Source of the DNA: Bacteroidetes bacterium GWF2_38_335
Lineage (GTDB): Bacteria; Bacteroidota; Bacteroidia; Bacteroidales; GWF2-38-335
Direction: 5' to 3'
Assembly (NCBI GenBank): GCA_001769535.1
Contig: MEOH01000007.1
Location: forward strand, 67,675 to 131,674
Length of the DNA: 64,000 bases
Shown here: positions 1 to 64,000 of the stretch, in pieces
Numbering within the stretch: the first letter of the stretch is position 1
How the letters are laid out: the number at the start of each line of letters is the position of its first letter
Program-made: the position numbers and the translations under genes
The notes under the pieces: generated by a model
Databases searched by the model: none
What the model was told of the DNA's origin: nothing
The model's input: the letters and a program-made list of their open reading frames with translations, nothing else

Positions 1-53
1 CGTTTGTTCCATGGGTTTAATTTGGTCAGTCAAACCTCAAGCCCCAACCCCGA

Positions 54-158
54 AACAAAAAGAACCAAAAGAACCCTTCGAACAAAAAGAACAAAAAGAA
101 CAAAAAGAACCAACCCCAAACCCCAAACCCGAAACCCGAAACCCGAAACCCGAAACCC
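54..158. repeat. Low-complexity short tandem repeats
   Basis: The first 290 bases hold no credible gene. About three copies of a 9-base unit (ACAAAAAGA) lie at 82-108. They are followed by four copies of a 7-base unit (GAAACCC) at about 128-158. Two overlapping open frames across this stretch are Lys/Pro/Arg/Thr-rich products of the repeats and look like artefacts. Similar short-period repeats recur in other gaps of this window. Confidence 0.8.
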
Positions 159-290
159 CCAAACTCCAAACCGTTTTCACCGACCAATTCCCCCCATTCA
201 CCGATTTCTTCTTTCTATGCTTTAATTCAGGTTGTAATTTTGGTTCAGAATTTTAATTAAACTATTTTTAAATCTTTAAATAAAAAAAAT

Positions 291-1031
291 ATGAACCATT
301 TAAATCACGACAGCGAAAAATGCAACCAGGGCCTCCTGAAACGGGTAATAACCGGATTTATGTTTTTGGCTGTGGGTGCAGTCTTTACCATGTATTACAT
401 GGATATTCTTGATCCTGCAATTGAAAAAATTATATTTACCTGGCAGATGTTGCTTATTGCCATAGGCGTGGTAACACTCACCGGAAAGCATGGAATAGTG
501 CCCGGTGTAATCCTCATTACCGTGGGATCAATTTATCTTATTCCAAAACTGGGGTTTGTTGATTATCCTGTACATCACCTGTGGATCCCGGCAATATTTA
601 TCATCATCGGATTGTTCATCCTTTTCAAAACACGCAGTCCGCGCAGGGATTTTAAAGATAATTTTCACAAAAACAATCTGGGAACCGATTACATCGACGA
701 GACCAATGTCTTCGGAGGCGGAACAACCGTGGTGACATCCAAAACTTTCAGGGGAGGAAAAATTGTGTGTGTCTTTGGCGGCTCAAAAATTGATTTCAGC
801 GAGGCTGCTCTGGCCGAAGGCACCAATTATCTTGAAATAGTCAATGTTTTTGGCGGAACCGAGATGCTCATCCCCCGCGAATGGAAAGTGAAAACTGACG
901 TCACCGCTATTTTAGGCGGGTTCGAAGACCGTAAATACAGAAATATTACTACCATCGAAATGGATGAGACTAAGGTTTTGGTCATCAAAGGAGTAGTCAT
1001 ATTTGGTGGTGGAGATATCAAAAGAGTATAA
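291..1031 (+). CDS. LiaF-like membrane protein (cell-envelope stress sensor family)
   Basis: A 246-residue inner-membrane protein. The first ~115 residues carry about four hydrophobic segments (near 17-35, 48-65, 68-85 and 97-113). The rest is a soluble domain with repeated VFGG/ILGG turns typical of the LiaF C-terminal (DUF2154) beta-helix-like fold. In Firmicutes LiaF inhibits a sensor kinase. The neighbours here are a histidine kinase 11 nt downstream and then a response regulator, so a role as accessory sensor or inhibitor of that pair is a reasonable inference. The ATG at 291 follows an A-rich leader with no Shine-Dalgarno sequence. The family match is from recognisable motifs; the regulatory role is inferred. 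Confidence 0.7.
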   Translation: MNHLNHDSEKCNQGLLKRVITGFMFLAVGAVFTMYYMDILDPAIEKIIFTWQMLLIAIGVVTLTGKHGIVPGVILITVGSIYLIPKLGFVDYPVHHLWIPAIFIIIGLFILFKTRSPRRDFKDNFHKNNLGTDYIDETNVFGGGTTVVTSKTFRGGKIVCVFGGSKIDFSEAALAEGTNYLEIVNVFGGTEMLIPREWKVKTDVTAILGGFEDRKYRNITTIEMDETKVLVIKGVVIFGGGDIKRV

Positions 1032-1042
1032 ACTTTTAAGAC

Positions 1043-2101
1043 ATGGAACACCCCTTTCTTAAAAACAAATATTATACATGGTTTTTCATGGCAGTGTGGG
1101 CTCTCATTATGATTGCCCACTTTCTGCTTTTATTTTTGTATATCAACATTGATCCGGTTGTTGCTGTTATCGACAGTTTTGTTTTTAACTCTGTTCTGGG
1201 TGTACTCACAATTGGTGTTTGGTATCCGGTCAAGTATAACGGGATTGAAAAAACAAAAGTTCTGAATATTGTTTTTAATCATCTGATAATCATGTCTGTT
1301 GTGTTGGTGTTCTGGCTCCTGGTTTCTTATGTAATTTGTTATTTGCCAGCCAACGCCCGCATCGAATACAATGAGTTTTTCAGACTCTCTATGCCATGGA
1401 GAATTTTAAGCGGAATTCTGATTTATCTGCTTGTCTGTCTGGTGTATTACATGAAGTACTACTATGATATCTACAGGGAGCAGGCAGTTCAGGAATCTGA
1501 ATTGCTGACTTTAGTGCGCGAAGCCGAACTCAATGCTCTGAAATTGCAGATCAATCCGCATTTTCTGTTCAACTCGCTAAACTCTGTTTGCTCTTTAACC
1601 ATCACCAATCCTGAGAAAGCACACGATATGATTGTGAAACTTTCAGAGTACCTGAGATATTCGTTGTCAACAAGTCAGAAACAACTTATTTCCTTTAGGG
1701 ATGAGCATAAAAATATGTTGTTGTATCTTGATATTGAAAAGTTGAGATTCGGAGATAAACTGGTGATAAAAAACACTATTGATCCTGATTGCGAAGAATT
1801 CTTGCTGCCAAACCTTGTGCTGCTTCCGATCATTGAAAATGCCATCAAGCACGGAGTCTACGAAAGCACAGAATCGGTTACCATCGAAATTTTAGCCGAA
1901 AAAGTAAACGAAAACCTTCAGGTCACCGTGACAAACAACTATGATCCCGAAGCTCCGCACCGAAAAGGGGCCGGAGTGGGGTTGAAGAATGTGCGTAGTA
2001 GACTGGATCTTATCTATAAAGGAGGAGGACTGTTGGAAGTTACTAAATTAGAAAACAAATTTAATGTTAAAATGATCTTTCCCCAAACCGAAACTAATTA
2101 A
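1043..2101 (+). CDS. LytS/YehU-type sensor histidine kinase
   Basis: A 352-residue membrane histidine kinase. Four hydrophobic segments (about residues 11-33, 45-62, 78-100 and 120-138) precede a short coiled linker. The His_kinase (PF06580) signature QINPHFLFNSLN follows, with the phospho-acceptor probably His173. An HATPase_c domain has the N-box (IIENAIKHG) and the GVGLKNVRSRL G-box. There is no extracellular sensor domain, so the signal is probably sensed in the membrane or via the LiaF-like neighbour. The gene lies between the LiaF-like gene and a LytTR response regulator, forming a three-gene signalling unit. The input signal is unknown. Confidence 0.9.
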   Translation: MEHPFLKNKYYTWFFMAVWALIMIAHFLLLFLYINIDPVVAVIDSFVFNSVLGVLTIGVWYPVKYNGIEKTKVLNIVFNHLIIMSVVLVFWLLVSYVICYLPANARIEYNEFFRLSMPWRILSGILIYLLVCLVYYMKYYYDIYREQAVQESELLTLVREAELNALKLQINPHFLFNSLNSVCSLTITNPEKAHDMIVKLSEYLRYSLSTSQKQLISFRDEHKNMLLYLDIEKLRFGDKLVIKNTIDPDCEEFLLPNLVLLPIIENAIKHGVYESTESVTIEILAEKVNENLQVTVTNNYDPEAPHRKGAGVGLKNVRSRLDLIYKGGGLLEVTKLENKFNVKMIFPQTETN

Positions 2102-2110
2102 TTGTCCGAT

Positions 2111-2143
2111 CACCTCCCCTCCCTTGGAGGGGTCGGGGGTGGG
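2111..2143 (+). repeat. G/C-rich palindromic intergenic repeat
   Basis: This is a stem-loop with arms CCCCTCC/GGAGGGG (2116-2132) followed by a G-rich tail. It lies in the short gap between the kinase stop and the regulator start. A second member of the same family is at 59644-59672, with stem CCCCTC/GAGGGG and the same G-rich tail. The element is strongly G-rich against an AT-rich background. The open frame runs through it from a TTG, but the regulator's true ATG is at 2162. Confidence 0.75.
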
Positions 2144-2161
2144 AAACAAAATAACAGAAGC

Positions 2162-2914
2162 ATGAAAAAACTAAAAACCATAATAATCGAAGACGAGCAG
2201 CCCGCCCGCGACCTCGTAAAATTCTATCTCAAAGATTTTCCTGAAATTGAATTAATCGACGAATGCGACGACGGCTTCAAAGGAATCAAAAGCATCCAGG
2301 AACACAAACCTGATCTGATATTTCTTGATATTCAGATGCCAAAACTATCTGGTTTTGAATTGCTCGAACTTCTTGATGAATATCCGCAGATAATTTTTAC
2401 CACAGCATACGACCAATACGCCCTGAAGGCATTCGAACTCAATGCTGTTGATTACCTGCTTAAACCATTTTCCAAAGAAAGGTTCAGATCAGCAGTGGAA
2501 AAAGCCATGGAAAAGCTAGGCCAGAAAAACGGAACACAAGAGCAAGCTGAATCATTGAATAGAATTACCGATGAAAACCCTGAAGAACTTACAAGAATTG
2601 TTGTGCGTTCATCCGGAAAAATAGTTGTGATTCCCGTTGATTCAGTCAGTCACTTCGAAGCCGAAGACGATTATGTGATGATCTTTTCTGCCCAGGGCAA
2701 ACACTTGAAAAAAGCCACTATGAAGTTTTTTGAATCAAGGCTCGACAGCAAAAAGTTCATCAGGGTTCATCGTTCTTGTATCGTCAATGTTGATTTCATA
2801 ACAAAAATTGAGCTGATGGAAAAGGAGATGTACCTGCTCATACTAAAAGATAACTCCAAATTAAAAGTCTCAAAATCGGGATATAAACTTTTAAGGGATA
2901 AATTGGATTTTTGA
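2162..2914 (+). CDS. LytTR-family response regulator
   Basis: A 250-residue response regulator. The receiver domain (residues ~4-120) shows the acidic pair Glu10/Asp11, phospho-acceptor Asp56 in FLDIQMP and the conserved Lys101-Pro. The C-terminal ~100 residues are a LytTR DNA-binding domain (HFEAEDDYVMIF, FIRVHRSCIVN). It is the cognate partner of the kinase just upstream. The ATG at 2162 is preferred over the in-frame TTG at 2102, because the 20 residues between them are encoded by a palindromic intergenic repeat and the receiver domain begins right at MKKLKTIIIEDE. The gene ends in TGA. Target genes are unknown; the LiaF-like gene upstream may be autoregulated. Confidence 0.92.
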   Translation: MKKLKTIIIEDEQPARDLVKFYLKDFPEIELIDECDDGFKGIKSIQEHKPDLIFLDIQMPKLSGFELLELLDEYPQIIFTTAYDQYALKAFELNAVDYLLKPFSKERFRSAVEKAMEKLGQKNGTQEQAESLNRITDENPEELTRIVVRSSGKIVVIPVDSVSHFEAEDDYVMIFSAQGKHLKKATMKFFESRLDSKKFIRVHRSCIVNVDFITKIELMEKEMYLLILKDNSKLKVSKSGYKLLRDKLDF

Positions 2915-3116
2915 TATTTTTGTGTTTTGGGGTTAGTTCCCCACTGTTGGCTGCGTTTTTTTTACACATTCTTTATGCATGCCTTGTTTGTTTGCAGACC
3001 TGATTCGTTGCTGTTTTTTTAAAATATGGCCACAACAACCAAACACTCTGAAGTATTTAAGAAAACAGCAATGCAAATATATCCCATCCAATTTCCATAA
3101 ATAATTAAGCCAAATT

Positions 3117-3147
3117 CTTGTGTCTTAAAGGAAAAAACTTAAATTTG
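3117..3147 (+). promoter_or_regulatory. Bacteroidota-type promoter (-33/-7)
   Basis: A -33 element (CTTG, 3117-3120) and a perfect -7 box TAAATTTG (3140-3147) are separated by 19 nt, matching the Bacteroidota primary sigma consensus TTTG-N19-TAnnTTTG. It sits 32 nt before the ATG of the secreted protein at 3180 and probably drives that gene and the OmpA-like gene after it. Confidence 0.75.
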
Positions 3148-3179
3148 CTGAATATCTATGTTTTGATGGTAAACAAAAA

Positions 3180-3899
3180 ATGAAAAAGACACTTTTTACC
3201 GCATTGCTGATATTGGTTGCCGGATTGGCATTTGCGCAAAAAAACCTCGTGCCCAATGAAGGTTTTGATAATTACAAAAAATGCCCGTCTGACCTGGGAC
3301 AGATCGACCGTACAGATTATTGGTTTACTCCAAGTCAGGGCACACCCGATTTTTTCGGGGCCTGTTCCAAAGGTGGTAAAATTTCACTTGGGGTTCCCGA
3401 AAATTATATGGGATCTCAAGGACCAAAAAGCGGGGAAAACTATACCGGAATTATTTCTTACTCCAAACGTTCACCCGATTATCGCGAATATCTGGCTGTT
3501 GAGCTAAACAGTAAGCTGATGGCCGATTCAATTTATTATCTCAGATTTCATGTGAGTCTGGCCGATTATTCAAAATTCGCCACCGACAATATTGGCGCCT
3601 GCGTTACCGACAGTCTGGTTAAACAGGTTTCCTGGCTGCCTGTAAGCCTTGAGCCGGTACTGATAAGCAAACCCGGAAAAGTAATGTCTGAAAAGGTTGA
3701 TTGGATCGAGATTTCTGGACAGTTTGTGGCAAAAGGCGGTGAAGAATATCTCATCATTGGCAATTTTAAACCTGACAAGGAAATTATTATTAAGGAAGTT
3801 AACACTTCTCCTGTTGATAAAAGCGGACAAAAAGCATATTACTATGTTGATGACATTATGCTTTATAAGTGCTTTCTAGGGGATTGCTCAATGAAATAA
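3180..3899 (+). CDS. Secreted protein of the type found at the N-terminus of OmpA-family proteins
   Basis: A 239-residue exported protein with a signal peptide (residues 1-19, ending FAQ). The mature part begins NLVPNEGFDNYKKCP and continues with W-F-P-GTPDFF and GENYTGI elements. This is the pattern of a jelly-roll-like module often found fused to OmpA domains in Bacteroidota. Here it stands alone, only 12 nt upstream of a TPR/beta-propeller/OmpA protein, so the two may work together at the outer membrane; that link is inference. Two cysteines near the C-terminus (KCFLGDC) could form a disulfide. No catalytic motif was recognised. Confidence 0.7.
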   Translation: MKKTLFTALLILVAGLAFAQKNLVPNEGFDNYKKCPSDLGQIDRTDYWFTPSQGTPDFFGACSKGGKISLGVPENYMGSQGPKSGENYTGIISYSKRSPDYREYLAVELNSKLMADSIYYLRFHVSLADYSKFATDNIGACVTDSLVKQVSWLPVSLEPVLISKPGKVMSEKVDWIEISGQFVAKGGEEYLIIGNFKPDKEIIIKEVNTSPVDKSGQKAYYYVDDIMLYKCFLGDCSMK

Positions 3900-3911
3900 A
3901 ACCCATTTGGG

Positions 3912-5906
3912 ATGAAGGGAATAGCAAAATTTCATTTTTTTTTCACGAACAGGATTGTTGTCTTTGTTCTGGTTATATTATTGTCATTTACAGTCTGTTC
4001 ACAAAGTCTGAATAAAATTGTTAAAGTAGCCGATGATGCTTTTGAAAGCGGAAATTATTATGGGGCAATGGTTTCCTATAAAAAGGCTCTTAACATGAGC
4101 ACGGTTCCTAAAATTGCCTATTCATACGCCCTTGCCTGCATGTACAACCATGATTATAAAAATGCGAAAATCTGGTTCAGATATGTGGTTTCCAACGACA
4201 AGGATAATTACCCGCTTTCCATGTTTTATCTTGCTGAAGTTGAGAAAAGCATGGGCGATTACCAACAGGCTATGGAAAGCTACAGAAAATTTCTTAAAAA
4301 AGGTGAGGATAAAAATTCATACCATGCAAAAAAAGCAGAACATGAGTTGATTGCCTGTGAAAATGCTTTTTATCTGAAACTCAATCCCGTTGGCTTTGAT
4401 ATTAAAAAAATCAGCACCAATGTGAATACTGTTTACAGTGAATATGGAATTTCTGATATTGGCGATTCAGTGTTGCTGTTTTCATCTTTCAGACCGGATG
4501 ATAAGAATGCTCAGAACTTTTTCAGTACGCTTTTTAAATCACAGTATCAGGAAGATGTTTTTCAGAAATGGGAAGTCCTTGATTCCACAATAAATAAAAG
4601 TAATTATCATGCTGCAAACCCTGCATTTTCAAACAAAACAGGAACATTGTATTTCTGTTTGAGTGAGATGGTTGACGGCAAGGCATTATCAGGTATTTAC
4701 CAGTCGGTTTATTCTGAGGGCCAATGGACTAATCCGGCCCGATTGCCAGAACCGGTGAATATTCCGGGTACAGCATCACTTCAGCCATCGGTTGCCGAGC
4801 TTCCCGATAAGGAGTTGCTGCTTTTTGTTTCAAACAGGGAAGGGGGAATCGGCAAATTGGATATCTGGTATTGTGAAATCAAAAATGACGGAACTTTTGG
4901 TCCGGCTTTTAATATGGCCGCCAATACCAATGATATGGATGAATCTACCAGGTATTTTGTTGAGATGAAATCTGCAGTCAATACTATTGATGATGACATT
5001 ACCCCTTTTTACGATCCACTTGATTCGACTTTGTATTTTTCATCTACCTGGCATAATAACATGGGCGGATTTGATATTTTCAAAATCAAGGGAGATTTCA
5101 AAAAATGGGGCGATCCGATGAATATGGGCTATCCACTGAATACCAGTGATAATGAACTGTATTATTATATTACTTCGAAGCACAGCAGAGCTTATTTTAC
5201 TTCAAACAGACCTGAATCTGATTTTTTTAGTAACGAGCGTTGTTGCAATGATATTTATTATTATGACCTGCCAAAAATTATTAATGAGGAAGAGGAGCAG
5301 GAAAAGGTTCTTGTGGTTCTTGAAAATGAATTGAAAAAGCTGATTCCGCTTACCTTGTATTTTCATAACGACGAGCCCAATCCCCGCACCCGCGACACGG
5401 TAACTCAACTTAATTATGAAACTACTTTTAACAGCTATGTGGCTATGGTGGAGGAATATAAGACTGAATATTCGGCCGGAGTGAAAAAAAATATGAAAGA
5501 GGAAGCTGTCCAAAATATTGAAAATTTTTTCAAGGAAGAAGTGAATAAGGGATATTCTGACCTTACAAATTTTAGTCTGCTTCTTGAACAATTACTCCCC
5601 GAAGGCAGGATAATAGAGTTAACCATTAAAGGTTATGCAAGTCCCCTGCATGCCACAGATTACAACGTAAATCTCTCAAAACGAAGAATCAACAGTCTGG
5701 TCAATTACTACAAAGAATATAAAAACGGATTGTTTATCCAATATATTGATAATGGTCAACTTTCGTTTACCGAGGAAGCGTATGGTGAAGATGAAGCAGC
5801 TGTTGAAATTTCTGATGATCTCAAAGATACCCGCAATTCTGTTTACAGTCCGGCTGCCGCATTCGAACGAAAAATCAGGCTTATTGCTGTGGATGTTACC
5901 AGGTAG
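3912..5906 (+). CDS. TPR / WD40-like beta-propeller / OmpA-like outer-membrane protein (PorE-like)
   Basis: A 664-residue exported protein. After a hydrophobic N-terminal segment (about residues 12-32) come TPR-like helices (~35-140). Next is a PD40/WD40-like propeller with blades such as LLFVSNREGGIGKLDIWYCE and LYFSSTWHNNMGGFDIF (~170-450). A Glu-rich linker leads to a C-terminal OmpA-like peptidoglycan-binding domain (NVNLSKRRINSLVNYY, ~565-664). TPR-PD40-OmpA order is that of PorE of the type IX secretion system and related envelope anchors. The window has at least three T9SS cargo proteins, which fits, but PorE orthology cannot be shown from sequence reading alone. It is likely co-transcribed with the gene 12 nt upstream. 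Confidence 0.75.
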   Translation: MKGIAKFHFFFTNRIVVFVLVILLSFTVCSQSLNKIVKVADDAFESGNYYGAMVSYKKALNMSTVPKIAYSYALACMYNHDYKNAKIWFRYVVSNDKDNYPLSMFYLAEVEKSMGDYQQAMESYRKFLKKGEDKNSYHAKKAEHELIACENAFYLKLNPVGFDIKKISTNVNTVYSEYGISDIGDSVLLFSSFRPDDKNAQNFFSTLFKSQYQEDVFQKWEVLDSTINKSNYHAANPAFSNKTGTLYFCLSEMVDGKALSGIYQSVYSEGQWTNPARLPEPVNIPGTASLQPSVAELPDKELLLFVSNREGGIGKLDIWYCEIKNDGTFGPAFNMAANTNDMDESTRYFVEMKSAVNTIDDDITPFYDPLDSTLYFSSTWHNNMGGFDIFKIKGDFKKWGDPMNMGYPLNTSDNELYYYITSKHSRAYFTSNRPESDFFSNERCCNDIYYYDLPKIINEEEEQEKVLVVLENELKKLIPLTLYFHNDEPNPRTRDTVTQLNYETTFNSYVAMVEEYKTEYSAGVKKNMKEEAVQNIENFFKEEVNKGYSDLTNFSLLLEQLLPEGRIIELTIKGYASPLHATDYNVNLSKRRINSLVNYYKEYKNGLFIQYIDNGQLSFTEEAYGEDEAAVEISDDLKDTRNSVYSPAAAFERKIRLIAVDVTR

Positions 5907-6090
5907 GATGGTAAGATTGTAAGACGGTAGAATGATACGACGGTATGGCCCGGCTTGAAAGCAGGGGATGAATTGAGTCGGCCTTACAGGCCTGGATTAT
6001 GGGAGATAAAACTTCATCGACTTTACAAACTTTGGACTTTAAGGACTTTGGACTATAAGGACTTTCAACTTTATAAACTTTCAACTATCC
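5907..6090. repeat. Degenerate short tandem repeats
   Basis: The gap after the OmpA-like gene has two repeat clusters. One contains GACGGTA/GATGGTA-type units (about 5908-5947). The other alternates GGACTTT and AACTTTCA-like units (about 6018-6090), for example TTTGGACTTTAAGGACTTTGG. No gene is present. The second cluster abuts the promoter of the metal-exporter gene. Confidence 0.7.
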
Positions 6091-6109
6091 AAACTTTTTC
6101 CTACTTTTG
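6079..6109 (+). promoter_or_regulatory. Bacteroidota-type promoter (-33/-7)
   Basis: A near-consensus -33 (TTTC, 6079-6082) is followed after 19 nt by a perfect -7 box TACTTTTG (6102-6109). The ATG of the metal-exporter gene is at 6132, so the leader would be about 18 nt. Confidence 0.7.
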
Positions 6110-6131
6110 TTATTTAAAGCCATTCTGAATA

Positions 6132-7286
6132 ATGCTGATTGATGTAATTAAAAATACCCTGATAATTACCGGTTTTGTGCTGGTAATGATGTTGATTATT
6201 GAATATGTAAATGTTCAGACAAAAGGCAAATGGAGCATACCGCTGAAGAAAAACCCCATACTTCAGATTCTGGTTGCTACAATTCTCGGATTGACTCCGG
6301 GTTGCCTGGGTACTTATACCGTAGTATCATTATATACACACAACTTAATGAGCTTCGGCGCTCTTATGGCGGCCATGATCGCTACAACCGGTGATGAAGC
6401 CTTTGTCATGTTTTCAGTGATGCCCGAAACGGCTGTAAAACTGAATATTATATTGTTGGTACTAGCTGTTTTAACAGGATTTGTTTTTCATTATTTTATA
6501 AAGAAAAAGAATTATAGAATAACAGGTGAAAAACACATGGAGATTCATGATCATGAGTTTTCGTGCAAGTGCTATGACCGAAAAAAAATTATTCCTCAGT
6601 TAAAAGGTATATCAGTTCAAAGAGGGATTTTAATCACCGCTCTTGTTCTTTTCATTTTAGCTGTTTCTACAGGAAATATTGCACATGACCACAACCATTC
6701 AATAATCGGAATGCCCGGTACTGAGAAGGTTGCGAATGATGATCACAGCAGTCACGAATACGAAGCAGAAGCAAGTAAAGATGAAAACCATGATCATGGA
6801 AACTTTCTGGTTCCAATTTTTAACTGGAACTGGTTTTTGATTGTTTTTCTTGGTGTCTTGGGGATTGCATTGTTTATTGTTTCAACCGTTCCCGATCATT
6901 TCCTTCATGAACATCTTTGGGGGCATATTGTGAAGAAACATTTTCTGAAAATTTTCCTTTGGACTTTTGGAGCTTTGCTGCTCATTACCTGGTCCATGGA
7001 ATATGTCGATCTTGCCGAACTCATTAAAACACAGCATATTTATGTCTTGCTGATTGCCATTTTAATCGGTGTGATTCCCGAATCAGGCCCACACCTCGTT
7101 TTTATCAGTCTTTTTTTGTACAGCGGATTGCCATTCAGTATCCTGATGGCCAATTCAGTTGTGCAGGACGGACATGGTGCATTGCCTTTGTTCGCTGAAT
7201 CCAAACGCAGTTTTCTCTACGTTAAGTTGATTAAAATTGGTATGGCTCTTATTCTGGGATTTGCCGGTTTTTATTTTGGCTTTTAG
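6132..7286 (+). CDS. Putative 10-TM heavy-metal/manganese exporter (ArsP_2 type)
   Basis: A 384-residue polytopic membrane protein with two homologous halves. Each half has a Gly/Pro motif before a loop: TPGCLGTYTVVSLY in the first, IPESGPHLVFISLF in the second. This is the pattern of the putative 10-TM metal exporters (PF11449, often named putative manganese transporter). The central region between the halves is rich in His, Asp and Glu (HDHEF, HDHNHS, DDHSSHEYE, ENHDHGNF; about residues 135-225), consistent with metal binding in a soluble loop. It has its own promoter and stands alone. The transported ion cannot be read from the sequence. Confidence 0.75.
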   Translation: MLIDVIKNTLIITGFVLVMMLIIEYVNVQTKGKWSIPLKKNPILQILVATILGLTPGCLGTYTVVSLYTHNLMSFGALMAAMIATTGDEAFVMFSVMPETAVKLNIILLVLAVLTGFVFHYFIKKKNYRITGEKHMEIHDHEFSCKCYDRKKIIPQLKGISVQRGILITALVLFILAVSTGNIAHDHNHSIIGMPGTEKVANDDHSSHEYEAEASKDENHDHGNFLVPIFNWNWFLIVFLGVLGIALFIVSTVPDHFLHEHLWGHIVKKHFLKIFLWTFGALLLITWSMEYVDLAELIKTQHIYVLLIAILIGVIPESGPHLVFISLFLYSGLPFSILMANSVVQDGHGALPLFAESKRSFLYVKLIKIGMALILGFAGFYFGF

Positions 7287-7775
7287 TATTTAGTAGCTGG
7301 TATCAAGTATCAAGTAGCGAGTATCAGACATCAATATAAGTTGGTTTTGCTACAGTGGTTTTTTCAGTGGTGGCGTAGAATCTGGTGGCTTCTGAAAGCG
7401 AAAAATTAAAGGATCTCTCGTGCTTTTCAATAATAATCTGGACTATAAAATTTTGTTTAAATAGTTTTTTGAATTATACTTCCTGGTATTCTATCTATAT
7501 AATAATAAGAGTTTAATGAACGAAATGGAATATATTATTTATCTGGGAATTCGCCAGAAAGACATTATTCATCTTTCCCGATAGCCATTTAATTAAACCT
7601 GCTTGTTAAGTAAATCAATCCGAAGAATTCATTTTATGAAACAAAAAGTTTAATTATAAACGTAATTTAAAATTGCCTGAAAGGCATAAATAATAATAGC
7701 CCCGGGCTATATATCAATTTGTTATCTGTTTATCGGCAGGTCATTTAATTAATCATGAAGATTTTTGTAAAAACA
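7287..7775. other. 489-base gap with repeats and palindromes
   Basis: No gene is visible between the convergent metal exporter and the large secreted protein. Right after the exporter stop, 7287-7332 holds degenerate AGTAGC/AAGTATC units like those at 23088. Two palindromes follow further on: TGCCT-gaa-AGGCA (7674-7686) and ATAGCCC-c-GGGCTAT (7696-7710). The pair resembles dispersed palindromic repeats common in Bacteroidota gaps and may act as a bidirectional transcription stop. The middle part is AT-rich with nothing recognised. Confidence 0.6.
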
Positions 7776-10700
7776 TTACTTGTTAAATATTTTCTCCACA
7801 ACCACATGATCACCGCAGATAACAACAAGATTATATATGGCCGACGGTTTATCCGAAAGATCAATTATTGCATATCCGGCCGGATCATACTTGCCCGAAT
7901 GCATTAATACTTTGCCAAGCTGGTCGGTCAGATAATAATAAATATGGTTTTCTGAACATCCGTGCGAAATCAGTGAGAAATTGTTATCTCCGTTGGGGAG
8001 CAGTTCTATGCTGAATTGTTCCTCTTCTCCGCATGTAACGGCCTTTAATGACAACATCTCGGTTTTTCCGTCATAATCGGTCTGCCATAACCTGTAATAA
8101 GTTACCAAAGGCGATACTTCAAAATCAGGATATTCATAATTTATTGTTGCATCTGAATTTCCACTTCCTGAAATTTTTGCCAGATGTTCAAATGTAATTC
8201 CATCGTAGCTCTTTTCAATGGTAAAATAATCATTGTCTCTTTCGCTGCAGGTTGTCCATTCGAGCTTAACACTGTTTGTTTCACACGATGCTGTAAATGC
8301 TTTCAGTGTCACGGGCAGCAGACTGCCCTGACTGCCTAAAGTAACCTTTGTATGGCTTAGGTTGTTATTGATTGTTGTCGCAAAAGCTGTGTTGGCCAAT
8401 GCATCGTTGATTGTTGAAAGCGGCGCCATATAAACTGGTCCGGGGACTCCTCCCCAGGTCATCTGCACTTCCTGGAACATAACCAGTGTGCCGTCGGTAT
8501 GTCCGTTTAATTCACTGTCGAAATAGGTCAAGGTGAAATCGCAGGGAATAACTGCCTTTGCACCCGGTACAATGTCATAATACCTCAGAATGCTTGTGTT
8601 TCCTGCATAACTCCCTGTCCCGTTTAACTCCTCATGTCCGCGTGTAATTGTAGTATTACCAAGAGGAGCAGATGGTGTCACAAACAATCCCAGTCCGGCA
8701 ACATTACCCGTAGGGTTCATCCTTGTTGCTTTTATGGTACCAGGACCAGGTAATCCGCTGCCATTTGTGGCAGTAATTCTGTTTGTGGCATTTTCACTCA
8801 CCAGTATTCCGGTTGTTCCCAAATCAATGTGGTTATCTTCCAGATCAATATCTCCGTTTAATAAAGTCAGGTTTCCATTTACAGTTATATTTGTTTCTAT
8901 TTTCATTCCGGAACCTGAATTATTCAAGGTCAGGTTGAAAAATGAAGAGGTGTTTGTTCCCAAAACCGACTGTATTGATGAACCGGTAAAATAAAAGGTT
9001 CCTGTAACACTGGTAAAAGTGGCACTGTTACTAAAATCACCATTCAGATTTATATCTCCGCCATTTTGGTATAGCATTCCTCCTGAAACCAGGAATATAT
9101 CATTGTCAACAAAAAGGGTTCCGCCTGCTTCGATACGTAAATCAGAATTGTTAACGGTAAGATCTTTGTTGTTGTTAATGGTCAGGGCTCCGCCGCTTAA
9201 TATTTCGATACTGTTACATATACCTGTTGTTCCATTGATGGTGGTATTAACTGAAAAGATTGGATAATGGCTGCATCCGCCAGGGATTGTGACATCCGTT
9301 GAAGAAACGGGAATGTATCCGCCACCCCAGTTTGAGCAATTATACCAGTCAGAACTTATTGTACCTGCCCATGTCCCGCTGGGCACCAGCTCATTTGCCG
9401 GATTAACATCAGCGGTAACGATGTCATAGCAAACGCCCACATCGTCTGAAATTGTAACTAAATAATCTCCTGCAGGTAATCCTGTTATCATAGCAGTTGT
9501 TGCGCCAGTTTCCCACAAATAACTGTATGTGCCTGACCCGCCTGTTGCTGAAGCTGTGGCTGTTCCTGCAGCATCGTCATAGCATACAACCATACCATCG
9601 TTAACCAGTACAGAACCAATTATTCCGTTTACAGTAAAGTCCAGACTGTTGCCAATTACCGAATTGCCGCAGGCATCATCTACCTGACCGCTGAAACTGA
9701 GTGTATAAGTACCTCCGGCAATAAGCTGTGTATTTAGTGTCATCAGATATTCACGGTCTGAGGCCGAACCACCGGTTCCCTGAATGGATATTACGTTGTA
9801 TGAGCCACCCGGACCGGTAACTGCAAAGTCATCGCTGTTTACTGATGCGGTATCTACAGGTTCGTTGAACCAAAATGTAATTTGTTCTTCTCCGCAGGTT
9901 GGAGAATTTACTATGGTGTCAAGTTCGGGTGGATTTACATCAACGATAACACCCGAAGCCATACTGAAATCTATGAAGTAGCCGTATTGTGTTGAGCTGT
10001 AATTGCTCACGTTGATAACATATATTTCTCCTTCCTGTACAGGAATGGCTGCATTAAACGGAGTACCGCCGCCATCCTGACTGGTGAATGATGTTGAACC
10101 GTCGGGGCCTGTAGTGCCTGCTGTTCCTGAATAATTGCAACTTACTTCCAGTGAAGGGTCTGAGTAAATGTCAGAACAGGAAGCTGTAGTGAGGTTATAA
10201 ACAGCCCAATCATAATCATCGGCCGTGTCATTTGGCGTGATTGTAAACATCAGGTTCCCGTCCTGCTGAACAGTGAAAATGTACCAGACATCATTTCTTT
10301 CACCGGCAGACAGGCATGAAGAACTGCCGTTAATTTCACCGGGAATATTTCCTGTGCCCGAATAAGATTCAGTTGTACTGTATGAATCACCGCAGATCGG
10401 AATGGCTCCCAGGCAGTCCTGTTCATTGGGAGTTACGGGGTGCGGATCGCAATCGGCTGCAGTATATGTGTAATCTGCAGGGGCAGATCCGTCATTGCCA
10501 TCGGTGTAAACCAGATTGCCGTAACTGTCATATAGAGAATAACTGTTTTCATAACCCCAGCTTCCAGCCGTATAATCAATGAAAATGTCACCGCCTGTAT
10601 AAACAGGAATATTATAACAAACCGGACCTGCGCCGGTGCTTAAGGTCCATGTTCCGACAGAAACGCCATCTGAATAAACATGAATATTGCCACCGTTCCA

Positions 10701-11246
10701 CCCGTCACCGTAAGAATCTGAAATGCAAACAGACCATGAACAATCAGGAGGCATTAATCCGGTTACACACATTGTTGCTGCACCCATTCCTGTGTTGGAA
10801 TTGTATCTTTGTCCTCTGATATAATAAGTTTCACCGGTTATTAAAGATGCAGATATTGTTTCCATATTACCAAGAATACTCCCGTTGTTGTCGGCACATG
10901 CTATAAGAACGAAGTCACTAATATTATTGCAGTTTCCTCCGGCAGGAAGATGATACAAATGCAAAACACCATCGCGGCTTAATGTTGAAACCCATGAAAT
11001 GGTTATTTCAGTTTCGGCTCCCACGGTAAAAACGCCCCATACATCACGAAATGCACCGGAATTACAGGTTCCGGGATTGGTGAAGTTTGTGCAATTGGTG
11101 TTGGTCATGGGTACGCAGGAACCGTTTACAGTTATTGGTACTGCTGAGCAAGGGTTGTTTCCGGCACCCGGACATTGAGCTGATACTTCGGTTGCCATTA
11201 AAACCGGTAAAATTACCATCAGAATATGTAATATGCACGTTTTCAT
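7776..11246 (-). CDS. Large secreted T9SS protein with SprB repeat and Ig-like domains
   Basis: An 1156-residue surface or secreted protein. It has a signal peptide (1-23, ending SAQ). A Cys-rich N-terminal half follows with DSYGDGWNGG modules. Next are an SbsA-type Ig-like domain (VNPPELDTIVNSPTCG) and an SprB-type repeat (ASATGGSGTYSYLWETGATT; ITGLPAGDYLVTISD). After a long Asn/Thr/Gly-rich beta-helix-like stretch comes the VTLKAFTASCETNSVKLEWTT module that often precedes T9SS signals. The last ~80 residues look like a type-A sorting domain ending EKIFNK. Adhesion or gliding-type function is plausible from SprB similarity but not proven. No nearby gene suggests a partner. Confidence 0.8.
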   Translation of the reverse strand: MKTCILHILMVILPVLMATEVSAQCPGAGNNPCSAVPITVNGSCVPMTNTNCTNFTNPGTCNSGAFRDVWGVFTVGAETEITISWVSTLSRDGVLHLYHLPAGGNCNNISDFVLIACADNNGSILGNMETISASLITGETYYIRGQRYNSNTGMGAATMCVTGLMPPDCSWSVCISDSYGDGWNGGNIHVYSDGVSVGTWTLSTGAGPVCYNIPVYTGGDIFIDYTAGSWGYENSYSLYDSYGNLVYTDGNDGSAPADYTYTAADCDPHPVTPNEQDCLGAIPICGDSYSTTESYSGTGNIPGEINGSSSCLSAGERNDVWYIFTVQQDGNLMFTITPNDTADDYDWAVYNLTTASCSDIYSDPSLEVSCNYSGTAGTTGPDGSTSFTSQDGGGTPFNAAIPVQEGEIYVINVSNYSSTQYGYFIDFSMASGVIVDVNPPELDTIVNSPTCGEEQITFWFNEPVDTASVNSDDFAVTGPGGSYNVISIQGTGGSASDREYLMTLNTQLIAGGTYTLSFSGQVDDACGNSVIGNSLDFTVNGIIGSVLVNDGMVVCYDDAAGTATASATGGSGTYSYLWETGATTAMITGLPAGDYLVTISDDVGVCYDIVTADVNPANELVPSGTWAGTISSDWYNCSNWGGGYIPVSSTDVTIPGGCSHYPIFSVNTTINGTTGICNSIEILSGGALTINNNKDLTVNNSDLRIEAGGTLFVDNDIFLVSGGMLYQNGGDINLNGDFSNSATFTSVTGTFYFTGSSIQSVLGTNTSSFFNLTLNNSGSGMKIETNITVNGNLTLLNGDIDLEDNHIDLGTTGILVSENATNRITATNGSGLPGPGTIKATRMNPTGNVAGLGLFVTPSAPLGNTTITRGHEELNGTGSYAGNTSILRYYDIVPGAKAVIPCDFTLTYFDSELNGHTDGTLVMFQEVQMTWGGVPGPVYMAPLSTINDALANTAFATTINNNLSHTKVTLGSQGSLLPVTLKAFTASCETNSVKLEWTTCSERDNDYFTIEKSYDGITFEHLAKISGSGNSDATINYEYPDFEVSPLVTYYRLWQTDYDGKTEMLSLKAVTCGEEEQFSIELLPNGDNNFSLISHGCSENHIYYYLTDQLGKVLMHSGKYDPAGYAIIDLSDKPSAIYNLVVICGDHVVVEKIFNK

Positions 11247-11541
11247 ATTAACTCTTTTCTAAGTAGTTTTACTTTTAATTCAATGAATCGTTGAAAAAAA
11301 ATGACCAATAACAATAAAAGAATTAGCGCTTAGATGAAAGTCGGAAATTTATTGACCAATGTTTTTGTTGAAGTGATTAAGGAGGAGGCAAAAAAAGTTT
11401 TTCGGATTTATAGCCATTGCCTGAAAATGTTTTGTTGACCTGTGATCAACTAAACAAAATGCATGATAAATATATGTTTTTGTGTGACTTTTGTTTTTGT
11501 AAATTGTTATTATCAGAAAATCAATGTTTTATGATTCAGGA

Positions 11542-12114
11542 TTACTCCACCTCAATATCATACCTGCTCAGCAATCCGGGCAAACCGTTAAGCGAAAACT
11601 TAGCTTTTTTAATTCTGTTTACTTCGGGGTTCAAGCTGAAATTAAAAGACGTTCTGAAATCGACCTTTTCCAGAATAGATCTTTCAAAAACTGCCTCAAT
11701 CAGGTCGCAGTTGTCGAATTCTGAACCCGTAAGGTCGCATTCTGTAAAGTCGGTTCCTTTAAGCAAGGAATCTTTAAAAACTGTTTTTCTTATTATTGTT
11801 TTGTAAAATGAGGTGTAATCAAGCTGGCATTTGGTGAAACTAAAAGATAACCCAAAGCTGTTACAGTTTTCAAAACTTACCCCGGGCAATTTGCATTCAA
11901 TAAAAGTGATGTTGTTTAGAACAGTTTTATTCATTTTGCACATGGATAAATTACAGGCAAAAAAGGTGCAATCGGTAAATTGCATATCCGATAAATTGGC
12001 TTCGGAAAAATCGCAACCCGAAAACTTGCATTCCTCATATCCTCCTTTGGCTAGCGGATTTTCCTTAAACACCAGTTTTTTAAACTCCTGATCGACAATG
12101 TATGTGCTTTTCAT
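11542..12114 (-). CDS. Pentapeptide-repeat protein, Qnr/McbG-like
   Basis: A ~190-residue protein made almost entirely of A(D/N)LXX-type pentapeptide repeats (for example CKFSGCDFSEANLSDMQFTD, DFTECDLTGSEFDNCDLIEA), predicting a right-handed quadrilateral beta-helix. The C-terminus (FNFSLNPEVNRIKKAKF followed by GLPGLLSRYDIE) has the layout of the helical cap of Qnr/McbG-type DNA-mimicking proteins that protect gyrase. No signal peptide, so cytoplasmic. The ATG at 12114 (MKSTYIVDQEF) is preferred over an upstream in-frame ATG at 12147, because similar proteins start close to the first repeat. Quinolone protection is a family-based possibility only; many chromosomal members have no known substrate. 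Confidence 0.75.
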   Translation of the reverse strand: MKSTYIVDQEFKKLVFKENPLAKGGYEECKFSGCDFSEANLSDMQFTDCTFFACNLSMCKMNKTVLNNITFIECKLPGVSFENCNSFGLSFSFTKCQLDYTSFYKTIIRKTVFKDSLLKGTDFTECDLTGSEFDNCDLIEAVFERSILEKVDFRTSFNFSLNPEVNRIKKAKFSLNGLPGLLSRYDIEVE

Positions 12115-12252
12115 TTGCAAATTGGTTGATTGTTTTTCAGGGTGCAAATATATGAAAAATGATTTATTGACCGGCTCAACGATTGTTTTGTTTGTTAGGT
12201 TTTGTTGTAGTTAAATTATGAATTATCTGATTTTCTTTGGTCTTAAATAGCC

Positions 12253-13002
12253 CTATTTTATCCTCAGGGAGTCTTTCATTGAATTTGTAAATAACTCTCT
12301 TCCCGGACCGGGCTCATTGATTTTCATTTCTCTGAAATTGGTCTCGTCGGAGAAAAGAAAATTCTTGTCCTTATTGCTGTCTACAATGGTCTTGATAAGA
12401 ATTATATTCTTTTCAGGATAATAAAAATAGTCAATAAACTTTTCGTCATCCGGACTTATCTGCACCATATTCTTTCCGTACAGATCAGAAACATACAGTA
12501 TCACCGGGTCTTTTGAATTATATAAAGAATCTTTGTTGTTATCTGTTTTTACTATCCTGTAAACAATCATCGGATTTGAAAATTCACTATGGACCGAAAA
12601 GGATAATATGTGCATGGTATCACTAAATAATTTGTAACTTTTTGTCGTTTCAAGGTCATAGAAAAGAATGTTTTGGATATCAAATTCGTTTTCATTTGTA
12701 TTGATATACTCTTCCTCCGCCCAGCGGTCATTAAATGTCCCTGCATTTGCGGTGAAACCAACTGTAATTTCGTTAAGGTTATAATCAGTAGGTTTTTCAT
12801 TTTCATAAACCATGGGCTGGTAGTTGGTTCCAATAGGAAAAATCAACATATTTTCAATTCCGTAATTAAAAGGATCTCCGATGATAAGAGATTCTTGTTT
12901 TACAATGGCCTTTTTTTTCTCTTTGGTTTTTTCATTGCTGCATGAAACAGAGAACAGAATTATTGTGGTAGCTAAAACGACTAAAAGGGTTTTCATGACC
13001 AT
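12253..13002 (-). CDS. Lipoprotein of unknown function
   Basis: A 249-residue lipoprotein. The N-terminus is a Lys-containing hydrophobic stretch ending in lipobox FSVSC with acylated Cys ~21, followed by a Lys/Glu-rich tether. The mature part has several beta-strand-like segments but no motif I recognise. A second in-frame ATG lies two codons in (12996). The gene stands alone between the pentapeptide-repeat gene and a divergent membrane-protein gene. Confidence 0.7.
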   Translation of the reverse strand: MVMKTLLVVLATTIILFSVSCSNEKTKEKKKAIVKQESLIIGDPFNYGIENMLIFPIGTNYQPMVYENEKPTDYNLNEITVGFTANAGTFNDRWAEEEYINTNENEFDIQNILFYDLETTKSYKLFSDTMHILSFSVHSEFSNPMIVYRIVKTDNNKDSLYNSKDPVILYVSDLYGKNMVQISPDDEKFIDYFYYPEKNIILIKTIVDSNKDKNFLFSDETNFREMKINEPGPGRELFTNSMKDSLRIK

Positions 13003-13171
13003 GTAAATTTAGTAAGGTAAAAACTGATAATTATTATTTTATAAATATATTCAAAAAATAAAAAGAATGGAATTTTTGATTGTTATGTTTCTAAAGATTT
13101 AACTTTTTTTAAATCTTTTTTTAAATCTTAACAGAAAAAAACTAAACTTGCATTTAAAAAGGATTAAACTT

Positions 13172-13831
13172 ATGCCCCGAAAGAAATACTACCTCGACAG
13201 CGAAAAAACCGAACTTCTTCAGACAGAATGGAAAGGTATTTTTAAAAATTTCAATGTCATTTGGAACAATAATGTGATCATGACTTTTGCAAACAAAGCT
13301 GAACTTTCATCAGGAAAAACCTACAGGATTGATGATAAAAGGGAGTTAAGTGTTCAGTTTGTTAAAAGAGGTTGGTTTGAACAAGGTGTGGAAATACTTG
13401 TAAATAATATTCCTGTCAGGGGAAGTTCAACTGATCCATACGCAGTGTTAAAAGGAACCTGGATTCTGCTGCTTGTGCTGGCAGGTTTGAATATTTTGAT
13501 TGGTGTCATTGCTGAGACTATGCAGGTAAATGCTCTGCAGAATTTGGGTATTGGTCTTGGATCACTGATTGTGGGAGTAATACTAATATTTTTGGCGGTT
13601 TTTATAAAGGAAAAGCAATCCATGATTGCTTTGATCATAGCAATTTTGCTGATTTTTGCAGACATGGTTATGACTATTGTTTATTTGGCTCCGTCTCATG
13701 GATCGCCAACCACCTCAGGTATTTATGTTAAGATAGGTATCCTGATTGCGCTTTTTAGAGGAATTGCAGCCATAAGGAAGATAAAAAGCATGAATAAATA
13801 TTCTGATATTTCTCCATTGGATCAGGTTTAA
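13172..13831 (+). CDS. Small multi-pass membrane protein of unknown function
   Basis: A ~219-residue protein. The first ~95 residues are soluble and basic (MPRKKYYLDSEKTELLQTEW). The rest has about four hydrophobic segments (near residues 99-117, 128-148, 153-172 and 182-200). The ATG at 13172 is preferred over an in-frame TTG at 13148, which overlaps a promoter-like TAAACTTG box (13143-13150). No family recognised. It is convergent with the MNT-HEPN gene, and the two share a terminator. Confidence 0.65.
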   Translation: MPRKKYYLDSEKTELLQTEWKGIFKNFNVIWNNNVIMTFANKAELSSGKTYRIDDKRELSVQFVKRGWFEQGVEILVNNIPVRGSSTDPYAVLKGTWILLLVLAGLNILIGVIAETMQVNALQNLGIGLGSLIVGVILIFLAVFIKEKQSMIALIIAILLIFADMVMTIVYLAPSHGSPTTSGIYVKIGILIALFRGIAAIRKIKSMNKYSDISPLDQV

Positions 13832-13868
13832 GTAAAATAAAAGCTGATATAAATCTTGCTTGAAAAAC

Positions 13869-13900
13869 AATACCCGTAAAGAAGAATTTTTACGGGTATT
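13869..13900. terminator. Bidirectional terminator hairpin
   Basis: A perfect 12-bp inverted repeat (AATACCCGTAAA / TTTACGGGTATT) with an 8-nt loop sits between two convergent genes. AT-rich flanks on both sides allow rho-independent termination in both directions. Confidence 0.85.
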
Positions 13901-13906
13901 AGAATT

Positions 13907-14767
13907 TTATATGGATTTGATCATGTCATTACATCCCTCTTCAGCAAGTTTTCTAAGCTCTTTGACTCTTTCAGAAAGCCAGTCAAGATCTTTGTCGGTA
14001 ACGATATAATCGAGCTTATAACGGGAGTCGATGTAGGCCTTTTTTAATAAATCAAATAGATGACCGCCTTCAGTAACCTTGCTTTGAAAAACTGTCCTGA
14101 ACCGGTCATCAAGCTGGCAAACCATTTTATCTAATTTTTCAAGATCATGGAACTTAGGTTTATAATCAGTATAAACCAGCAGGATTGTCATATAATACCG
14201 CTCGGCTGATTGATGAAGCATGAAGGCGGCCTGATTGTACCTTTTCAGATTGTAATTTCTTTCAAAATCGTCATAAAATTCATTGGCGTTTTCGAACCAT
14301 TTGGCAAAGTATGTCTCGGCTTTGTTTTTTCGCTGAACTTTGTTTAACGGGACAGGGGAGGCCAGCTTGTGTTTTCCGCTGTCGTAAAGAATAACGCCGT
14401 CTTTTATAACGTCCATGAAAAAGTAATTTCCGTCTTCAATTTCTTTGTTCAGATATTCATTTCCATGAAATATAAGGTTTAGCGGGGTTTCCTTTATTGA
14501 ATCGCGCCGGAGTTTATACTTCCACCTTTTTTCGGTTTCTTTTTTTCGGGCTTGCTCTTCGTTATCAAGCACGACCAAAAGATCATAATCGCTTTTGTAC
14601 TCAAAAGTGGTGCCCTTTTCACGGTATTGTTCGTCAACCCAATCGCCCCGTGCAAATGAGCCGAATAAAATAATCATTTCGGCATGCAGACTTTTGTGCA
14701 ATACCGAAACGATTTCTTTTATTTCCTTTTGCCTTTCCTCAGGCAGATGTTCTAAATCGGTTTTCAA
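13907..14767 (-). CDS. MNT-type nucleotidyltransferase fused to HEPN domain
   Basis: A 286-residue cytoplasmic protein. The N-terminal minimal nucleotidyltransferase domain has the GSFARGDW helix-turn motif (about residues 36-43) and the catalytic acidic pair in SDYDLLVV (Asp60, Asp62). The C-terminal half is HEPN-like: an all-helical region with HQSAERYYMTILL and a conserved SRYKLDY segment. The classical RNase motif Rx4-6H is not evident, so nuclease activity is doubtful. Separate HEPN and MNT genes usually form toxin-antitoxin pairs in which MNT modifies HEPN; here both halves are in one chain and no partner gene is adjacent. The role (self-controlled toxin, or nucleotide/antibiotic transfer) is unknown. 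Confidence 0.8.
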   Translation of the reverse strand: MKTDLEHLPEERQKEIKEIVSVLHKSLHAEMIILFGSFARGDWVDEQYREKGTTFEYKSDYDLLVVLDNEEQARKKETEKRWKYKLRRDSIKETPLNLIFHGNEYLNKEIEDGNYFFMDVIKDGVILYDSGKHKLASPVPLNKVQRKNKAETYFAKWFENANEFYDDFERNYNLKRYNQAAFMLHQSAERYYMTILLVYTDYKPKFHDLEKLDKMVCQLDDRFRTVFQSKVTEGGHLFDLLKKAYIDSRYKLDYIVTDKDLDWLSERVKELRKLAEEGCNDMIKSI

Positions 14768-14850
14768 TGGTGTTTAATTTTATGCTAAAATAATATTTAT
14801 TATTTAATTATTAAAATATTTTGTTAACATTTTTCAAAACGATTTATTTT

Positions 14851-16305
14851 CTAATTGATTATCAGTTTCTCAACATAAAAACTGTCGTTTGAGTAAATTC
14901 TTATAAAATACAATCCCTTTTTCAGGTTTGAAATATTTGTCTGATAATTGTTGCTGTTTACTATATCTTTCTTAATTTTTATTCCGGAAACATCGAATAT
15001 TTCAACTTTATCAATGGAGGCATCGCTTTCAATAAATATTTTTTCTTTTGCCGGGTTTGGATAAACGATGAAGTTTTTCATGACCATCGGGATGTTAGAG
15101 CTGTTGATCATATTCCCGAGAGAATCGACCTTAATTATAATGGCATCTATATCTGGGTATTCCTTTTCCGGAAAGTTAAAGTAATTCCCCGACATTATGC
15201 ATCCTCCGTCGCTGGTTGCCTGAACACTGATAAGGTTGTAATTGCATTCACCCCCGTAATATTTTCTCCAGATAACATTTCCACTCACATCCATTTTGTA
15301 TAGCAAAAACCATCTGTATTGTTCATTATATAGAGTTGATTCAACATTGTAATTATGCATCCCCCCAAAATAAAACCGTTCCCCGTCAATAAAGGAAACA
15401 CAGTTTTTAGTGGCACAAAATGTCGATGTATCGGCAATATACAACCAAAAAGTATCAATCACAGTAGCTATCTCATTGGTTTCTGACATCTTTAACAAAA
15501 CCATATCCTCATTTACCTCATCATTTGATTCATTTAAACTGAATCCTTCAAATGGCAGAAAAAATATGGAGTCATTGCAAAAATCGAACTCTTTTTTTGA
15601 CATAAACATATCTGCAAAGGAATCAAAAAACAAAGTATCCAAAAATTCAAGTGTGTTTTTGTCCAGACTAAATAATGCACCGCCCTGGTTAAAAAGATAT
15701 TGATCATTTTTTTTCGATTCTGTAATTCTTGGTCCCCCGTTTACTACAGATGAAGAAAAACTATATTTCTTACGTGCCATTATAAAAAGGTCGGCAGGAT
15801 TGATTTTATATGCTATAACATGTGATTCTGAATCCAGGGCAGCCCCGATCAGGTTGCCGTCTTCATCAACTTCAATATTATCAATTACTTCATTGATATA
15901 GCCATAAATAGTATCTGCAATCAGTTCAAGTTCCATGCTGTATTTTGAAATCATTATGGAAGCATCACTACCTTCAGACCACAAATCAATGTTGTACGCG
16001 CTTGAAATAACAAAAAGTGTGTCGTTACTCAACAACAATGACCGCACCATGTTGTAATTATATCCTTCATCCACGATTTCAACTGAATCAACATAATCCC
16101 CGTTTACATCCAGCTTGTAAATCTTTGAATTATAGCGCCAGGGGTTGCTCACATCAAAACTGATAAGGGAAAAAAAATACCCGTCGGCTGATGAAATAAT
16201 ATCGCTGACACCCTCGAAATGCTCTGTGACTATTCTTTTCTCAAATGTTTGTGAAAATGTAGTCAAATTTAAAAATACGTATAATATTATATATAGCTTT
16301 TTCAT
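14851..16305 (-). CDS. Secreted protein with T9SS type-A sorting domain
   Basis: A ~484-residue exported protein. It has a signal peptide (MKKLYIILYVF...FSQ) and a long region with repeated strands of the SSADGYF / TSDGGCIMSG type. These resemble the propeller-like 'delta-60' family often found in Bacteroidota cargo. The C-terminal sorting domain runs from VYPNPAKEKIFIES to the end (DVSGIKIK, LKKGLYFIRI, FYVEKLIIN). ATG 16305 is chosen over 16314, because the latter lies inside a perfect -7 promoter box. The substrate or role is unknown. It resembles the protein at 61956 in layout. Confidence 0.8.
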   Translation of the reverse strand: MKKLYIILYVFLNLTTFSQTFEKRIVTEHFEGVSDIISSADGYFFSLISFDVSNPWRYNSKIYKLDVNGDYVDSVEIVDEGYNYNMVRSLLLSNDTLFVISSAYNIDLWSEGSDASIMISKYSMELELIADTIYGYINEVIDNIEVDEDGNLIGAALDSESHVIAYKINPADLFIMARKKYSFSSSVVNGGPRITESKKNDQYLFNQGGALFSLDKNTLEFLDTLFFDSFADMFMSKKEFDFCNDSIFFLPFEGFSLNESNDEVNEDMVLLKMSETNEIATVIDTFWLYIADTSTFCATKNCVSFIDGERFYFGGMHNYNVESTLYNEQYRWFLLYKMDVSGNVIWRKYYGGECNYNLISVQATSDGGCIMSGNYFNFPEKEYPDIDAIIIKVDSLGNMINSSNIPMVMKNFIVYPNPAKEKIFIESDASIDKVEIFDVSGIKIKKDIVNSNNYQTNISNLKKGLYFIRIYSNDSFYVEKLIIN

Positions 16306-16311
16306 AAAAAA

Positions 16312-16319
16312 CAAAGTTA
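16312..16319 (-). promoter_or_regulatory. -7 promoter box, almost at the start codon
   Basis: A perfect -7 box (TAACTTTG on the minus strand) ends only 6 nt before the ATG at 16305. That predicts a leaderless or nearly leaderless mRNA, and it decides the start codon of the T9SS cargo gene. Confidence 0.55.
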
Positions 16320-16414
16320 AAAAAAGGTTGTTTCAAATACATTCATGTAATTGATTATAAACGTTTAATTTTGTAACCCTTAATTGAAACATTTTTGAAA
16401 CAACCTTTTATTGA

Positions 16415-17377
16415 TTAATAATTAGTTATTTCAGCAACAGGAACGCCACTGACAATTCTGATCCCATGACTGCATTCATTGTCATATGGAGCGCATGATC
16501 CCAGCATATCAACGAATTTAATTTTTCTTTCCCAATAATCTAATGAGATTTTCCTGAAATTTATAATGTTTAATGCTCCCTGCAGATAATGGTTCATGTC
16601 TTCAATACTTAAAGGGGTTGTTCCCGGATAACCCAGCCACAGCCAGTCAAGATCACCGTAAGTAGTTCCAGTCTCGGTTTCAGGATTGTAATACCAATCC
16701 ATGTAAAAATCAAGAGTGTAACCAACATTGGTCCATATTACATTTTCCATTTGTCCGATAAAGTATCTGTTAATTACATTCTCAATGGCTTGAAAGGCGG
16801 ATATGCCACCAGTATATGGGTATATAGCATTGTATGCCCTTGTGAAATAAGGAAAGGGTTCCAAATCATTAACATCTTTTCCGTTATATAGCACACCGGA
16901 ATAAGTTGTGCTTTGGTCGGTCGACTCCTTTATTTCCAGGTCTGCAATCATAAGCTTATCGCCCTCTTTTCCATTATAAATGTCTGAAATACTCATGTAT
17001 TCTGTAATTACATCATTTATACAGACTAATTTTTCTCCATTTTCATTTTCACCGGCATGATTTAAAGTGAACTCAAAATCATAGGTCTCAGTCATTTCCA
17101 ATTCATTAACATTAGCAAAATCATAATTTAAAACCGTTTCAAACTCAAACAGGACCTGTTCAACGGTTTTTGTTTCATCCGATTTTACCTTTCCAAGCTT
17201 GACATCTTTTTTGAAATCGTCAATGGCACTTTTGATTTCATTGTAATTTTCAGGCGGGGTATAACCCTTGTGCCTGTCAGCATTAATTTCTTCTTTCTCG
17301 CAACCTGAGAAAAAGAGAAATGCCGTTGCAATCATTGGAAAACACAGTCTTCTCAAAATAAATTTTGTTTTTTTCAT
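16415..17377 (-). CDS. Lipoprotein of unknown function
   Basis: A 320-residue lipoprotein with a basic N-terminus, a hydrophobic stretch and lipobox FFSGC (Cys ~26), then a charged tether (EKEEINADRHKGYTPP). The mature part is acidic and Tyr/Asp/Glu-rich, with tandem aromatic segments (YTLDFYMDWYYNPETETG, DLDWLWLGYPG). Two cysteines close together near the C-terminus (GSCAPYDNECSHG) probably form a disulfide. No family recognised. It stands alone, upstream of the T9SS cargo gene on the same strand. Confidence 0.7.
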   Translation of the reverse strand: MKKTKFILRRLCFPMIATAFLFFSGCEKEEINADRHKGYTPPENYNEIKSAIDDFKKDVKLGKVKSDETKTVEQVLFEFETVLNYDFANVNELEMTETYDFEFTLNHAGENENGEKLVCINDVITEYMSISDIYNGKEGDKLMIADLEIKESTDQSTTYSGVLYNGKDVNDLEPFPYFTRAYNAIYPYTGGISAFQAIENVINRYFIGQMENVIWTNVGYTLDFYMDWYYNPETETGTTYGDLDWLWLGYPGTTPLSIEDMNHYLQGALNIINFRKISLDYWERKIKFVDMLGSCAPYDNECSHGIRIVSGVPVAEITNY

Positions 17378-17477
17378 AAAAAATTAATTTGTGCTTTGGT
17401 TGTCCCCCTCGAAAGCGGTTAATTATATAAAAAGCGTGGGACTGTAGTTATTGGTCCTGTGCGGTAATAAGCAAAAA

Positions 17478-17501
17478 CTCATCCGCCTGTCGGCGGATGA
17501 G
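17478..17501. terminator. Perfect 10-bp hairpin
   Basis: CTCATCCGCC and GGCGGATGAG flank a TGTC tetraloop. It is strongly GC-rich against the local background. There is no T-run, so it may be a palindromic repeat rather than a classical terminator. Confidence 0.5.
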
Positions 17502-17518
17502 CCGTCAACTTACTATCC

Positions 17519-17763
17519 TTTGTGTGTAAAAAGTACCAGTTTTTGCGACAAGAATAATAGCTAACGCTTTTATTGTAATTCACTATTAAAACATGCTAAA
17601 TGGATAAACCTGACTGCTGTAAAATAAAAAAGCGTGAACAAAATTCTGCTTGTCACAAGGTACTGGTATACCCACACACAAAACAGAATCAGCTCACGCC
17701 AAATGCGAAAATAATACTTATTATTCAATGTGTGTAAAAATTACCAGTTTTTGTGACCTGAAT
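17519..17763. repeat. Triple repeat element, two direct and one inverted, with nested hairpin
   Basis: The 622-base gap 17378-17999 has no gene, but it has three related ~37-base elements. They lie at 17519-17555 (+), 17643-17683 (inverted) and 17726-17763 (+). All share the core TGTGTG...TACCAGT...TGTGAC. The inverted copy lies within a stem formed by GCGTGA/TCACGC and ATTCTG/CAGAAT (17632-17699). It could be a decayed small mobile element, a regulator-binding array or a structured RNA. Bases 17764-17999 show nothing else recognisable. Confidence 0.6.
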
Positions 17764-17999
17764 AAAAGTTTTAGCTGTTTTTTATTATTAAAAGAACGAT
17801 ACTAAAATAAATTTAGTTAAATACAAAGTACTGACAAAAAAAATCAAAAAACAATAGCCTGAATTAAAATCAGTAGTTTTACTTAATGTTTTAAAGTTGA
17901 AAAGTTCTTCAATAATATTTCTCGCTCTGAGTGCCTTCCAATTTCTAACTTTCTATCATTTAGCCTTTTTACCGTTCCACAGCTTTACCCGCTCCCTAA

Positions 18000-19781
18000 T
18001 CACTCTCCTAACCCACCGCTAACTTCTTTCAAATCAGCAACCTTCCCAACCGGATAAACGCCCATAAAAGCATCTCCATAATTAGTTCTCTGATAAAACC
18101 AGTTGCATTGCAGCCATTGATTTTTTGCAAATTCCGGATTGTCTTTTTTAATTTTTTCGTACTCGGCTTTTAAAACGGGATCTTTTTCAAGCATCTCACG
18201 TGCAAGTTTTTCCATTACATAGGTTTCGGAGTATTCTTTTTGCTCAAAAATGGCATTGAAATAGCCCCATCTCAAAAATGAACTGGGTCCCTTTGGCTCA
18301 AGGGCATGAAGAATGAGCAAAACAGTGCTTTGGTTTGTGAAAATCACTGCCGATCCTTTTGGAAAAGTGCGGGTTTCTTTAATATCATTGGTTTTGAAAT
18401 TGTTCAGACGCATTTTTCCTTCATAGGGACGGTTGTCAAATTCGTATTCGGTGAATTTGTAAGATTCCACTGTAATGTTTTTTTCTTCAGACAGATATTG
18501 AATTTCTACTCCCTGCAATTTTAGCCGTTCAGCGATGAATGAATAGGCGGGCGGAATGATATATGCCTCCGGAATAGTCACATACGAAACGGGAACCTGC
18601 TTGTTGTAAAAATCAATCATAAAAGTACTGGCGGTATCGGAGTATTTGAACCAGGGTCCGCCGGTCAGATCACTGATCTCCATATGATAGGCGAAGCCTT
18701 CAAAAGGAACCTGAGTTTTTTCCACCGAGGTTTCGTATTCAATGACGTAGGGTTTTTTTCTGAATTCGGCTGTTTTGCATTTGTCATCGGCAGTGCGGTT
18801 TATTTTTTTCAGTTCATTTGGATCGCTGTTTACAAATTCCAAAGTATGCCTGATCATCTCAAAAGTAGCATCCACACGGGTTTTATAAGGTTTCAGCATG
18901 TGGGTTTCGAGTAAAATACCGATTCGGTTTCTGATGGCGGTGTAGCCCTCGGATAGGGCCGGACTACCTACCCAGCTTTCCAGTCCGCTGCGCGGATCAT
19001 GCCATTCCTTAAACATGATGTATGGGAAAATTTTATGTCCCGATTCCTTCATCTTTTTCTCGGCATAAGGCAGATACTTGTCCTTTTGCCATTTGGTAAG
19101 GCCATCCTCCATGTTGCCGTAGATTTCCAGTCCGTATGTTAAACTATACTGATAATCTGCCCCGTCGGTGGTATGACAGTCGATGAAAAGATCGGGCAGC
19201 CATTGGGTAAACATTTTGTGCCACGACTGCATTTCAGGCGTTTCAGCTTTCAGGAAATCGCGGTTGAGGTTGAGGTTTTGGGAGTTTGTCCGCCACCCCA
19301 TATTTTCTGGTCCGTTTTGGTTAATCCTGTTGTATGGTCCATAGCGCAGGTCTCCGTCGGGATTCATTACCGGGATGAACAGAATGATCATATTATCGAG
19401 TAAATTCAGGTGTTTTTTGTGGATAGCCATGTCACGGAGCAACATCATTCCGGCATCTTTGCCATCAGGTTCGCCTGCATGGATGGATGCTTCAATCAGA
19501 ATAACAAGTTTGCCCGATTTTTTCGCATCTCCTGATGTAAATTTTTTTTCACTGCTAACAATGATCATGGGAATGTCATATCCTCCGGCACTTTTACCAA
19601 TAGAAATATATTCCATGATATCCGATTCATCGCACATTTTTTTACAAAAATTTATGGTTGAATCATAGGGAGGGGAATCCATATACCCCGATTTTTCATA
19701 AAAAGTCTGCCATTTGTTTGATTGAGAAAAAACAGAACCACCAATTGTTAAGAAGAGAATCGCAACAAAAATCAATTTCAT
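18000..19781 (-). CDS. Exported M14-family zinc carboxypeptidase
   Basis: A 593-residue exported metallopeptidase with a signal peptide (1-20, ending FSQ). The M14 catalytic domain has zinc ligands H101-x-x-E104 (ASIHAGEPDG) and His202 (FIDCHTTDG), with the N-R-D substrate-binding element LNRDFLKAETPE between them. The general-base Glu is probably in LLETHML. The C-terminal ~250 residues are a beta-rich accessory region as in other Bacteroidota M14 enzymes of this length. It probably trims peptides in the periplasm or at the surface. The gene ends in TGA, showing that TGA is a normal stop in this genome. It is monocistronic. Confidence 0.85.
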   Translation of the reverse strand: MKLIFVAILFLTIGGSVFSQSNKWQTFYEKSGYMDSPPYDSTINFCKKMCDESDIMEYISIGKSAGGYDIPMIIVSSEKKFTSGDAKKSGKLVILIEASIHAGEPDGKDAGMMLLRDMAIHKKHLNLLDNMIILFIPVMNPDGDLRYGPYNRINQNGPENMGWRTNSQNLNLNRDFLKAETPEMQSWHKMFTQWLPDLFIDCHTTDGADYQYSLTYGLEIYGNMEDGLTKWQKDKYLPYAEKKMKESGHKIFPYIMFKEWHDPRSGLESWVGSPALSEGYTAIRNRIGILLETHMLKPYKTRVDATFEMIRHTLEFVNSDPNELKKINRTADDKCKTAEFRKKPYVIEYETSVEKTQVPFEGFAYHMEISDLTGGPWFKYSDTASTFMIDFYNKQVPVSYVTIPEAYIIPPAYSFIAERLKLQGVEIQYLSEEKNITVESYKFTEYEFDNRPYEGKMRLNNFKTNDIKETRTFPKGSAVIFTNQSTVLLILHALEPKGPSSFLRWGYFNAIFEQKEYSETYVMEKLAREMLEKDPVLKAEYEKIKKDNPEFAKNQWLQCNWFYQRTNYGDAFMGVYPVGKVADLKEVSGGLGE

Positions 19782-19797
19782 AAATATTTTTTTGCTA

Positions 19798-20005
19798 GAG
19801 ACGCAATATTTTGCGTCTCCAATTAATAATATAAATATTACAATTTAAATTAAAACGCAATATTTTGCATCTCAAATTATCAATGTTATTGTTATTAATA
19901 TAAATTAAAACACAATAATTTTGTGTCTCAAATTATAAATGTAAATGTTATAAATATAAATTAAAACGCAATATTTTGCGCCTCAAATTATTAATGTATG
20001 TGAAG
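19798..20005. repeat. ~55-bp tandem repeat, each unit with a palindrome
   Basis: Nearly four copies of a 54-56 bp unit start at 19801, 19855, 19910 and 19966. Each begins with the palindromic core ACGCAATATTTTGCGTCTC or a variant. The first copy is a perfect 9-bp inverted repeat with TATT loop (GAGACGCAA/TTGCGTCTC, 19798-19819). The rest of each unit is AT-rich (ATATAAATTAAA). The remaining part of the gap up to 20289 holds the helicase promoter and no gene. A related palindrome with the same TATT loop is at 58527-58546. Confidence 0.85.
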
Positions 20006-20214
20006 ACAAATTTTTAGCATCTTCATATTACACTGTAAAGATAATGAAAGCGGATAGAATTTCAAGAGGTTTTTTGCCGCTTCCCGAATTTGGAGCGTAA
20101 ATGGTAGAGTCAAAAAAGAAAAGTATTCGCGCATAAGCGGCCAGATATTATACTGATTATACTAATCATTCGCGCATTAGCCGCAAATAATCCTCTCACT
20201 ACAAACTATTTTAC

Positions 20215-20222
20215 TACCTTTG
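20215..20222 (+). promoter_or_regulatory. -7 promoter box of the DEAD-box helicase gene
   Basis: A perfect TAnnTTTG box (TACCTTTG). The start codon is 67 nt further on, so the leader is fairly long, with a purine-rich AGGAAAG stretch just before the ATG. No good -33 element was seen. Confidence 0.55.
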
Positions 20223-20289
20223 CACCCAATTAATTTCCTGCTCCATACAAAAAATTGGTGTTTGCAGCAGGTATAAAGAAAGGAAAGAA

Positions 20290-22038
20290 ATGATCACTTT
20301 TAGTGAATTACAATTAGACGAAAAAATTATCAGAGCCATTGAAGAGATGGGCTTTGTAAATCCCACACCCATTCAGGAACAGGTCATTCCGGCTTTACTT
20401 GAATCAGCCGAAGACATTGTTGCATTGGCGCAGACCGGCACCGGAAAAACCGCTGCGTTTGGTTTGCCCATTCTCGAAAAACTTGACTATCAAAACAACT
20501 CGGTACAGGCATTGATTTTATGCCCTACACGTGAATTATGCCTTCAGATTACAAATGATATTGAGAATTATTCAAAATACCTCGACTCTTTTCGTATCAC
20601 TGCAGTTTATGGTGGCGCCAGCATAGAAAATCAGGTGCAGAAACTAAAAAAAGGTTCGCATATTGTGGTTGGAACACCCGGCAGAACCCTTGATCTCATC
20701 AAAAGAAAAGCTCTGAAAATAAGCAATATCAGGTGGCTTATTCTTGACGAAGCCGATGAGATGCTCGACATGGGTTTTAAAGACGATCTGGATGATATTT
20801 TATCAACCACCCCACAGGAAAAAAGAGTTCTGCTTTTCTCTGCCACCATGCCCAAAGATGTGGCAAAGATTGCACAAAATTATATGAAAAACTCCAGGGA
20901 AATTTCTGTTGGAAAGAAAAATTCGGGAGCCGAAAACATCAGCCATATCTATTACATGGTGAATGCAGGTAAAAGGTACGAAGTGCTGAAAAGAATTGCC
21001 GACATCAACCCAAATATTTACGGAATTGTTTTTTGCCGCACCCGTATGGAAACCAAGGAAATTGCCGATAAACTGATTTCCGACGGCTACAACGCCGATG
21101 CGCTGCATGGAGATCTATCCCAGGCTCAGCGCGACATGGTGATGGGACGGTTCAGATCAAAGCTCCTTCAGCTTCTTGTGGCTACGGATGTGGCAGCCAG
21201 GGGAATCGATGTGAATGACCTGACGCACATCATTAATTATAATCTGCCCGATGAACTGGAAGCTTATATTCACCGCAGCGGACGAACAGGCAGGGCAGGA
21301 AAATCGGGTTACTCCATTTCCATTGTCCATACCCGCGAAAACAATAAAATCAGGGAGCTTGAAAAGATAACAGGTAAAACTTTTAAGAGAAAACCTGTGC
21401 CCATCGGGACTGAAATTTGCGAAAGACAACTGTTTAACCTCATTGACAAGGTGGAAAAAATTGAGGTCAATGAAACTCAGATCGAACAATATCTTCCTGC
21501 TATTTATAAGAAACTAGACTGGCTCGACCGTGAGGAACTGATCAAACATTTTGTTTCGGTTGAGTTTAACCGTTTTCTGGAGTACTATAAAAATGCTCCC
21601 GATCTGAATGTTAAAGAGAAGGAAAAACGTCGTGATGATGATTATACCGAAACCAACCGCAGGGAACGTAAAGACCGGAGTAAGAATCGTAACGACGTCC
21701 AGACCGAGAGAAATTACAGAAAAGACATGGCATTCTCGAGATTTTTTATCAATCTGGGTTCCCGAAACTCTCTGAATCCACATCGTTTAATGGGACTGAT
21801 CAACGATTGCACCCGTACACGCGGAATCGAAATAGGAAAAATCGACATCATGAAAGGATTTTCATTTTTTGAAGTCGATTCGAGCTACGAAGACCTGATC
21901 ATCAAAACCATGAACCAGGCCGTTTTTGATAAAATCCGCACAGTAGTGGAAATCTCAAAACCCGATTCAAAAACTAAAGAAAAAAAGAGTTTTACTCCCG
22001 AAAAATTTAAGAAAAAATCGAAGAGGAATAAATATTAG
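20290..22038 (+). CDS. DEAD-box RNA helicase (CsdA/DeaD-like)
   Basis: A 582-residue ATP-dependent RNA helicase. The core shows the Q motif (GFVNPTPIQEQ), motif I AQTGTGKT (47-54), Ia PTREL, Ib TPGR, DEAD (153-156), SATMP and motif VI HRSGRTGRAG. The C-terminal extension has an Arg/Glu-rich linker (RRDDDYTETNRRERKDRSKN) and then a DbpA-type RNA-binding domain (~485-560). This layout matches CsdA/DeaD, involved in ribosome assembly and cold growth, rather than RhlE. It is preceded by a promoter with a ~60-nt leader and followed by a hairpin terminator. Confidence 0.92.
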   Translation: MITFSELQLDEKIIRAIEEMGFVNPTPIQEQVIPALLESAEDIVALAQTGTGKTAAFGLPILEKLDYQNNSVQALILCPTRELCLQITNDIENYSKYLDSFRITAVYGGASIENQVQKLKKGSHIVVGTPGRTLDLIKRKALKISNIRWLILDEADEMLDMGFKDDLDDILSTTPQEKRVLLFSATMPKDVAKIAQNYMKNSREISVGKKNSGAENISHIYYMVNAGKRYEVLKRIADINPNIYGIVFCRTRMETKEIADKLISDGYNADALHGDLSQAQRDMVMGRFRSKLLQLLVATDVAARGIDVNDLTHIINYNLPDELEAYIHRSGRTGRAGKSGYSISIVHTRENNKIRELEKITGKTFKRKPVPIGTEICERQLFNLIDKVEKIEVNETQIEQYLPAIYKKLDWLDREELIKHFVSVEFNRFLEYYKNAPDLNVKEKEKRRDDDYTETNRRERKDRSKNRNDVQTERNYRKDMAFSRFFINLGSRNSLNPHRLMGLINDCTRTRGIEIGKIDIMKGFSFFEVDSSYEDLIIKTMNQAVFDKIRTVVEISKPDSKTKEKKSFTPEKFKKKSKRNKY

Positions 22039-22042
22039 ATTT

Positions 22043-22080
22043 TTGCTTCGCAATCCTCCGAATGGCTGATTGCGAAGCAA
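22043..22080 (+). terminator. 13-bp hairpin after the helicase gene
   Basis: A perfect inverted repeat (TTGCTTCGCAATC / GATTGCGAAGCAA) with a 12-nt loop lies 5 nt after the helicase stop. No long T-run follows, so it may also protect the mRNA end. Confidence 0.65.
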
Positions 22081-22133
22081 TACTCGCTTTAATGATATTT
22101 TCTTCCTAACTTTACAGCCTTATTTCTATACCC

Positions 22134-23096
22134 TTGGAACTAGAAACCATTTTCAACCAGGTAGCAATTCTCGGAATTGTAGGACTAATAGGGGTTCTGG
22201 CAGCCCGGTTGAAAATCATTTCACCTGTTGTGAATGAAAGTCTGGCTGGCATCATCATCAACATCACATCTCCTTTTTTAATTATCACCTCACTTTCTGA
22301 TCTTAAATTTACAGGTGAGATAATCAGTAACAGCATCTGGGTTTTTGTTTTTTCCTACCTCGCCATTTTTGTACTGATGGGAATAGGAATGTTATCGAGT
22401 AAAGCCCTCAGGTTAAATGATGAAATCGGAAAAGTACATATTCTCCATACCACTTATGGAAATATCGTTTTCATGGGATTTCCTGTTTTAAACGAACTGT
22501 TTCCCGGTGGCGAAGCTTTGCTGTATGCAGCCATTTATCAGGTGGCATCCAATACGCTCATGTGGACATTGGCTATTTATGTTTTGAGAAAAGAAAAAAC
22601 GGCCGGACTGAAACAAAATCTGAAAAAATTTGCCAATCCCAATACCATTGCGCTGCTCATAGGATTATTAATGATGTCTTTTCAGATTGAAATGCCTGAT
22701 ATTTTGCACAAATCGCTGGGCGGACTGGGAGATACAACTTTATATCTGGCCATGATATATATTGGCGCATTGATAGCCGGAATAAAACTTTCAGAAACAA
22801 TAAAACAACCTCATATTTATGTGCTCAGTCTGAATAAACTGATTCTTGGTCCGTTTATAATTCTGATGATCATTCATTCATTAACCACATTTTTCGGAAT
22901 CGAATTCGGAATCATCGCCCTTTCAACAGTTGTCCTCGAAGCCGCCATGCCCTGCATGGTTATCATCATCATATTGGTTAAAAAATACGGAGGAAACGAA
23001 AAAACCGCCATCGAAAATTTGTTTGTTACTACGGTGCTTTGCCTTGTTACTCTGCCACTGGTTTATTGGTTGATAAAGGTGGTTGTGGGTAGTTAG
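22134..23096 (+). CDS. Auxin efflux carrier (AEC) family transporter
   Basis: A 320-residue membrane protein with about ten hydrophobic helices and a short basic central loop (VLRKEKTAGLKQNLKKFANPN). This is the two-by-five layout of the AEC/PIN family (PF03547), which exports organic acids such as malate. Helix-breaking motifs such as ITSPFLIITS and MPCMVII match family positions. The start is TTG at 22134: no in-frame ATG is available and the first helix begins a few residues later. A promoter-like TAACTTTA lies about 20 nt upstream. The substrate is unknown. Confidence 0.82.
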   Translation: MELETIFNQVAILGIVGLIGVLAARLKIISPVVNESLAGIIINITSPFLIITSLSDLKFTGEIISNSIWVFVFSYLAIFVLMGIGMLSSKALRLNDEIGKVHILHTTYGNIVFMGFPVLNELFPGGEALLYAAIYQVASNTLMWTLAIYVLRKEKTAGLKQNLKKFANPNTIALLIGLLMMSFQIEMPDILHKSLGGLGDTTLYLAMIYIGALIAGIKLSETIKQPHIYVLSLNKLILGPFIILMIIHSLTTFFGIEFGIIALSTVVLEAAMPCMVIIIILVKKYGGNEKTAIENLFVTTVLCLVTLPLVYWLIKVVVGS

Positions 23097-23120
23097 TAGC
23101 AGGTAGCAGGTAGCAAGTAT
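23088..23120. repeat. Short tandem repeat (AGCAGGT units)
   Basis: About four 7-base units of the AGTAGCAGGTAGCAGGTAGC type overlap the stop codon of the carrier gene. It belongs to the same family as the repeat after the metal exporter (7287-7332). The gap to 23242 holds no gene. Confidence 0.65.
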
Positions 23121-23242
23121 CAAGAATTGATATGTGATGGGGTGAATGGCGGGTCTCCAATGCAGAATATTTACTCATGTAAAATTCTTCTTTGGTATTT
23201 TGTTAGCTACAGTCTTATTGATGGAATTGATTTTAAAAATAA

Positions 23243-24139
23243 TCACTTTTTCTGAGGAAAAACAATAACGTGAGATGTGTAACAAAAATAATCACTGAAT
23301 TTTGTTGATAAAAACAAAATACTATTAAAACCGTTATCAAATTTTGCAGAAGGTGTTCCAACCCAATTACATTCTTTCAATTCATCAAATCTGGTTATCC
23401 ATGTGTGGTAACCCTGATCACTGAATCCCCATCCAAATTCATTTGATTTAAGTAGACTATCTATTTCTTCTTTATCATTATATGTGTGAAGTATTTTCTT
23501 TAATGGAATTGATGGTTGTTTCCAAACATGATACGTCCCATCAATAGAAAAATTTCTCAAGCAGGAATTATATTCATTTGATCCTTCTGAGATTATAAGA
23601 TAAGCTTTCCAGTTAAATTTAGTTGTTAAAATATAGGCAACACTCCACCCGGCGTATTCTCGATTATTCCATATTTGTTGATGATGTTTTTCGAAGACAG
23701 AGAAATTTGTATCCAAACCTACTTTGAGTGCTTCAATTGCATATATTGTACAATGCATACTGTCTGGTTTTTCATTTCTTTTTAGAAGTTCTTTTTTGTA
23801 ATTTTCGAAAAGGTTGCCATTATTAATATCTGAACTCAAAGATTCATACCACATTGTCCCATAGTATTTACTGCAACATTTTTTGTAATTATTAAAATAC
23901 TCGTTTTCTATTTCTGCTATTCTGTTTATTGCTAATGGTGAATTAAATCCCAAATATGTGTTTTCTAATCTGCTTGGTAGCGTGTATATAACAAAAGTAT
24001 CTTTTTTAGTGGAATCATTTTTTTTAACACTATTATCTTCAAAATTATTGCTAGAGTTATTGCACCCTAAAAAATTCGTTGAAAGAATTAAAAAAAAGGA
24101 AATACTTATTATGGGATAAAAAAACTTTATTATTTTCAT
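23243..24139 (-). CDS. Lipoprotein of unknown function
   Basis: A ~298-residue lipoprotein with hydrophobic N-terminus MKIIKFFYPIISISFFLIL and lipobox NFLGC, then an Asn/Ser-rich tether (NNSSNNFEDNS). The ATG at 24139 is preferred over an upstream in-frame one at 24235, because that one would overlap the next gene and put 32 charged residues before the signal. The mature region has several Cys and Trp residues (YKKCCSKYYGTMWYESL, EHHQQIWNNREYAGWSV) and an internal TYHVWKQPSIPL segment. No family recognised. It lies 22 nt downstream of the small antitoxin-like gene. Confidence 0.65.
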   Translation of the reverse strand: MKIIKFFYPIISISFFLILSTNFLGCNNSSNNFEDNSVKKNDSTKKDTFVIYTLPSRLENTYLGFNSPLAINRIAEIENEYFNNYKKCCSKYYGTMWYESLSSDINNGNLFENYKKELLKRNEKPDSMHCTIYAIEALKVGLDTNFSVFEKHHQQIWNNREYAGWSVAYILTTKFNWKAYLIISEGSNEYNSCLRNFSIDGTYHVWKQPSIPLKKILHTYNDKEEIDSLLKSNEFGWGFSDQGYHTWITRFDELKECNWVGTPSAKFDNGFNSILFLSTKFSDYFCYTSHVIVFPQKK

Positions 24140-24161
24140 TTTTTTATTTGAAAAAATGAAA

Positions 24162-24392
24162 TCAATTTTTAAACAAATTTGGATATCTAGCCTGAGTTTC
24201 TTCCAAAACTTCCTTATGTTCTTTTGTTTTACCATATTTAACAGCTTTTAACCCAAAATCAATGGCATTTTTCTGTGCTTCTGAAAGAACGCTTATTTTG
24301 TTTTCAATTTTAATAAAATCTAAACTCTGTATGTAGTTTAATAATGCAAGTGCATCTTTATTTTTCAAATCAATGTTGAAAATTATTTGCAT
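24162..24392 (-). CDS. Small antitoxin-like protein (orphan)
   Basis: A 76-residue cytoplasmic protein. The N-terminal half is MQIIFNIDLKNKDALALLNYIQSLDF. The C-terminal half has the pattern LSEAQKNAIDFGLKAVKYG...HKEVLEETQARYPNLF, which resembles the C-terminal part of small addiction-module antitoxins common in Bacteroidota. No toxin-size gene (RelE/HicA/PIN type) lies next to it; the following gene is a lipoprotein. It may be a solitary antitoxin, a remnant, or an unrelated small regulator. The assignment rests on motif memory, not on a database match. Confidence 0.5.
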   Translation of the reverse strand: MQIIFNIDLKNKDALALLNYIQSLDFIKIENKISVLSEAQKNAIDFGLKAVKYGKTKEHKEVLEETQARYPNLFKN

Positions 24393-24530
24393 AATAATTG
24401 ATTTTTAATTTATACAAAAATAATCCATAAACTTTCTAATTGCAAAAGTTTATTTTTTTATGCCACCATCAACAAAATATTAAATTAATTTCTTAGTTTT
24501 ACTTAACGGCTTTTCTTTTAGCTTTTTAAA

Positions 24531-25154
24531 ATGAGAAAATATTTAACATTGATTATTCTGGTGAATACCATTTTTTGTTTTTCACAAAAGGCTGATTCTT
24601 GTAAAAATTACATCACGATAGGTGCCGGGTATACATATAATCAGATCACAAAACCTATTTATGTTCCTTTTTTTTTGATTGATCCTGCTTATCCCCCTGG
24701 TTATTATTTAACCAAACCTTCAAGCTTTAGTCTTAAAATTTTAGACAATCGAAGGCTGTTAAATAATTTTTATTTGTCATATGGAATACAGTATTTGAAC
24801 AAAAGAGTAAGATTAAATGGTGAGAAAAATATTGATTCTATAATTGTTTATTACTACCCAAATTCAAATTGGAGGGATACAACTGCCTTTCCATTAATTA
24901 AAAAGCGTAGTTCCCACCTTTTCGAAATACCTGTTTATTTAAAATATAAATTTCATAATTTTAATGCAGGAATAGGCTTAATGTTCAATTTTTTAAATAT
25001 TGATAGATGGTATAATAAATTAACAAATAATGAGGTATTGACATATTATAGTGCTGATTTTTTTGTGAGAAATGATTTAATTCCTTACAAGTCAGTTTTT
25101 TTATCCTACGATTTCACAATTAAAGATAGAAAGTTCAATTTTTTATTGATATGA
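24531..25154 (+). CDS. Outer-membrane beta-barrel protein, apparently frameshifted at the 3' end
   Basis: A 207-residue exported protein with a signal peptide (ending FSQ). Alternating aromatic/polar strands (ITIGAGYTYNQ, FYLSYGIQYLNKRV, PVYLKYKFHNFNAGIGLMF) are typical of a PorT/OMP_b-brl_2 type barrel. The frame ends abruptly at KFNFLLI. Adding one T to the T6 run at 25139-25144 restores a frame to TAA at 25222 encoding FNFFIDMNLRYFRIDNINAG and then ILYRM, a convincing final barrel hairpin. So either this copy carries a one-base deletion or the sequence has a homopolymer error. Function unknown. Confidence 0.65.
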   Translation: MRKYLTLIILVNTIFCFSQKADSCKNYITIGAGYTYNQITKPIYVPFFLIDPAYPPGYYLTKPSSFSLKILDNRRLLNNFYLSYGIQYLNKRVRLNGEKNIDSIIVYYYPNSNWRDTTAFPLIKKRSSHLFEIPVYLKYKFHNFNAGIGLMFNFLNIDRWYNKLTNNEVLTYYSADFFVRNDLIPYKSVFLSYDFTIKDRKFNFLLI

Positions 25155-25221
25155 ATCTTCGGTATTTTAGAATTGATAACATTAATGCTGGGATCTTGTA
25201 CAGAATGAGTCGTAGTGAGTA

Positions 25222-25259
25222 ACCCATCACCCATAACTCATAACTCATAACTCATACCC
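25222..25259. repeat. 9-bp tandem repeat (CATAACTCA)
   Basis: About four copies of CATAACTCA/CATCACCCA lie in the convergent gap and run into the last codons of truA. A close relative is at 41988-42017. Confidence 0.75.
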
Positions 25260-26003
25260 AACCCCCTCCAAAAACAACCCCTCCGCCGGCACCGACTTCC
25301 CCGCTTGTCCACGGTCCTTGCTTTCTATAATTTTCCTGAAGTCCTGTAATGTGATTTTTTCTCTTCCAATCTCTACCAGTGTCCCCACAATGGCCCGCAC
25401 CATATTTCTCAAAAACCTGTCGGCAGTGATTTCAAATATCAGCATATCGCCTTCCTGTTTCCAGAATGCCTCTTTTATTTTGCAATTATTTGTTTTTACA
25501 TCGGTGTGCAGCTTGCTGAAACTGGTAAAGTCGGTATATTCGTGCAATACGGCTGCTGCCTGGTTCATCAGCTTTAAATTAAGCGGAGTGGGGTAGTACC
25601 ATGATGTTTCACGCCTGAACGGATCTTTTTTCGTGCTGATGTAATATCGGTACGTCCGCTCTTTTGCATCAAATCTAGCGTGAAGGTCATCTTGTACCTG
25701 AATCATTTTGTGGATAACAATGTCCTGCGGCAAAAATTTATTCATCTTGATAATGAAATCATCCGGTGATTTTATTTTTGCTGATGTGTCAAAATGAGCT
25801 ACATAATTGCGTGCATGAACTCCTGTATCGGTCCGTCCGCAACCTGTAACCTGAATTTCCTCTTTAAGTACAATTGACAGCTTTTCATTCAGAATTTGCT
25901 GAACCGAAATGCCATTTTTCTGTATTTGCCAGCCACAGTAATTTTTCCCGTGATAGGATATGTAAATAAAATATCTGATTTTCAAGTTTTTAATGCTTAA
26001 CAA
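25245..26003 (-). CDS. truA: tRNA pseudouridine synthase A
   Basis: A 252-residue TruA, which makes pseudouridine at tRNA positions 38-40. The active-site motif GCGRTDTGVHA has catalytic Asp59. The N-terminal RYFIYISYHGKNYCGWQ and the C-terminal FLRNMVRAIVGTLVEIGR motifs are also typical. The start is a TTG: either 26003, or 25985, which would give MKIRYFIY, the usual TruA N-terminus. A perfect -7 box (TAAATTTG, 26018-26011 on the minus strand) allows either. Using 25985 would leave a leader of about 20 nt; 26003 would be leaderless. It is divergent from moxR. Confidence 0.93.
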   Translation of the reverse strand: MLSIKNLKIRYFIYISYHGKNYCGWQIQKNGISVQQILNEKLSIVLKEEIQVTGCGRTDTGVHARNYVAHFDTSAKIKSPDDFIIKMNKFLPQDIVIHKMIQVQDDLHARFDAKERTYRYYISTKKDPFRRETSWYYPTPLNLKLMNQAAAVLHEYTDFTSFSKLHTDVKTNNCKIKEAFWKQEGDMLIFEITADRFLRNMVRAIVGTLVEIGREKITLQDFRKIIESKDRGQAGKSVPAEGLFLEGVGYEL

Positions 26004-26043
26004 TTTTTAACAAATTTACAAAATTATTAAACTTTATGAATAA

Positions 26044-26051
26044 TAAATTTG
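26044..26051 (+). promoter_or_regulatory. -7 promoter box of the BatI operon
   Basis: A perfect TAnnTTTG box (TAAATTTG) lies about 57 nt before the moxR ATG. It probably drives the nine-gene operon. No clear -33 element is visible. Confidence 0.5.
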
Positions 26052-26108
26052 TAGCATCTAATAAAAGTCGGATATTTGAATAAAAATTAGTAAAAATTTA
26101 ATTAGAAA

Positions 26109-27131
26109 ATGGATACAGTATCTGTAACAACTATGCCTAATGCCTCATTTGACATCAGGGAGTTAAATGAGCGAATTCAGAAGGAATCGGCCTTCATTGA
26201 GCTGATCACCATGGAAATGGGAAAAGTGATTGTCGGACAGAAACATTTGATTGAAAGGTTGCTGGTCGGACTGCTTTCCAATGGTCATATTTTGCTTGAA
26301 GGGGTGCCCGGATTGGCTAAAACACTTGCCATTAATACCCTTGCGAACACTGTCGATGCGAAATTCCACCGTATTCAGTTTACTCCCGACCTCCTGCCTG
26401 CTGACGTAGTCGGTACCATGATCTATTCTCAGAAAAGAGAAGAGTTTGTCGTAAAAAAAGGCCCGATTTTTGCCAATTTTATTCTGGCTGATGAAATCAA
26501 CCGCGCCCCTGCAAAGGTTCAAAGTGCATTACTTGAAGCCATGCAGGAAAGACAGGTAACTATCGGGGATACAACTTACAAACTCGAGGAACCTTTCCTG
26601 GTTTTGGCTACCCAAAACCCCATTGAACAGGAAGGTACCTATCCGCTTCCCGAAGCACAGGTTGACCGTTTCATGCTTAAAGTGGTGATTTCTTATCCCA
26701 CCCGTGAGGATGAAAGAAAAATTATCAGGGAAAATATCGCCCATGTAATGCCAAAAGCTATACAGGTGGTAAAACCCGAAGACATCATTAAAGCCCGCTC
26801 GGTGGTTAAAGATGTTTATATGGACGAGAAAATTGAAAAATATATTGTGGATATCGTTTTTGCTACCAGGGAACCGGAAGCATACGGACTGAAAAAGTTT
26901 GCAAACATGATCAGCTTTGGGGCTTCTCCCCGTGCAAGTATCAGTCTGGCCATGGCTTCAAAAGCCTTCGCTTTTATCAAGCGCAGAGGTTATGTGATTC
27001 CCGAGGATGTGCGCGCTGTTTGTCATGATGTGCTGCGTCACAGGATCGGACTTACTTATGAGGCTGAAGCAGAAAATATCGTATCCAAAGATATTATCAA
27101 CGAAATACTTAATACGGTTGAAGTTCCTTAA
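26109..27131 (+). CDS. MoxR-family AAA+ ATPase
   Basis: A 340-residue MoxR ATPase. Walker A is GVPGLAKT (65-72), Walker B is ILADEINRAPAKVQSALLEAMQE, and the sensor-1/arginine region contains TQNPIEQEGTYPLPEAQVDRF. MoxR proteins act as chaperones that load or activate von Willebrand factor A (VWA) proteins. The downstream VWA proteins BatA and BatB are the likely clients. It is the first gene of the BatI operon, with the next gene 48 nt further on. Confidence 0.93.
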   Translation: MDTVSVTTMPNASFDIRELNERIQKESAFIELITMEMGKVIVGQKHLIERLLVGLLSNGHILLEGVPGLAKTLAINTLANTVDAKFHRIQFTPDLLPADVVGTMIYSQKREEFVVKKGPIFANFILADEINRAPAKVQSALLEAMQERQVTIGDTTYKLEEPFLVLATQNPIEQEGTYPLPEAQVDRFMLKVVISYPTREDERKIIRENIAHVMPKAIQVVKPEDIIKARSVVKDVYMDEKIEKYIVDIVFATREPEAYGLKKFANMISFGASPRASISLAMASKAFAFIKRRGYVIPEDVRAVCHDVLRHRIGLTYEAEAENIVSKDIINEILNTVEVP

Positions 27132-27179
27132 TATATAAAACAGTCCGGCACCACCAGCGAATTTTAACCGAAACACTAA

Positions 27180-27614
27180 ATGGCTGTCCGGAACATGATG
27201 AAAAAAATGAAAAACTTAATTATCACATTTGCTCTGTTCTTTGTTAGCTCAGCCATGATGGGCCAAAACCTGATCGGCAAAAGTGTTGATGATGTTAAAA
27301 AATCCATGAAAAAACTTTATCCGGCACTTTCATGTGATGACAGCAACCTGAAAAGTTTGCACAGCACACTGAAATTTACTGATAAAGATGACTTAAAAAC
27401 ATTGATGTTCTTTTTTGATGAAAGCAAAAAGTGCGAAATGTCGAAATTCATGCTGGACAACTCTTTATTGAAAAATTCTTTGGATACACTCAATAAAAAG
27501 TACGATTACAAGGGAAGTCTTAAATGGATCGAAAGCAGCAAAGGAAAACAATACGAAATTATACTGCAAAAAAATGAATGGTTTTTTACTTTAATAATTC
27601 AGAATAAGAAATAA
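27180..27614 (+). CDS. Small exported protein inserted in the BatI operon
   Basis: A ~140-residue exported protein with a signal peptide (MKNLIITFALFF...MMGQ). The start is ambiguous: ATGs at 27180, 27195, 27198 and 27207 are all in frame, and 27198 or 27207 give the most usual signal peptides. The mature part is Lys-rich with two Cys (ALSCDDS, KKCEMSK) and a C-terminal beta pair (KQYEIILQKNEWFFTLII). It begins with NLIGKSVDDVKKSMKKLYP, which looks like a small PASTA/SmpA-like helix-strand start. No family recognised. Its place between moxR and the DUF58 gene is not part of the usual operon, so it may be a periplasmic accessory. Confidence 0.6.
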   Translation: MAVRNMMKKMKNLIITFALFFVSSAMMGQNLIGKSVDDVKKSMKKLYPALSCDDSNLKSLHSTLKFTDKDDLKTLMFFFDESKKCEMSKFMLDNSLLKNSLDTLNKKYDYKGSLKWIESSKGKQYEIILQKNEWFFTLIIQNKK

Positions 27615-27616
27615 AC

Positions 27617-28492
27617 GTGGAAGCATCAGAATTATTAAAAAAGGTTAGGAAGATTGAAATTAAAACAAGGGGATTGTCCAAACACATTTTTGCAGGACAA
27701 TATCACAGTGCTTTTAAAGGCAAAGGTATGACTTTCTCCGAAGTTCGTGAATACAACTACGGCGACAGCATCAGGGATATTGACTGGAATGTGACAGCCC
27801 GTTTTAACCATCCTTACATAAAAATTTACGAAGAGGAAAGGGAATTAACCGTTATCCTCATTATCGATGTCAGTGGCTCCAAATTCTTCGGAACCGGTGG
27901 CCAGATGAAAAGTGACCTGATCACCGAAATTGCGGCTGTTCTGTCTTTCAGCGCAATTCAGAACAATGATAAAATTGGGGTGATCCTTTTCAGCGACAGA
28001 ATCGAAAAATTCATTCCCCCAAAAAAAGGAAAACAACATATTCTGCGCATCATCCGTGAACTCATTGATTTCAGACCGCAGGGTACCGGAACCAATATCT
28101 CCGAAGCTGTGAAGTATTTTACCAGCGTGATTAAAAAAAGAAGCACAGCATTTGTGATTTCTGATTTTATTGACGAGGGATTCGAAGATGCACTCAGAAT
28201 TGCTAACAGAAAACATGATGTCATCGCAATGGAAATTTTTGACCAGAGGGAGGGTGTGATGCCTAATGCCGGACTGATTAAATTCAGGGATGCTGAGTCG
28301 GGAAAAAGTGTTTGGATTGATACTTCAAGAAAATCTACACGCAGAAAATATGCCGATCATTGGGCCGCTAAAAAAAATAAACTGGCTGAAACATTTAATA
28401 AATCAGGGATCGACAGTATTTCCCTTTGTACTGATGAGGATTATGTGAGACCATTAATTAACTTATTTAAAAAACGGGACAGCAGAAATTAA
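27617..28492 (+). CDS. DUF58-domain protein of the BatI operon
   Basis: A 291-residue cytoplasmic protein with the DUF58 signature REYNYGDSIRDIDWNVTARF (~residues 45-64). A VWA-like metal-binding segment IIDVSGSKFF follows, then FVISDFIDEGFEDAL. The start is GTG at 27617, 2 nt after the previous stop; the next gene begins 1 nt after this stop, so translation is tightly coupled. DUF58 proteins nearly always accompany MoxR and BatA/B and probably act as a scaffold or adapter with MoxR. Confidence 0.9.
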   Translation: MEASELLKKVRKIEIKTRGLSKHIFAGQYHSAFKGKGMTFSEVREYNYGDSIRDIDWNVTARFNHPYIKIYEEERELTVILIIDVSGSKFFGTGGQMKSDLITEIAAVLSFSAIQNNDKIGVILFSDRIEKFIPPKKGKQHILRIIRELIDFRPQGTGTNISEAVKYFTSVIKKRSTAFVISDFIDEGFEDALRIANRKHDVIAMEIFDQREGVMPNAGLIKFRDAESGKSVWIDTSRKSTRRKYADHWAAKKNKLAETFNKSGIDSISLCTDEDYVRPLINLFKKRDSRN

Positions 28493-28493
28493 T

Positions 28494-29870
28494 ATGAAAA
28501 GGCTACTATTTTTAATCTTTGCTCTCTTTTTTCTTTCTTCTTTGAAAGTAAGTGCTCAGGTTTATCTTTTTAAATCTTACTTTGAAAAGGATTCAATTTT
28601 GCTCGGTGATCAGATAAATCTGGTTATCGAAGCCATTCATAAGCCTGATTTTAAAATGTATTTCCCTACTTTTAAAGATACCATTGCAAAGAATATCGAA
28701 CTCGTCGAAATGTATAACACCGACACTGTTAAAAAGGAAGCGAACCAGATTTCAATTAAACAAAAATACCTGATCACCTGTTTCGATCCCGGTGTTTACT
28801 CCTTAAACCGTTTTCCGGTTGTGGTTACGGATGGAAGTGTTACGGATACTATTTATGCCGACTCCATTCCGCTGGTGGTTATGGAAATGCCCATTGATAC
28901 CGCTGCCATTGACACTGTCTTTGCCGAATCTGAAGGAATGGTGATTCTGGGACGCGGATTAACACGCGAAGCGCTTATGGAAAGTGTTCCCGACTCGGTT
29001 AAACAATCCATGGGTACTGATGAATTGAATAAACTTGTTGATCAGTATTATCAGCAAATGTATAATCAGCTTTTAGAGGATTTGTATAATAAAACAGGAA
29101 TTGTTTCCAAATCAGAAGTAACCGATAATGCCTTTGCCGAAATAATCGCAGGAAACAAGGATATGATGTTCATTTTTAGTGAGGGGGGACGACTGGAATC
29201 CTATCGAATGCCAATGATTATCAAGGAATTGTTTGTTAAAGAATATCAGTCGGTTAAGAAGGGCGATAAACTGTTCTCATACTATCTCATAAAGGATGTG
29301 AAAAAACCTTTTGATGCCGAATGGTCTTTCTGGGAAGATGTGAGCAATTTCATCAAAAGATTTTATATTTATTTTATTCTTTTTGTACTGCTTGCTGCTG
29401 CTGCTTACTTCATCTACCGCTATTATCAAAAGAAAAAGCTCAACGCCCCTGTACCCGAAATTCCAAGGGAACCTGCTCATATTATTGCTTTCAGGTCGCT
29501 TACCGATCTGAAGGAAAAGAAATTGTGGCAGGCAAATAAAATCAAAGAATACCACAGCGAACTTACCGAAATCATCAGAAGATATATTGAACATCGTTTC
29601 AGAATTATGGCTCTTGAGCAAACAACTGCTGAAATTATGGCTGATATTGAAAAACACAGGGCACTTGATGAAACCAATTTCAAATTATTGAAACAAACTC
29701 TTGAATTGGCCGATTTGGTCAAGTTTGCCAAGCTTACACCGCTTCCCGATGAAAATGATGTCAGTATGCGCAATTCATGGCAGCTTGTGGATAATACCAA
29801 ACAGGTTGAAGAAATAAAACCTGAAAAAGAAAATAATGTTGAACCGCAAAATTCAGTGGAGGGTGAATAA
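28494..29870 (+). CDS. BatD-like/DUF4381-like membrane protein of the BatI operon
   Basis: A 458-residue protein. It has a signal peptide (1-22, ending SAQ), an Ig-like exported region (DSILLGDQINLVIEA), an Asp/Glu-rich middle, one transmembrane helix (FYIYFILFVLLAAAAYFIY, near 290-308) and a cytoplasmic helical tail (AFRSLTDLKEKKLWQ, EYHSELTEIIRRYIEHRF). The same layout is found in the protein that precedes batA in Bacteroides operons. Its stop is directly followed by the batA ATG. It probably links the periplasm to the MoxR/VWA machinery; function inferred from position. Confidence 0.8.
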   Translation: MKRLLFLIFALFFLSSLKVSAQVYLFKSYFEKDSILLGDQINLVIEAIHKPDFKMYFPTFKDTIAKNIELVEMYNTDTVKKEANQISIKQKYLITCFDPGVYSLNRFPVVVTDGSVTDTIYADSIPLVVMEMPIDTAAIDTVFAESEGMVILGRGLTREALMESVPDSVKQSMGTDELNKLVDQYYQQMYNQLLEDLYNKTGIVSKSEVTDNAFAEIIAGNKDMMFIFSEGGRLESYRMPMIIKELFVKEYQSVKKGDKLFSYYLIKDVKKPFDAEWSFWEDVSNFIKRFYIYFILFVLLAAAAYFIYRYYQKKKLNAPVPEIPREPAHIIAFRSLTDLKEKKLWQANKIKEYHSELTEIIRRYIEHRFRIMALEQTTAEIMADIEKHRALDETNFKLLKQTLELADLVKFAKLTPLPDENDVSMRNSWQLVDNTKQVEEIKPEKENNVEPQNSVEGE

Positions 29871-30893
29871 ATGAACTGGGATTTATTGAAGTTTCCGGGA
29901 TTCAGCGAAATTGAATGGGCACAGCCTGATTTCTTTTATCTTCTCATCATCATTGTTCCCATGATTTTATGGTACGTGCTGAAAGAAAGAAATGCATCGG
30001 CCACAATCCGTATATCTTCGCTGAAGGGATTTGCCGGCTCTGAGCGGTCTTTCAGATTTTACCTGCGTCATGTGCCATTCGGACTTAGGGTAATTGCTGT
30101 GGCCTTGCTGATTACAGTTCTGGCCCGCCCGCAATCTTTCAACTCATGGGAGTCCGTTAATACAAAAGGTATTGACATTGCCATGGCTGTAGATATTTCC
30201 GGTTCAATGCTCGCCGAAGATCTGAAACCAAACCGCCTTGAAGCTGCTAAAAATGTGGCCATTAACTTTATTACCGGCCGACCCAACGACAACATCGGTC
30301 TGGTGGTGTACTCGGGCGAATCCTTTACCCAATGCCCGCTGACAATGGATCATGTGGCGCTTGTTAATTTGTTTAATGCCCTTAAAAACGGGATGATTGA
30401 GGATGGAACTGCTATCGGACTGGGTTTGGCAAATGCTGTTAATCTTCTGAAAGACAGTGAGGCTAAATCAAAAGTTATCATTTTGCTTACCGATGGTATG
30501 AACAATGCAGGTATGGTTGAACCCAAGGATGCCTCTGACCTTGCTGCGATATATGGAATCAGGGTTTATACAATCGGCGTTGGCAAGCACGGACAGGCAC
30601 CTTATCCTTTTCAAACACCTTTTGGCGTTCAGTACCAGAATATTGATGTCGAAATTGATGAGGACATTTTGATTGATATTGCCAAACAAACCGGAGGAAA
30701 GTATTTCAGGGCAACAAACAATGAAAGTTTAGAGGAGATTTACAATGAAATTGACGAGATGGAGAAAACTTTCATGCAAAAACAACTGCATACGCGCACT
30801 AAAGAAGAATTTTTCATTTTTGCCTTTATTGCCGCATGCCTGATTTTATTGGAAATTTTAATTAGAAAACTTGTTTTACGCAACATTCCCTAA
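29871..30893 (+). CDS. batA: VWA-domain membrane protein BatA
   Basis: A 340-residue membrane protein. Two N-terminal transmembrane segments (about 20-37 and 70-86) and one at the C-terminus flank a VWA domain. The complete MIDAS motif is Asp108-x-Ser110-G-Ser112 in VDISGSMLAEDL, with the ILLTDGMNNAG loop further on. It is the fifth gene of the BatI operon, required for oxygen tolerance and virulence in Bacteroides fragilis. It is followed 28 nt later by its paralogue batB. Confidence 0.92.
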   Translation: MNWDLLKFPGFSEIEWAQPDFFYLLIIIVPMILWYVLKERNASATIRISSLKGFAGSERSFRFYLRHVPFGLRVIAVALLITVLARPQSFNSWESVNTKGIDIAMAVDISGSMLAEDLKPNRLEAAKNVAINFITGRPNDNIGLVVYSGESFTQCPLTMDHVALVNLFNALKNGMIEDGTAIGLGLANAVNLLKDSEAKSKVIILLTDGMNNAGMVEPKDASDLAAIYGIRVYTIGVGKHGQAPYPFQTPFGVQYQNIDVEIDEDILIDIAKQTGGKYFRATNNESLEEIYNEIDEMEKTFMQKQLHTRTKEEFFIFAFIAACLILLEILIRKLVLRNIP

Positions 30894-30921
30894 CGGAATG
30901 TAATTGATAAAATAAATAAAT

Positions 30922-31976
30922 ATGGATTTTTTTATTTTTCATCACAGTGAAATTTTATGGTGGCTGCTGGTAATACCGGTACTGGCTGGCATCTATATTG
31001 TCAATACTTATGTGTCGCGCAGGTATCTGAATAAATTGGGAAATCCTGCTATACTGAAACTGCTGATGCCTGATGTGTCTTCATGGCGTCCGGTGGTAAA
31101 GTTTATTTTTATATTGATCGGACTTTCTTTTATTATTCTTAGTCTGGCCGACAAACCTGAAATTGCTGAACAAAAAGGAAAAAAGGAAGGGGTGGAAATT
31201 ATGATTGCCCTGGATATCTCAAACAGTATGATGGCCGAAGATATAAAGCCAAGCAGACTGTTTCGTGCAAAACAACTGATATCGAGAATGGTTGATGAGC
31301 TTGACCGCTCAAATAATATTGGATTAATTGTTTTTGCCGGTGATGCTTTCATTCAATTGCCTATTACTTCTGATTATGTATCTGCAAAAATGTTCCTTGA
31401 ATCGATAACACCTGCTTTGATCGGACAGCAGGGAACTGCAATTGGCAAAGCAATTAATCTTGCACTGCATGCATTTACTCCCAATAAAAACAGAGATAAA
31501 GTTCTGATAATTATTTCCGACGGAGAGGATCATGAGCAGAATGCTCTTGAAACAGCTGCTCTTGCAGAAGAAAATAATGTGATCATTCATACCATTGGAA
31601 TGGGTTCGCCTAAGGGTGCGCCGGTACCTGATTATTCCAACGGAAAAAGGGATTTTAAAAGAGACCTGAACAATAATGTGATTATTTCAAAATTGAACCA
31701 AAAAATGCTCGCAGAGATTGCTGCTACCGGAAACGGTAAATTTTTTGCAGCATCAAATATGGAAGATATCTATAAGGAAATCAATGCGGTTGAAAAATAT
31801 TCACTTGATCCTGAAAAAACCGGTGAAAATGATGCCGATTCTGAAATGGCTTATTTTAGGGACAGATTTCTTTGGTTTGCAGGAATTGCACTGTTCTTCC
31901 TGCTTATAGACTTTGTTCTTCTTGAAAGAAAAAATAAACTTTTTGCAAATTTTAACCTGTTTAAAATTAAAGTTTA

Positions 31977-31977
<1 letters not shown>
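30922..31977 (+). CDS. batB: VWA-domain membrane protein BatB
   Basis: A 351-residue paralogue of BatA with N-terminal transmembrane segments (about 10-28 and 58-76), a VWA domain and a C-terminal helix. MIDAS is Asp98-x-Ser100-N-Ser102 (LDISNSMMAEDI), with Asn in place of Gly. The ATG of batC overlaps its stop by one base. BatA and BatB are likely to form a membrane complex with the TPR proteins BatC and BatE. Confidence 0.92.
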
Positions 31978-32903
<926 letters not shown>

Positions 32904-32944
32904 AACCGACACCTGATTGATTAATCTTGTGTCAAAATAAATAC

Positions 32945-32952
32945 TATTTTTG
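32945..32952 (+). promoter_or_regulatory. -7 box immediately before batD
   Basis: A perfect TAnnTTTG box (TATTTTTG) ends 4 nt before the batD ATG. It may be an internal promoter giving a leaderless batD-batE mRNA, or it may be chance in an AT-rich gap. Confidence 0.4.
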
Positions 32953-32956
32953 GACC

Positions 32957-34759
32957 ATGTATAAATTGTTAACAACCATATTGATTGCAACATTTTTTGC
33001 GGGATTTACGCAAACAGTGTCGTTTAAAGCTTTGGGTCCCGGAGCTGTTTCTACCGGGGATGCTTTTTACCTCCAATATCAGGTTAATGCTCAGGGTAGT
33101 AATCTGAAATTACCCGATATAGGCAGCTTTGAAATGTTGGGCGGACCAAGTACTTCGCAAAGTTCAAATATTCAGATTGTCAATGGAAACATGACGCAAA
33201 CTGTTACTTTTACCTATACATACACGCTTAAAGCCTCCAAAGAAGGTAAATTCACCATTCCCGGTGCAAAAATTACTGTCAGCGGAAAAGAATACACTTC
33301 CAATTCTGTGGTGATCGAGGTTGTTAAAGGTACCCCAAAAACGAATAATCAAAATAATTCCAATCAGGGAACAACCGCCTCTCCCGAAATTTCCGGATCT
33401 GACTTATATATGTCGGTCATCTTAAGCAAAAGCAAATTGTATCAGGGAGAACATCTGGTGGCTACGGTGAAAATTTTCTCAAAAGTAAACCTTGTTGATC
33501 TGGGTAAATTTAATGCGCCTAAGTTTAACGGATTCCTTAAACACGATCTTTCGCCTGATCAGATTCAGCTTAAGCGCGAAAATGTAAACGGACAGATATA
33601 CAACACTGCCATTATTCAACAGTTTATTTTAATACCCCAAAAGGCCGGTAAACTTACCATCGATCCGGCTGATATTGAGTGTATTGTTCAGTATAAAGTT
33701 AATTCAGGCAGAACAAGTCTGATGGATGAGTTTTTTGGAAGAAACATGAAAAATGTTCAGAAAACTATTTATTCATCACCTGTAACTGTTGATGTTAAAG
33801 CTTTGCCCGGCGGTGCACCTGATGACTTCAACGGGGCTGTTGGCCAGTTGAAACTGGAATCAAATATTGACAATACCGATATTTCTACAAACGATGCTAT
33901 TACACTTACTTACACTGTATCCGGACAGGGAAACCTTCGTTTGATCGATCCTTTTGAAATTGATTTTCCGGTTGATTTTGAAAAATATGACCCGAAGGTT
34001 GTTGATAATGTGAATATTACCATGTCGGGCTCATCGGGCAGCAAAAGTTTTGAATATGTGATTATTCCCCGCCATGCCGGAAAATTCACCATCCCTGCAG
34101 TGACTTTCAGCTATTTCGACCCTGCTTCGGGAACCTATAAAACCCTTAAATCTGAAGAATATACCATTAATGTCAAAAAAGGAAGTGGTGATGAAGAAGC
34201 AACGGTTATTACAGGTGTTAGCAAGGAAGATGTTAAATATCTCGGAAAGGATATCCGGTTTATTAAAATTGAAGATTACAGTCTAAGTAAAAAGGACAGT
34301 TTCATTTATGGATCTGCTTCATATTTTCTTTCGTTTCCTGCCGCCTTACTTGCATTTATTGTAATTCTTTTCCTTAAAAAGAATCAGCTTAAAAAACGTT
34401 CGGATATTGTCTATGTAAAAAACAAAAAGGCAAGAAAAATGGCTATGCAGCGTTTGAATAATGCACGCGCCCTGATGCAGTCGGGTAACGAACAGTTTTA
34501 TGATGAAGTGCTGAAGTCAGTTTGGGGCTATTTCAGTTTTAAACTTAATATCCCGCTTTCTGATCTGAATAAAGATGCTGTTATTAACGGATTAACCACA
34601 AAAAATATAGACGGACAATATGTTTCAAAATTGTCTGAAATTCTTGATAAATGTGAGTATGCAAGATATGCTCCGACTTCGGTTGGAGGCGGTATGCAGG
34701 AAATTTATAATGAAACACTGAAGCTCATCAGTGAAATTGAAGGAAAAATTAATAAGTAA
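32957..34759 (+). CDS. batD: BatD protein
   Basis: A ~600-residue membrane protein of the BatD family (PF13584). It has a signal peptide (MYKLLTTILIATFFAGFTQ) and then repeated Ig-like modules with typical strings (STGDAFYLQYQVN, YTYTLKASKEGKFTIPGAKI, YVIIPRHAGKFTIPAVTFSY). A transmembrane helix lies near residues 455-475, and the cytoplasmic helical tail resembles that of the 28494 protein. ATG 32957 is chosen over the upstream TTG 32927, because the signal peptide begins there. It is followed 4 nt later by batE. Confidence 0.92.
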   Translation: MYKLLTTILIATFFAGFTQTVSFKALGPGAVSTGDAFYLQYQVNAQGSNLKLPDIGSFEMLGGPSTSQSSNIQIVNGNMTQTVTFTYTYTLKASKEGKFTIPGAKITVSGKEYTSNSVVIEVVKGTPKTNNQNNSNQGTTASPEISGSDLYMSVILSKSKLYQGEHLVATVKIFSKVNLVDLGKFNAPKFNGFLKHDLSPDQIQLKRENVNGQIYNTAIIQQFILIPQKAGKLTIDPADIECIVQYKVNSGRTSLMDEFFGRNMKNVQKTIYSSPVTVDVKALPGGAPDDFNGAVGQLKLESNIDNTDISTNDAITLTYTVSGQGNLRLIDPFEIDFPVDFEKYDPKVVDNVNITMSGSSGSKSFEYVIIPRHAGKFTIPAVTFSYFDPASGTYKTLKSEEYTINVKKGSGDEEATVITGVSKEDVKYLGKDIRFIKIEDYSLSKKDSFIYGSASYFLSFPAALLAFIVILFLKKNQLKKRSDIVYVKNKKARKMAMQRLNNARALMQSGNEQFYDEVLKSVWGYFSFKLNIPLSDLNKDAVINGLTTKNIDGQYVSKLSEILDKCEYARYAPTSVGGGMQEIYNETLKLISEIEGKINK

Positions 34760-34763
34760 TAAT

Positions 34764-35528
34764 ATGATGCTGAAACTGAGAATAATAGTTGGATTACTCC
34801 TGATTGGCATGTATGCGCCGGTTTTTTCACATGACAACCCTGTCATTGATTCGGCGGATTATTATTACCAGAAGGGTGATTTCAAAAATGCCATTGAAAA
34901 ATATAAGAGTTTAATTGACAGCGGCTATGTTGCTGCTGAACTATACTATAATCTTGGAAATTCATATTTCAGAAATGGAGATTTTACCCATGCAATCCTG
35001 AATTTTGAGAGGGCAAAACTGCTTGACCCCAATGACGAAGATATAAATTTCAATCTTCAATTGGCTTATTTGAAAGTGACTGCAAAAAATGAAAAGGAAC
35101 CGGAACTTGCTGTAAATATCTGGATGAAAAATCTGAGAAGTGTGCTTTCTTCAGACAATTGGGCCATAATTTCAATTGTTTCTTTTATCTTGCTTCTATC
35201 CTCGGTTCTTGTTTTTCTGTTCAGCAATAACATGCTTATTAAAAAACTTATCCTGGGTTTTGGAATATTTATGGTAATTCTGACAGTTTCATCTTTTGTG
35301 TTTTCATCACTTAGAAAAAGTGATATCATGGAATGTAATATTGCCATTATTAACGAGCCCACCATAACAGTTAAAAGTTCGCCCGATATTGCTGGAAAAG
35401 ATGTTTTTGTGGCCTATGAAGGAACCAAGGTTTATGTGACAGACTCTATTCAGGGATGGAGGCAAATTCGCCTTATCAACGGAGAGGTTGGCTGGCTTCC
35501 CGAATCATCAGTCATTGAAATTAATTAG
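34764..35528 (+). CDS. batE: TPR/SH3 protein BatE
   Basis: A ~254-residue exported or membrane protein. It has a signal peptide (MMLKLRIIVGLLLIGMYAPVFS), two TPR units (ADYYYQKGDFKNAIEKYKSL, YFRNGDFTHAILNFERAKLL), two transmembrane helices in the middle and a C-terminal bacterial SH3 domain (TVKSSPDIAGKDVFVAYEGT, GEVGWLPESSV). The ATG at 34764 (another at 34767) is used rather than the earlier in-frame one inside batD. It is the last gene of the operon. The SH3 domain may bind cell-wall or protein ligands. Confidence 0.9.
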   Translation: MMLKLRIIVGLLLIGMYAPVFSHDNPVIDSADYYYQKGDFKNAIEKYKSLIDSGYVAAELYYNLGNSYFRNGDFTHAILNFERAKLLDPNDEDINFNLQLAYLKVTAKNEKEPELAVNIWMKNLRSVLSSDNWAIISIVSFILLLSSVLVFLFSNNMLIKKLILGFGIFMVILTVSSFVFSSLRKSDIMECNIAIINEPTITVKSSPDIAGKDVFVAYEGTKVYVTDSIQGWRQIRLINGEVGWLPESSVIEIN

Positions 35529-35673
35529 TTGATTTAAACAGATTTTGCCCTTAAAAGTCTGCTGTCTGCGGGTAGGAGATTATACATCTTTTCCGAAATC
35601 TTCAAAAACTCCATAGCTGTTTTTCACTTTTCACTATAATAAATTATCTTTACACATTATCAAATCTTTTGAA

Positions 35674-37290
35674 ATGAAAAACACATTTTTTTTTGCTTTA
35701 ATTTTTATCCTCGCATTTGCAAATGCACAGGAAAGGGCCGATTGGGTTTATAATTATCCCGATGGATGCACTTCAATAACCGTTGGAAAAAAGGCTACAT
35801 TCGATGGCTCAGTGGTTACCTCACACACCGATGACAGTCACCGCACTCAATCTGAAATGAATATTGTTCAGGCTAAAGACCACGCTGCCGGCTCTGTCTG
35901 CCCGATGTACAAACGCGAAAATGACAACACCCAGGCCATGCCTGCCTATAAAAATGTTCAGGTTGGTGAAATTCCTCAGGTAAGCCATACTAATAAATTC
36001 CTTAACACCGCTTATCCCAGCATGAACGAAAAACAACTGGGCATAGGTGAATCAACTTTTGGCGGAAGGGATGAGTTGAAATCTGATAAAGGACTAATCG
36101 ATTGCCAGCGCCTTTGCCAGCTTATGCTCGAAAGATGCAGTACAGCGCGCGAGGCCATAAAAATGGCTGATGAGCTGACTAAAAAGTATGGATGGAATGA
36201 TGCCGGCGAATGCCTTACCATAGCCGATAAAAACGAAGTATGGCATTTTGAAATTGTTGGTCCGGGTAAAGACAAAGTGGGTGCTGTTTGGGTTGCCCAA
36301 CGTGTTCCGGATGACCATCTGTCGGTTAATGCCAATGCCAGTACCATCAAGGAAATTGACCTGAAAAACAAGGATTTTTTCATGGCGTCAGCCAATATTT
36401 ATGAGGTTGCAAAAGCAAATGGCTGGTGGTCGCCCGAAAAAGGCACATTCAGTTTTTGCCATGTTTATGCTCCCGAAAGCAGAGAATCTGTTGCTTCAAG
36501 AAGAAGGGAATGGAGGGTTTTCGATCTGGTTGCTCCTTCTTTAAAACTCGATCCAAACGATAAAGATTATCCTTTTTCTGTTAAACCGGATAGTTTGGTT
36601 ACCATGGAAAAACTTATCAGCATCTTTAAAGATTATTATGAAGGCACTCCCTATGATATGCGTAACAACATTCTTTCAAAAGATGAAAACGGAAAAGCAG
36701 TGATTTCTCCGCTTGCCAATCCATTTATGCCGTATGACCAGCTTCCTCTCCACAATGTTAGTGGCGGGTGGTATCATGTGGATGAAAAGACCAAAGAAAT
36801 TGATTTTCTTGGAGAGCGCACCATTGCACGCTGGTACACCATGTATGGAACCATTATTCAGTGCCGCAGCTGGCTGCCCGATGAGGTGGGCGGAATTGTA
36901 TGGCTCGCCCAGGATAACATCGCCAACTCAATTTATATTCCGGTTTATTGCGGTACCGATGACCTGCCCGATTCATACGAATATCCCGGCCGGCTTTATG
37001 GATATACAACCAAATCGGCCTGGTGGGCATTTAACAGATTGGGAACACTTGCCGCACAAAGATGGGGCGACATGAAAAAAGACCTTGATGCTGTTTGGCT
37101 GCCCTGGCAAAAGGAAATCCTTACAAAACAAAAGGAAATTGATGCCAAAGCAACTGAATTATTGAAAAAAAGCAATTCCGAAGGAAAAGTATTTTTAACA
37201 AAACATTCAATGGAATGGGGCGAAAAGGTGGTTGCAAAAGCATGGGAACTGGGCGATTTTCTTTGGACCAAATACGATGAAAAATTTTAA
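35674..37290 (+). CDS. Exported C69-family dipeptidase
   Basis: A 538-residue exported Ntn-hydrolase with a signal peptide (1-19, FANAQE). The conserved DGCTSITVGKKATFDGS segment carries the predicted nucleophile Cys32, which becomes the N-terminal residue after propeptide processing in this family. Later motifs include DRCQ-type substrate loops and WWAFNRLGTLAAQRWG. Family C69 dipeptidases (PepD/DipA relatives) release dipeptides; this one works outside the cytoplasm. A TATCTTTA box lies near 35645. The next gene starts 3 nt after its stop, so it may be co-transcribed with the ankyrin genes. Confidence 0.88.
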   Translation: MKNTFFFALIFILAFANAQERADWVYNYPDGCTSITVGKKATFDGSVVTSHTDDSHRTQSEMNIVQAKDHAAGSVCPMYKRENDNTQAMPAYKNVQVGEIPQVSHTNKFLNTAYPSMNEKQLGIGESTFGGRDELKSDKGLIDCQRLCQLMLERCSTAREAIKMADELTKKYGWNDAGECLTIADKNEVWHFEIVGPGKDKVGAVWVAQRVPDDHLSVNANASTIKEIDLKNKDFFMASANIYEVAKANGWWSPEKGTFSFCHVYAPESRESVASRRREWRVFDLVAPSLKLDPNDKDYPFSVKPDSLVTMEKLISIFKDYYEGTPYDMRNNILSKDENGKAVISPLANPFMPYDQLPLHNVSGGWYHVDEKTKEIDFLGERTIARWYTMYGTIIQCRSWLPDEVGGIVWLAQDNIANSIYIPVYCGTDDLPDSYEYPGRLYGYTTKSAWWAFNRLGTLAAQRWGDMKKDLDAVWLPWQKEILTKQKEIDAKATELLKKSNSEGKVFLTKHSMEWGEKVVAKAWELGDFLWTKYDEKF

Positions 37291-37293
37291 TTT

Positions 37294-39315
37294 ATGAAAC
37301 GATTCCGGGTTATTTCACTTTTATTGTTACTGACCGTTGTGGATTCATTTTCGCAGGACATTTTTAAATTAATAGAACAAGATAAGATTGACTCGGTTAT
37401 TGAACTTACCAAAGCCAATTCACGCTTTTTTACCCTTAGAAACAATCTGGGTGAAACACCGTTAATGGTTGCCTGCAAAAACAAAAAACATGCTCTGATT
37501 GCCCATTTTGCAGAAAATAAGGGCAAAGATTTTAAAATAAACAATGGAAGTAATGCTTTGTTTTTTGCTGCAGATATTAAATCGTTTCAATTGCTCATGC
37601 TTAATGGGTTCAATATCAATGATACCAATAATCTTGGGGAAAATTGCCTGTTCAGACTGGCAGACGCTAAAAATTCCGGGCTTCTCAAACAGGTGTTGGA
37701 TGAATTTAACCCGAATGTAAATAAATCTGATATATACTCGGGAACACCATTGATGAAAGCGGTTGTTTCCGGCGATTACGAGTCGGTACAGGTGTTGCTC
37801 GAAAAAGTTGCTGCTATTAACCGGTTTAATAATAAGGGATTTAGTCCGCTTATTTACGCTGCTCTGTCAGGAAATATTGAAATAACTAAATTGCTGGTCA
37901 TGTCGGGTGCCAATCTAAATGCCTCGCGTATTGATGAATTTGATAACCCAAATGGCTCAGCCATCCTAAGGGCAGCCGAAAACAATACTCCATTCGCTGT
38001 AATGGAGATTCTTCTAAATTATGGTGCGAACCCGAATGTGATGAATAAAAGTAAAACAACTCCCCTCATGTTTGCTGCCGAAAAAAATAATTATGACCTG
38101 TGCAAATTGCTGTTAAAGTGCGGTGCGATTCCCGGAGCAGTAAACATTTCAGGAAAAACGGCATCATCTCTTGCTTCAGATTCAAAACTGATCACAATAT
38201 TGAAAAATGCCGAAGCGGAGGAAAACAATATGGTTTCAGCCATAAAAGCAAAAGATACCAAAAAGCTTCAGGAACTGATAAAGAAAAATTCGATTGTTAA
38301 GCCGACTGCTGTTGTTTTTAAAGCAGTTACTGAAAATGACCTGACTTCACTGAAAATGCTTATTGAAAATGGTGCGCCGGTTGAATCAAAATCATGGTAC
38401 AACACATCCCTGTTAATGGCAGCCGCAGATGTAGCATCTCCTGAGATGTTGAAATATCTTCTTGAAAACGGGGCAAATGTGAATGCGGAAAATTATTATG
38501 GGGAAAATGCGCTCAAATTTGCATCCCGCAGCAAAAATGCAGAGAAAGTTAAAATTCTTCTTGAAAACGGGGCAAAGGCCAATCTAAAAAATGAATCGGG
38601 GTGGAGTGCTCTGATGCCGGCAGCAAGATCAGGAGATATAACAGTAATGGAAATGCTGATAAAAGCCGGAGTAGATGTAAATTACCGTTTTAAAAATACC
38701 GAAGCAGATGTTGAAATGGATGTGTTATCCATGGCCGTGGAGTCGGGAAATGAGAAAGCTGTAAGAATGCTTGTGGAAAATGGTGCCTCAGTGAACCTTA
38801 CAGATACGGGCTGGACTGCCTTGATGACCGCATGTAAAAATAAAAATATTAAAATTGCCAGATATCTTATCGATAAAGGTGCCGATGTTAATGCCGTGGT
38901 TTTTCCCGAAGGAACAGCAATCAAACAATCCGTTACAGTTAAGGATATCGAAATGGTGAAAATACTGGTTGAAAATGGAGCTGCTTTGAATTTTAAAACT
39001 GATAATTATTGGTCTGTTGTGATGATTGCTGCACTTAATAATGATATGCAGATGATTGAATATCTGGTGCAGAAAGGAGCCGGAGTAAATACCCGAATGA
39101 CCAGCAATGCAGGTGATCTGGGAAAGTTCTATAATATGACTGCTCTGATACTTGCTGCAGAAAGGGATTTTATCGGGATAGCTGAGTTTCTTATTAAAAA
39201 TGGTGCCGACGTGAATTTAAAAGACGGGTTCGGTTTAACAGCACTCGACCATGCTAAATCAGATGTGATGAAAGATATTTTGAAAAAAAATGGAGCAATT
39301 TCAGGAAAACAATAA
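37294..39315 (+). CDS. Exported ankyrin-repeat protein
   Basis: A 673-residue exported protein with a signal peptide (1-22, DSFSQ). It is made almost wholly of ankyrin repeats (about 16), with recurrent TPLMxAxxxxxxxxVxxLLENGAxVN patterns. One repeat is replaced by a helical Lys-rich stretch near residues 300-345. Ankyrin proteins bind other proteins. An exported one, 3 nt after the dipeptidase, might shield or organise periplasmic or surface enzymes. The next gene encodes another ankyrin protein 35 nt further on. Confidence 0.85.
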   Translation: MKRFRVISLLLLLTVVDSFSQDIFKLIEQDKIDSVIELTKANSRFFTLRNNLGETPLMVACKNKKHALIAHFAENKGKDFKINNGSNALFFAADIKSFQLLMLNGFNINDTNNLGENCLFRLADAKNSGLLKQVLDEFNPNVNKSDIYSGTPLMKAVVSGDYESVQVLLEKVAAINRFNNKGFSPLIYAALSGNIEITKLLVMSGANLNASRIDEFDNPNGSAILRAAENNTPFAVMEILLNYGANPNVMNKSKTTPLMFAAEKNNYDLCKLLLKCGAIPGAVNISGKTASSLASDSKLITILKNAEAEENNMVSAIKAKDTKKLQELIKKNSIVKPTAVVFKAVTENDLTSLKMLIENGAPVESKSWYNTSLLMAAADVASPEMLKYLLENGANVNAENYYGENALKFASRSKNAEKVKILLENGAKANLKNESGWSALMPAARSGDITVMEMLIKAGVDVNYRFKNTEADVEMDVLSMAVESGNEKAVRMLVENGASVNLTDTGWTALMTACKNKNIKIARYLIDKGADVNAVVFPEGTAIKQSVTVKDIEMVKILVENGAALNFKTDNYWSVVMIAALNNDMQMIEYLVQKGAGVNTRMTSNAGDLGKFYNMTALILAAERDFIGIAEFLIKNGADVNLKDGFGLTALDHAKSDVMKDILKKNGAISGKQ

Positions 39316-39350
39316 GTTTTGCATACCTTTTGTTGTTATTTTCTAACTTT

Positions 39351-40748
39351 ATGAAAAAAAACATGCGGAAAGTAATAATTTTTGTTCTGGTGATTTTTTG
39401 CCTTGGGGCAAATAGCCAGGACACCACTAAAATAAGTAATGACTCATTGGATTTTGAGCTGATTCTTGCTGCCGAAACAGGAAATGACTCGCTTGTCTTC
39501 GACCTGCTCAATAAAGGCGCCAGCCCCAATTCGAAAACTTACGAGAATATTTCTGCACTTATGTATGCTGCCCAAAACGGGCATTATAAAGTGGTGAAAA
39601 GACTGGTCGCCAATGGGGCAAATATTGATGAGGTTCCATACATGTACGGAGAAACTGCCCTTATGACTGCTGTTAAAAATAATCATGATACCATAACGGA
39701 ATTTCTCATAAAAAAAGGAGCAAACATCAATACAAAGGATTCTTATGATGCCACTCCTTTGATTTATTCGGTGGCTTACGGATATTATGTAATGACCGAT
39801 ATGCTGTTGTATTACAAAGCGGATGTTGCCGCCCGCGACAGGGAGGGAAATGATGCGCTGATTATCGCTTCTTTTTATGGATACAAAGAACTGGCAGAAC
39901 TCTTGCTTAAATACAAGGCCGACCCCAATACAAAGGATTTTTCAGGCAATACCGCTTTGTTGGCCGCATCTCAAAATGGCAATATTGATATTGTTAAAAT
40001 GCTTATTGAAAAAGGTGCAAAGACTGACTGTCTCAGTTTATCAGGTTCAACAGCCATGAGCAGTGCAATCCGCAACGGACATACCGATGTGGTTAAAATA
40101 CTTCTTGAAAATGGAGAAGATAAAAATAAGATGCAAAATCTTACAGGGAAGCCACTCGAATTGGCCCAGATGTCAAACCAAAAAGAAACAGCTTCCTACT
40201 TAAAAAGCATTGGGGCAAACAATACCTTTTTGCCCAGATTTAAAACCTATTCAATATCATACGGTTACCAGTTCAATATCAATGACTTTATGTTCGATTT
40301 CAGATTTGGTGCCCTCGATTCCCGATTTAAACTTGATGTGGAAGCAGGATATGCCACCCGCCTTTGGAGCTCAAAAATCCTCAGGGAAATAACACCATCC
40401 TCTTCATATCAGCTTTTGGAAAGGCGATCGCTATTATTCCTTACTATCGACAAAAGATTCAGTTTTTATCAATCAGATAAAACTCAAACCGGATTTTATG
40501 CCGGAGTAGCAGGAACTTTTACTTATGGCAGGTATCGTGGATTGGAGGAAAAAGTTGACCAGGAACTGCTGGCATCTCCCGTTTTGGGATTTTATACAAT
40601 GAACAATTGGGTAGGAGTTAAGATGTTTTATGAATACATGAAATTTTATAACAATTCCTGTTCACCAAACAGAATCGGAATTTTATTGAATTTCTTTATT
40701 AATAACAAAGCAAAAACACCTGAAAATAAAGAAATATCATGGCTTTAA
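39351..40748 (+). CDS. Exported ankyrin-repeat protein with C-terminal beta-barrel-like half
   Basis: A ~465-residue exported protein with a signal peptide (MKKNMRKVIIFVLVIFCLGANSQ). Residues ~30-290 are about eight ankyrin repeats. Residues ~300-460 lack ankyrin pattern and show alternating strands rich in Tyr/Phe (ISYGYQFNINDFMFDFRFG, FKLDVEAGYATRLW, TQTGFYAGVAGTFTYGRY, WVGVKMFYEYMKFY), ending GILLNFFIN. This looks like an outer-membrane beta-barrel. The start at 39351 is chosen because it opens the signal peptide; a TAACTTTA box is directly upstream. The stop overlaps the next gene by 10 bases. The architecture is unusual. Confidence 0.75.
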   Translation: MKKNMRKVIIFVLVIFCLGANSQDTTKISNDSLDFELILAAETGNDSLVFDLLNKGASPNSKTYENISALMYAAQNGHYKVVKRLVANGANIDEVPYMYGETALMTAVKNNHDTITEFLIKKGANINTKDSYDATPLIYSVAYGYYVMTDMLLYYKADVAARDREGNDALIIASFYGYKELAELLLKYKADPNTKDFSGNTALLAASQNGNIDIVKMLIEKGAKTDCLSLSGSTAMSSAIRNGHTDVVKILLENGEDKNKMQNLTGKPLELAQMSNQKETASYLKSIGANNTFLPRFKTYSISYGYQFNINDFMFDFRFGALDSRFKLDVEAGYATRLWSSKILREITPSSSYQLLERRSLLFLTIDKRFSFYQSDKTQTGFYAGVAGTFTYGRYRGLEEKVDQELLASPVLGFYTMNNWVGVKMFYEYMKFYNNSCSPNRIGILLNFFINNKAKTPENKEISWL

Positions 40749-41176
40749 AAAAATATACTTATTTGGTTGCGGGATTGTTTATAATCCTGTCTGTTTCGCT
40801 TTTTAGTTGCGATGATGTTGAAGATCCCGAGTGTGAAGATTATGATTACAGCAGTTGTGATACATGGGAACCCAAATCAGCTGAGCTGGTAATTAGTCTT
40901 ACCATCAATGAGGAAAATCTTAAAGTGCCTATAACTATTTATGACGGCAAAATTGAGGATAACATTGTAGTTGACCATTGTACCGTCCCAAACAATAAAC
41001 TATACTATGATGTGCCGATTGACCATTTTTATACAGTTATGGCTGAGTATAAATCAGGCGATAAAACAATTTTTGCTGTTGATGGTGAAGAGATGAAGAA
41101 AAAATCAAGCACTGTTTGTGATTCGACCTGCTGGACAGTTAAAGGTGGCTATCTCAACGTGACATTGAGGTATTAA
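40739..41176 (+). CDS. Small Cys-rich lipoprotein
   Basis: A 145-residue lipoprotein with lipobox SLFSC (Cys ~24), then DDVEDPECEDYDYSSCDTW. The mature part has strand-rich segments and six Cys, including CDSTCWTV near the end, suggesting disulfides. The start lies inside the last codons of the ankyrin/barrel gene (10-base overlap), indicating coupling and a possible partnership at the outer membrane. No family recognised. Confidence 0.7.
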   Translation: MALKKYTYLVAGLFIILSVSLFSCDDVEDPECEDYDYSSCDTWEPKSAELVISLTINEENLKVPITIYDGKIEDNIVVDHCTVPNNKLYYDVPIDHFYTVMAEYKSGDKTIFAVDGEEMKKKSSTVCDSTCWTVKGGYLNVTLRY

Positions 41177-41364
41177 TGACTTCGAACCTTTGAGTTTGCG
41201 AAAATGTTAATTTCAAACATTCTGCATTTCTTAATCTGATCAGTTGCCATTCATTTTTTTGTCAGTTTATTGCGTGATAAAGCCAATAGGAAAAATCACA
41301 CATCATCAGGTAGTTTAATTTTCATTTTCCCTAATTCATATGATAATCTGTGAAATATGTAACT

Positions 41365-41380
41365 TAACTTTGTAATTTTG
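41365..41380 (+). promoter_or_regulatory. Overlapping -7 boxes
   Basis: Two perfect TAnnTTTG boxes are adjacent: TAACTTTG (41365-41372) and TAATTTTG (41373-41380). A third near-match lies at 41406-41413. The ATG at 41450 follows with a 70-80 nt leader. The gap 41177-41449 has no gene. Confidence 0.5.
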
Positions 41381-41449
41381 CAATATTATTTAATTTTTCT
41401 TTTCTCAACTTTGTAGCGTGGACATTCATTCACAATTAAAATTTAGAAA

Positions 41450-41848
41450 ATGAAAATAATTAGATATTTTGCAATCATTGGAGTTTTTGCTTTAATGACT
41501 ACTTGTGTGAGTACTGCCAAGTTTCCAATCTCTAAAACTGTACCGGCTGCTGATATTACTGCCACGAAAAAACAAGATGATAACAAAAACTATGTTATTG
41601 AGTTAACTGCAAAAAATCTAGCTGAAGCAAACAGGTTAAATCCCCAAATGAATAACTATAGTGTTTGGATTGTTATTGATAATGGCACTACAAAAAATAT
41701 TGGTCAATTGACCAATAAAAATGGTCAAAAAGCAGTTTTAGTTGCGGTAACTCCTTATGATGTCAAAGAAATTTTTATTACTGCAGAAGAAAAAGGGGAT
41801 TTATCTTATCCTGCAGGTGTTGAAATTTCACGCACTAAGTTTAATTAG
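41450..41848 (+). CDS. Small lipoprotein-like exported protein
   Basis: A 132-residue exported protein with hydrophobic N-terminus MKIIRYFAIIGVFALMTTC. The TTC suggests a weak lipobox with Cys ~19. The mature part, with strands (YVIELTAKNLAEANRL, YSVWIVIDNGTTKNIGQL, EIFITAEEKGDLSYPAG), looks like an Ig-like or cell-surface domain. No family recognised. Monocistronic. Confidence 0.65.
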   Translation: MKIIRYFAIIGVFALMTTCVSTAKFPISKTVPAADITATKKQDDNKNYVIELTAKNLAEANRLNPQMNNYSVWIVIDNGTTKNIGQLTNKNGQKAVLVAVTPYDVKEIFITAEEKGDLSYPAGVEISRTKFN

Positions 41849-41987
41849 GCTGCTGATTAACTTGTAACAAATAAGTTCAAATATCCTTATTAAGATTTTG
41901 TTCGAATAAAATGCAGGGTTCTGACAGCAACTATTCTTTTTTTTCATTCATTGAAAATCCCTTTCATTTCCGTCGCAAAAAGCATCA

Positions 41988-42017
41988 TCATAACTCATAA
42001 CCCATAACCCATAACCT
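41988..42017. repeat. 9-bp tandem repeat (CATAACCCA)
   Basis: About three and a half copies of CATAACCCA/CATAACTCA lie against the 3' end of the sugar transferase gene. Same family as the repeat at 25222-25259. Confidence 0.7.
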
Positions 42018-43431
42018 ACTTCCCCTCAATCCTAAGAATAGTCTTTATAGTATAGATCAGAATTTTAAAATCTACATACAACGACATGTTTTCAATATAA
42101 ATGATGTCATACTTTAGTCGTTCAATCATCTGGTCAACATTTTCGGCATAACCATATTTAACCTGTCCCCATGAAGTTATTCCCGGTTTTACTTTTTGGA
42201 GATGCACGTAATGGGGTGCTTTTTCCACAATTTGATCAATAAAGAACTGTCTTTCAGGTCGTGGTCCCACAAGCGACATATCTCCAATCAATACATTATA
42301 AAACTGTGGAAATTCATCAAGTCTTGACTTTCTCATAAACTTTCCGAACCGGGTAATTCTTGAATCGTTTTTACTTGAAAGGGCAGGACCGTTATGCTCT
42401 GCATCAATGTACATGGACCTAAACTTATAAATTGTAAAAGGTTTTCCATATTGGCCAATCCTTTCATGCGAATAAAAAATGGGTCCCCTGGAAGACATTT
42501 TGACTCCGATTGCCAGAAAAATATAAAGAGGAAGCAATATGATCATTCCGAAAAATGAAACAACCACATCGATAACCCTTTTCAGGTTTTGCTGCCAAAC
42601 GGGCATTATTTCATGGGAAATTTGAATAAGCGGAGCGCTGTAAATACTTGACATTCTGACTGTACCTGTTAGAATGTCATACATATCAGGAATAACCTTA
42701 ATCATCACATTTTTTCCCTGAAGCGAGTTGATTATTTTACCAATTTCATCATGTTCTGATGTTTCAATGGCAATGATAACTTCCTCAATTTTTTGCTGGT
42801 CAATAATTCGAGTAAGTTCGATAGCATGGCCCAAATGATCAAGATATTTGCTCAAAAGGAAGCTTTTCCTGTCAAGGACGTTTACAAATCCGACAAAACG
42901 ATTTCCTCCCGATTTTTTCTGGCTGTCCATTTCAGTAAACATGGCACAGGCTTTTTCGTTGCTTCCGACAATAATGGTGTTGAAGCCTAATTTTCTGTTC
43001 TGAATCCTATGGTTGGTGCGGGTAGTTAGAATTAACCTTGGAATATATGTGAGAAAAAAATGCAGACCAAACAAGGTTAGAATAGAGTTGTAATAGTTCT
43101 TATAATTGGCAACTTCATCATCAAGGATCAAGGTGAAAAAAATCACCAATAGACCAATAATGGATATATATAATGTTTGTCCAAGTTCAATAAGGCGCGA
43201 TTTGCGGTAAATATCCTTATAATAACCGTTGGTATAATACATGGTTATCCAGAAAAGTGGTATCAGTACAATTCCTAAATAAAATCTTGTGGAATAATTA
43301 TTGAAAATCTCAGAATCAAACTCTTGTGATTCAATTACTACTTTCCTGAAAGTGTAAAAAAGAAACCAGGCAGCTGCTGCCGCCAGAAAATCAAATATTA
43401 GATATTTCAGTACCTGTCTTCTTTTATTCAT
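42016..43431 (-). CDS. Polyprenyl-phosphate sugar-1-phosphate transferase (exopolysaccharide initiation)
   Basis: A 471-residue membrane enzyme of the WbaP/WcaJ type. Four N-terminal transmembrane helices (first ~125 residues) are followed by a nucleotide-binding-like domain (GFNTIIVGSNEKACAMF) and one further membrane helix. The catalytic domain has typical motifs: GPIFYSHERIGQYGKPFTIYKFRSM, SRITRFGKFMRKSRLDEFPQ and GDMSLVGPRPE. It transfers a sugar phosphate to undecaprenyl phosphate to start capsule or EPS synthesis. Its ATG overlaps the stop of the lipoprotein gene upstream. No other glycosyltransferases are nearby. Confidence 0.9.
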   Translation of the reverse strand: MNKRRQVLKYLIFDFLAAAAAWFLFYTFRKVVIESQEFDSEIFNNYSTRFYLGIVLIPLFWITMYYTNGYYKDIYRKSRLIELGQTLYISIIGLLVIFFTLILDDEVANYKNYYNSILTLFGLHFFLTYIPRLILTTRTNHRIQNRKLGFNTIIVGSNEKACAMFTEMDSQKKSGGNRFVGFVNVLDRKSFLLSKYLDHLGHAIELTRIIDQQKIEEVIIAIETSEHDEIGKIINSLQGKNVMIKVIPDMYDILTGTVRMSSIYSAPLIQISHEIMPVWQQNLKRVIDVVVSFFGMIILLPLYIFLAIGVKMSSRGPIFYSHERIGQYGKPFTIYKFRSMYIDAEHNGPALSSKNDSRITRFGKFMRKSRLDEFPQFYNVLIGDMSLVGPRPERQFFIDQIVEKAPHYVHLQKVKPGITSWGQVKYGYAENVDQMIERLKYDIIYIENMSLYVDFKILIYTIKTILRIEGK

Positions 43432-44291
43432 TATCTGTGAACAAGCTTTATATTATCTATATAAATCTCTACATCCTTGCCTTCATCGTTATTCATTGCA
43501 GCAAAATACAATCTGTAATGCATCACAAATTCATCCCAGTTATAAGTGATAAAATCAGTAAGTTCAATACATATCTTATTCCAGTCTGTTGTGGGATTCA
43601 GATAGATTACATTTTTACTGACAGTTTCGGTAGTTTTATTGATCAGAAGTCCAATAGTCAGAACCGAATTGGTTTTATAATTTATTTCAAGATAGACAGG
43701 AGTGCCGTCATAAGGGAGATAAAATGAATCAATGGTCATGCATTTAAACACATCCTGGTATTCGTCAATGAAGATTTTACCTGAATTGGATCCTTCAAAA
43801 GCATCCTCGCCTGAGGTAACCAGATCTACGTTACTGGTCGGACTGCTCATCAAAGATGTGCCGGGATCTTCAAAATCCTCGGTCCATTTAAAAATGGTTT
43901 CTTCTTTGTAAGCAGTTACTGGATTGAACTCAATTGTCTGTCCTTCTGTAAGCACAGTATCAATTATATATTGCGTATAGTAGGGATAAATTTCACGGCT
44001 TGCAGAAATTCCATTAACTCTAATTCCCGGTCTGATGGTAATTTTATGCCTGCCTTGTGCAAGAACAGGAAAAACAACAGGTAGTTCATATATGCCCTGA
44101 AGATTGTCATCAATATTGATCCAGACATCTGTAATGCAATGTGAGTTTGTGCCTTCTGTTACATAGTCTGTTTCAAGAATAAATGAATCAATTTCAATGT
44201 ATGTGGGCACTTCTTCCTCAGGATTAATGATGTTGCATGAACTGATCATCCATAAGGCAGCGATAAACAACGGCAGAGTAAAGTTTTTCAA
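43431..44291 (-). CDS. Lipoprotein coupled to the sugar transferase
   Basis: A ~286-residue lipoprotein. A TTG at 44291 gives MKNFTLPLFIAALWMISSC, a textbook lipoprotein signal; the earlier ATG at 44354 would add 21 odd residues. The mature part has a PEGA-like or beta domain (YELPVVFPVLAQGRHKITIRPG) and a C-terminal jelly-roll-like module with DAFEGSNSGKIFI and DVEIYIDNIKL, typical of carbohydrate-binding or surface modules. The stop codon overlaps the start of the sugar transferase (TAATG), so translation is coupled. It probably takes part in surface polysaccharide handling; inferred from context. Confidence 0.65.
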   Translation of the reverse strand: MKNFTLPLFIAALWMISSCNIINPEEEVPTYIEIDSFILETDYVTEGTNSHCITDVWINIDDNLQGIYELPVVFPVLAQGRHKITIRPGIRVNGISASREIYPYYTQYIIDTVLTEGQTIEFNPVTAYKEETIFKWTEDFEDPGTSLMSSPTSNVDLVTSGEDAFEGSNSGKIFIDEYQDVFKCMTIDSFYLPYDGTPVYLEINYKTNSVLTIGLLINKTTETVSKNVIYLNPTTDWNKICIELTDFITYNWDEFVMHYRLYFAAMNNDEGKDVEIYIDNIKLVHR

Positions 44292-44379
44292 TATAAATGT
44301 TTTAATACAAATACAATCTTTAATAACGCAGATATTTATAGAAAATTGCCGCAAAGATAAAAAAAGTTAAAGTTGATTT

Positions 44380-45357
44380 TTAATTTGAGGTCAGTTTAAT
44401 TTTTTCCATTATCTGATAAGCCACATTTAGTGCAGTATAGCTTCTTTCTGCACTGTTTCCGTTCGGACTTTCAAAATGAATATTGTCAAAAAAGTAATTC
44501 AAAAGTCCGGAAAGGGGGTCGCTAACAGGGATGTCGGGACTATTAATGGTTATTTCCTTTTTCCCTTTTTCACCAAGGTCAAAGAAAAGGGGATTTCCGG
44601 GATTGCCTTCGTAAACTTCTTTAACGCTGGCAATTTTTACTTCAGGGTTCAGCAAATCTACTGATATGTAAGCGTTACTCTGAAAAAATCTGATTTTTTG
44701 CATTTTATTCAAGGAAATCCTGGATGCAGTAAGGTTTGCCACACATCCATTATCGAATTCTATTCTGGCATTAGCTATGTCAGTCTGGTCGCTAATCACC
44801 GAGATTCCGCTGGCACTTATTTTTTTAATATTTGATTTTACAATGCCCAAAATGATGTCAATATCATTTATCATTGATTCAAGCACAACCGAAATTTCTG
44901 AACCCTTTTTTCCAAATTCCGAAAGTCTGTGCGATTCAATAAACATCGGGTTGCTGATAAAATCCACTGATGATTTCAAAGCAGGGTGGAAACGTTCCTT
45001 GAAACCGGCCTGGACTTTTACATTGGCTTCCGATGACATTTTGATGAGGGCTAAAAGTTCTTCATCTGTAAGGTAAACAGGGTTTTCAATAAAAATGTGT
45101 CTGGATTTTCTGATTGCTGATTTAATAATTTCATATTCCTTTTTTCCGGGAGATGCAAAACAAATTGCATCAGCATTATCAATCAACTCACCGGCCAAGG
45201 TATATGCATTTACTGAAAAATGATTTGCTGCTTTCACTGTTTTATCAGGATCAGGATCATAAATTCCGCATAATAATGTTTTGCCTGTTTCCTGAAGTCG
45301 GTTCATCAGGTTTGTTTCCTGGAAATCCGCACCAAATACACCTGTTTTAATCATCAT
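44380..45357 (-). CDS. Gfo/Idh/MocA-like oxidoreductase with altered motifs
   Basis: A 325-residue Rossmann-fold protein. The N-terminal nucleotide-binding loop is GVFGADFQETNL rather than the usual GxGxxA/G. The signature EKP is replaced by ENP (HIFIENPVYLTDEE). The C-terminal domain (KVQAGFKERFHPAL, FDNGCVANLTASRIS) matches family members. Two ATGs open the gene (45357 and 45354). The changes may mean altered cofactor binding or a non-catalytic role. It lies near the sugar transferase pair and may belong to nucleotide-sugar metabolism; that is inference. Confidence 0.72.
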   Translation of the reverse strand: MMIKTGVFGADFQETNLMNRLQETGKTLLCGIYDPDPDKTVKAANHFSVNAYTLAGELIDNADAICFASPGKKEYEIIKSAIRKSRHIFIENPVYLTDEELLALIKMSSEANVKVQAGFKERFHPALKSSVDFISNPMFIESHRLSEFGKKGSEISVVLESMINDIDIILGIVKSNIKKISASGISVISDQTDIANARIEFDNGCVANLTASRISLNKMQKIRFFQSNAYISVDLLNPEVKIASVKEVYEGNPGNPLFFDLGEKGKKEITINSPDIPVSDPLSGLLNYFFDNIHFESPNGNSAERSYTALNVAYQIMEKIKLTSN

Positions 45358-45447
45358 GTGATTTTTAGTTATTGCAAAAGTAAATTATCGGTCAACGGTT
45401 TTTTTTAATTTAATTTCAAATTATTAACATTTTTATCTTGATAAAGC

Positions 45448-45455
45448 TATTTTTG
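45448..45455 (+). promoter_or_regulatory. -7 promoter box of pcm
   Basis: A perfect TAnnTTTG box (TATTTTTG) ends 18 nt before the ATG at 45474. It lies downstream of an in-frame TTG at 45438, so that TTG cannot be the start if this promoter is used. Confidence 0.6.
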
Positions 45456-45473
45456 CAATCTGAAAAACGAAGA

Positions 45474-46124
45474 ATGCTAAACGACACACACAGACATAAA
45501 GGATTACGGAAAAAGTTGGTTGATGAGCTAAGAAGGAAGGGCATTGCCAATGAAGAAATACTTGAAGCAATAAACCGCGTTCCGCGTCACCTTTTTATGG
45601 ACTCGGGCTTTATTGATCACGCATATGTAGATAAAGCTTTTCCAATTGCGGCCGGACAAACTATTTCACAGCCCTATACCGTGGCTTTTCAAACTTCTCT
45701 GCTGGAGGTGAAACGTGGGGATAAAATTCTTGAAATAGGAACAGGTTCCGGATATCAGGCTGCCGTTTTGCTTGAACTTGGTGCCCGGGTTTATACAATA
45801 GAAAGGCAGAAAGAACTTTTTATGTCGGTACAGAAATTTCTTCCCAAAATTGGATACCATCCTCAGTTTTTTTTCGGAGATGGATATCTGGGAAAGGAAA
45901 ATTATGGTCCGTTTGATAAAATACTGATTACAGCAGCTGCGCCATATATTCCCGATGAACTCCTTAAACAACTCAAAACCAACGGTATTTTTGTTGCCCC
46001 GGTTGGCGGTCAGAACGCTCAAAAAATGCTGAAAATAATAAAAAAAGGAGAAACCGATTTTGAAACCACCGAATGTGGCGATTTTGTTTTTGTCCCTATG
46101 CTGAAAGGAACTGATGGCCAGTAG
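45474..46124 (+). CDS. pcm: Protein-L-isoaspartate O-methyltransferase
   Basis: A 216-residue SAM-dependent repair methyltransferase. It has the PCMT signature (INRVPRHLFMDSGF, AFPIAAGQTISQPY), the SAM motif EIGTGSGYQAAVL and DKILITAAAPYIPDELLKQL. It methylates L-isoaspartyl residues in damaged proteins. The ATG at 45474 is supported by the promoter box just upstream. Monocistronic, followed by a tandem repeat. Confidence 0.93.
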   Translation: MLNDTHRHKGLRKKLVDELRRKGIANEEILEAINRVPRHLFMDSGFIDHAYVDKAFPIAAGQTISQPYTVAFQTSLLEVKRGDKILEIGTGSGYQAAVLLELGARVYTIERQKELFMSVQKFLPKIGYHPQFFFGDGYLGKENYGPFDKILITAAAPYIPDELLKQLKTNGIFVAPVGGQNAQKMLKIIKKGETDFETTECGDFVFVPMLKGTDGQ

Positions 46125-46125
46125 G

Positions 46126-46212
46126 GACATGCCTCTGCATGTCCGCCTTCGCATGTCCGCCTTCGCATGTCCGCCTCTGCATGTCTTCCTCCGCATGTCC
46201 TCCTATGCATAC
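46126..46212. repeat. 14-bp tandem repeat (GCATGTCCGCCTTC)
   Basis: Five consecutive 14-base units begin at 46137 and are preceded by a partial one. It starts just after the pcm stop codon. A shorter relative lies at 53593-53628 after lpdA. Confidence 0.85.
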
Positions 46213-46316
46213 AAAAAACCCATTTTCCATACAATCGACCGCGTCAATTGACAAATCATTCACATTTTTTTAAAATTATTTAACAAATAAAGGTATGGTT
46301 TTTGGAACAACGGATA

Positions 46317-46324
46317 TAAATTTG
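46317..46324 (+). promoter_or_regulatory. -7 promoter box of the DUF1573 gene
   Basis: A perfect TAnnTTTG box (TAAATTTG) ends 28 nt before the ATG at 46353. This suggests the gene with the in-frame TGA is still transcribed. Confidence 0.6.
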
Positions 46325-46352
46325 TTTTACTTTTACTCAAAATTTTCAAATT

Positions 46353-47216
46353 ATGAGAAATAGAATGAAGTTTATTGCAGTAATTCTGGTTTTCTTTAGT
46401 CTGCCCATTCTGGCTCAACAGCAAATGACTCCTGAAAACCGTGAGTTTCCATATCAGCTTGGAACATCAATGCTGAAGATGAGTAAAAACTATATCCAGT
46501 TGGATAAGGTTTTTGTGAATGAACTAAAAAATGATACCATAAAGGTGTTGAATGTTGGCACGGAAGATTTGAAATTGTCTTTTGCCAGGATTCCCGATCA
46601 TTTGAAAGTGAAAGCAGTTCCTGAAACATTAAAACCAAATGAAAAAGGAGCTATTGTTATTACTTATAATGCAGCTTTGCAGAAAAATGGAAAGGGAACT
46701 CAACAGTGGGGACAGGCAAATTCCAATTTTGCTATTAACCTGAACGATCAGATTGATGATTCCAATCGCAACATTATTCATATCAACGCAAACATTTCTG
46801 AAGATTATAGTAAATACACCAAAAAACAATTAATGGATGCGCCTGTAATTGTTTTTGATTCTGTTAAATATGATTTCGGAAAAGTAAAACAAGGTGAAGT
46901 AGTTAAGTACGATTTTAAATTCAAAAATACAGGAAAGACAGATCTTGAGATCCGCGATGTCAAGGCTGGCTGAGGCTGCACTGCTGTCAGTCAAGCTGAC
47001 CAATTAGTTAAAAAAGGTGAAACAAGTGCAATCACTGTTACATTTAATACTGCAGGTAAAACCGGCAGACAAGGTAAGTCTATCACCGTTACAACCAACG
47101 ACCCGAAAAACAGTACCATTATTCTGCAAATTTCCGGCGAGGTTGAAGCTGCACCAAAACCTTCAGAAGGTGGTGCCTCACCAGAGTTTAAAGTCCCTGA
47201 TGCAGTCGGACATTAA
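46353..47216 (+). CDS. DUF1573 exported protein with in-frame TGA at a conserved Cys (candidate selenoprotein)
   Basis: An exported protein with a signal peptide (ending LAQQQ), an N-terminal Ig/ASH-like domain (~30-150) and a C-terminal DUF1573 domain (~160-265). An in-frame TGA is codon 207 (46971-46973). After it the same frame runs 80 codons without a stop to TAA at 47214. The domain matches on both sides: KNTGKTDLEIRDVKAG, then GCTAVSADQLVKKGETSAIT. DUF1573 proteins normally have SCGCT here, so the TGA replaces the first Cys of the CGC pair. TGA ends other genes in this window, so the code is standard. Either selenocysteine is inserted or this is a recent nonsense mutation. If TGA is a stop, the product is 206 residues and lacks half the domain. 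Confidence 0.7.
46974..47008 (+). promoter_or_regulatory. Possible bacterial SECIS-like hairpin after the TGA
   Basis: A stem GUCAG/CUGAC (46986-46990 and 46996-47000) closes a small loop 17 nt after the TGA, within the 16-37 nt window of known bacterial SECIS elements. If the top G-C pair opens, the loop starts with GU as in E. coli fdhF. Outer pairs ACU/AGU (46980-46982 with 47006-47008) extend it after an internal loop. The stem is short, so this is suggestive only. Confidence 0.35.
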
Positions 47217-47234
47217 TATTACCATATAATTTAT

Positions 47235-47268
47235 AATCCCCCGGAAAACCAACCGGGGGATTTTTTTT
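47235..47268 (+). terminator. Strong rho-independent terminator
   Basis: A 10-bp perfect stem (AATCCCCCGG / CCGGGGGATT) with an 8-nt loop is followed by a run of T. It lies 18 nt after the TAA at 47216, which supports that the reading frame past the TGA is part of the same gene. Confidence 0.92.
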
Positions 47269-47386
47269 ACACCATTCCGGTTTTGTAATAGTCAACGGTT
47301 ATCTCAGGTTGCTCAAAAAAAAATCTTAGCAATAAGCCGATATTTAGAAAAATTGTAAATTGGCTTTCTAACTAAAAACCTGAACT

Positions 47387-47974
47387 ATGAAAAAGAAACA
47401 AACCATTATTTCGATCGTGCTGCTTGCACTTTTCGGATTATTTTATCTTTTGGATAATTTACTCGGATGGGGCATTTTTAAATCTGGTGCCAATGTGGAT
47501 GTTAACCCGGTTGCAGAGACAGAATTTTATAAAGCCGAACTGAATTTTGGAAGTACAGACAGTGATGGAAACGGAACTTTCACAGTTACTTTTACTGCAA
47601 AAACAGATTTGCAGATTGCCCAAATGGACGCTTCTGTGGTTTACTATTCAAGAAAAAGTAAATCGGGCTCAAAAAACAGCTCCAAAAAAACTGTTAAAGA
47701 GGAAGTTGTTGCTCCCTTTTCACTGCTTGAAGGCGAAACAATGCTTAAAAAAGGTGAAAAACGTGAGTTTAAAGGATTTTATAAAATTTCCAGCAAAGGA
47801 AGTGCTACTTATGTAATTGAAGTTGACGGATATTTGATGTATCCCGATACCACAAGTATGGATGATTTTAGCGCCGAAACTGTTGAAAAAAATATGGAGG
47901 AAGTGGATAAAGCCCGTGCTGAAAATCCCGACAACAATAAATTCGATTTTCTGATTTCTGCTAAAATTGATTAA
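47387..47974 (+). CDS. Membrane-anchored protein of unknown function
   Basis: A 195-residue protein with one N-terminal membrane helix (about residues 7-24, IISIVLLALFGLFYLLD). An exported beta-rich domain follows (YKAELNFGSTDSDGNGTFTVTFTAKTD) with a Lys/Ser-rich loop (SRKSKSGSKNSSKKTVKEE), and the tail is acidic. An Ig-like fold is likely. No family recognised. It has its own leader after a terminator, and a terminator follows it. Confidence 0.65.
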   Translation: MKKKQTIISIVLLALFGLFYLLDNLLGWGIFKSGANVDVNPVAETEFYKAELNFGSTDSDGNGTFTVTFTAKTDLQIAQMDASVVYYSRKSKSGSKNSSKKTVKEEVVAPFSLLEGETMLKKGEKREFKGFYKISSKGSATYVIEVDGYLMYPDTTSMDDFSAETVEKNMEEVDKARAENPDNNKFDFLISAKID

Positions 47975-48060
47975 GAAATTGCTTAAAAAATAAATGACTA
48001 TAAGGAAACATTAATTGTAGGATGAAAATTCATGTTAACCAGCTTATCCTCAGACATATT

Positions 48061-48084
48061 AACCCCTGCCTTAAGGTAGGGGTT
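48061..48084. terminator. Bidirectional terminator hairpin
   Basis: A 10-bp stem (AACCCCTGCC / GGTAGGGGTT, one G-T pair) with a TTAA loop sits between convergent genes. T-rich and A-rich flanks suit both directions. Confidence 0.8.
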
Positions 48085-48092
48085 ATTTGTCT

Positions 48093-49085
48093 TTAATAAT
48101 CCTTCAATATCAGTTCAAGGGACTGAATAAGCTCTTCCTTGCTTTGACCATTTGATTTGGAAAGCATGATGATGGCCTTTATCGCACCCTTCATCTCTTC
48201 CTGCCTGCAGTTACTGTCATTTGCCACATTAGTGGCTTGTGTCTTTACTCCACTTTGTGCAAATTTTGTGTCAAGGTATTTTTTTGCTTCGTTCAGCTTA
48301 ACCTTTTGCATGGCGAAAAATTCCTTTATGTCTTCGTTTTCTGAACTTTCAAATTGCTTGTAAACGGTGGCCAGACTATCATATTTCTGGTCAACTGCTT
48401 CTTTTGAACTGCCGGGTTTCAGACATAATGTCTTCAGGTAATCATTCTCGGAATAGTCAATTTTTTCTTTGATGTTTTCTGATTGGCTTACCGGACTATC
48501 TGACTTTATTACCTCCTCGGCGGGCTCCCAGGGTATGCGGGTCAGTTTAAGCTTCTGAAGCTCAGTGATCACAACCACCTGAAGCTTTTCTATGGCCATG
48601 TCCTTGAAATATTTGATCAGCTGTCCGCCAACCTCATTAAGAACCGGAATTAACAACGCTGCAATGGCAGCTTCGTTGTGGTATTTTGCCATGGATGCGT
48701 AAAAACCCTGAAAACGGGTGTTTAACTCCGATATATATCCCTCGTATTCGGTGAAGGAAATGGTTTTTAAACTGGCCAGACTGTTTATCGTTCTTACTTT
48801 GCTGATCATGGAATCAACTATACCGTTATAGGTGTCAACCAATTTATAGTATTTTGATTTCAGATCCTGAAAATCTTTTAGGGGTACGGCTTGCGGACTT
48901 CTCATGCTCTTCTCCAGAAATCTTGAAACAGGATTTTCTCCACCCTGTAATATTTCAAGATTTTTTTTAAGATTCACAAAAGTGGCCTCTGAACTGATCC
49001 ACTGCAAAACCTTGTTTTCTTTTTGCGCATTGGCAATATTTAAATTCAGAATGATTATCGCAATAATAAATACAACTGATCTCAT
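48093..49085 (-). CDS. Exported helical protein with degenerate J-like region
   Basis: A 330-residue exported protein with a signal peptide (1-20, NIANA). It is mostly helical: an N-terminal coiled part (KSKYYKLVDTYNGIVDSMISK) and a membrane-like stretch (AAIAALLIPVL, ~139-149). The segment ~214-274 reads like a J domain (YLKTLCLKPGSSKEAVDQKY, then KVKLNEAKKYLD) but lacks HPD. Its start lies 3 nt after the stop of the caspase-like gene, so the two form one unit. It may be a scaffold, regulator or substrate of the protease; inference from context. Confidence 0.6.
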   Translation of the reverse strand: MRSVVFIIAIIILNLNIANAQKENKVLQWISSEATFVNLKKNLEILQGGENPVSRFLEKSMRSPQAVPLKDFQDLKSKYYKLVDTYNGIVDSMISKVRTINSLASLKTISFTEYEGYISELNTRFQGFYASMAKYHNEAAIAALLIPVLNEVGGQLIKYFKDMAIEKLQVVVITELQKLKLTRIPWEPAEEVIKSDSPVSQSENIKEKIDYSENDYLKTLCLKPGSSKEAVDQKYDSLATVYKQFESSENEDIKEFFAMQKVKLNEAKKYLDTKFAQSGVKTQATNVANDSNCRQEEMKGAIKAIIMLSKSNGQSKEELIQSLELILKDY

Positions 49086-49088
49086 GGC

Positions 49089-51878
49089 TTATTTTTTTAT
49101 AAAGAAAAATGAATTATTTATGGTGGTCGAATTGTCAAACTTTCTGATCTTGGGCACTGTTCCCTTATTGTCATTTATAAAATCCTTGTTGTTGGTCATG
49201 GTGTTGAATAAACGGTCTATGGAAAAATACATTGAGTTGTTTTCACGCAGTGCCTGAATAAAATATTTTGTGAATAATCCGCCGGTTGTGGCCGATTCAT
49301 CCGCGCTGGTCAGTAAAATTCTGCTTTTGTTCATGTACGTCTCCAGCAAAAGGATTTCAGGATTGTAGGAATTGATTTTTCCGGGCCACATTTTACCGCT
49401 GTAACAGGCATCAACAATAACCAGAACATTGTGCGCCGCGTATTTGTTTACTATATCCAATATCGCACTGCCTTCCATTTTCCGACCATCTGAAAAAATC
49501 AATTCACCGCTTGTGGTTCCATGTGTGATTATATAAATAATGAGTTTTGTCTGGCTTTTCGGATTAAACCTATTGGGAATATCATTCTTGAGAATGTTCT
49601 CGAAACCATCTCTGGTCAGGTTTTTTTTAATAATAATATTGCCTGACATTGCATAATCTTTTGCCAATTCTGTTTTGAGTTCGTCAGACAGTTCATTTAC
49701 ATTTTTCAGATCATTGATGGTGGAGTCATTAAAAGAGTAAACTGGAAAAATGTAAGTCAGATAATCTGATGCCACACACGACAGCATGGCATCCTTATCT
49801 GGAGTGTAACAGTCGCCGAAAATGATTTTTTCGTTGCCTTCGTCTTTTTTAACAAGCTTATCAGAGTTGAATTTTGATGCAATCTTAATATTTTTGAGGG
49901 CAATTTTTCCCGGTTCCATCATGTAAATGCCCCATTCCTTACCATATATATTTTCTTTAACTCCATCAATAGAGAAAGATATTTTTTTACATGCCCTGTT
50001 TTCGTCATTTTCAACAGTGAAAAACAGATAGTCGTTCGGATCATTTTTTGCTCCTCTGTAAAAATCATTGTATCCTGAAATCCTGATGTTGTATTCGCTC
50101 ACGCCCAATGTGTTTCTGAAATAGTTGTAACATGAGCTGTTGGCCATCTCATATAGTTTTTTATGAACGCCTTCCATAACCTGATACACATAAAAGGTGT
50201 TGTTTATCCCGTAACAGTAGAAATAGTTTTTATCATCCTGCTTGCCAAAATATATACCGGTTTTAATGAAATCATCAAAGTACAGGTATTTGGCTTCCAG
50301 TGAAAAATCGTTGTTTTTAAAATCAATTTCTGCCGCTTGTACCGGTAAAAAGGCAGTTATTTCCGATTCGTAATCGGTTCCCAATAAGTCGGGCATGTCA
50401 AATATTTTTGATGTGACGTAACAATAGGGGGGCATTACGTTTACTTCAATTTCGGATGTGTCAATGGCCTGATTTGAAAAAATGCTGTGCTTGCTTTCGA
50501 AATTAATAATCTGGGGATCCGACAGCGCACGCTCTTTTTCCCTAAGGATAATTTTAAAGGTTTGAAAAATTTTATTTCCGAAATAATCGCATGAAATAAA
50601 TTCAATATTCTTAAAATTGTAGGAGTCATCAAGGGCCAGGTCAAACTGACCGTTTTTCTTGGGGTCAATGATTTTACTGTTAATTTTCAGATATCTGATC
50701 GGACTGTCATCATGAATTTCTCCCTTGAGGATGAAGGTGCCGTTTTCGTTTTTCCATACCTCAATTTCATTTTCATAACTGTTTGCTGCCAGTCCGGATA
50801 TTTTCAAATCCGGAGGATCTTTTTCCAGAAAAATAATAAAAGGTTTGTATTCGGCTTTATTTTCAAGGTTGTCAGCAGTGGTGATGGTAATTGTTGTCTG
50901 GTTAAAATCATTTTTTACCAGAAACCTGAATTTATTTTTTGCATCCAGAGTCATTTCTTTACCGTTCATTTTGAACGATGTAATTTGATTTTTTTCCTTT
51001 ACAACCCCCTTGATAAAATAACTGTATTCCCCGTTTACCCATTCTTTTTCAGCAATAACGGTATCGGTTTTTTCGCTGGAGAGCTTGTATTCCTTGTCCT
51101 CGCCCCAGATGAAGTAAACCTGCGGTGGTTGAGATGTGCGGGATTTTTGGATGACAATTTTCACATATGAATCCAAACCTGCCTTTTCTATAAAAAAAGT
51201 AAAAATGGGAAGCTCAGTATTAATCTCCCACATCATTTTAGTGGTTTCGATACCGGTTTGAACAAAACCGCGTGTGACCAATAATGAATCCAGTCCGGGC
51301 TTAATAAAATTATAATACCGGTAAGCATCACCCGAATTACCAAATTTTCTGTAAAGAACTATTTCGTTTTCATTGGTTTTAATTGAATCCAGAACGCCAA
51401 TATTATTCAGTCCTATTTGGATTGCCTTCGAAAAATCAACATGCGCATAATGAATGATTTCATCCATTATTTCTCCGGGAAATAATGTTTTTGGCACATT
51501 ATAAAAGGTTATGTCTTTTAATTCACGGAATGATTTCTCATATTTTTTATTGAATTCGGAAAGAACAATGCGGTTTAGGGAATCATTGCTTATTCCGGGC
51601 TCATACCATATAAAGAGTTCATTTTTTCTTGTGAGCTTGTTTTTAGCCGGAACTATTGCCAGGTTATACCCTCCAGGATAATCATAAAAAACAACAGTGC
51701 TGTTTACGGTGATGTTCTTATTTTTTGAAATAAGGTCCTGTTTGGCAAGTTCAGTGGCATTTTTACCTATGCCCACACCAAACTTATTGCTTTCTTCTGA
51801 GAAAACTACGGCAACCTGTGATTTGATGGGTAAATAAAATAAAAACACTAAAAATAAGGCCGGTATCAGTCGCTGCAT
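49089..51878 (-). CDS. Exported caspase-like (C14) cysteine protease
   Basis: A 929-residue exported protein with a signal peptide (1-20, LPIKSQ). It has a large beta-rich N-terminal part with Ig-like segments (EDKEYKLSSEKTDTVIAEKE, NSYENEIEVWKNENGTFIL) and a middle LamG-like module (FSLEAKYLYFDDFIKTGIYF). The C-terminal ~180 residues are a caspase-type peptidase. The catalytic dyad is His786 (IYIITHGTTSG) and Cys825 (VIVDACYSGKMW), followed by RILLTSADESATTGGLFTKY. Bacterial metacaspase-like proteases are usually cytoplasmic or modular; here it is exported. It is co-transcribed with the J-like protein. Substrate and trigger are unknown. Confidence 0.82.
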   Translation of the reverse strand: MQRLIPALFLVFLFYLPIKSQVAVVFSEESNKFGVGIGKNATELAKQDLISKNKNITVNSTVVFYDYPGGYNLAIVPAKNKLTRKNELFIWYEPGISNDSLNRIVLSEFNKKYEKSFRELKDITFYNVPKTLFPGEIMDEIIHYAHVDFSKAIQIGLNNIGVLDSIKTNENEIVLYRKFGNSGDAYRYYNFIKPGLDSLLVTRGFVQTGIETTKMMWEINTELPIFTFFIEKAGLDSYVKIVIQKSRTSQPPQVYFIWGEDKEYKLSSEKTDTVIAEKEWVNGEYSYFIKGVVKEKNQITSFKMNGKEMTLDAKNKFRFLVKNDFNQTTITITTADNLENKAEYKPFIIFLEKDPPDLKISGLAANSYENEIEVWKNENGTFILKGEIHDDSPIRYLKINSKIIDPKKNGQFDLALDDSYNFKNIEFISCDYFGNKIFQTFKIILREKERALSDPQIINFESKHSIFSNQAIDTSEIEVNVMPPYCYVTSKIFDMPDLLGTDYESEITAFLPVQAAEIDFKNNDFSLEAKYLYFDDFIKTGIYFGKQDDKNYFYCYGINNTFYVYQVMEGVHKKLYEMANSSCYNYFRNTLGVSEYNIRISGYNDFYRGAKNDPNDYLFFTVENDENRACKKISFSIDGVKENIYGKEWGIYMMEPGKIALKNIKIASKFNSDKLVKKDEGNEKIIFGDCYTPDKDAMLSCVASDYLTYIFPVYSFNDSTINDLKNVNELSDELKTELAKDYAMSGNIIIKKNLTRDGFENILKNDIPNRFNPKSQTKLIIYIITHGTTSGELIFSDGRKMEGSAILDIVNKYAAHNVLVIVDACYSGKMWPGKINSYNPEILLLETYMNKSRILLTSADESATTGGLFTKYFIQALRENNSMYFSIDRLFNTMTNNKDFINDNKGTVPKIRKFDNSTTINNSFFFIKK

Positions 51879-52193
51879 ACGCTTTTAGTTCTTTTCTGTG
51901 AATATTCATTTCTTACGGTTAGGGTAAAAGTAAAATTTTTTAGTTGAAATTGAAAGCGTATGATAAAAAAAATGCCATCATGAGGGCTTGTCGGAAATAT
52001 AAATTATAGACTCAAAGCCCGCAAACAAAAACATTTGACTCCCGATAGAAGCTGTCGGGATGACCTTTGGCATCGGGTGTTAATTATCAAGAAGGAGTAA
52101 TGAACTAAGACCAGCGAATTTAAATCTGACCATTATCATTTTATCATTGAAAATAAAAACTTAATTTCGCATCTGAATTAATACAATACAAAA
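51879..52193. other. Intergenic gap with one palindrome
   Basis: A 9-bp stem with a 3-nt loop (TCCCGATAG / CTGTCGGGA with one T-G pair, 52040-52060) is the dispersed TCCCGATAG-type repeat of Bacteroidota. A promoter-like TAATTTCG (52162-52169) precedes lpdA. Nothing else was recognised; no gene. Confidence 0.6.
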
Positions 52194-53585
52194 ATGAATT
52201 TCGATCTCGTAGTAATAGGAAGTGGTCCTGGTGGCTACGTAGCCGCAATCAGGGCTTCACAACTTGGAATGAAAGTGGGCGTTATTGAACGTTCCGAATT
52301 GGGCGGAATATGCCTGAATTGGGGATGTATCCCAACCAAATCACTGTTGAAAAGCGCACAGGTATTTAATTATTTGAAGCATGCTGCCGATTATGGTATC
52401 AGCATAGAAGGTGAGGCTAAAGCCGATTTTAATAAGGTTGTTGAGCGCAGCCGGGGCGTTGCCGATGGTATGAGCAAAGGAATACAGTATCTTTTCAAGA
52501 AAAATAAAATTGAAGTGGTTCAGGGAACAGGCTATCTGAAAAACAATTCAACCGTCATTGTGAAAAGCAAGGAGGGAACTGAAACCGAAGTCACTGCCAA
52601 ACATATTATTATTGCCACCGGTGCCCGATCAAAAGAAATGCCCGGTTTTAAACAGGATGGCAAAAAAATTATCGGTTACCGTGAGGCATTAACTCTGTCT
52701 GAACTTCCCAAATCAATGTTGATTGTGGGTTCCGGAGCAATCGGAAGTGAATTTGCCTATTTCTACAACTCAATGGGCACTGAAGTGACTATTGTAGAAT
52801 TCATGGAAACCATCGTTCCCAATGAGGACGAAGAAGTGGCAAAAACTCTTGGCAGATCCTTCAAAAAAGACGGCATTAAAGTGATGGTAGAAAGTTCAGT
52901 CGAGAAAGTGGACATCATTGACAACATGTGCCATGTGACTGTGAAAACCAAAAAAGGCGAAGAAAAAATTGTTGCCGATATCGTGCTTTCTGCTGTGGGC
53001 GTTACTCCGAATATTGAAAATATTGGTCTGGAAGATCTGGGTATCCAGATTGAAAAAGGAAAAGTGAAAGTTGATGAATATTACCGTACCAATGTGGAAG
53101 GTATTTATGCTATTGGGGATATTGTGCCCGGACATGCATTGGCGCATGTGGCTTCGGCAGAGGGAATCACCTGTGTGGAAAAAATAGCCGGACTAAATCC
53201 CGAGCCGGTAAATTATAAAAACATTCCGGGTTGCACCTATACCACTCCCGAAGTAGCCTCTGTAGGTTACACCGAAAAAGGAGCCATTGCGGCTGGATTT
53301 GAAATCAAAGTGGGAAAATTTCCTTTTACCGCATCAGGAAAGGCAAGTGCTGCCGGAGCGCGCGATGGATTTATCAAGCTTATTTTTGATGCCAAATATG
53401 GTGAATTGCTGGGCGCACATATGATCGGAATGAACGTTACCGAAATGATTGCCGAAATTGTGGTTGCCAAAAAGCTGGAAACAACCGGACATGAAATTAT
53501 CAAGTCCATCCACCCGCATCCTACCATGTCTGAAGCCATCATGGAAGCCGCCGCCGCCGCATACGGCGAGGCCATCCATATATAA
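52194..53585 (+). CDS. lpdA: Dihydrolipoyl dehydrogenase (E3)
   Basis: A 463-residue flavoprotein. It has an FAD loop GSGPGGYVAAI, redox disulfide Cys40-Cys45 in GGICLNWGCIPTKS, an NAD-binding GSGAIGSEFAYF and a second FAD motif AIGDIVPGHALAHVA. The C-terminal catalytic His-Glu region is HPHPTMSEAIMEA. It re-oxidises lipoyl groups of 2-oxoacid dehydrogenase complexes or the glycine-cleavage system. No other subunit is nearby, so the partner complex is not shown. Confidence 0.95.
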   Translation: MNFDLVVIGSGPGGYVAAIRASQLGMKVGVIERSELGGICLNWGCIPTKSLLKSAQVFNYLKHAADYGISIEGEAKADFNKVVERSRGVADGMSKGIQYLFKKNKIEVVQGTGYLKNNSTVIVKSKEGTETEVTAKHIIIATGARSKEMPGFKQDGKKIIGYREALTLSELPKSMLIVGSGAIGSEFAYFYNSMGTEVTIVEFMETIVPNEDEEVAKTLGRSFKKDGIKVMVESSVEKVDIIDNMCHVTVKTKKGEEKIVADIVLSAVGVTPNIENIGLEDLGIQIEKGKVKVDEYYRTNVEGIYAIGDIVPGHALAHVASAEGITCVEKIAGLNPEPVNYKNIPGCTYTTPEVASVGYTEKGAIAAGFEIKVGKFPFTASGKASAAGARDGFIKLIFDAKYGELLGAHMIGMNVTEMIAEIVVAKKLETTGHEIIKSIHPHPTMSEAIMEAAAAAYGEAIHI

Positions 53586-53592
53586 TCCGTAC

Positions 53593-53628
53593 GGACATGC
53601 TTCTGCATGTCCTCATGCATCTGCATAC
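53593..53628. repeat. GCATGTCC-type short repeat
   Basis: GGACATGC/GCATGTCC/GCATCTGCAT units occur after the lpdA stop and are related to the 14-bp tandem repeat at 46126-46212. Confidence 0.6.
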
Positions 53629-53673
53629 CACTTTTATAAATGAATAGATTTTGATCTAAAAAAAACAAAAAAA

Positions 53674-54087
53674 ATGAAAACCCTGATTTACCTAACAACT
53701 CTAACAATATTAATCGCCCTCGCATCCTGCAGTGATTCAAAAAATGGAAATAGCGAAGAAAAAGCTGCCGGCAATGCAATGAAAGAATCCGATCTGCCTG
53801 CAAATCCTGAAAGTCCGTCTGATGTAGCCAAAGTCTTTTATTATTATCTGTCACATCTTGACTATGAAAAAGCAAATCAGTATTACAGCGGCACCTTGCA
53901 TCAATATAAGGATGATGAAGTAAAGGAAGTCCATATTTTATCTCTTAAAGCCGAAGCAATAAACAATGAAGCCAAGGTTACATTTACCAATGATCTGGCA
54001 AATGAGGAGGTTGAACTTAATCTGATGAAAGTTGGTGACAAATGGGTTATTAATATGTATCAGACACACAGTGTAAATCTTAAATAG
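53674..54087 (+). CDS. Small lipoprotein (DUF4878-like)
   Basis: A 137-residue lipoprotein with lipobox IALASC (Cys ~19) and a Lys/Glu/Ser tether. The mature domain starts SPSDVAKVFYYYLSHLDYEKANQYY and has the helix-then-sheet layout of DUF4878 / NTF2-like lipoproteins (KAEAINNEAKVTF, VELNLMKVGDKWVI). Function unknown. It follows lpdA by 88 bases. Confidence 0.7.
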   Translation: MKTLIYLTTLTILIALASCSDSKNGNSEEKAAGNAMKESDLPANPESPSDVAKVFYYYLSHLDYEKANQYYSGTLHQYKDDEVKEVHILSLKAEAINNEAKVTFTNDLANEEVELNLMKVGDKWVINMYQTHSVNLK

Positions 54088-54096
54088 TTCTCTGCT

Positions 54097-54148
54097 GTTT
54101 CTGGTTTCTGGTTCCTGGTTTCTGGTTTCTGGTTCCTGGTTTTCGGTT
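54097..54148. repeat. 7-bp tandem repeat (TCTGGTT)
   Basis: About seven degenerate copies of TCTGGTT/CCTGGTT lie in the convergent gap between the lipoprotein and the MBL-fold gene. CTACTCA units follow at about 54160-54178. Confidence 0.75.
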
Positions 54149-54167
54149 CAAAGTATCTTGCTACTCA

Positions 54168-54932
54168 CTACTCACTACTAACCCCAAGCCCATCATAAGC
54201 CAAAAACACATCTTCAGGTAATTCATTTTGTATCTCGTTATGGCTTCCAAGCAAATGCGAGATATGGTTCAGGTAGGCAATTTTAGGTTTGACCTTTGAT
54301 ATAATTTCCAGCGCTTCTTCCAGGTTGAAATGTGAAATGTGTTTAATTTTTCTGAGCGCATTGATAATTAGAACATCCAGATTTTCCAGTTTGGGCAGTT
54401 CTTCTTCCGGAATCATACTGGTGTCGGTGATGTAAGCGAGTTTACCAATACGATATCCAAAAACAGGAAGCTGATGATGGTATACCCTGATGGGAATAAT
54501 TTCGATTCCGTCAATCGAAAAAGGTTTATTTTCAATTTCATGAATGGTCATCTGAGGAATACCGGGATACTTAAACTCAGTAAAAACATAGGAAAACTCC
54601 TTTTTCAGCGATTCAATAACCCTGTTTTCGGCATAAACATCCATGGGTTTGTGCTGAAGATAGTTGAAAGCCCTGATGTCATCGGTGCCGGCAGTGTGAT
54701 CCTTGTGTTCGTGTGTAAAAATAATGGCGTCGAGTTTGTCAATCTGTTCGCGTAGCATTTGCTGTCTGAAATCAGGACCCGAGTCGATAACCAGTACTTT
54801 ATCATTAATTTCAATAAGGAGTGAGGAGCGAAGCCGTTTATCTTTGGAGTCAGTCGAACGACAAACATCACATTTGCACCCAATGACAGGCACACCCTGC
54901 GAAGTTCCGGTTCCCAAAAAGGTTAGTTTCAT
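54168..54932 (-). CDS. PhnP-like MBL-fold metallo-hydrolase
   Basis: A 254-residue metallo-beta-lactamase-fold enzyme. It starts MKLTFLGTGTSQGVPVIGC and has the extra zinc-binding cysteines GCKCDVC (19-24). It also has the HxHxDH active site (IFTHEHKDHTAG) and IDSGPDFR. This is the PhnP-type phosphodiesterase layout (cyclic-phosphate or similar small ester), though no phosphonate genes are nearby, so a broader role is likely. The ATG at 54932 is 4 nt after a perfect -7 box. Confidence 0.85.
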   Translation of the reverse strand: MKLTFLGTGTSQGVPVIGCKCDVCRSTDSKDKRLRSSLLIEINDKVLVIDSGPDFRQQMLREQIDKLDAIIFTHEHKDHTAGTDDIRAFNYLQHKPMDVYAENRVIESLKKEFSYVFTEFKYPGIPQMTIHEIENKPFSIDGIEIIPIRVYHHQLPVFGYRIGKLAYITDTSMIPEEELPKLENLDVLIINALRKIKHISHFNLEEALEIISKVKPKIAYLNHISHLLGSHNEIQNELPEDVFLAYDGLGVSSE

Positions 54933-54936
54933 AGCT

Positions 54937-54944
54937 CAAAATTA
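54937..54944 (-). promoter_or_regulatory. -7 promoter box next to the start codon
   Basis: TAATTTTG on the minus strand ends 4 nt before the ATG at 54932. A transcript from here would start at or near the ATG (leaderless). Confidence 0.5.
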
Positions 54945-55112
54945 TCTCTTTTATTTTAAAGATGAAGACAATGAGGATAATTTATTTTTTTGAAGAAAAT
55001 ATTTACATTTGTAAAAAATGAAGATCAGGCAGTGATTGTTAATCTGTCCTTATCTCAAATAAATATGTGGAAAGTCTGTTTTAAAAATTATTAATAAAAA
55101 AATAGCTAAACA

Positions 55113-55673
55113 ATGAAAACAATTTTATTTTTATTTGCTTTGATTATTTTAGCGTCAACTACTGGTTTTTCTCAAAATGACAGCATATTGGCATTTAAGC
55201 TCGAAAGATTAAGCAATAAAAAAACAGTTTTTCTGAACCCGGAAGATAAAATATTGGTAATTGCACAACCTAAAAAAAATGAGTTTTCAAAGACCATCAG
55301 ACTCAATGATAATTTTACATTGAATAATGAATCATTTCTTTACAAATCTGACACTGTTAAGTTATGTGATATTATATTTATTAAAGGGTATGATTTAAAA
55401 TACAGGAACAGTAGCCGATTACCAAAAGCATTGTTTATTATTGCAGGAAGCATGATGATGCTTTATGGAATAGGGGGCAGGTTGGTTAGTCCATATGGGG
55501 GTTCAAGCGATCCGGCAAATTGGAACAGTTATAGTGACAGAATGTTAAAATTTAAGATTGTAGGTGTATTAGGTTTTGGGCTGACAATTTCCGGAATTGC
55601 AATTTTTAATTACAAAAAAATGTATGACACAAAAAATGGATGGAAATTAACAACAGGGTATTCTTCTTTTTGA
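55113..55673 (+). CDS. Exported or membrane protein of unknown function
   Basis: A 186-residue protein with a signal peptide (1-21, GFSQ), an exported strand-rich part (KLERLSNKKTVFLNPEDKIL) and two C-terminal hydrophobic helices (ALFIIAGSMMMLYGIGG; IVGVLGFGLTISGIAIF) with a Gly/Ser/Pro loop between them. No family recognised. It ends in TGA. Monocistronic, with an AT-rich leader. Confidence 0.65.
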   Translation: MKTILFLFALIILASTTGFSQNDSILAFKLERLSNKKTVFLNPEDKILVIAQPKKNEFSKTIRLNDNFTLNNESFLYKSDTVKLCDIIFIKGYDLKYRNSSRLPKALFIIAGSMMMLYGIGGRLVSPYGGSSDPANWNSYSDRMLKFKIVGVLGFGLTISGIAIFNYKKMYDTKNGWKLTTGYSSF

Positions 55674-55828
55674 TTTGTTTTGTAAGACGCATATTATCAA
55701 TACTCTAACACTTATGCCTTTGCTGGCGGACCAATATCAAAAATCCGCAAAGCCAAAATCCCTAAATCTCGCGCCTGCTAATATCTAATATCGCGAAGCC
55801 AATATCCAAAAAATGCTTACAGCATTTT

Positions 55829-56278
55829 TCACCTCTTCATCAATCTGTCAATTTCCCGATCCGAATCCTTTTTCTTTATTGATTCACGTTTGTCGAATTC
55901 GGCTTTACCACGGGCCAGGGCGATTTCCATTTTTGCCAGACCTTTATCTCCAATAAAAAGAATGATGGGGATGATGGTTAAACCTTTTTCCTTTATTTTT
56001 CCTTCAAGCTTATTGAGTTCGCGACGGTTTAAAAGAAGCTTCCGCTCCCTTTTTGGCAGGTGGTTATTATAGGAACCCTCCTTATATTCAGAGATATGCA
56101 GTCCTCTTAACCAAAGCTCCCGGTTTTCAAAAAGACAGTAAGCGTCGGTGAAACTGACTTTTCCATCGCGTATGGATTTTATTTCAGTACCGGTTAAAAC
56201 AATTCCGGCCGTATACCTGTCAATAAACTCATACTCGAAGTACGCTTTTTTGTTTTTATAGGATATTCTTTCTGCCAT
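55829..56278 (-). CDS. smpB: SsrA-binding protein SmpB
   Basis: A 149-residue SmpB, which binds tmRNA and rescues stalled ribosomes. It has the N-terminal NKKAYFEYEFIDRYTAGIVL core, GTEIKSIRDGKVSFTDAY, the LNRRELNKLEGKIKEKG loop and a basic C-terminal tail (KRESIKKKDSDREIDRLMKR). The ATG at 56278 (MAERISYKN) is supported by a -7 box 18 nt upstream; the earlier in-frame start at 56299 would lie in the promoter. tmRNA was not seen in this window. Confidence 0.94.
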   Translation of the reverse strand: MAERISYKNKKAYFEYEFIDRYTAGIVLTGTEIKSIRDGKVSFTDAYCLFENRELWLRGLHISEYKEGSYNNHLPKRERKLLLNRRELNKLEGKIKEKGLTIIPIILFIGDKGLAKMEIALARGKAEFDKRESIKKKDSDREIDRLMKR

Positions 56279-56296
56279 TTCAATTATTAATAGTGA

Positions 56297-56304
56297 CAAA
56301 AGTA
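56297..56304 (-). promoter_or_regulatory. -7 promoter box of smpB
   Basis: TACTTTTG (minus strand), a perfect TAnnTTTG match. It ends 18 nt before the ATG at 56278 and rules out the longer start at 56299. Confidence 0.6.
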
Positions 56305-56394
56305 ATAAAATATAAGATGAAATGAAAGACAGATTAAATTGTTAAAATGTTGATAAATTCACATTGAAAAACAAAAACGATATAAAGATTAAAC

Positions 56395-56402
56395 TATATT
56401 TG
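56395..56402 (+). promoter_or_regulatory. -7 promoter box
   Basis: A perfect TATATTTG box lies 25 nt before the ATG of the membrane protein at 56428. Confidence 0.5.
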
Positions 56403-56427
56403 TTAAAAAATTTAAAAACTTTATACT

Positions 56428-56847
56428 ATGGAAAACACTGAACAAACAAACAAAGGTCAGGGACTTGATTTCAAATCAATGGACACTAAAACAAAAGCAG
56501 TTTTGATTATTGCTGCTGCTGGTATAGTTGGTTGCTTATTGCCATTAGTTTCTGTTATGGGCTATTCAGTCAGCTTACTTGATGCAGGCGGATTAGGAAT
56601 CGTAATTTTTATTGGTTTTATCTATCTGATAGCTTCAACATTATTTGGAGATAAAATGAATATGCCGGCTGAACAAGTAGCAAAAATTAACAAAGGTGCC
56701 ATCATTGGTATTTCAGTTTTGTGGGTTATTGATATTATCAGAATCCCGGGATTTGCTTTTGGAATGCTCGGAATTGGATTTTATGTTGTAACCATTGCCC
56801 TAGGACTTCTTGTTTTACTGTATCTTGATGTGATCAAGTTAAAATAG
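56428..56847 (+). CDS. Small four-helix membrane protein (paralogue 1)
   Basis: A 139-residue protein. A short polar N-terminus (MENTEQTNKGQGLDFKSMD) leads to four hydrophobic helices. The first contains AAAGIVGCLLPLVS; then LDAGGLGIVIFIGFIYLIAS; the last is IGFYVVTIALGLLVLLY. It is clearly paralogous to the protein at 57092: both have LDF/VDF, MD-KTK, G-I-x-C-x-LPLV and GIGFY. A terminator follows it, so the pair are separate units. No family or function recognised. Confidence 0.75.
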   Translation: MENTEQTNKGQGLDFKSMDTKTKAVLIIAAAGIVGCLLPLVSVMGYSVSLLDAGGLGIVIFIGFIYLIASTLFGDKMNMPAEQVAKINKGAIIGISVLWVIDIIRIPGFAFGMLGIGFYVVTIALGLLVLLYLDVIKLK

Positions 56848-56862
56848 TATTGAAAGAAATTG

Positions 56863-56896
56863 AAAAAGGCCTTTCTTCTGAAGGGCCTTTTTTTTA
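56863..56896 (+). terminator. Rho-independent terminator
   Basis: Stem AAAAAGGCC / GGCCTTTTT with a 12-nt loop and a trailing T-run, just after paralogue 1. Confidence 0.85.
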
Positions 56897-56952
56897 TTAG
56901 TGAAACTAAATTTTTGAAAGTTGAAAACGCATCAAAAATTATAGTTGAACAA

Positions 56953-57053
56953 CCCTCGACAAAGAAATTTGTCGGGGTAAATGGGATTAATACTTCGCCC
57001 CTTGGGGCGAATAGATATAAATGTTTTATTGATACTCGCTGCTCTGCTGCGAG
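56953..57053. repeat. Cluster of three palindromes between the paralogues
   Basis: Three hairpins lie in 100 bases: CGACAAA-gaaa-TTTGTCG (56957-56974), TTCGCCCC-tt-GGGGCGAA (56994-57011), and an imperfect CTCGC..GCGAG (57035-57053). They lie in the leader of paralogue 2. They resemble dispersed palindromic repeats of Bacteroidota and are probably a composite small repeat, perhaps mobile. Confidence 0.65.
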
Positions 57054-57091
57054 GTAGTTCATTTGTTTATTTACTCAAAAAATTAAATAAT

Positions 57092-57550
57092 ATGGAAAAC
57101 ACACAACCCACACCAAACAAACCAATAGTTGATTTTAACGCAATGGATGGCAAAACCAAAGTGATGCTGGGCGCATCGGTTCTCGGAATCATTTCTTGCT
57201 TTTTACCTCTTGTAAAAATAAATTTTTTCCTGAAATTATCTGCCAGTCTGTTCGACGGAGGCGGTTTCGGCTATGTTATTTTCATTTGCTTTCTTGGCGT
57301 TCTTGCCATGTCTCTGTTCGGCTCTGCTTTCTCAAATTCCAAACAATTAATGAACATTTTTGTCATTACTTTGGGTGCCTTATGGGGATTTCTCAACACA
57401 ATTCTTCTCCTGATCACATGGACATCCGGAGTATCACCCGAACCGGTTAAGCAATCAATATTCGATTTTATCGGCATCGGATTTTATCTCGCCAGCATAA
57501 GCATTATTGTGATGGTATTTGCGCAATTTGCCGGCCCGAAGAATAATTAG
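57092..57550 (+). CDS. Small four-helix membrane protein (paralogue 2)
   Basis: A 152-residue protein starting MENTQPTPNKPIVDFNAMDG, with four hydrophobic helices and the same motifs as the protein at 56428, including FLPLV and a C-terminal GIGFY. The ATG at 57092 matches the paralogue start; an upstream in-frame start at 56981 would run through the palindrome cluster. Probably a tandem duplication with divergence. Function unknown. Confidence 0.75.
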   Translation: MENTQPTPNKPIVDFNAMDGKTKVMLGASVLGIISCFLPLVKINFFLKLSASLFDGGGFGYVIFICFLGVLAMSLFGSAFSNSKQLMNIFVITLGALWGFLNTILLLITWTSGVSPEPVKQSIFDFIGIGFYLASISIIVMVFAQFAGPKNN

Positions 57551-57605
57551 CAAATTAGCAAATTAGCAGATATTAGAATTTACTGAAGAATTATGTAATG
57601 ATGAT

Positions 57606-58526
57606 ATGAGCTATAACCTGATCACCATCCTTGGTCATACAGCCGGAGGGAAAACTGCTCTGGCATCTCATCTTGCACTGAAACTTGGTGGTGAAATCAT
57701 CAGCGCCGACTCCCGTCAGGTTTACAGGCAAATGGACCTTGGTACCGGTAAGGATCTTCAGGATTATACTTTGAATGGAATTGACATTCCCTATCACCTT
57801 ATCAATATTGCCGATCCCGGCTATAAATACAATGTCTTTGAATTTCAGCGCGATTTTATTCCTGTGTTCAAAGACATTGTTTCACGGGGTAAAATGCCTG
57901 TAATGTGCGGTGGAACAGGAATGTATCTTGATGCTGTGCTAAAGGGTTACAAACTGATTCAGGTTCCTGATAACCCCGGTCTCAGACAAAAACTTGAAAC
58001 CTTTTCTCTTGACGAACTTAAGGAAATGCTGAGTCGTTATAAAAAACTTCACAATGTTACTGATGTGGATACAAAAAAACGCGCAATCAGAGCCATTGAA
58101 ATTGAAGAATATTATCTGCATAACCCCGAAATCGAAATTGACTATCCCGAAATTAACAGTCTGAACATCGGCATTGTGTACAACCGTATTGAACGAAGAG
58201 AAAGGATTACCCGACGGCTGCGCGAGCGTTTGCAATCGGGAATGATTGAAGAAACGGAGCAAATTCTTGCATCCGGAGTTTCACCCGATGACTTGATTTA
58301 TTACGGATTGGAGTATAAGTATCTTACTTTATTTGTGACCGGGAAACTGACTTATGATGAGATGTTTTCGCAACTGGAAACAGCCATCCATCAGTTTGCT
58401 AAACGCCAGATGACCTGGTTCAGGGGTATGGAACGAAAAGGCACCAAAATCCACTGGATCGACGGCTCACTTTCCCTTGACAAAAAACTGGAAATATCCA
58501 TAAAGCTGATCAGCAACACCCCGTAA
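57606..58526 (+). CDS. miaA: tRNA dimethylallyltransferase, variant form
   Basis: A 306-residue MiaA-type enzyme that prenylates A37 of tRNAs reading U-starting codons. The P-loop is GHTAGGKT (10-17) instead of the common GPTAxGKT. DSRQVYRQMDLGTGKD replaces the usual GTAK, and CGGTGMYLDAVLKGY plus a C-terminal RQMTWFRG are present. Bacteroidota often carry two miaA genes, one of this variant type. Whether this one is the housekeeping copy cannot be seen. A short AGCAAATT repeat (57549-57568) lies just upstream. Confidence 0.85.
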   Translation: MSYNLITILGHTAGGKTALASHLALKLGGEIISADSRQVYRQMDLGTGKDLQDYTLNGIDIPYHLINIADPGYKYNVFEFQRDFIPVFKDIVSRGKMPVMCGGTGMYLDAVLKGYKLIQVPDNPGLRQKLETFSLDELKEMLSRYKKLHNVTDVDTKKRAIRAIEIEEYYLHNPEIEIDYPEINSLNIGIVYNRIERRERITRRLRERLQSGMIEETEQILASGVSPDDLIYYGLEYKYLTLFVTGKLTYDEMFSQLETAIHQFAKRQMTWFRGMERKGTKIHWIDGSLSLDKKLEISIKLISNTP

Positions 58527-58546
58527 AGACACATTATTATGTGTCT
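58527..58546. repeat. Palindrome of the AGACnCA family
   Basis: AGACACAT-TATT-ATGTGTCT lies just after the miaA stop. It has the same TATT loop and AGAC ends as the 19798-19819 element and may serve as a terminator between the convergent genes. Confidence 0.65.
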
Positions 58547-58566
58547 CGTCTCTGGAAGAGAAAAAC

Positions 58567-59565
58567 CTAATCAATAATTAAATCCTGCGCATCAGCATCA
58601 TTCGAATGGGTATATGATTTTTCAAAGGTAAATTCAACTGTTGCCCCCCGTTTAAAAAAACTCTCAAACAAATCGGTAATCATAAACAAAGGGAATGTTC
58701 CTGCAAAAACTGCCTTTTGAAATAACAGATTGAATTTTGAGTATTCTTTGATATATTCTTTGTTGCCTTTCAGACTTTCAAAAAGTACCTCACGTTTTTT
58801 ATAAAACATGTTCAGTGTACTTTGTATGAATCCGTAGGGGTTTTGTTCGGAGGACAAATATTTTGTTTTCAAAACTTTGTATCCCCTGGTTTCCATTAAT
58901 TTGATAAAATCTTCCGGGGCAAAAAAGAACAAATGCCTTGGGGGATCAAGATGCAGCCATTTTCCTTTAAAAAGTTCGCTTTGCAAACCGGCAATGTTTG
59001 GAAATGAAATAACCAGCGCGCCGCCCGGACAAAGCACTTCGTCGATTGTGTCGAGCATCTCGACAGGGTGCGACAAGTGCTCAAATACATGAAACATTGT
59101 TATGGCCTGAAAGTTGTTTTTTGGAAAATCACCTTTTTCGAGCATTCCGACTTTAAGATTCAGTCCTTCAACTCTTTTTGCCCTGGCTGCCGAATTACCA
59201 TCCAACTCTGTTCCGTAAATATTAAAATCGCCATATTTTTTCAGGAATCCCAAAAACCGACCGTTTCCGCAGCCGATATCCAATACATTTTCATTTTTTC
59301 TTATAAATCGACTCACATATTTTGCCCTGCGTTTTCTGAAATAGTCCAATACATTTTCCACTTTTGATGAACTGAATTTTTCCTCCTGCTCACCATAATA
59401 TGATGAATCATAGGCCTGATTCAGTCGCTGTTCATCGGGACGAGGTGCCAGAAAATATGCGTGGCAGACATTGCATTGGTGAATTTCATAATGGTTTCCA
59501 AAAACATCCGTTGTCGGGTAAAGTGCCCTGCTGTCTTGTCTTCCGCAATATCCGCAAATGTCCAT
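58567..59565 (-). CDS. Class I SAM methyltransferase with N-terminal zinc ribbon
   Basis: A 332-residue methyltransferase. The N-terminus has two Cys pairs (CGYCGRQ, CNVCHAYF) forming a zinc-ribbon. The SAM-binding loop is VLDIGCGNGRFLGFL, with further motifs FHVFEHLSHPVEMLD and VISFPNIAGLQSELF. The layout is that of the SAM methyltransferases found in surface-polysaccharide and lipid pathways in Bacteroidota. The C-terminal ~80 residues include a hydrophobic stretch. Substrate unknown. Confidence 0.82.
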   Translation of the reverse strand: MDICGYCGRQDSRALYPTTDVFGNHYEIHQCNVCHAYFLAPRPDEQRLNQAYDSSYYGEQEEKFSSSKVENVLDYFRKRRAKYVSRFIRKNENVLDIGCGNGRFLGFLKKYGDFNIYGTELDGNSAARAKRVEGLNLKVGMLEKGDFPKNNFQAITMFHVFEHLSHPVEMLDTIDEVLCPGGALVISFPNIAGLQSELFKGKWLHLDPPRHLFFFAPEDFIKLMETRGYKVLKTKYLSSEQNPYGFIQSTLNMFYKKREVLFESLKGNKEYIKEYSKFNLLFQKAVFAGTFPLFMITDLFESFFKRGATVEFTFEKSYTHSNDADAQDLIID

Positions 59566-59613
59566 TTTGTTAGTTTTAGTCCACTAAAATAACAAATAAT
59601 TACATCAATTCCA

Positions 59614-59672
59614 ATCCCCTCCCAATGAGCTACTGGAGTGGTTCCCCTCCTTAGAGGGGCAGGGGAGGGTAT
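59614..59672. repeat. G/C-rich palindromic repeat (second copy)
   Basis: CCCCTC-ctta-GAGGGG (59644-59659) followed by AGGGGAGGG; same family as the element at 2111-2143. It lies in the gap before the deformylase gene. Confidence 0.7.
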
Positions 59673-59750
59673 CCCATACTTTAACCTTTCCTTAACCAAT
59701 AAACCAACATTTTCCGGATTTTCAAATTATCATTCAATCAACTAATTGTC

Positions 59751-59758
59751 TATATTTG
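59751..59758 (+). promoter_or_regulatory. -7 promoter box of the deformylase gene
   Basis: A perfect TAnnTTTG box (TATATTTG), 27 nt before the ATG at 59786. Confidence 0.6.
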
Positions 59759-59785
59759 CATTGAAAACTTATTTACACCTGACAA

Positions 59786-60403
59786 ATGAAATATCTTGCT
59801 TTTTTATTTTTAATTATAACCATTTTTGGATGCGCCAAAGAAGAAGTTCCCTTCTATGGAGATTCGACCGTTAATGGTTTTCGTCCTTTTACCACCAACG
59901 AAAAGGCAATAATTTACAGTGGCGGATCAAGTGATATTATGCCCCTATATACCATTTTTGATTATGATGATTCTTTGGTTTTAAGGAAGCAGTGTATTGA
60001 TGTAAAACCCGACTCGCTTGATGCGGATTTATTATATCTTATAAGCAGAATGTATGCTACAGTTAACGATCCGGCGAATCCGGGTGTCGGACTGGCAGCT
60101 CCGCAAGTTGGAATCAACCGGAATATTATCTGGGTAATGCGTGATGATCTTGCAGGTGATCCTTTTCAGGTTTGCATCAATCCGAAAATTACTGATGTAA
60201 CACAAACCATGACCGGCAGCAATGAAGGATGTTTATCCATTCCTGGCGAAAGCCATGTAATTCAGCGCTACAGAGCAATAGTGGTAGAGTTTTACGATCT
60301 CTCAGGTAACCTGCACCGCGAAGTGATAGAAGGTTACACAGCCAAAATATTCCAACACGAAATTGACCATCTCAACGCCATTTTGTACATCGACCACATG
60401 TAA
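59786..60403 (+). CDS. Lipoprotein-type peptide deformylase
   Basis: A 205-residue protein with an N-terminal lipoprotein signal (MKYLAFLFLIITIFGC, Cys16) followed by a complete peptide deformylase domain. Motif 1 is GVGLAAPQVG (100-109), motif 2 is EGCLSIP (Cys149) and motif 3 is QHEIDH (His191, Glu192, His195). All metal and catalytic residues are present. Ordinary deformylases are cytoplasmic and remove formyl from nascent chains; this one is predicted to be anchored outside the cytoplasm, where its substrate is unclear. An extra ~45 residues precede the domain. It is probably not the housekeeping def. Confidence 0.82.
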   Translation: MKYLAFLFLIITIFGCAKEEVPFYGDSTVNGFRPFTTNEKAIIYSGGSSDIMPLYTIFDYDDSLVLRKQCIDVKPDSLDADLLYLISRMYATVNDPANPGVGLAAPQVGINRNIIWVMRDDLAGDPFQVCINPKITDVTQTMTGSNEGCLSIPGESHVIQRYRAIVVEFYDLSGNLHREVIEGYTAKIFQHEIDHLNAILYIDHM

Positions 60404-60414
60404 CAATTCACCGC

Positions 60415-60489
60415 TGTTCCAAGTCTCCCGACTTGGAACATTAGTCTCCCGACTTAGAACATAAAGTCTCTCTCCCAACGTAGAACTTG
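60415..60489. repeat. Palindromic tandem repeat (AGTCTCCCGACTT)
   Basis: A perfect 10-bp inverted repeat with 6-nt loop (TGTTCCAAGT / ACTTGGAACA, 60415-60440) is followed by two degenerate copies (60441-60463, 60463-60489). It lies 12 nt after the deformylase stop. Confidence 0.7.
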
Positions 60490-60565
60490 TTTCCTGTCGA
60501 ATAATGCGTCAGCCAATATCCTTCAATTTAGCCGCAGGCAAACATCCAATTTCAAAAAATAAATA

Positions 60566-60573
60566 TAAATTTG
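60566..60573 (+). promoter_or_regulatory. -7 promoter box of the alkaline phosphatase gene
   Basis: A perfect TAAATTTG box, 13 nt before the ATG at 60587. Confidence 0.55.
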
Positions 60574-60586
60574 TAAAAACATTATA

Positions 60587-61732
60587 ATGATGAAACTACT
60601 TCTCATTCCCTTAATATTATTATATTTTTCAGCTTTTTCCCAAGGCGACTACAAATCATTTGTCAATGATAAAGACAATGAATATTACCAATCCCAGTCC
60701 TTTTATCCCGTTAAGGATTTCAATATTGAAGCCATTTGCAAAGGCACAAAAGCCAAAAATGTAATTCTTTTTATTGGCGACGGAATGGGTACTTCTCAGG
60801 TTTATGCAGCGCTCACTGCCAACGGCGGATCGCTTTACATGACCTCATTGAAATTCAGCGGCTTTTCAAAAACAAACTCAGGCAGCGATTATGTAACCGA
60901 TTCAGGAGCAGGCGGAACAGCCATTGCCTGCGGAAAAAAAACATATAACTATGCCATAGGGGTTGATATGGATACGGTTCCCATGGTTTCGATTCTTGAA
61001 CTGGCTGAAAAAAAAGGATTGTCAACAGGAATGGTTGCTACAGCTGCAATTACCCACGCCACTCCGGCCTCTTTCATGGCCCACAACCGCGACCGCAACA
61101 ACTATGAGGAAATTGCCCTGGATTTTCTGAAAACCGACATTGACATTTTCATCGGAGGGGGACGTGATCATTTTGCATCCCGCAAGGATAAACGAAACCT
61201 TTTAGATGAACTGGCTAAAAAAGGTTACCAGGTTTGCGATTCCTTAAATACATCAATTTCGAAGGATAAAGTTGCAGTTTTTACAGCATCCGGACATAAT
61301 CCCGAAGCAAAGTACCGAAAAAATATGCTGCCAATAGCTACCCAAAAAGCCATTGACCTTTTAAGCAAAAATAAAAACGGCTTTTTCCTAATGGTCGAAG
61401 GTTCACAGATTGACTGGGGCGGACATGACAATGACTTGCCTCAGGTCATTGAAGAAACTCTGGATATGGACAAAGCCCTGGCAGTAGCCCTCGAATTTGC
61501 CGAAAAAAACGGCGAAACTTTGATAATTGTCACTGCCGATCATGAATGTGGCGGATTATCTCTGAAAAACGGAAGTCTGGAAAAGGGAATTGTGGTTGCC
61601 GAATTTTCTACGCTCGATCATACATCTGTCATGGTGCCCGTCTTTGCCATTGGTCCGGGTGCCGAAAAATTCACCGGGGTTTATGAAAATACTTCGATTT
61701 TTGATAAGATGAAGGTGGCTTTGGGGTTGTAA
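60587..61732 (+). CDS. phoA: Exported alkaline phosphatase
   Basis: A 381-residue exported PhoA-type phosphatase with a signal peptide (ending AFSQ). Metal ligand Asp65 is in LFIGDGMGTSQ and the catalytic Ser106 in VTDSGAGGTAIACG. Later metal motifs are VEGSQIDWGGHDND and TADHECGGLS. It hydrolyses phosphomonoesters to release phosphate. Two ATGs open the gene. No Pho-box or phosphate-transport gene is visible nearby. Confidence 0.93.
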   Translation: MMKLLLIPLILLYFSAFSQGDYKSFVNDKDNEYYQSQSFYPVKDFNIEAICKGTKAKNVILFIGDGMGTSQVYAALTANGGSLYMTSLKFSGFSKTNSGSDYVTDSGAGGTAIACGKKTYNYAIGVDMDTVPMVSILELAEKKGLSTGMVATAAITHATPASFMAHNRDRNNYEEIALDFLKTDIDIFIGGGRDHFASRKDKRNLLDELAKKGYQVCDSLNTSISKDKVAVFTASGHNPEAKYRKNMLPIATQKAIDLLSKNKNGFFLMVEGSQIDWGGHDNDLPQVIEETLDMDKALAVALEFAEKNGETLIIVTADHECGGLSLKNGSLEKGIVVAEFSTLDHTSVMVPVFAIGPGAEKFTGVYENTSIFDKMKVALGL

Positions 61733-61758
61733 TTTATTAGAAAAACAATAAATTAGTT

Positions 61759-61788
61759 TTTGAAATAATCACATTTTACATATATTTG
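61759..61788 (+). promoter_or_regulatory. Bacteroidota-type promoter (-33/-7)
   Basis: TTTG (61759-61762), 18 nt, then a perfect TATATTTG (61781-61788). It drives the broken gene at 61803 and possibly the T9SS cargo gene at 61956. Confidence 0.7.
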
Positions 61789-61802
61789 AAAAAAATAGTG
61801 TC

Positions 61803-61924
61803 ATGAGAGTAATATGTTTTCTTTGCTTTATATTATTTTATTTTATTCTGGTATTTCATCACAAATACTTTTTGAAAAGTATTATGAAGTACCGGGTGTT
61901 AGTCGGGAAATAATTAAAATATAA
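61803..61924 (+). pseudogene. Broken start of a secreted-protein gene
   Basis: The ATG at 61803 opens a 36-codon frame with a signal-peptide-like start (MRVICFLCFILFYFI). In the next frame the same DNA reads SGISSQILFEKYYEVPGVSR and ends at TAA 61924. A single frameshift near 61848 would join the signal to this SQILFEKYY, the usual start of mature Bacteroidota cargo proteins. It looks like the 5' remnant of a lost secreted-protein gene. A real 36-residue peptide is less likely. Confidence 0.5.
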
Positions 61925-61955
61925 TATTTAAAGCAAATATCAAAAAAGAAAGGAT

Positions 61956-63938
61956 ATGAAAATTCTATTATTGTCAATAGCTTTGATTGTTTTATTAAAA
62001 GTTTCGGCCCAATCAAATTTTGAGATGATGTTCGATGTTACATCCTACAATGATTTAGGTGTGGATGTGATTCAAACCGCTGACGGTGGATATTTGGTTT
62101 TAGGAAAATACGATTCGAATTTTTCTATAATTAAAACAGATAGCTATGGTATCCAACAAAATGTTAAACTTTTTGATTGGATAAAACCGGTTTTCGTTTC
62201 AGATATTGAAAAATCAGCAGACAATGGGGCAGTTATTTGTGGGAAAATACTTACGGATACCTCAGGATACGATTTTTTTGTAATGAAAATCAATTCAGAA
62301 GGAGACTCACTTTGGTCAAAAGTTTATTATGGGGAGAATGATGAAAATGCTGTTAAAATAATTCGGACAGAAGATCTTGGGTATGTTATTGCTGGTTCTG
62401 ATCAGACTATTAATTTCAAAATAATAAAGACTGATTCTGATGGAAATGAGCTTTGGACATACAATGACGATAGTATAAATGTCAGTGATGTTTGTGTAGG
62501 TTCGGATGGAGGAATTGTAATAGTAGGGGGAGGGTATTATTACTGTTACCCGAAATTTGGAACAATAATGAAGATAAACGCCGCAGGTCCCTACCAATGG
62601 AGTCAAACTTTTTCAAACAGCAGTTCTACTTTATTAGAAGTTATGGTCTCAACGGTGACAAATACACAGGATAATGGTTTTATTATTTCGGTTTATTTTA
62701 ACGATGATGGGGTGCCTTCCAGCTATTATTATAAATTAGATTCAATTGGCAATACATTATTTACTAAAAGGGTTATTGCTGACCATATCTGGGTGTATGC
62801 TCCTCCAAATATTCCAATTGTTGATATCAATAGTTCATCTGATGGGAGCTATTATATAACAGGACATCGAAATTATCCGCTTAATTATTTCCAGAAATTT
62901 GATTCCTCTGATAAAATGATTTGGGAAAAAAGCATTGGAAATGGTAAATTTATTTTAACTGACGATAATTGCTTTGTCTTTATTGGCACTGAAGCTAATA
63001 TGATATATATTGCGAAAGCAGATGAGAATGGCAATGGTTGTTTTCAAGTGCAGGGTTCGTATGATATTGGTCTGGTTACCAATGATGAAACAACAGGTAA
63101 AAACAAAATAATTTGGACTCCCTCACCATTCATGGAGAAGTATCATTTGTACAGAAGTGATGGTAGTCTTGTGAAATCTGTTAATTCTGGTGAACCAACA
63201 GAAGTTCTTGATGAATTATCTGATCCAAATGAAGTTGTTGGTTATTATATTACAGTTGAAGACACATGCGGAAATCTAACATTTGATTTTGGTGACTATC
63301 CTGAATATTATATGCCGGTTTTTCAATGTGATTTTAATCTTCTTCTGGAAAAACCAATAACAAATACTTCAATTGGCTATGATCTTGATTGGAATAGCAT
63401 TTCAAATTATCATGATAACCCTATGTTCCCATATGGAAGTCCAATTATTGGCTATCGCATTTACAGGGGAATAAGTATAGATAACATGATATTAATTGAT
63501 TCAACCGATATAGAAACAGACTATTTGGATTTGATTGACACAACACAAAATTTGTATTACAGGATATCTGCAGTACTTCAAAACTATTGTACTTCATCTT
63601 TAGGAGAAACATTTAACGAAGCCTTTTCAAATATATGGCAAACACATGGTTCTGATATTAATAATGTCGTGATTGAAAAATATTGCATTGAAGTCTTTCC
63701 CAATCCTTTTGATTATTATTTCGTTGTTTCTTATGAATTATCTGAGAAAACAGACGTTGGTTTTGAAATTTATAACCAATCAGGACAGCTTATAAAAGCA
63801 ATTCCTTCAGAAAAGAAAAATCCTGGCATACATAAAACCAAACTGAACTTAAATGAGTCGAATTTGGAGCCGGGTGTTTACACTCTTAAGATAATCATTG
63901 GAGCAAAATTGATTTTCAGAAAACAGGTGAAAATATAA
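61956..63938 (+). CDS. Secreted protein with T9SS type-A sorting domain
   Basis: A 660-residue exported protein with a signal peptide (1-19, VSAQ). About 350 residues of propeller-like repeats follow (DVIQTADGGYLVLGKYDSNF, SVCVGSDGGIVIVGGG-type blades, each with an IIKTD/MKIN strand). Fibronectin-like segments (~370-560, KYHLYRSDGSLVKSV, YRIYRGISIDNM) come next. The C-terminal sorting domain runs from EVFPNPFDYYFVVSY to VYTLKIIIGAKLIFRKQVKI. It resembles the cargo protein at 14851 in layout. Function unknown. The last 62 bases of the window after it hold nothing recognised. Confidence 0.8.
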   Translation: MKILLLSIALIVLLKVSAQSNFEMMFDVTSYNDLGVDVIQTADGGYLVLGKYDSNFSIIKTDSYGIQQNVKLFDWIKPVFVSDIEKSADNGAVICGKILTDTSGYDFFVMKINSEGDSLWSKVYYGENDENAVKIIRTEDLGYVIAGSDQTINFKIIKTDSDGNELWTYNDDSINVSDVCVGSDGGIVIVGGGYYYCYPKFGTIMKINAAGPYQWSQTFSNSSSTLLEVMVSTVTNTQDNGFIISVYFNDDGVPSSYYYKLDSIGNTLFTKRVIADHIWVYAPPNIPIVDINSSSDGSYYITGHRNYPLNYFQKFDSSDKMIWEKSIGNGKFILTDDNCFVFIGTEANMIYIAKADENGNGCFQVQGSYDIGLVTNDETTGKNKIIWTPSPFMEKYHLYRSDGSLVKSVNSGEPTEVLDELSDPNEVVGYYITVEDTCGNLTFDFGDYPEYYMPVFQCDFNLLLEKPITNTSIGYDLDWNSISNYHDNPMFPYGSPIIGYRIYRGISIDNMILIDSTDIETDYLDLIDTTQNLYYRISAVLQNYCTSSLGETFNEAFSNIWQTHGSDINNVVIEKYCIEVFPNPFDYYFVVSYELSEKTDVGFEIYNQSGQLIKAIPSEKKNPGIHKTKLNLNESNLEPGVYTLKIIIGAKLIFRKQVKI

Positions 63939-64000
63939 AATACATAATTAGCTCTTTTTTAATATATTAACAAATTAACTTGTTTTATCCTTAATATCTA

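Follow-up and report, generated by a model that had tools for sequence, protein, structure and literature searches.

An exported deformylase gene is found in the window, a 64,000-nucleotide stretch of a contig from Bacteroidetes bacterium GWF2_38_335. The gene encodes a second peptide deformylase (PDF), and the protein is predicted to leave the cytoplasm as a lipoprotein. At the sequence level, four features are established: predicted export, an intact active site, membership in a clade of its own and, for the branch with an Asp metal ligand, evolutionary constraint. Outside the cytoplasm, the window protein may strip N-formyl-Met peptides of their formyl group and thereby make them available to peptidases. 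We judge the case for this function to be evenly balanced.

The gene and its product

The protein matches the Pep_deformylase profile (PF01327) over residues 56-205, with an E-value of 1.2e-39 and a score of 135.9 bits against a cut-off of 22.8. The motifs that define this family, GxGxAAxQ, EGCxS and HExDH, are all present (Table 1). The initial annotation described a complete deformylase with three intact motifs and a lipoprotein signal ending in Cys16, and the profile match and the lipobox bear out this description. Within motif 3, we take H191 and H195 to be metal ligands and E192 to be the catalytic residue. The protein narrowly exceeds the cut-offs of two NCBIfam deformylase models; for TIGR00079, it scores 106.3 bits, and the cut-off is 103.95. 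Because it passes two such models, automatic annotation would name the window protein a plain peptide deformylase.

Table 1. Features in and around the exported deformylase gene (window positions)
Feature	Position	Strand	Basis
CDS, predicted exported (lipoprotein) peptide deformylase; ORF of 205 aa, ATG at 59786, TAA at 60401-60403	59786..60403	+	ORF, Pfam and NCBIfam profiles
Predicted signal peptide, residues 1-15 (MKYLAFLFLIITIFG)	59786..59830	+	Core 3.16; signal conserved in family
Lipobox IFG-C; Cys16 is the predicted lipidated +1 residue	59822..59833	+	Sequence pattern
C-A-K-E-E-V, residues 16-21, fits C-X-K-(D/E)2-X	59831..59848	+	Sequence; motif from PMC5080379
Conserved segment F35-T36-x-x-E39-x-x-x-I43, 5' of deformylase domain	59888..59914	+	Alignment
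Internal ATG (Met52), rejected as start	59939..59941	+	Met in 49/78 members only
Motif 1 GVGLAAPQ, residues 100-107	60083..60106	+	Alignments
Stretch with clade-specific R119, D121 and P126, between motifs 1 and 2	60140..60163	+	Column comparison
Motif 2 EGCLS, residues 147-151, metal ligand Cys149	60224..60238	+	Alignments
Motif 3 HEIDH, residues 191-195	60356..60370	+	Alignments
Short C-terminal tail, 10 residues after HEIDH	60371..60400	+	Comparison with other PDFs
Alkaline phosphatase (PF00245), signal-like N-terminus, downstream	60587..61732	+	Profile match
SAM methyltransferase, upstream on the opposite strand, outside the system	58567..59565	-	

Predicted signal, lipobox and surface-export motif

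The N-terminus of the window protein reads MKYLAFLFLIITIFG followed by C, with a hydrophobic core that averages 3.16 over 10 residues. It fits the lipoprotein pattern, judged as a pattern test only, of an n-region with Lys, a hydrophobic core and a lipobox Cys, and the protein is predicted to be a lipoprotein lipidated at Cys16. Purpose-written sequence-pattern scripts were used for the lipobox and signal calls, both for the window protein and for the family.

Export is, by these predictions, a trait of the family, and lipidation is common among the exported deformylases. We gathered 83 different exported proteins (56 and 27 from two sets), of which 81 have a core hydrophobicity of at least 2.0; the remaining two have values of 1.98 and 1.92. 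The identical procedure gives a core of at least 2.0 in 4 of 95 other PDFs. For exported and other PDFs alike, the start with the best signal was chosen, and a GTG or TTG start is needed for the signal in 3 of the 56 members of the first set. The lipobox pattern is present in 60 of the 83, although a few cases (for example, L036 and L118) are doubtful, and the other 23 mostly resemble signal-peptidase-I signals ending in A/S-x-Q. One of the 58 proteins in a later set (L272) has no signal; its frame lies near the start of a contig, and it was then left out. A survey of deformylase signals in related genomes, which the initial annotation had envisaged, finds an exported-type paralogue in at least 13 of 98 relatives. 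An N-terminal signal is present in all 13 of the proteins read (in L015, only if translation begins at GTG), so the signal in the window protein is more than a chance feature.

The residues that begin at Cys16 fit C-X-K-(D/E)2-X, which was established as the optimal signal for lipoprotein export in Capnocytophaga (PMC5080379). On the strength of this motif, which was tested in that other genus, the window protein is predicted to be surface-exposed. The homologue from the same genus as the window has C-S-K-E-D-G, which likewise fits. The strict form C-x-K-(D/E)2 occurs in 4 of the 60 lipobox members only (the window protein, the same-genus homologue, L006 and L224). Surface exposure thus does not characterize the family and is predicted for the window's subgroup alone.

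Predicted surface exposure would also suit a host-directed enzyme that deformylates chemotactic formyl peptides and so evades host formyl-peptide receptors, and several relatives are MAGs with rumen, colon or rectum in their titles. However, isolates named for sediment or compost (Tamlana sedimentorum, Parapedobacter composti) also carry members, and the window has no known host link. We consider this explanation improbable for the window protein, and a host-directed role is unlikely as the general function of the family. Among the substrates offered by the initial annotation, host-directed signals are thus unlikely as a general role, and lipid-linked formyl groups gain no support from the analysis, but secreted formyl peptides come near to the explanation that we favor.

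The start codon

The signal would be an artifact of a misread start if the true protein began at Met52 and were a second cytoplasmic deformylase. Met52 adjoins the alignment column in which signal-less PDFs have their start Met, and it may be the ancestral start. However, in an alignment of the 78 exported members under 300 aa, this column has Leu, Phe, Tyr or Ile in 29, and residues upstream of it are retained (F35 in 48, E39 in 66 and I43 in 71). For the codons upstream of Met52, dS exceeds dN in six of the seven pairs compared; the L034-L037 pair is reversed, at 0.82 versus 0.73. Because Met52 is variable, upstream residues are kept and dN is mostly below dS, the full-length start is well supported. 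We therefore rule out Met52 as the start, and a misread start is hardly credible; a true internal start was one of two findings that, according to the initial annotation, would overturn its reading.

A housekeeping deformylase elsewhere in the genome

A Pfam search of the window's genome returns two deformylase matches, namely the window gene and a signal-less Def of 184 aa. The latter is encoded on another contig, directly behind ruvX (G000:C9:109340-109810). The initial annotation had reasoned that, if no other def existed, the window gene would be the housekeeping enzyme; the signal-less gene that it suggested seeking is present, adjoining ruvX.

A further def is likewise present in 19 of the 21 tested genomes that have an exported copy. 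The two exceptions, G001 (from the same genus as the window) and G027, also have no ruvX, which is present in 7 of 7 other genomes tested. In these two genomes, the locus of ruvX and def therefore probably falls in a gap of the assembly, and loss of an essential gene is the less likely cause. A housekeeping role for the window gene was ruled out, because the ruvX-adjacent Def holds that place and a further def accompanies most exported copies. The window protein also differs from housekeeping Def in that it carries a signal and lipobox and is not encoded beside ruvX. Thus, sequence comparisons support the view that the window gene encodes a deformylase additional to the housekeeping one and predicted to be exported.

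The exported clade and its distribution

In an unrooted tree obtained by a quick search, one branch (SH-aLRT 99) splits 54 exported PDF domains from 95 others, and the other rows were drawn from many phyla. Three near-identical Chryseobacterium rows were left out, and of 102 candidates for signal-less rows, 7 did not pass the motif pattern or length test and were also omitted. The simplest reading of this tree is that the exported form arose once in the history of Bacteroidota.

Exported deformylases are found in Flavobacteriaceae, Weeksellaceae and Sphingobacteriaceae, besides Bacteroidales. Named members among the matches listed include Tamlana, Aestuariibaculum, Leeuwenhoekiella, Paucihalobacter, Chryseobacterium, Epilithonimonas, Algoriella, Sphingobacterium, Parapedobacter, Dysgonomonas and rumen or gut MAGs. 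A lipoprotein-type exported deformylase is also found in a MAG labelled Deltaproteobacteria (L062:7893-8573, + strand; Myxococcota in the tree), and this member could reflect horizontal transfer or a binning error.

Frequencies were counted by profile E-value, and N-termini were read for up to 30 loci per search. The exported copy is present in 58 of 393 sampled Bacteroidales genomes (approximately 15%), 8 of 295 genomes in a class sample and 10 of 395 in a phylum sample, with the window genome included in each. In Bacteroidales, 59 genomes passed a threshold of 1e-40, and 11 passed in the phylum sample; G030 and G539, respectively, have signal-less proteins and were excluded. The family of genome G119 has the exported copy in 126 of 197 genomes and 10 of 33 genera, and the family of G351 has it in 39 of 201 genomes and 2 of 25 genera. 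From their tree positions beside named rows, these families should be Weeksellaceae and Sphingobacteriaceae. Exported copies are separated from the others by a wide E-value gap in the class sample (1.1e-56 to 2.3e-39) and the phylum sample (8.7e-66 to 6.5e-42), and by a narrower one in the Bacteroidales sample (5.2e-47, from a fragment, with the next genome's best at 3.4e-42). The patchy presence of the gene, as in the phylum sample, implies that its function is dispensable.

Active site, clade-specific residues and fold

The catalytic core of the exported proteins is that of other PDFs. G100, G102, A104, Q107, G148, L150, S151, R161, H191, E192, D194 and H195 are each at least 90% conserved in both the exported and the other rows. 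Because rows were selected by the patterns QHExDH and GxGxAxxQ, the conservation of those letters is in part built in; this does not apply to motif 2, R161 or the remaining columns. Two members missed by the pattern, L197 and L225, have EGCLS and QHEIDH when read by eye. Across the 83 members, motif 2 is EGCLS in 55, DGCLS in 12, EGDLS in 14, EHCLS in 1 and EACLS in 1.

An AF2 model of the window protein, made with an alignment of the window and 32 public loci, has a mean pLDDT of 92.1. It aligns with the actinonin-bound structure 6jf3 with a Z score of 23.4 and an rmsd of 1.2 Å over 144 residues (VIA-align), and the best 50 structural matches (Z 21.5-23.4) are all titled deformylases or Def. 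In the model, the fold and active site of the window protein are those of deformylases.

The presence of actinonin-bound PDFs among the best structural matches, together with the fact that the gene is a second copy and that most sampled genomes lack it, brings to mind a decoy or shield that would bind natural inhibitors of PDF (actinonin, for example) and so protect the essential enzyme in the cytoplasm. A decoy could do without the full set of catalytic residues, yet these are kept. Moreover, purifying selection on the Asp-ligand Chryseobacterium group (described later) points to catalysis, and stoichiometric titration of a diffusible drug would be inefficient. We regard a decoy as very improbable.

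Several residues distinguish the exported rows from the others. R119 is found in 53 of 54 exported rows (its overlap with the other PDF rows is 0.00), D121 in 54, P126 in 53 and T185 in 49. I103 is found in 52 of 54, and the window protein has Leu at this position. At position 145, Gly is present in 27 of the 54 exported rows and Ser in the window protein, versus Phe or Tyr in 52 of 95 others; position 187 is Val in 37 of 54, versus Arg in 88 of 95 others. These altered residues around the cleft could mean that the substrate is another one. Perhaps, then, the protein is an exported formamidase acting on formylated amino sugars of surface glycans, on some other formamide or on a non-formyl amide of the envelope, and the clade-specific cleft residues R119, D121, P126 and T185, with the frequent Gly145, are in keeping with this possibility. 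Against it, most members retain GVGxAAPQ, EGCLS, R161 and HExDH.

The C-terminal helix of PDF contacts the ribosome. After HExDH, the exported proteins have a median tail of 19 residues (20 or fewer in 47 of 83), versus a median of 41 in the other PDFs (20 or fewer in 4 of 95). Other Bacteroidota PDFs have tails with a median of 41 and a range of 28-54 (n = 60), versus 10 in the window protein. PDF is reported to bind near the ribosomal tunnel exit (PMC8185961), and the loss of most of the tail in exported PDFs is expected if ribosome contact no longer matters.

A change of metal ligand, fusions and tandem copies

Members from Chryseobacterium and Epilithonimonas have Asp in place of the Cys of EGCLS, and they account for the 14 EGDLS proteins noted earlier. 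In the family of G119, the ligand is Asp in 14 of 29 proteins read and Cys in 15, and in the family of G351, it is Asp in 0 of 29. EGDLS was observed at L052, L054-L057, L059, L060, L065, L120, L189-L195 and 14 of the loci L226-L254. Five close pairs, all in the Asp-ligand branch and none in the window's branch, have dN/dS ratios of 0.04-0.08, which indicates strong constraint on the Asp-branch genes. For the window pair, dS is saturated over the domain, and dN/dS is not usable.

In Escherichia coli PDF, the Cys ligand is reported to be oxidized when H2O2 attacks the iron (PMC10751367). An Asp ligand outside the reducing cytoplasm would possibly avoid H2O2-driven oxidation of Cys, and the change may be an adaptation to an oxidizing environment. 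No Cys-to-Asp deformylase is apparent by title among the open-licence literature matches listed. The natural change of ligand offers a ready test of what makes deformylases so sensitive to oxidation.

Several exported deformylases occur in larger proteins. In Sphingobacteriaceae-type genomes, the deformylase is fused behind DUF1684 in 24 of 28 proteins scanned; the fusion was noted at L117:1426-2658 (- strand) and among L255-L283. A haloarchaeal DUF1684 member has been grouped with thiol relay genes (PMC9426492). Tandem deformylase lipoproteins are found at L007:1495-2640 (- strand) and L222, in which domain 1 has lost catalytic letters (VQHAITH, QHHFDH) and domain 2 is intact. At L058:7935-9143 (+ strand), a flavin-reductase-like domain is C-terminal to the exported deformylase in one open frame, and this combination could be a true fusion or an assembly artifact.

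Genomic context and origin

When 550 ORFs from the window and from 36 loci were clustered by BLAST, no operon partner common across families was found. The downstream alkaline phosphatase gene is not beside the exported def in the same-genus genome G001, whose neighbors are different, and an operon partner as a functional link was rejected. The absence of a neighbor that recurs across families suits a stand-alone enzyme and fits peptide recycling; the neighborhood gives no positive link to peptide uptake. A promoter candidate, TATATTTG at 59751-59758, was also rejected, in that TANNTTTG occurs 66 times in the window versus 84 expected.

Among the loci listed, common neighbor blocks are found in Chryseobacterium and Epilithonimonas genomes, and an mreBCD-mrdA-rodA-like cluster precedes the exported deformylase gene in four Flavobacteriaceae loci. 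At L034, L035, L037 and L039 (approximately 4000-8650), the exported deformylase gene is directly 3' of a rodA-like gene, with genes named by eye. The position 3' of a rodA-like gene in four Flavobacteriaceae loci and the DUF1684 fusion in 24 of 28 Sphingobacteriaceae members scanned are two further points in favor of a formamidase that acts on another substrate. However, the rodA link occurs in a single lineage, and no neighbor family extends across lineages. Such a formamidase seems to us unlikely, and we retain N-formyl-Met peptides as the preferred substrate.

Two other observations concern the window. The adjoining genes at 56428-56847 and 56981-57550 encode similar small membrane proteins and are, by eye, a tandem duplicate. 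A protein of 660 aa with a type IX secretion C-terminal sorting domain (PF18962) is encoded at 61956-63938.

The exported gene is approximately 2.4 kb before the genome's other def at L051 (Dysgonomonas), approximately 2 kb before ruvX-def at L153, and beside a gene read by eye as ruvX at L156. These arrangements do no more than hint at an origin of the exported copy by tandem duplication of def. A mobile origin was rejected, because plasmid and phage deformylases are only distantly related: all 28 plasmid and 139 phage deformylase records are below 60% identity, and the best 20 of the 28 and best 10 of the 139 are at 31-41%.

Proposed function

In the mechanism that we propose, a def paralogue would have gained a Sec-type signal once in Bacteroidota and would now work in the envelope. 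Once translocated and cleaved by signal peptidase II, the protein would be lipidated at Cys16 and reside in the outer membrane, and the window's subgroup, given the fit of C-A-K-E-E-V to the export signal, would face outwards. The enzyme would hydrolyze the formamide of N-formyl-Met peptides, which might be fragments of the cell's own signal peptides or peptides from neighbors or dead cells. The freed alpha-amino group would then allow aminopeptidases and dipeptidyl peptidases to degrade and recycle a peptide that is otherwise blocked. The altered residues of the cleft, the patchy distribution of the gene and the want of a functional link from its neighbors weigh against this proposal.

Published observations are compatible with such substrates. 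Deformylation is incomplete, secreted microcin C peptide mostly keeps its formyl group (PMC4745127), and staphylococcal peptides are secreted with formyl-Met (PMC2951371). Incomplete deformylation and the release of formylated peptides imply that formyl peptides exist outside the cytoplasm. PDF is reported to accept free formyl-Met peptides with loose sequence demands, far more slowly than on the ribosome (PMC8185961). The assertion in the initial annotation that an exported deformylase must act on something other than formyl-Met peptides is not supported, because the catalytic core is kept, the fold matches that of deformylases and formyl peptides exist extracellularly.

A broader proposal is more tentative, and we are inclined to doubt it somewhat. 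One old family would perform dedicated extracytoplasmic deformylation in Bacteroidota, clearing or recycling formyl-Met peptides, and its metal site would have been re-engineered for an oxidizing setting, as in the Cys-to-Asp change with catalysis kept in Chryseobacterium and the DUF1684 fusion in Sphingobacterium.

Deformylation is taught as a co-translational, cytoplasmic reaction, and PDF is a drug target. Formyl-Met peptides have so far been discussed mainly as cytoplasmic intermediates or as signals to animal hosts. The exported branch, present in 126 of 197 genomes of one family and 58 of 393 Bacteroidales, suggests that some bacteria may remove formyl groups in the envelope. If so, this activity would explain how N-blocked formyl peptides are recycled, and it would be relevant to the amount of formyl peptide that host receptors encounter from gut Bacteroidota. 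Automatic annotation would, moreover, be giving a single name to two different proteins.

Comparison with known systems

The fold and probable chemistry of the window protein are already known, and the exported, mostly lipid-anchored clade, although widespread in Bacteroidota, is apparently undescribed. No description of an exported or lipoprotein deformylase was found in the accessible parts of the open-licence literature. The surface lipoproteins of Bacteroidota (Lauber et al. 2016, PMC5080379) resemble the window protein in their export signal, which C-A-K-E-E-V fits, but the accessible text of that study mentions no deformylase among them.

Housekeeping Def (PF01327, TIGR00079, EC 3.5.1.88) shares with the window protein the fold (Z up to 23.4), the three motifs, the metal ligands and the catalytic Glu. 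In contrast, the window protein has a signal, a lipobox, an N-terminal extension, a shorter tail and R119/D121/P126, and it belongs to a separate clade. The PDF of Synechococcus phage S-SSM7 (PDB 3uwa) is similar in its compact domain, with 34% identity and a Z score of 22.6 over 146 residues, but viral and phage PDFs are distant in sequence from the window protein, at less than 60% identity in all 139 phage records.

Organellar PDFs (plant PDF1B, Plasmodium PDF) share the PDF domain, and the alignment with PDF1B (3cpm) begins at residue 35 of the model. Organellar deformylases carry targeting presequences that direct them into organelles with formyl-Met translation. Those presequences lead to a compartment in which translation occurs, whereas the predicted signal of the window protein leads out of one.
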